Below, one piece after another: positions 1-5,597 of a stretch of 5,597 bases of DNA. Source of the stretch: a bacterium (GTDB taxonomy: Bacteria; Bacillota_I; Bacilli_A; RF39; UBA660); contig SFTR01000076.1 of the NCBI GenBank assembly GCA_004560915.1, positions 1 to 5,597 of the forward strand, given 5' to 3'. The notes below the pieces were generated by a model. It did not search any database, was not told where the DNA came from, and was given only the letters and a program-made list of their open reading frames with translations. The position numbers and the translations under genes are program-made. Position 1 is the stretch's first letter. Every line of letters begins with the position of its first letter.

Positions 1-902
1 AATTAAATAAAAGTATAGAAGAAAAACATAAAGAAATAGATTCGTTATTATCGTTTTTACAAGTATCTAATGGTGAAAATGTATATTTAGAGTATGTATT
101 TCAAGCTACATCATTTACAGACTTTATATATAGAAGTTCTGTAGTAGAACAATTAAGTAAATATAATGATAACTTAATAACTGATATGCATAATATGATT
201 GAAGAAAATAAGGCTCTTCAAAAGAAGTTAGATAAACAAATTAAAGATTCTGAAGCTAGTATTGATAAACTAGAAGAAGTACTTAAGAAATATGATATTG
301 ATATGGATGATATCGGTGATGAACAAGAAAGTGTTCAAGATAGAATTAAAGCGCGTAAAGTAGAGATTAAGGGTTTTGAAGAAACATATAAAAAGAATAA
401 ATGTAGTGAAGATATGGAAATTGATGCTTGTTTAGGTGTTCCATATTCTGATGCGTTTACAAGACCATTAAATCAAGGAAAGGTAACTAGTGAGTTTGGC
501 AGACGTAAAGATCCTGTTACTGGTAAACTTGGAAGTAATCATAGAGGTATAGATATAGGTGGTAATCCTACTGGCACTAAAATATATGCATCTGCGGCTG
601 GACGTGTAACTAATATAGTAAGAAATGGAAGAGAAGTAGGAAATGCTGTTTATATTCAACATACTGTTAAAGGTAAAAAATATAGAACAGTATATATGCA
701 TATGAATTCTATAAATGTTAAAATAGGTGATATAGTTACAATAACTAGTGTAGTAGGTACAGTTGGAAGCACAGGTAAATCTACAGGAGCACATTTACAC
801 TTTGCTATTCTTAAAGATTGGACTGGTAGTACTTATTATAATCCTCGCAATTATGTTAAATTCCCAGCAATGTATAAAAAATTTACTAGTAGATTCTATT
901 AG
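1..902 (+). CDS. PcsB-like peptidoglycan hydrolase: coiled coil plus M23 peptidase (5' partial)
   Basis: The frame is open from base 3 (first full codon) to a TAG at 900-902, so about 299 residues are visible and the start and any signal peptide lie upstream. The ATG at 186 is internal: upstream codons read on as coiled-coil sequence including YLEYVF and FTDFIYR, typical of the PcsB-type coiled-coil domain. Charged coiled coil continues to about visible residue 130. An M23 (LytM-like) domain follows from about 160 to 290, starting VTSEFGRR. The zinc ligands are all present: H and D in HRGID (180, 184), H in YMHM (233), and HLH (264, 266). By family this is an exported endopeptidase cutting peptide cross-links in peptidoglycan, usually held inactive by its coiled coil and switched on by FtsEX during division; the FtsEX link is inference, since those genes are not in view. 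Two cysteines (134, 143) lie in the linker. A terminator follows directly. Confidence 0.93.
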   Translation, partial: LNKSIEEKHKEIDSLLSFLQVSNGENVYLEYVFQATSFTDFIYRSSVVEQLSKYNDNLITDMHNMIEENKALQKKLDKQIKDSEASIDKLEEVLKKYDIDMDDIGDEQESVQDRIKARKVEIKGFEETYKKNKCSEDMEIDACLGVPYSDAFTRPLNQGKVTSEFGRRKDPVTGKLGSNHRGIDIGGNPTGTKIYASAAGRVTNIVRNGREVGNAVYIQHTVKGKKYRTVYMHMNSINVKIGDIVTITSVVGTVGSTGKSTGAHLHFAILKDWTGSTYYNPRNYVKFPAMYKKFTSRFY

Positions 903-907
903 AATAT

Positions 908-941
908 AAAATATCTATGGAAACATAGGTATTTTTGTTTT
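908..941 (+). terminator. Rho-independent terminator of the M23 hydrolase gene
   Basis: Arms 908-919 and 924-935 pair over 12 bp with one G-U wobble, closing on a GAAA tetraloop (920-923). The right arm merges into a T-rich tail (TTTTTGTTTT, 932-941). It starts 6 nt after the hydrolase stop and ends before the next promoter, so it separates the two transcription units. Confidence 0.85.
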
Positions 942-951
942 AGTGATTTTA

Positions 952-980
952 TTGAAGATAGAGATAGATTATGTTATAAT
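952..980 (+). promoter_or_regulatory. Vegetative (sigma-A type) promoter, extended -10
   Basis: TTGAAG (952-957), a 17-bp spacer, and a perfect TATAAT (975-980) preceded by TG at 972-973 (extended -10). Transcription should start near 987, just upstream of the ribosome site at 993-1000. It likely drives the 317-residue gene and, because only 29 nt and no terminator follow that gene, whiA too. Confidence 0.85.
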
Positions 981-992
981 ATGCTTTCAAAA

Positions 993-1000
993 GAGGGGAG
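993..1000 (+). promoter_or_regulatory. Ribosome binding site fixing the start at 1005
   Basis: Purine-rich GAGGGGAG sits 4 nt before the ATG at 1005. It rules out the in-frame ATG at 981, which directly abuts the -10 box and would lie upstream of the expected transcript start. Confidence 0.75.
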
Positions 1001-1004
1001 TGCT

Positions 1005-1958
1005 ATGGGTAAACATTTTAAAAATGAATATATGTTTAAAATTGCTTGGGCACAAATGCCTTTAAGCGAAGAACGATTAAAAACAATACCACATAATCAT
1101 AGAGTAAGACCATATCTATTATGTATGGATATGGGAGATTATTACTATGCATTTCCAACTATTTCTAAAATATATGATAATAAATATAGATATGAAAATG
1201 AAAAAGTTCTTATTGATGGCACAACATCTTTAGTAAGAATATATGGCTTATATAAATTACCTAAAGAAAATCTTTTAGAAATACCTAGAGTAGTTTCAAG
1301 AGTATATTCTAATGAAATAATAAAGAAAATAAATGCTTGTATGAAATATATTACATATCCTACAGAATTTATAGAATTCTTTAGTGAAAAAGATTATTAT
1401 TTAGAAGAAAATGATCTTGTAGAATATAATGGTTCTTTATACCTTATTATAAATAGTGATTATAAAAGTTTCTTTCTTCATAGAGTGTATCCTTTTCCAG
1501 TAAATAATAGTGTTATGATAGAATTAGATGGTTCTAAATTTTACGTTGATATTTCAAAAATATATAATATTAATAAAGATGAGAATCCTACTTATTATAC
1601 TAGAGTAAATCAATGTTCTTTAGATGGAATTGATATAAAAACTTGGTTATTAGATAAGCCTATTCTTAAAAATCAAAAAGATTATACTAAAATCAAAAAT
1701 TTAAAGCCTGGTATGGTAATAGATACTTTCTTTGGTGGAGAAAGTGTAAGGATGGTAATTTTAGAAAATAATAATAATGAAATTAAAGCTTTATATGGAG
1801 ATGTATGTACTACCTATAGTAATTATCAATTAGGTTGTTTTCCTTATGATAGCATTTCTTCATATATGATATTTAGTACTTTATCAGATGAAAGATTCTA
1901 TAAACTTAGAGATAAACATATTAGAAATGAAATTAATAAAAAGAAAACATATGAATAA
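1005..1958 (+). CDS. Unrecognised 317-residue protein, possible repeated beta-barrel modules
   Basis: I do not recognise this protein. It is cytosolic-looking: no signal peptide and no membrane segment. The N-terminal third (about 1-105) has IAWAQ, then RVRPYLL (33-39) and YYAFPTISK (47-55), a pattern loosely like the RP-containing beta strands of the PemK/MazF/ToxN toxin fold, but the match is weak and no catalytic residue can be assigned. Two further segments, about 133-210 and 233-295, again look beta-rich. ISKIYDNK (53-60) and ISKIYNINK (183-191) resemble each other, hinting at internal repetition. The last 25 residues are a basic, probably helical tail. The start at 1005 follows from the promoter and ribosome site; codon use matches the neighbours, so no sign of recent transfer. 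The gene has its own consensus promoter and lies 29 nt before whiA, so the two are probably co-transcribed. A link to WhiA function is only inference from position. Confidence 0.85.
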   Translation: MGKHFKNEYMFKIAWAQMPLSEERLKTIPHNHRVRPYLLCMDMGDYYYAFPTISKIYDNKYRYENEKVLIDGTTSLVRIYGLYKLPKENLLEIPRVVSRVYSNEIIKKINACMKYITYPTEFIEFFSEKDYYLEENDLVEYNGSLYLIINSDYKSFFLHRVYPFPVNNSVMIELDGSKFYVDISKIYNINKDENPTYYTRVNQCSLDGIDIKTWLLDKPILKNQKDYTKIKNLKPGMVIDTFFGGESVRMVILENNNNEIKALYGDVCTTYSNYQLGCFPYDSISSYMIFSTLSDERFYKLRDKHIRNEINKKKTYE

Positions 1959-1961
1959 TTA

Positions 1962-1970
1962 TGTTATAAT
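1962..1970 (+). promoter_or_regulatory. Extended -10 element before whiA
   Basis: TGTTATAAT is an extended -10 with no good -35 at 16-18 bp. The surrounding 13-mer (1958-1970) is identical to the one at 968-980 in the promoter of the preceding gene. A start near 1977 would leave only about 10 nt of leader and just keep the ribosome site, so this would be a near-leaderless transcript if used. Confidence 0.5.
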
Positions 1971-1977
1971 TTAGATG

Positions 1978-1982
1978 GGTGA
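1978..1982 (+). promoter_or_regulatory. Ribosome binding site fixing the whiA start at 1988
   Basis: GGTGA, complementary to the 16S tail, lies 5 nt before the ATG at 1988. The in-frame GTG at 1979 lies within this site and so is not the start; the protein beginning MSFTS also agrees with the usual N-terminus of WhiA. Confidence 0.65.
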
Positions 1983-1987
1983 AGAGT

Positions 1988-2899
1988 ATGTCGTTTACAA
2001 GTAATATTAAAAATGAAATAGCTACTATACAGTATAGTGAATCTGAAAATATTGCTGAACTTTCTGCAATACTAAATATAGGGGCTAAAATAGAAGATGA
2101 TAAGTTTGAAATATTTACTGAGAATGTTAGTGTAGCTCGTAGAATATATACTTTAATAAAAGATACATATCATGTAGATATAGAGATGGATACTAGTGGA
2201 GTAAACTCTCTTAGAAAAAATAGACTTGTACTTTTAATGGTTAAAGAAAAGTTAGACTTAATACTTAGTGATTTATGTATAGTGTTAGATGGTAAAAGAG
2301 TATATGTTCCTCATAACTATCTAATAGATGAAATAAAAGATAAACAAGCATATCTACGTGGTGTATTTATAATGTGTGGAAGTATAAATGATCCTAAGAC
2401 TAGTAGATATCATGCTGAATTTGTTATATATAATGAAGAAACTGCTAACTTTGTGAATTCCTTATTAAATGAATTAAATTTTAAAAGCAAAGTTATTAAA
2501 CGTAATGGTAGTTATATGGTTTATATTAAAGAAAGTGAAAAGATTAGTGACTTTATTAAGATGTTAAATGCCACTAATTCATTATTCTATTATGAAGATA
2601 TAAGAATATATAGAGATCATAAAAATATGACTAATAGACTTAATAATTGTGAGCAAGCTAATGTTGATAAGATAATAGCTACATCAAATGAACAATTAGA
2701 ACTAATACGCAAGTTACGTCTTACACATGACTTTGATTTACTTGATGAGAGAATTAAAGATATATGTATTTATAAAGAAAAGTATCCTGAAAGTTCTATG
2801 GCTGAGCTTGCTGAAATAATAAGTAGTGAAACTGAAAGACCTATTACTAAGAGTGGTATTAATCATAGATTTAGAAAAATTAAAGAGATGGTTAAATAA
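1988..2899 (+). CDS. whiA: WhiA family DNA-binding regulator of cell division
   Basis: 303 residues, close to the usual 305-325. The N-terminus [12 protein letters not shown] matches the family signature. Residues about 20-210 form the LAGLIDADG homing-endonuclease-like region, with [12 protein letters not shown] at 122-133; family members have lost nuclease activity. A conserved stretch with NMTNR and NCEQAN (213-225) leads to the C-terminal helix-turn-helix, about 268-296, ending [13 protein letters not shown]. In Bacillota WhiA binds the nucleoid and influences division and chromosome segregation; in Streptomyces it is a sporulation transcription factor. In a non-sporulating-looking small genome the division role is more likely (inference). 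It lies 29 nt after the 317-residue gene, with an extended -10 between. Its last 8 bases overlap the end of clpP on the other strand. The rapZ and yvcK genes that commonly precede whiA are absent. Confidence 0.96.
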
Positions 2900-2917
2900 T
2901 TTTATCTATTAAACCAT
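2888..2917. terminator. Hairpin spanning both stop codons of convergent whiA and clpP
   Basis: Arms ATGGTTAAATA (2888-2898) and TATTAAACCAT (2907-2917) pair over 11 bp with one central A-A mismatch, loop of 8 nt. On the minus strand the hairpin is followed by a T-rich stretch (CTCTTTAATTTTTC), giving a weak terminator for clpP inside the end of whiA. On the plus strand no T-run follows. Chance pairing in AT-rich DNA cannot be excluded. Confidence 0.35.
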
Positions 2918-3452
2918 AGTTTAGAGCTTCATCTGCTGACATATAATAATCTCTTTCTACATCTTTTTTGATTTTAGAAAGAGGCTTTTTTGTGTTCTTC
3001 GAAAGTATTAAGTTTAACTTTTCTTTTAATTTTATTATTCTTTCTGCGACTATTTGTATTTCTGTTGCTTGTCCTTGTGCTCCACCTAGTGGTTGATGAA
3101 TCATTATTTCAGTATTCTTAAGAGCACATCTTGTGTTTCCACTTGATAGAATGAATGCTGCCATAGAAGCACACATACCTATACCGATAGTTATAACATT
3201 ACTTTTAACATAATTTATTGTGTCATATATAGCAAAACCTGAAGTAACAGAACCACCTGGACTATTTATATAGATATAAATGTCATCATTACTTATGGAG
3301 TCTAAATATAATAATTCACTTACTATAGTGTTTGCATTTAAATCCGTAATTTCTCCTTCTAAAAATATAATTCTGTCAGTTAAGAGTTTAGAATAAATAT
3401 CATATGTTCTTTCATATCCTTCGTTTCTTTCAATAATATATGGTGTATGCAT
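2892..3452 (-). CDS. clpP: ATP-dependent Clp protease proteolytic subunit ClpP
   Basis: 186 residues, family S14 serine peptidase. The catalytic triad is visible: S96 in GMCASM, H119 in MIHQPLGG, D168 in [14 protein letters not shown] (61-69) and [10 protein letters not shown] (123-132, handle region) are canonical. By family it forms a double-heptamer chamber in the cytosol fed by ClpX or ClpC, degrading misfolded and regulatory proteins. The start is firm: AGGAGG lies 5 nt upstream. The protein ends right after GLIDKII, so the short C-terminal tail of most homologues (about 194-196 residues) is missing. The usual SMGAF around the active serine reads SMAAF here. No clear minus-strand promoter is seen; TTGTGA (plus 3497-3502) is a possible -35 without a convincing -10. 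No CtsR or CIRCE operator was found. The 3' end overlaps whiA tail to tail. Confidence 0.96.
2951..2991 (+). terminator. Terminator-like hairpin with T6 inside clpP, probably ending whiA transcripts
   Basis: CTCTTTCTA (2951-2959) and TAGAAAGAG (2975-2983) form a perfect 9-bp stem with a 15-nt loop, followed after GC by TTTTTT (2986-2991). On the plus strand this has the form of an intrinsic terminator and begins 52 nt after the whiA stop. It lies in codons for ClpP residues about 156-169, including catalytic D168. The long loop and modest G+C of the stem lower its expected strength. Confidence 0.5.
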
Positions 3453-3457
3453 TGAAG

Positions 3458-3463
3458 CCTCCT
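3458..3463 (-). promoter_or_regulatory. Consensus ribosome binding site of clpP
   Basis: A perfect AGGAGG on the minus strand, 5 nt before the ATG (3452-3450). It is the strongest ribosome site in the window, fitting a highly translated protease, and fixes the clpP start. Confidence 0.85.
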
Positions 3464-3495
3464 AGTAATATTTTAGTAAAGTAAACCTATATTTA

Positions 3496-3524
3496 TTCAC
3501 AAAATAATAAATTTTTGATATTAT
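3496..3524 (+). promoter_or_regulatory. Promoter of the kinase gene, extended -10
   Basis: TTCACA (3496-3501, one mismatch to TTGACA), 17-bp spacer, TATTAT (3519-3524) preceded by TG at 3516-3517. Transcription would start near 3531, about 29 nt before the ATG at 3560. The same -35 bases read on the minus strand give TTGTGA, so the clpP promoter could share this site back to back. Confidence 0.6.
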
Positions 3525-3536
3525 ATTATTATCAAA
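3514..3536. repeat. Inverted repeat over the -10 box and start site of the kinase promoter
   Basis: TTTGATA (3514-3520) and TATCAAA (3530-3536) are perfect inverted arms with a 9-bp spacer. They bracket the -10 element and the expected transcription start, the position of a repressor operator. It is not the CIRCE sequence despite the 9-bp spacer. In DNA this AT-rich, 7-bp arms can arise by chance. Confidence 0.35.
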
Positions 3537-3559
3537 TAATAGCGAAGGTAAGTGATTAT

Positions 3560-5125
3560 ATGAAAAAAGATATTAAACTTGTATTTGAAGATGGCACTGA
3601 AATGTCATTAAGTAGAGGTATAACTGTTAGAGAAGTATTAAAACTACTAGGTAATGATCAAGTTATTGCTTTAAGAGTAAATGGTAATGCACAAAATGCT
3701 GACTTTGAAATTATGGATGATGCATATATTAACTTTATAACAGTAGCTGATAGAACTGGTAGAAAAATATACACAAAAGGTCTACAATATGTATATTTAA
3801 TGGCAGTTAAAGAATTATATGAAGATAAAGCAACTGTTAATATTAAACATTCTATTGACAAAGCTATATATACTGAAATAGATATGAAAAGACAAGTTGA
3901 TAGAACAGTGGTTAATGAAATAAAGAAAAAGATGAAACAAATTATAAATCAAGATCTTCCATTTAAGAATATTAGTGTTTCAAGAAAAGATGCATATGAC
4001 TATTGTAGTAACTTAGGAGAAAAAGAAAAGTGTTTAAATTATACATATATGACTAATGATTCAGTTACATTATATGAACTAGGTGACTCTTATAATTATT
4101 TCTATTATATAATGCCTGCATCTACTGGAATACTTAAGAGATTTGATTTAACTTACGTATCACCTAATGGTGTAGTACTTAGTTTTCCCATTAATAATGT
4201 TGTTCCTAAATATAATCATATACCACTTGTATTAAATGCATTTAAGACATATGAAAAGAGACTTTCTGATTTAGGAGTTAGGTATGCAGGAGAAGTAAAT
4301 AAAATAGTATGTAAAGGTGAAATAGCTGATTTTATTCAAACAAATGAAATACTTTATGATGAAAATATGCAAGCAATAGCTAATAAAGTAGTAGAAAATA
4401 GAAATATTAAAGCTATATTTATATCTGGACCATCATCAAGTGGTAAGACAACAACATCTAAAAAACTTGCTTTATATTTAAAAGCTAATGGAATAGATAG
4501 TTTAGTTTTATCAACAGACGATTACTTTGTAGAAAGAGTAGATAGTCCTCGTAAAGCTGATGGAAGTTATGAATATGAATGCATTGAAGCATTAGATACT
4601 AAGTTATTTAATATGCAATTAAAGAGTTTACTTGCTGGTAAAGAAGTAGTAGTACCTACGTATAATTTTATTACTGGTGAGAAAGAATATAAACGTAAAC
4701 CAACCATGTTAAAAGAAAATCAAGTGTTAATTATAGAAGGTTTGCATGCAATAAGTGAACAAATGAATTCTTCAATAGAAAAGAAAAATAAGTTAAAAAT
4801 ATATATTAGTCCATTTACGCCAATAGGTCTTGATAGACATAATCATATATCAACAACTGATTTAAGACTTTTAAGACGTATGGTTAGAGATTATAAAACT
4901 CGTGGTTATTCAGCACAACATACATTAGATAGTTGGATAGGTATGAGAGATAGTGAAGAGATGTATGTATATCCACATCAAATGGAAGCAGATGTTATAT
5001 TAAATACATCACTTGCTTATGAGATAGGTGTTCTTAGAACTTATGCGGAACCATTACTTTATTCAATTAGTAAGGTTTCACCTAATAGCAATAAGAATAT
5101 TAAATTTCTTAAAATGTTTTGTTAG
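3560..5125 (+). CDS. TGS-domain uridine kinase family protein, frameshifted at the C-terminus
   Basis: 521 residues as read. Residues 1-65 are a TGS-like domain as in threonyl-tRNA synthetase (EDGTEMSLSRGITVREVL). About 70-280 resemble the following synthetase-related region, with KHSIDKAIYTEI at 96-107. The kinase domain starts near 283: P-loop GPSSSGKTT (290-298), STDDYF (318-323), Walker-B-like IIEGLH (391-396), and TTDLRLLRRMVRDY (432-445). The family is annotated as uridine kinase or phosphoribulokinase-like; uridine phosphorylation to UMP is the usual annotation, but the real substrate and the role of the TGS part are not shown by sequence. The start is ATG 3560, after AAGG at 3545-3548; a TTG at 3515 lies inside the promoter. 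The stop TAG at 5123-5125 comes about 24 residues early; the expected C-terminal tail is in another frame (5121-5195). A full product would have 544 residues. gapA follows closely, so the two probably share a transcript. Confidence 0.9.
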   Translation: MKKDIKLVFEDGTEMSLSRGITVREVLKLLGNDQVIALRVNGNAQNADFEIMDDAYINFITVADRTGRKIYTKGLQYVYLMAVKELYEDKATVNIKHSIDKAIYTEIDMKRQVDRTVVNEIKKKMKQIINQDLPFKNISVSRKDAYDYCSNLGEKEKCLNYTYMTNDSVTLYELGDSYNYFYYIMPASTGILKRFDLTYVSPNGVVLSFPINNVVPKYNHIPLVLNAFKTYEKRLSDLGVRYAGEVNKIVCKGEIADFIQTNEILYDENMQAIANKVVENRNIKAIFISGPSSSGKTTTSKKLALYLKANGIDSLVLSTDDYFVERVDSPRKADGSYEYECIEALDTKLFNMQLKSLLAGKEVVVPTYNFITGEKEYKRKPTMLKENQVLIIEGLHAISEQMNSSIEKKNKLKIYISPFTPIGLDRHNHISTTDLRLLRRMVRDYKTRGYSAQHTLDSWIGMRDSEEMYVYPHQMEADVILNTSLAYEIGVLRTYAEPLLYSISKVSPNSNKNIKFLKMFC

Positions 5126-5195
5126 TATACCAAGTGAATATGTACCACATACTAGTGTACTTAGAGAATTTATTGGAAATAGTTATTTTGAATAG
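5121..5195 (+). pseudogene. Out-of-frame C-terminal tail of the kinase gene
   Basis: In the +1 frame, 24 codons from GTT at 5121 to GAA at 5192, then TAG at 5193-5195, encode VSIPSEYVPHTS followed by VLREFIGNSYFE. From memory of the family, full-length homologues end with very similar sequence (FLKMF, then PSEYVP and LREFIGGS). Dropping one T from the T4 run at 5117-5120 joins ATG TTT directly to this frame. The tail has no internal stop or other damage, and its stop overlaps the AGGAG of gapA, as expected for the original gene end. It has no ribosome site or start codon of its own. Confidence 0.85.
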
Positions 5196-5198
5196 GAG
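5194..5198 (+). promoter_or_regulatory. Ribosome binding site of gapA, overlapping the ancestral kinase stop
   Basis: AGGAG lies 9 nt before the ATG at 5208 and overlaps the TAG (5193-5195) that ends the out-of-frame kinase tail. This spacing suits translational coupling when the kinase is read to its full length. No promoter was recognised between 5126 and 5207. Confidence 0.8.
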
Positions 5199-5207
5199 AT
5201 GAAATAA

Positions 5208-5597
5208 ATGTTAAAAGTAGCAATTAATGGTTTTGGTAGAATAGGAAGAACTGCACTTAGATTACTTGAGGACGATAAAGATATAGAAGTGGTGGCAATT
5301 AATGATTTGACTGATCCGGTTCAACTTTCATATTTATATAAATATGATTCAGTTCATAGAACTAATAAAAGCAAAATAAGTTTTGATGAAGACGAGTTAT
5401 TTGTAAAAAATAGACGCATTAAAGTATATGCTGAAAGTGATCCATCTAAACTTCCATGGAAAAAGCTTGGAGTAGATGTTGTTCTTGAATGTACTGGTGT
5501 ATTTACTTCAGTAGAGAAATGTCAAGCTCATATAGATGCTGGTGCGAAACATGTAATTATTAGTGCGCCTGCTAAAGATGAAGCTAAAACAATTGTA
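5208..5597 (+). CDS. gapA: Glyceraldehyde-3-phosphate dehydrogenase, N-terminal part (3' partial)
   Basis: 130 residues are visible; the frame is open to the window end. It starts MLKVAINGFGRIGR, the Rossmann glycine motif binding NAD. INDLTDP near 32-38 contains the aspartate that favours NAD over NADP. YKYDSVH (44-50), ECTGVFTS (94-101) and HVIISAPAKDE (116-126) are family landmarks. The catalytic cysteine (about residue 150) lies beyond the window. The enzyme oxidatively phosphorylates glyceraldehyde 3-phosphate to 1,3-bisphosphoglycerate in cytosolic glycolysis. The start is firm (AGGAG 9 nt upstream). Unlike the cggR-gapA operon of Bacillus, no CggR-type regulator precedes it; the kinase gene does, with 12 nt between its ancestral stop and this start, suggesting co-transcription. 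The symbol assumes the glycolytic paralogue. Confidence 0.96.
   Translation, partial: MLKVAINGFGRIGRTALRLLEDDKDIEVVAINDLTDPVQLSYLYKYDSVHRTNKSKISFDEDELFVKNRRIKVYAESDPSKLPWKKLGVDVVLECTGVFTSVEKCQAHIDAGAKHVIISAPAKDEAKTIV

Follow-up and report, generated by a model that had tools for sequence, protein, structure and literature searches.

A net loss of 8 nt displaces the conserved C-terminal tail of a uridine kinase-like gene in a Bacilli contig

The kinase gene and its surroundings

The window, by which we mean the whole analysed stretch of 5,597 nt, opens with an M23 peptidase gene truncated on its 5' side, followed in turn by an open reading frame of unknown function, the genes that we take to be whiA and clpP (the latter on the minus strand), the kinase gene considered here and the start of gapA. 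Relatives match the M23, whiA, clpP and gapA genes over all or nearly all of the length these have within the window, in a comparison whose rows were chosen by the kinase tail motif and which is not counted as a test of the presence of the tail. The reading frame at 1005-1958 (317 aa), sitting between the M23 gene and whiA, matched no Pfam or NCBIfam family at E 0.001 when scanned from position 981, and tblastn found no relative of it in the 15 loci L001-L015, in several of which M23 and whiA lie close together. It has 22 homologues, the best 98% identical and of the same length, and on its sequence it looks like a lineage-specific conserved gene. One of the relatives' loci (L005:1540-3653) carries the M23 (PcsB-like) peptidase gene in two tandem copies upstream of whiA.

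The features needed for the discussion of the kinase gene and its end are the following.

3560..5086, + strand: nucleoside (uridine) kinase-like gene, in-register part, frame 0, 509 residues
5086..5087, + strand: junction of the net 8-nt loss, where the reading frame leaves the family register (comparison with P0001, MAFFT)
5087..5125, + strand: 12 out-of-register codons (SNKNIKFLKMFC) and the stop TAG at 5123-5125 (comparison with P0001)
5088..5195, + strand: displaced family C-terminus, 35 codons plus TAG read in the +1 frame (P0001 residues 513-547)
5117..5120, + strand: TTTT, blamed earlier, not the lesion (relatives' loci, DNA alignment)
5194..5198, + strand: AGGAG, resembling a ribosome site for gapA and overlapping the displaced kinase stop (sequence)
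5208..5597, + strand: gapA (GAPDH), 5' part, leaving the window at its 3' end (PF00044, 131.3 bits)

The closest homologue of the kinase is P0001 (547 aa, 98% identical, representing a cluster of 100 member sequences), found among the best 120 of 7900 matches to a query that started at 3557, one codon ahead of the ATG at 3560. Over the in-register part 505 of 509 residues are identical between the two, with differences at 63, 70, 92 and 281. The window kinase scores 83.9 bits against PF00485 (PRK/uridine kinase), above the Pfam gathering score of 22, and 83.7 bits against TIGR00235, the NCBIfam udk equivalog, below its curated cut-off of 220.3. Its translation contains GPSSSGKTT, which we take to be the P-loop and which corresponds to P0001 residues 290-298, invariant among 40 homologues. 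Sequence and fold searches point to N-terminal parts of threonyl-tRNA synthetase (ThrRS) and to uridine-cytidine kinases, and the family profile places the ThrRS match at positions 4-198 and the uridine-cytidine kinase match at 286-482; as judged from these matches, a ThrRS-like N-terminal part is followed by a PRK/uridine kinase domain. A length of 545-549 aa is found in 146 of the 160 homologues inspected. Two homologues that are 92% identical, P0002 and P0003, measure 560 aa against 547 and have the same C-terminus, their extra residues probably being N-terminal and stemming from an upstream start call.

Position and size of the lesion

An earlier note on this DNA had described a single-base frameshift, one extra T within TTTT at 5117-5120, that removes the conserved C-terminal tail of an otherwise normal kinase. 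Its reading of the end of the gene holds: frame 0 stops at the TAG at 5123-5125 immediately after KFLKMFC, 82 nt ahead of the gapA ATG at 5208, and the +1 frame encodes the family tail, reaching as far as the gapA ribosome site. The loss of the tail by frameshift thus stands; the size and place assigned to the change do not. Frame 0 leaves the family after the codon at 5084-5086 and is not normal up to FLKMF, and from 5088 the +1 frame is identical to P0001 513-547 at 35 of 35 residues, an identity in a shifted frame for which chance is no explanation. Because P0001 has three residues (510-512) between the two matching blocks and the window has a single base, a net 8 nt are missing from the kinase gene at 5086/5087. 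This site lies roughly 30 nt upstream of TTTT, before the segment 5114-5195 to which the change had been assigned. The +1 frame is open from 5028 to the TAG at 5193-5195, the nearest upstream stop lying at 5025.

DNA comparison gives the same picture. A MAFFT alignment with six relatives (it takes in 6 of the 12 loci submitted, and one strand was searched) has one 8-nt gap, at 5086/5087; the rest of the aligned coding part is free of gaps. Seventeen loci inspected as DNA (L001-L017), among which loci of six of the twelve genomes submitted to MAFFT recur under different numbers, show no equivalent 8-nt loss. The closest DNA relatives of the window are uncultured Bacilli-type MAGs, the closest full-length ones being about 72% identical to the window kinase at the protein level and a partial gene (in G004) 79%. 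For some relatives the record gives goat omasum, goat cecum or 'Lapin' as the sample, which makes a gut origin of the window likely.

What, then, made the T run look like the lesion? In the family register TTTT is the last base of a Cys codon followed by a Phe codon. Frame 0 over 5102-5122 reads KFLKMFC and the +1 frame over 5103-5123 reads NFLKCFV, so that 'FLKMF' is an out-of-register look-alike of the family's 'FLKCF', and frame 0 therefore seems to track the family up to that point. An extra T in this run in a gene otherwise normal could draw on this resemblance, on one relative (L008) that does read FLKMF in frame, and on the fact that the +1 frame would equally be entered after a single-base change at that point. 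It has, in our view, practically no chance of being correct: four of 15 relatives have the same four T in the homologous place, in frame as Cys-Phe (the other 11 use other codons), the DNA alignment is free of gaps at the run, and the match to P0001 has by then already passed from frame 0, which differs at residues 510-515, to the +1 frame, which agrees from 5088 on. The two P0001 blocks, the DNA alignment and the relatives' in-frame T run together led us to reject it.

The lost tail and the search for a shared ending

The frame-0 product would be 521 aa long, made of 509 normal and 12 out-of-register residues, and the final 38 residues of the family are missing from it. Among 40 aligned homologues 13 of these 38 positions are invariant, compared with 66 of 197 in the kinase domain, so by this alignment measure the lost part is as conserved as the kinase domain itself. 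When P0001 was modelled with AlphaFold2 (mean pLDDT 90.1), residues 510-520 formed a helix beginning at the lesion, and the pLDDT block means came to 86, 89 and 87 over 511-540 and 66 over 541-547; the lost tail is accordingly predicted by the model to be mostly folded. Because the missing part is a conserved and probably folded end of the kinase, we infer that the 8-nt loss would abolish or strongly weaken the function of this allele. In six family genomes, among the matches listed, REFIG is directly followed by the natural end of the protein; the last few residues of the tail are therefore dispensable in some relatives, unlike the ~30 before them.

The tail motif is present in all of the 120 listed homologues, the best 120 of 7900 matches in a ranking that tends to pick full-length proteins, and all 40 of a second set have it as well. 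In the window it is present solely in the +1 frame, and the window thus lacks the in-frame tail of a full-length kinase of its lineage. A stricter pattern at the lesion residues is matched by 118 of the 120, the two misses, P0043 and P0051, being single substitutions rather than gaps. The window's own final 41 residues, used as a query, returned 99 matches, 59 already known and 40 new. Proteins ending naturally at FLKMF without the tail, which the earlier note had named as an observation that would refute its frameshift, were sought among the 160 homologues inspected, and none ends as the window does; these homologues are representatives at 90% identity, each of whose clusters could conceal a sharer. 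Substring matches to the shifted end were limited to P0139 (at residue 278) and P0153 (at residue 279), in both cases far from the C-terminus. That the kinase family has a natural short form was considered and rejected, no such form being present among the inspected homologues, 160 of 160 of which have the tail motif.

Genomes give a similar answer. In the relatives' genus 16 of 18 genomes have the frame open to residue 547 and no internal stop, counting the partial gene of G004, which is matched from residue 266. The remaining two, G296 and G301, gave no good kinase match (one weak and partial, one none), reflecting either gene loss or an incomplete genome. In the wider family a kinase match was obtained in 270 of 291 genomes, and at least seven rows, among the matches listed, have one stop inside the match: six are the natural REFIG ends and one is an in-frame stop within the tail. 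The latter, in G161 (L070, G161:C50; 43% identity), lies at codon 513, near P0001 residue 519, and beyond it the tail continues in the same frame up to another stop. A nonsense change, a tolerated truncation or an error could account for it; being a stop codon and not a frameshift, it differs from the change in the window, and with G161 as an example tail stops may occur elsewhere in the kinase family. The viral contigs searched encode no relative, phage records gave no megablast match, and among plasmid records there were 16 matches, none of which reached 60% identity. The literature searched contained no paper pairing 'uridine kinase' with 'TGS domain'.

Real deletion, artefact or recoding

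Our preferred reading, to which we would give a probability of about 0.6, is a recent real deletion in the kinase gene; the leaning over an artefact is a matter of judgement. Both a recent mutation and a sequence error had been named before as causes of the frameshift, and they are the likely ones here also. In the scenario that we favour, a strain-level net loss of 8 nt at 5086/5087 would shift the kinase frame, from 5087 the ribosome would read 12 out-of-register codons up to the stop at 5123-5125, and the resulting 521-aa protein without its tail would have lost, or strongly weakened, kinase function. Translation of gapA might at the same time be slightly uncoupled, yet it would retain its own ribosome site. 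The kinase stop precedes the gapA ATG by 11-17 nt in 15 of 15 relatives; in the window the displaced stop precedes it by 12 nt and the frame-0 stop by 82 nt. All 130 aa of the gapA part are matched, at 78-93%, in 15 loci. On this spacing, an effect of the lesion on kinase-gapA translational coupling is possible. The deletion would be recent, as the displaced tail has no residue that differs from P0001.

The same unchanged tail, 35 of 35, is equally what an artefact of assembly or sequencing would leave behind in an organism whose gene is intact. Let us assume such an artefact: the loss would then be confined to a single contig, as it is, with none of the 160 homologues sharing the ending, and intact close copies would exist, as they do in the P0001 cluster of 100 sequences. 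Indel errors do occur in long-read MAGs, according to one report (PMC8103633). We consider an artefact a serious possibility, though one short of even odds. What speaks against it is the kind of change: A or T runs of five or more are absent from 5020-5130, and the 5086/5087 junction has no microhomology (judged by eye from the relatives' letters), so that a loss of 8 nt would be an atypical read error. Homopolymer errors usually amount to 1-2 nt, and a loss of 8 nt is an unusual size for an error. Nor is further reading-frame damage seen across the 5.6 kb; the contig does not appear error-rich, because the M23, whiA, clpP and gapA genes and the 1005-1958 frame are matched in the length held. 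Recoding, also raised by the earlier note, would have the two frames joined by +1 ribosomal or transcript slippage within 5087-5122 into a protein with its tail. The +1 frame is indeed open over the overlap 5028-5122 and intact to 5195, a slip anywhere in 5087-5122 would yield the tail, and a slip at TTTT would by coincidence preserve four residues of FLKCF (F, L, K and F) ahead of it; an open +1 frame is, however, expected after any recent deletion. The relatives need no shift, with their single open frame to 547, and no two-frame layout or shift site was found conserved in the 18 genus genomes. The product of a TTTT slip would lack three residues and still be shifted over 510-518: it would have 11 out-of-register residues in place of 14 (510-523), only F, L, K and F matching the family, and would still lose E512, A513 and R515, which are invariant among 40 homologues. 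The absence of A or T runs of five or more weighs against slippage too. With no conserved layout and with a TTTT slip failing to restore residues 510-518, recoding was rejected as extremely unlikely. That the loss is real and yet tolerated, either by slippage within the 12 overlapping codons or through a functional truncated enzyme, we consider very unlikely; if it were true, the kinase could do without its conserved tail or would acquire it through chance frameshifting, and the stop near residue 519 in G161 would be a second, independent case.

The frameshift is real in the sequence as given, ordinary in kind, and alone it matters little, concerning one contig and one metabolic gene from what is likely to be an uncultured relative of the Bacilli. 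It does carry a caution, as the likeness of FLKMF to FLKCF displaced the apparent lesion by about 30 nt and hinted at recoding. If the loss is real, as in the recent deletion that we prefer, the window would offer a natural truncation allele with which to probe the role of the conserved kinase tail.

Lastly, we compare the locus with known systems. Ordinary frameshift mutations and assembly indels are a known kind of change in metagenome contigs, and the window resembles such cases in being one contig whose flanks match intact relatives in different frames; it differs in that 8 nt without a homopolymer exceeds the common error of 1-2 nt. Programmed +1 frameshifting is exemplified by prfB, with which the window shares two overlapping frames and a stop near a slippery-looking run. 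Unlike prfB-type frameshifting, however, the shift here comes from an 8-nt loss seen in the window only, and the layout is not conserved. Compared with the PF00485 family, the window kinase is longer, having an extra N-terminal part and, in its lineage's version, a C-terminal tail. TmUK, as described in one study, is a three-domain uridine kinase of T. maritima with a threonyl-tRNA synthetase-like part, which reportedly showed no NMP-forming activity in that study's screen (PMC10248530). By that description, TmUK-type kinases and the window kinase are alike in combining a ThrRS-like part with an NK/PRK kinase domain, and the window copy differs from them in that the final 38 residues of the version found in its own lineage are missing.
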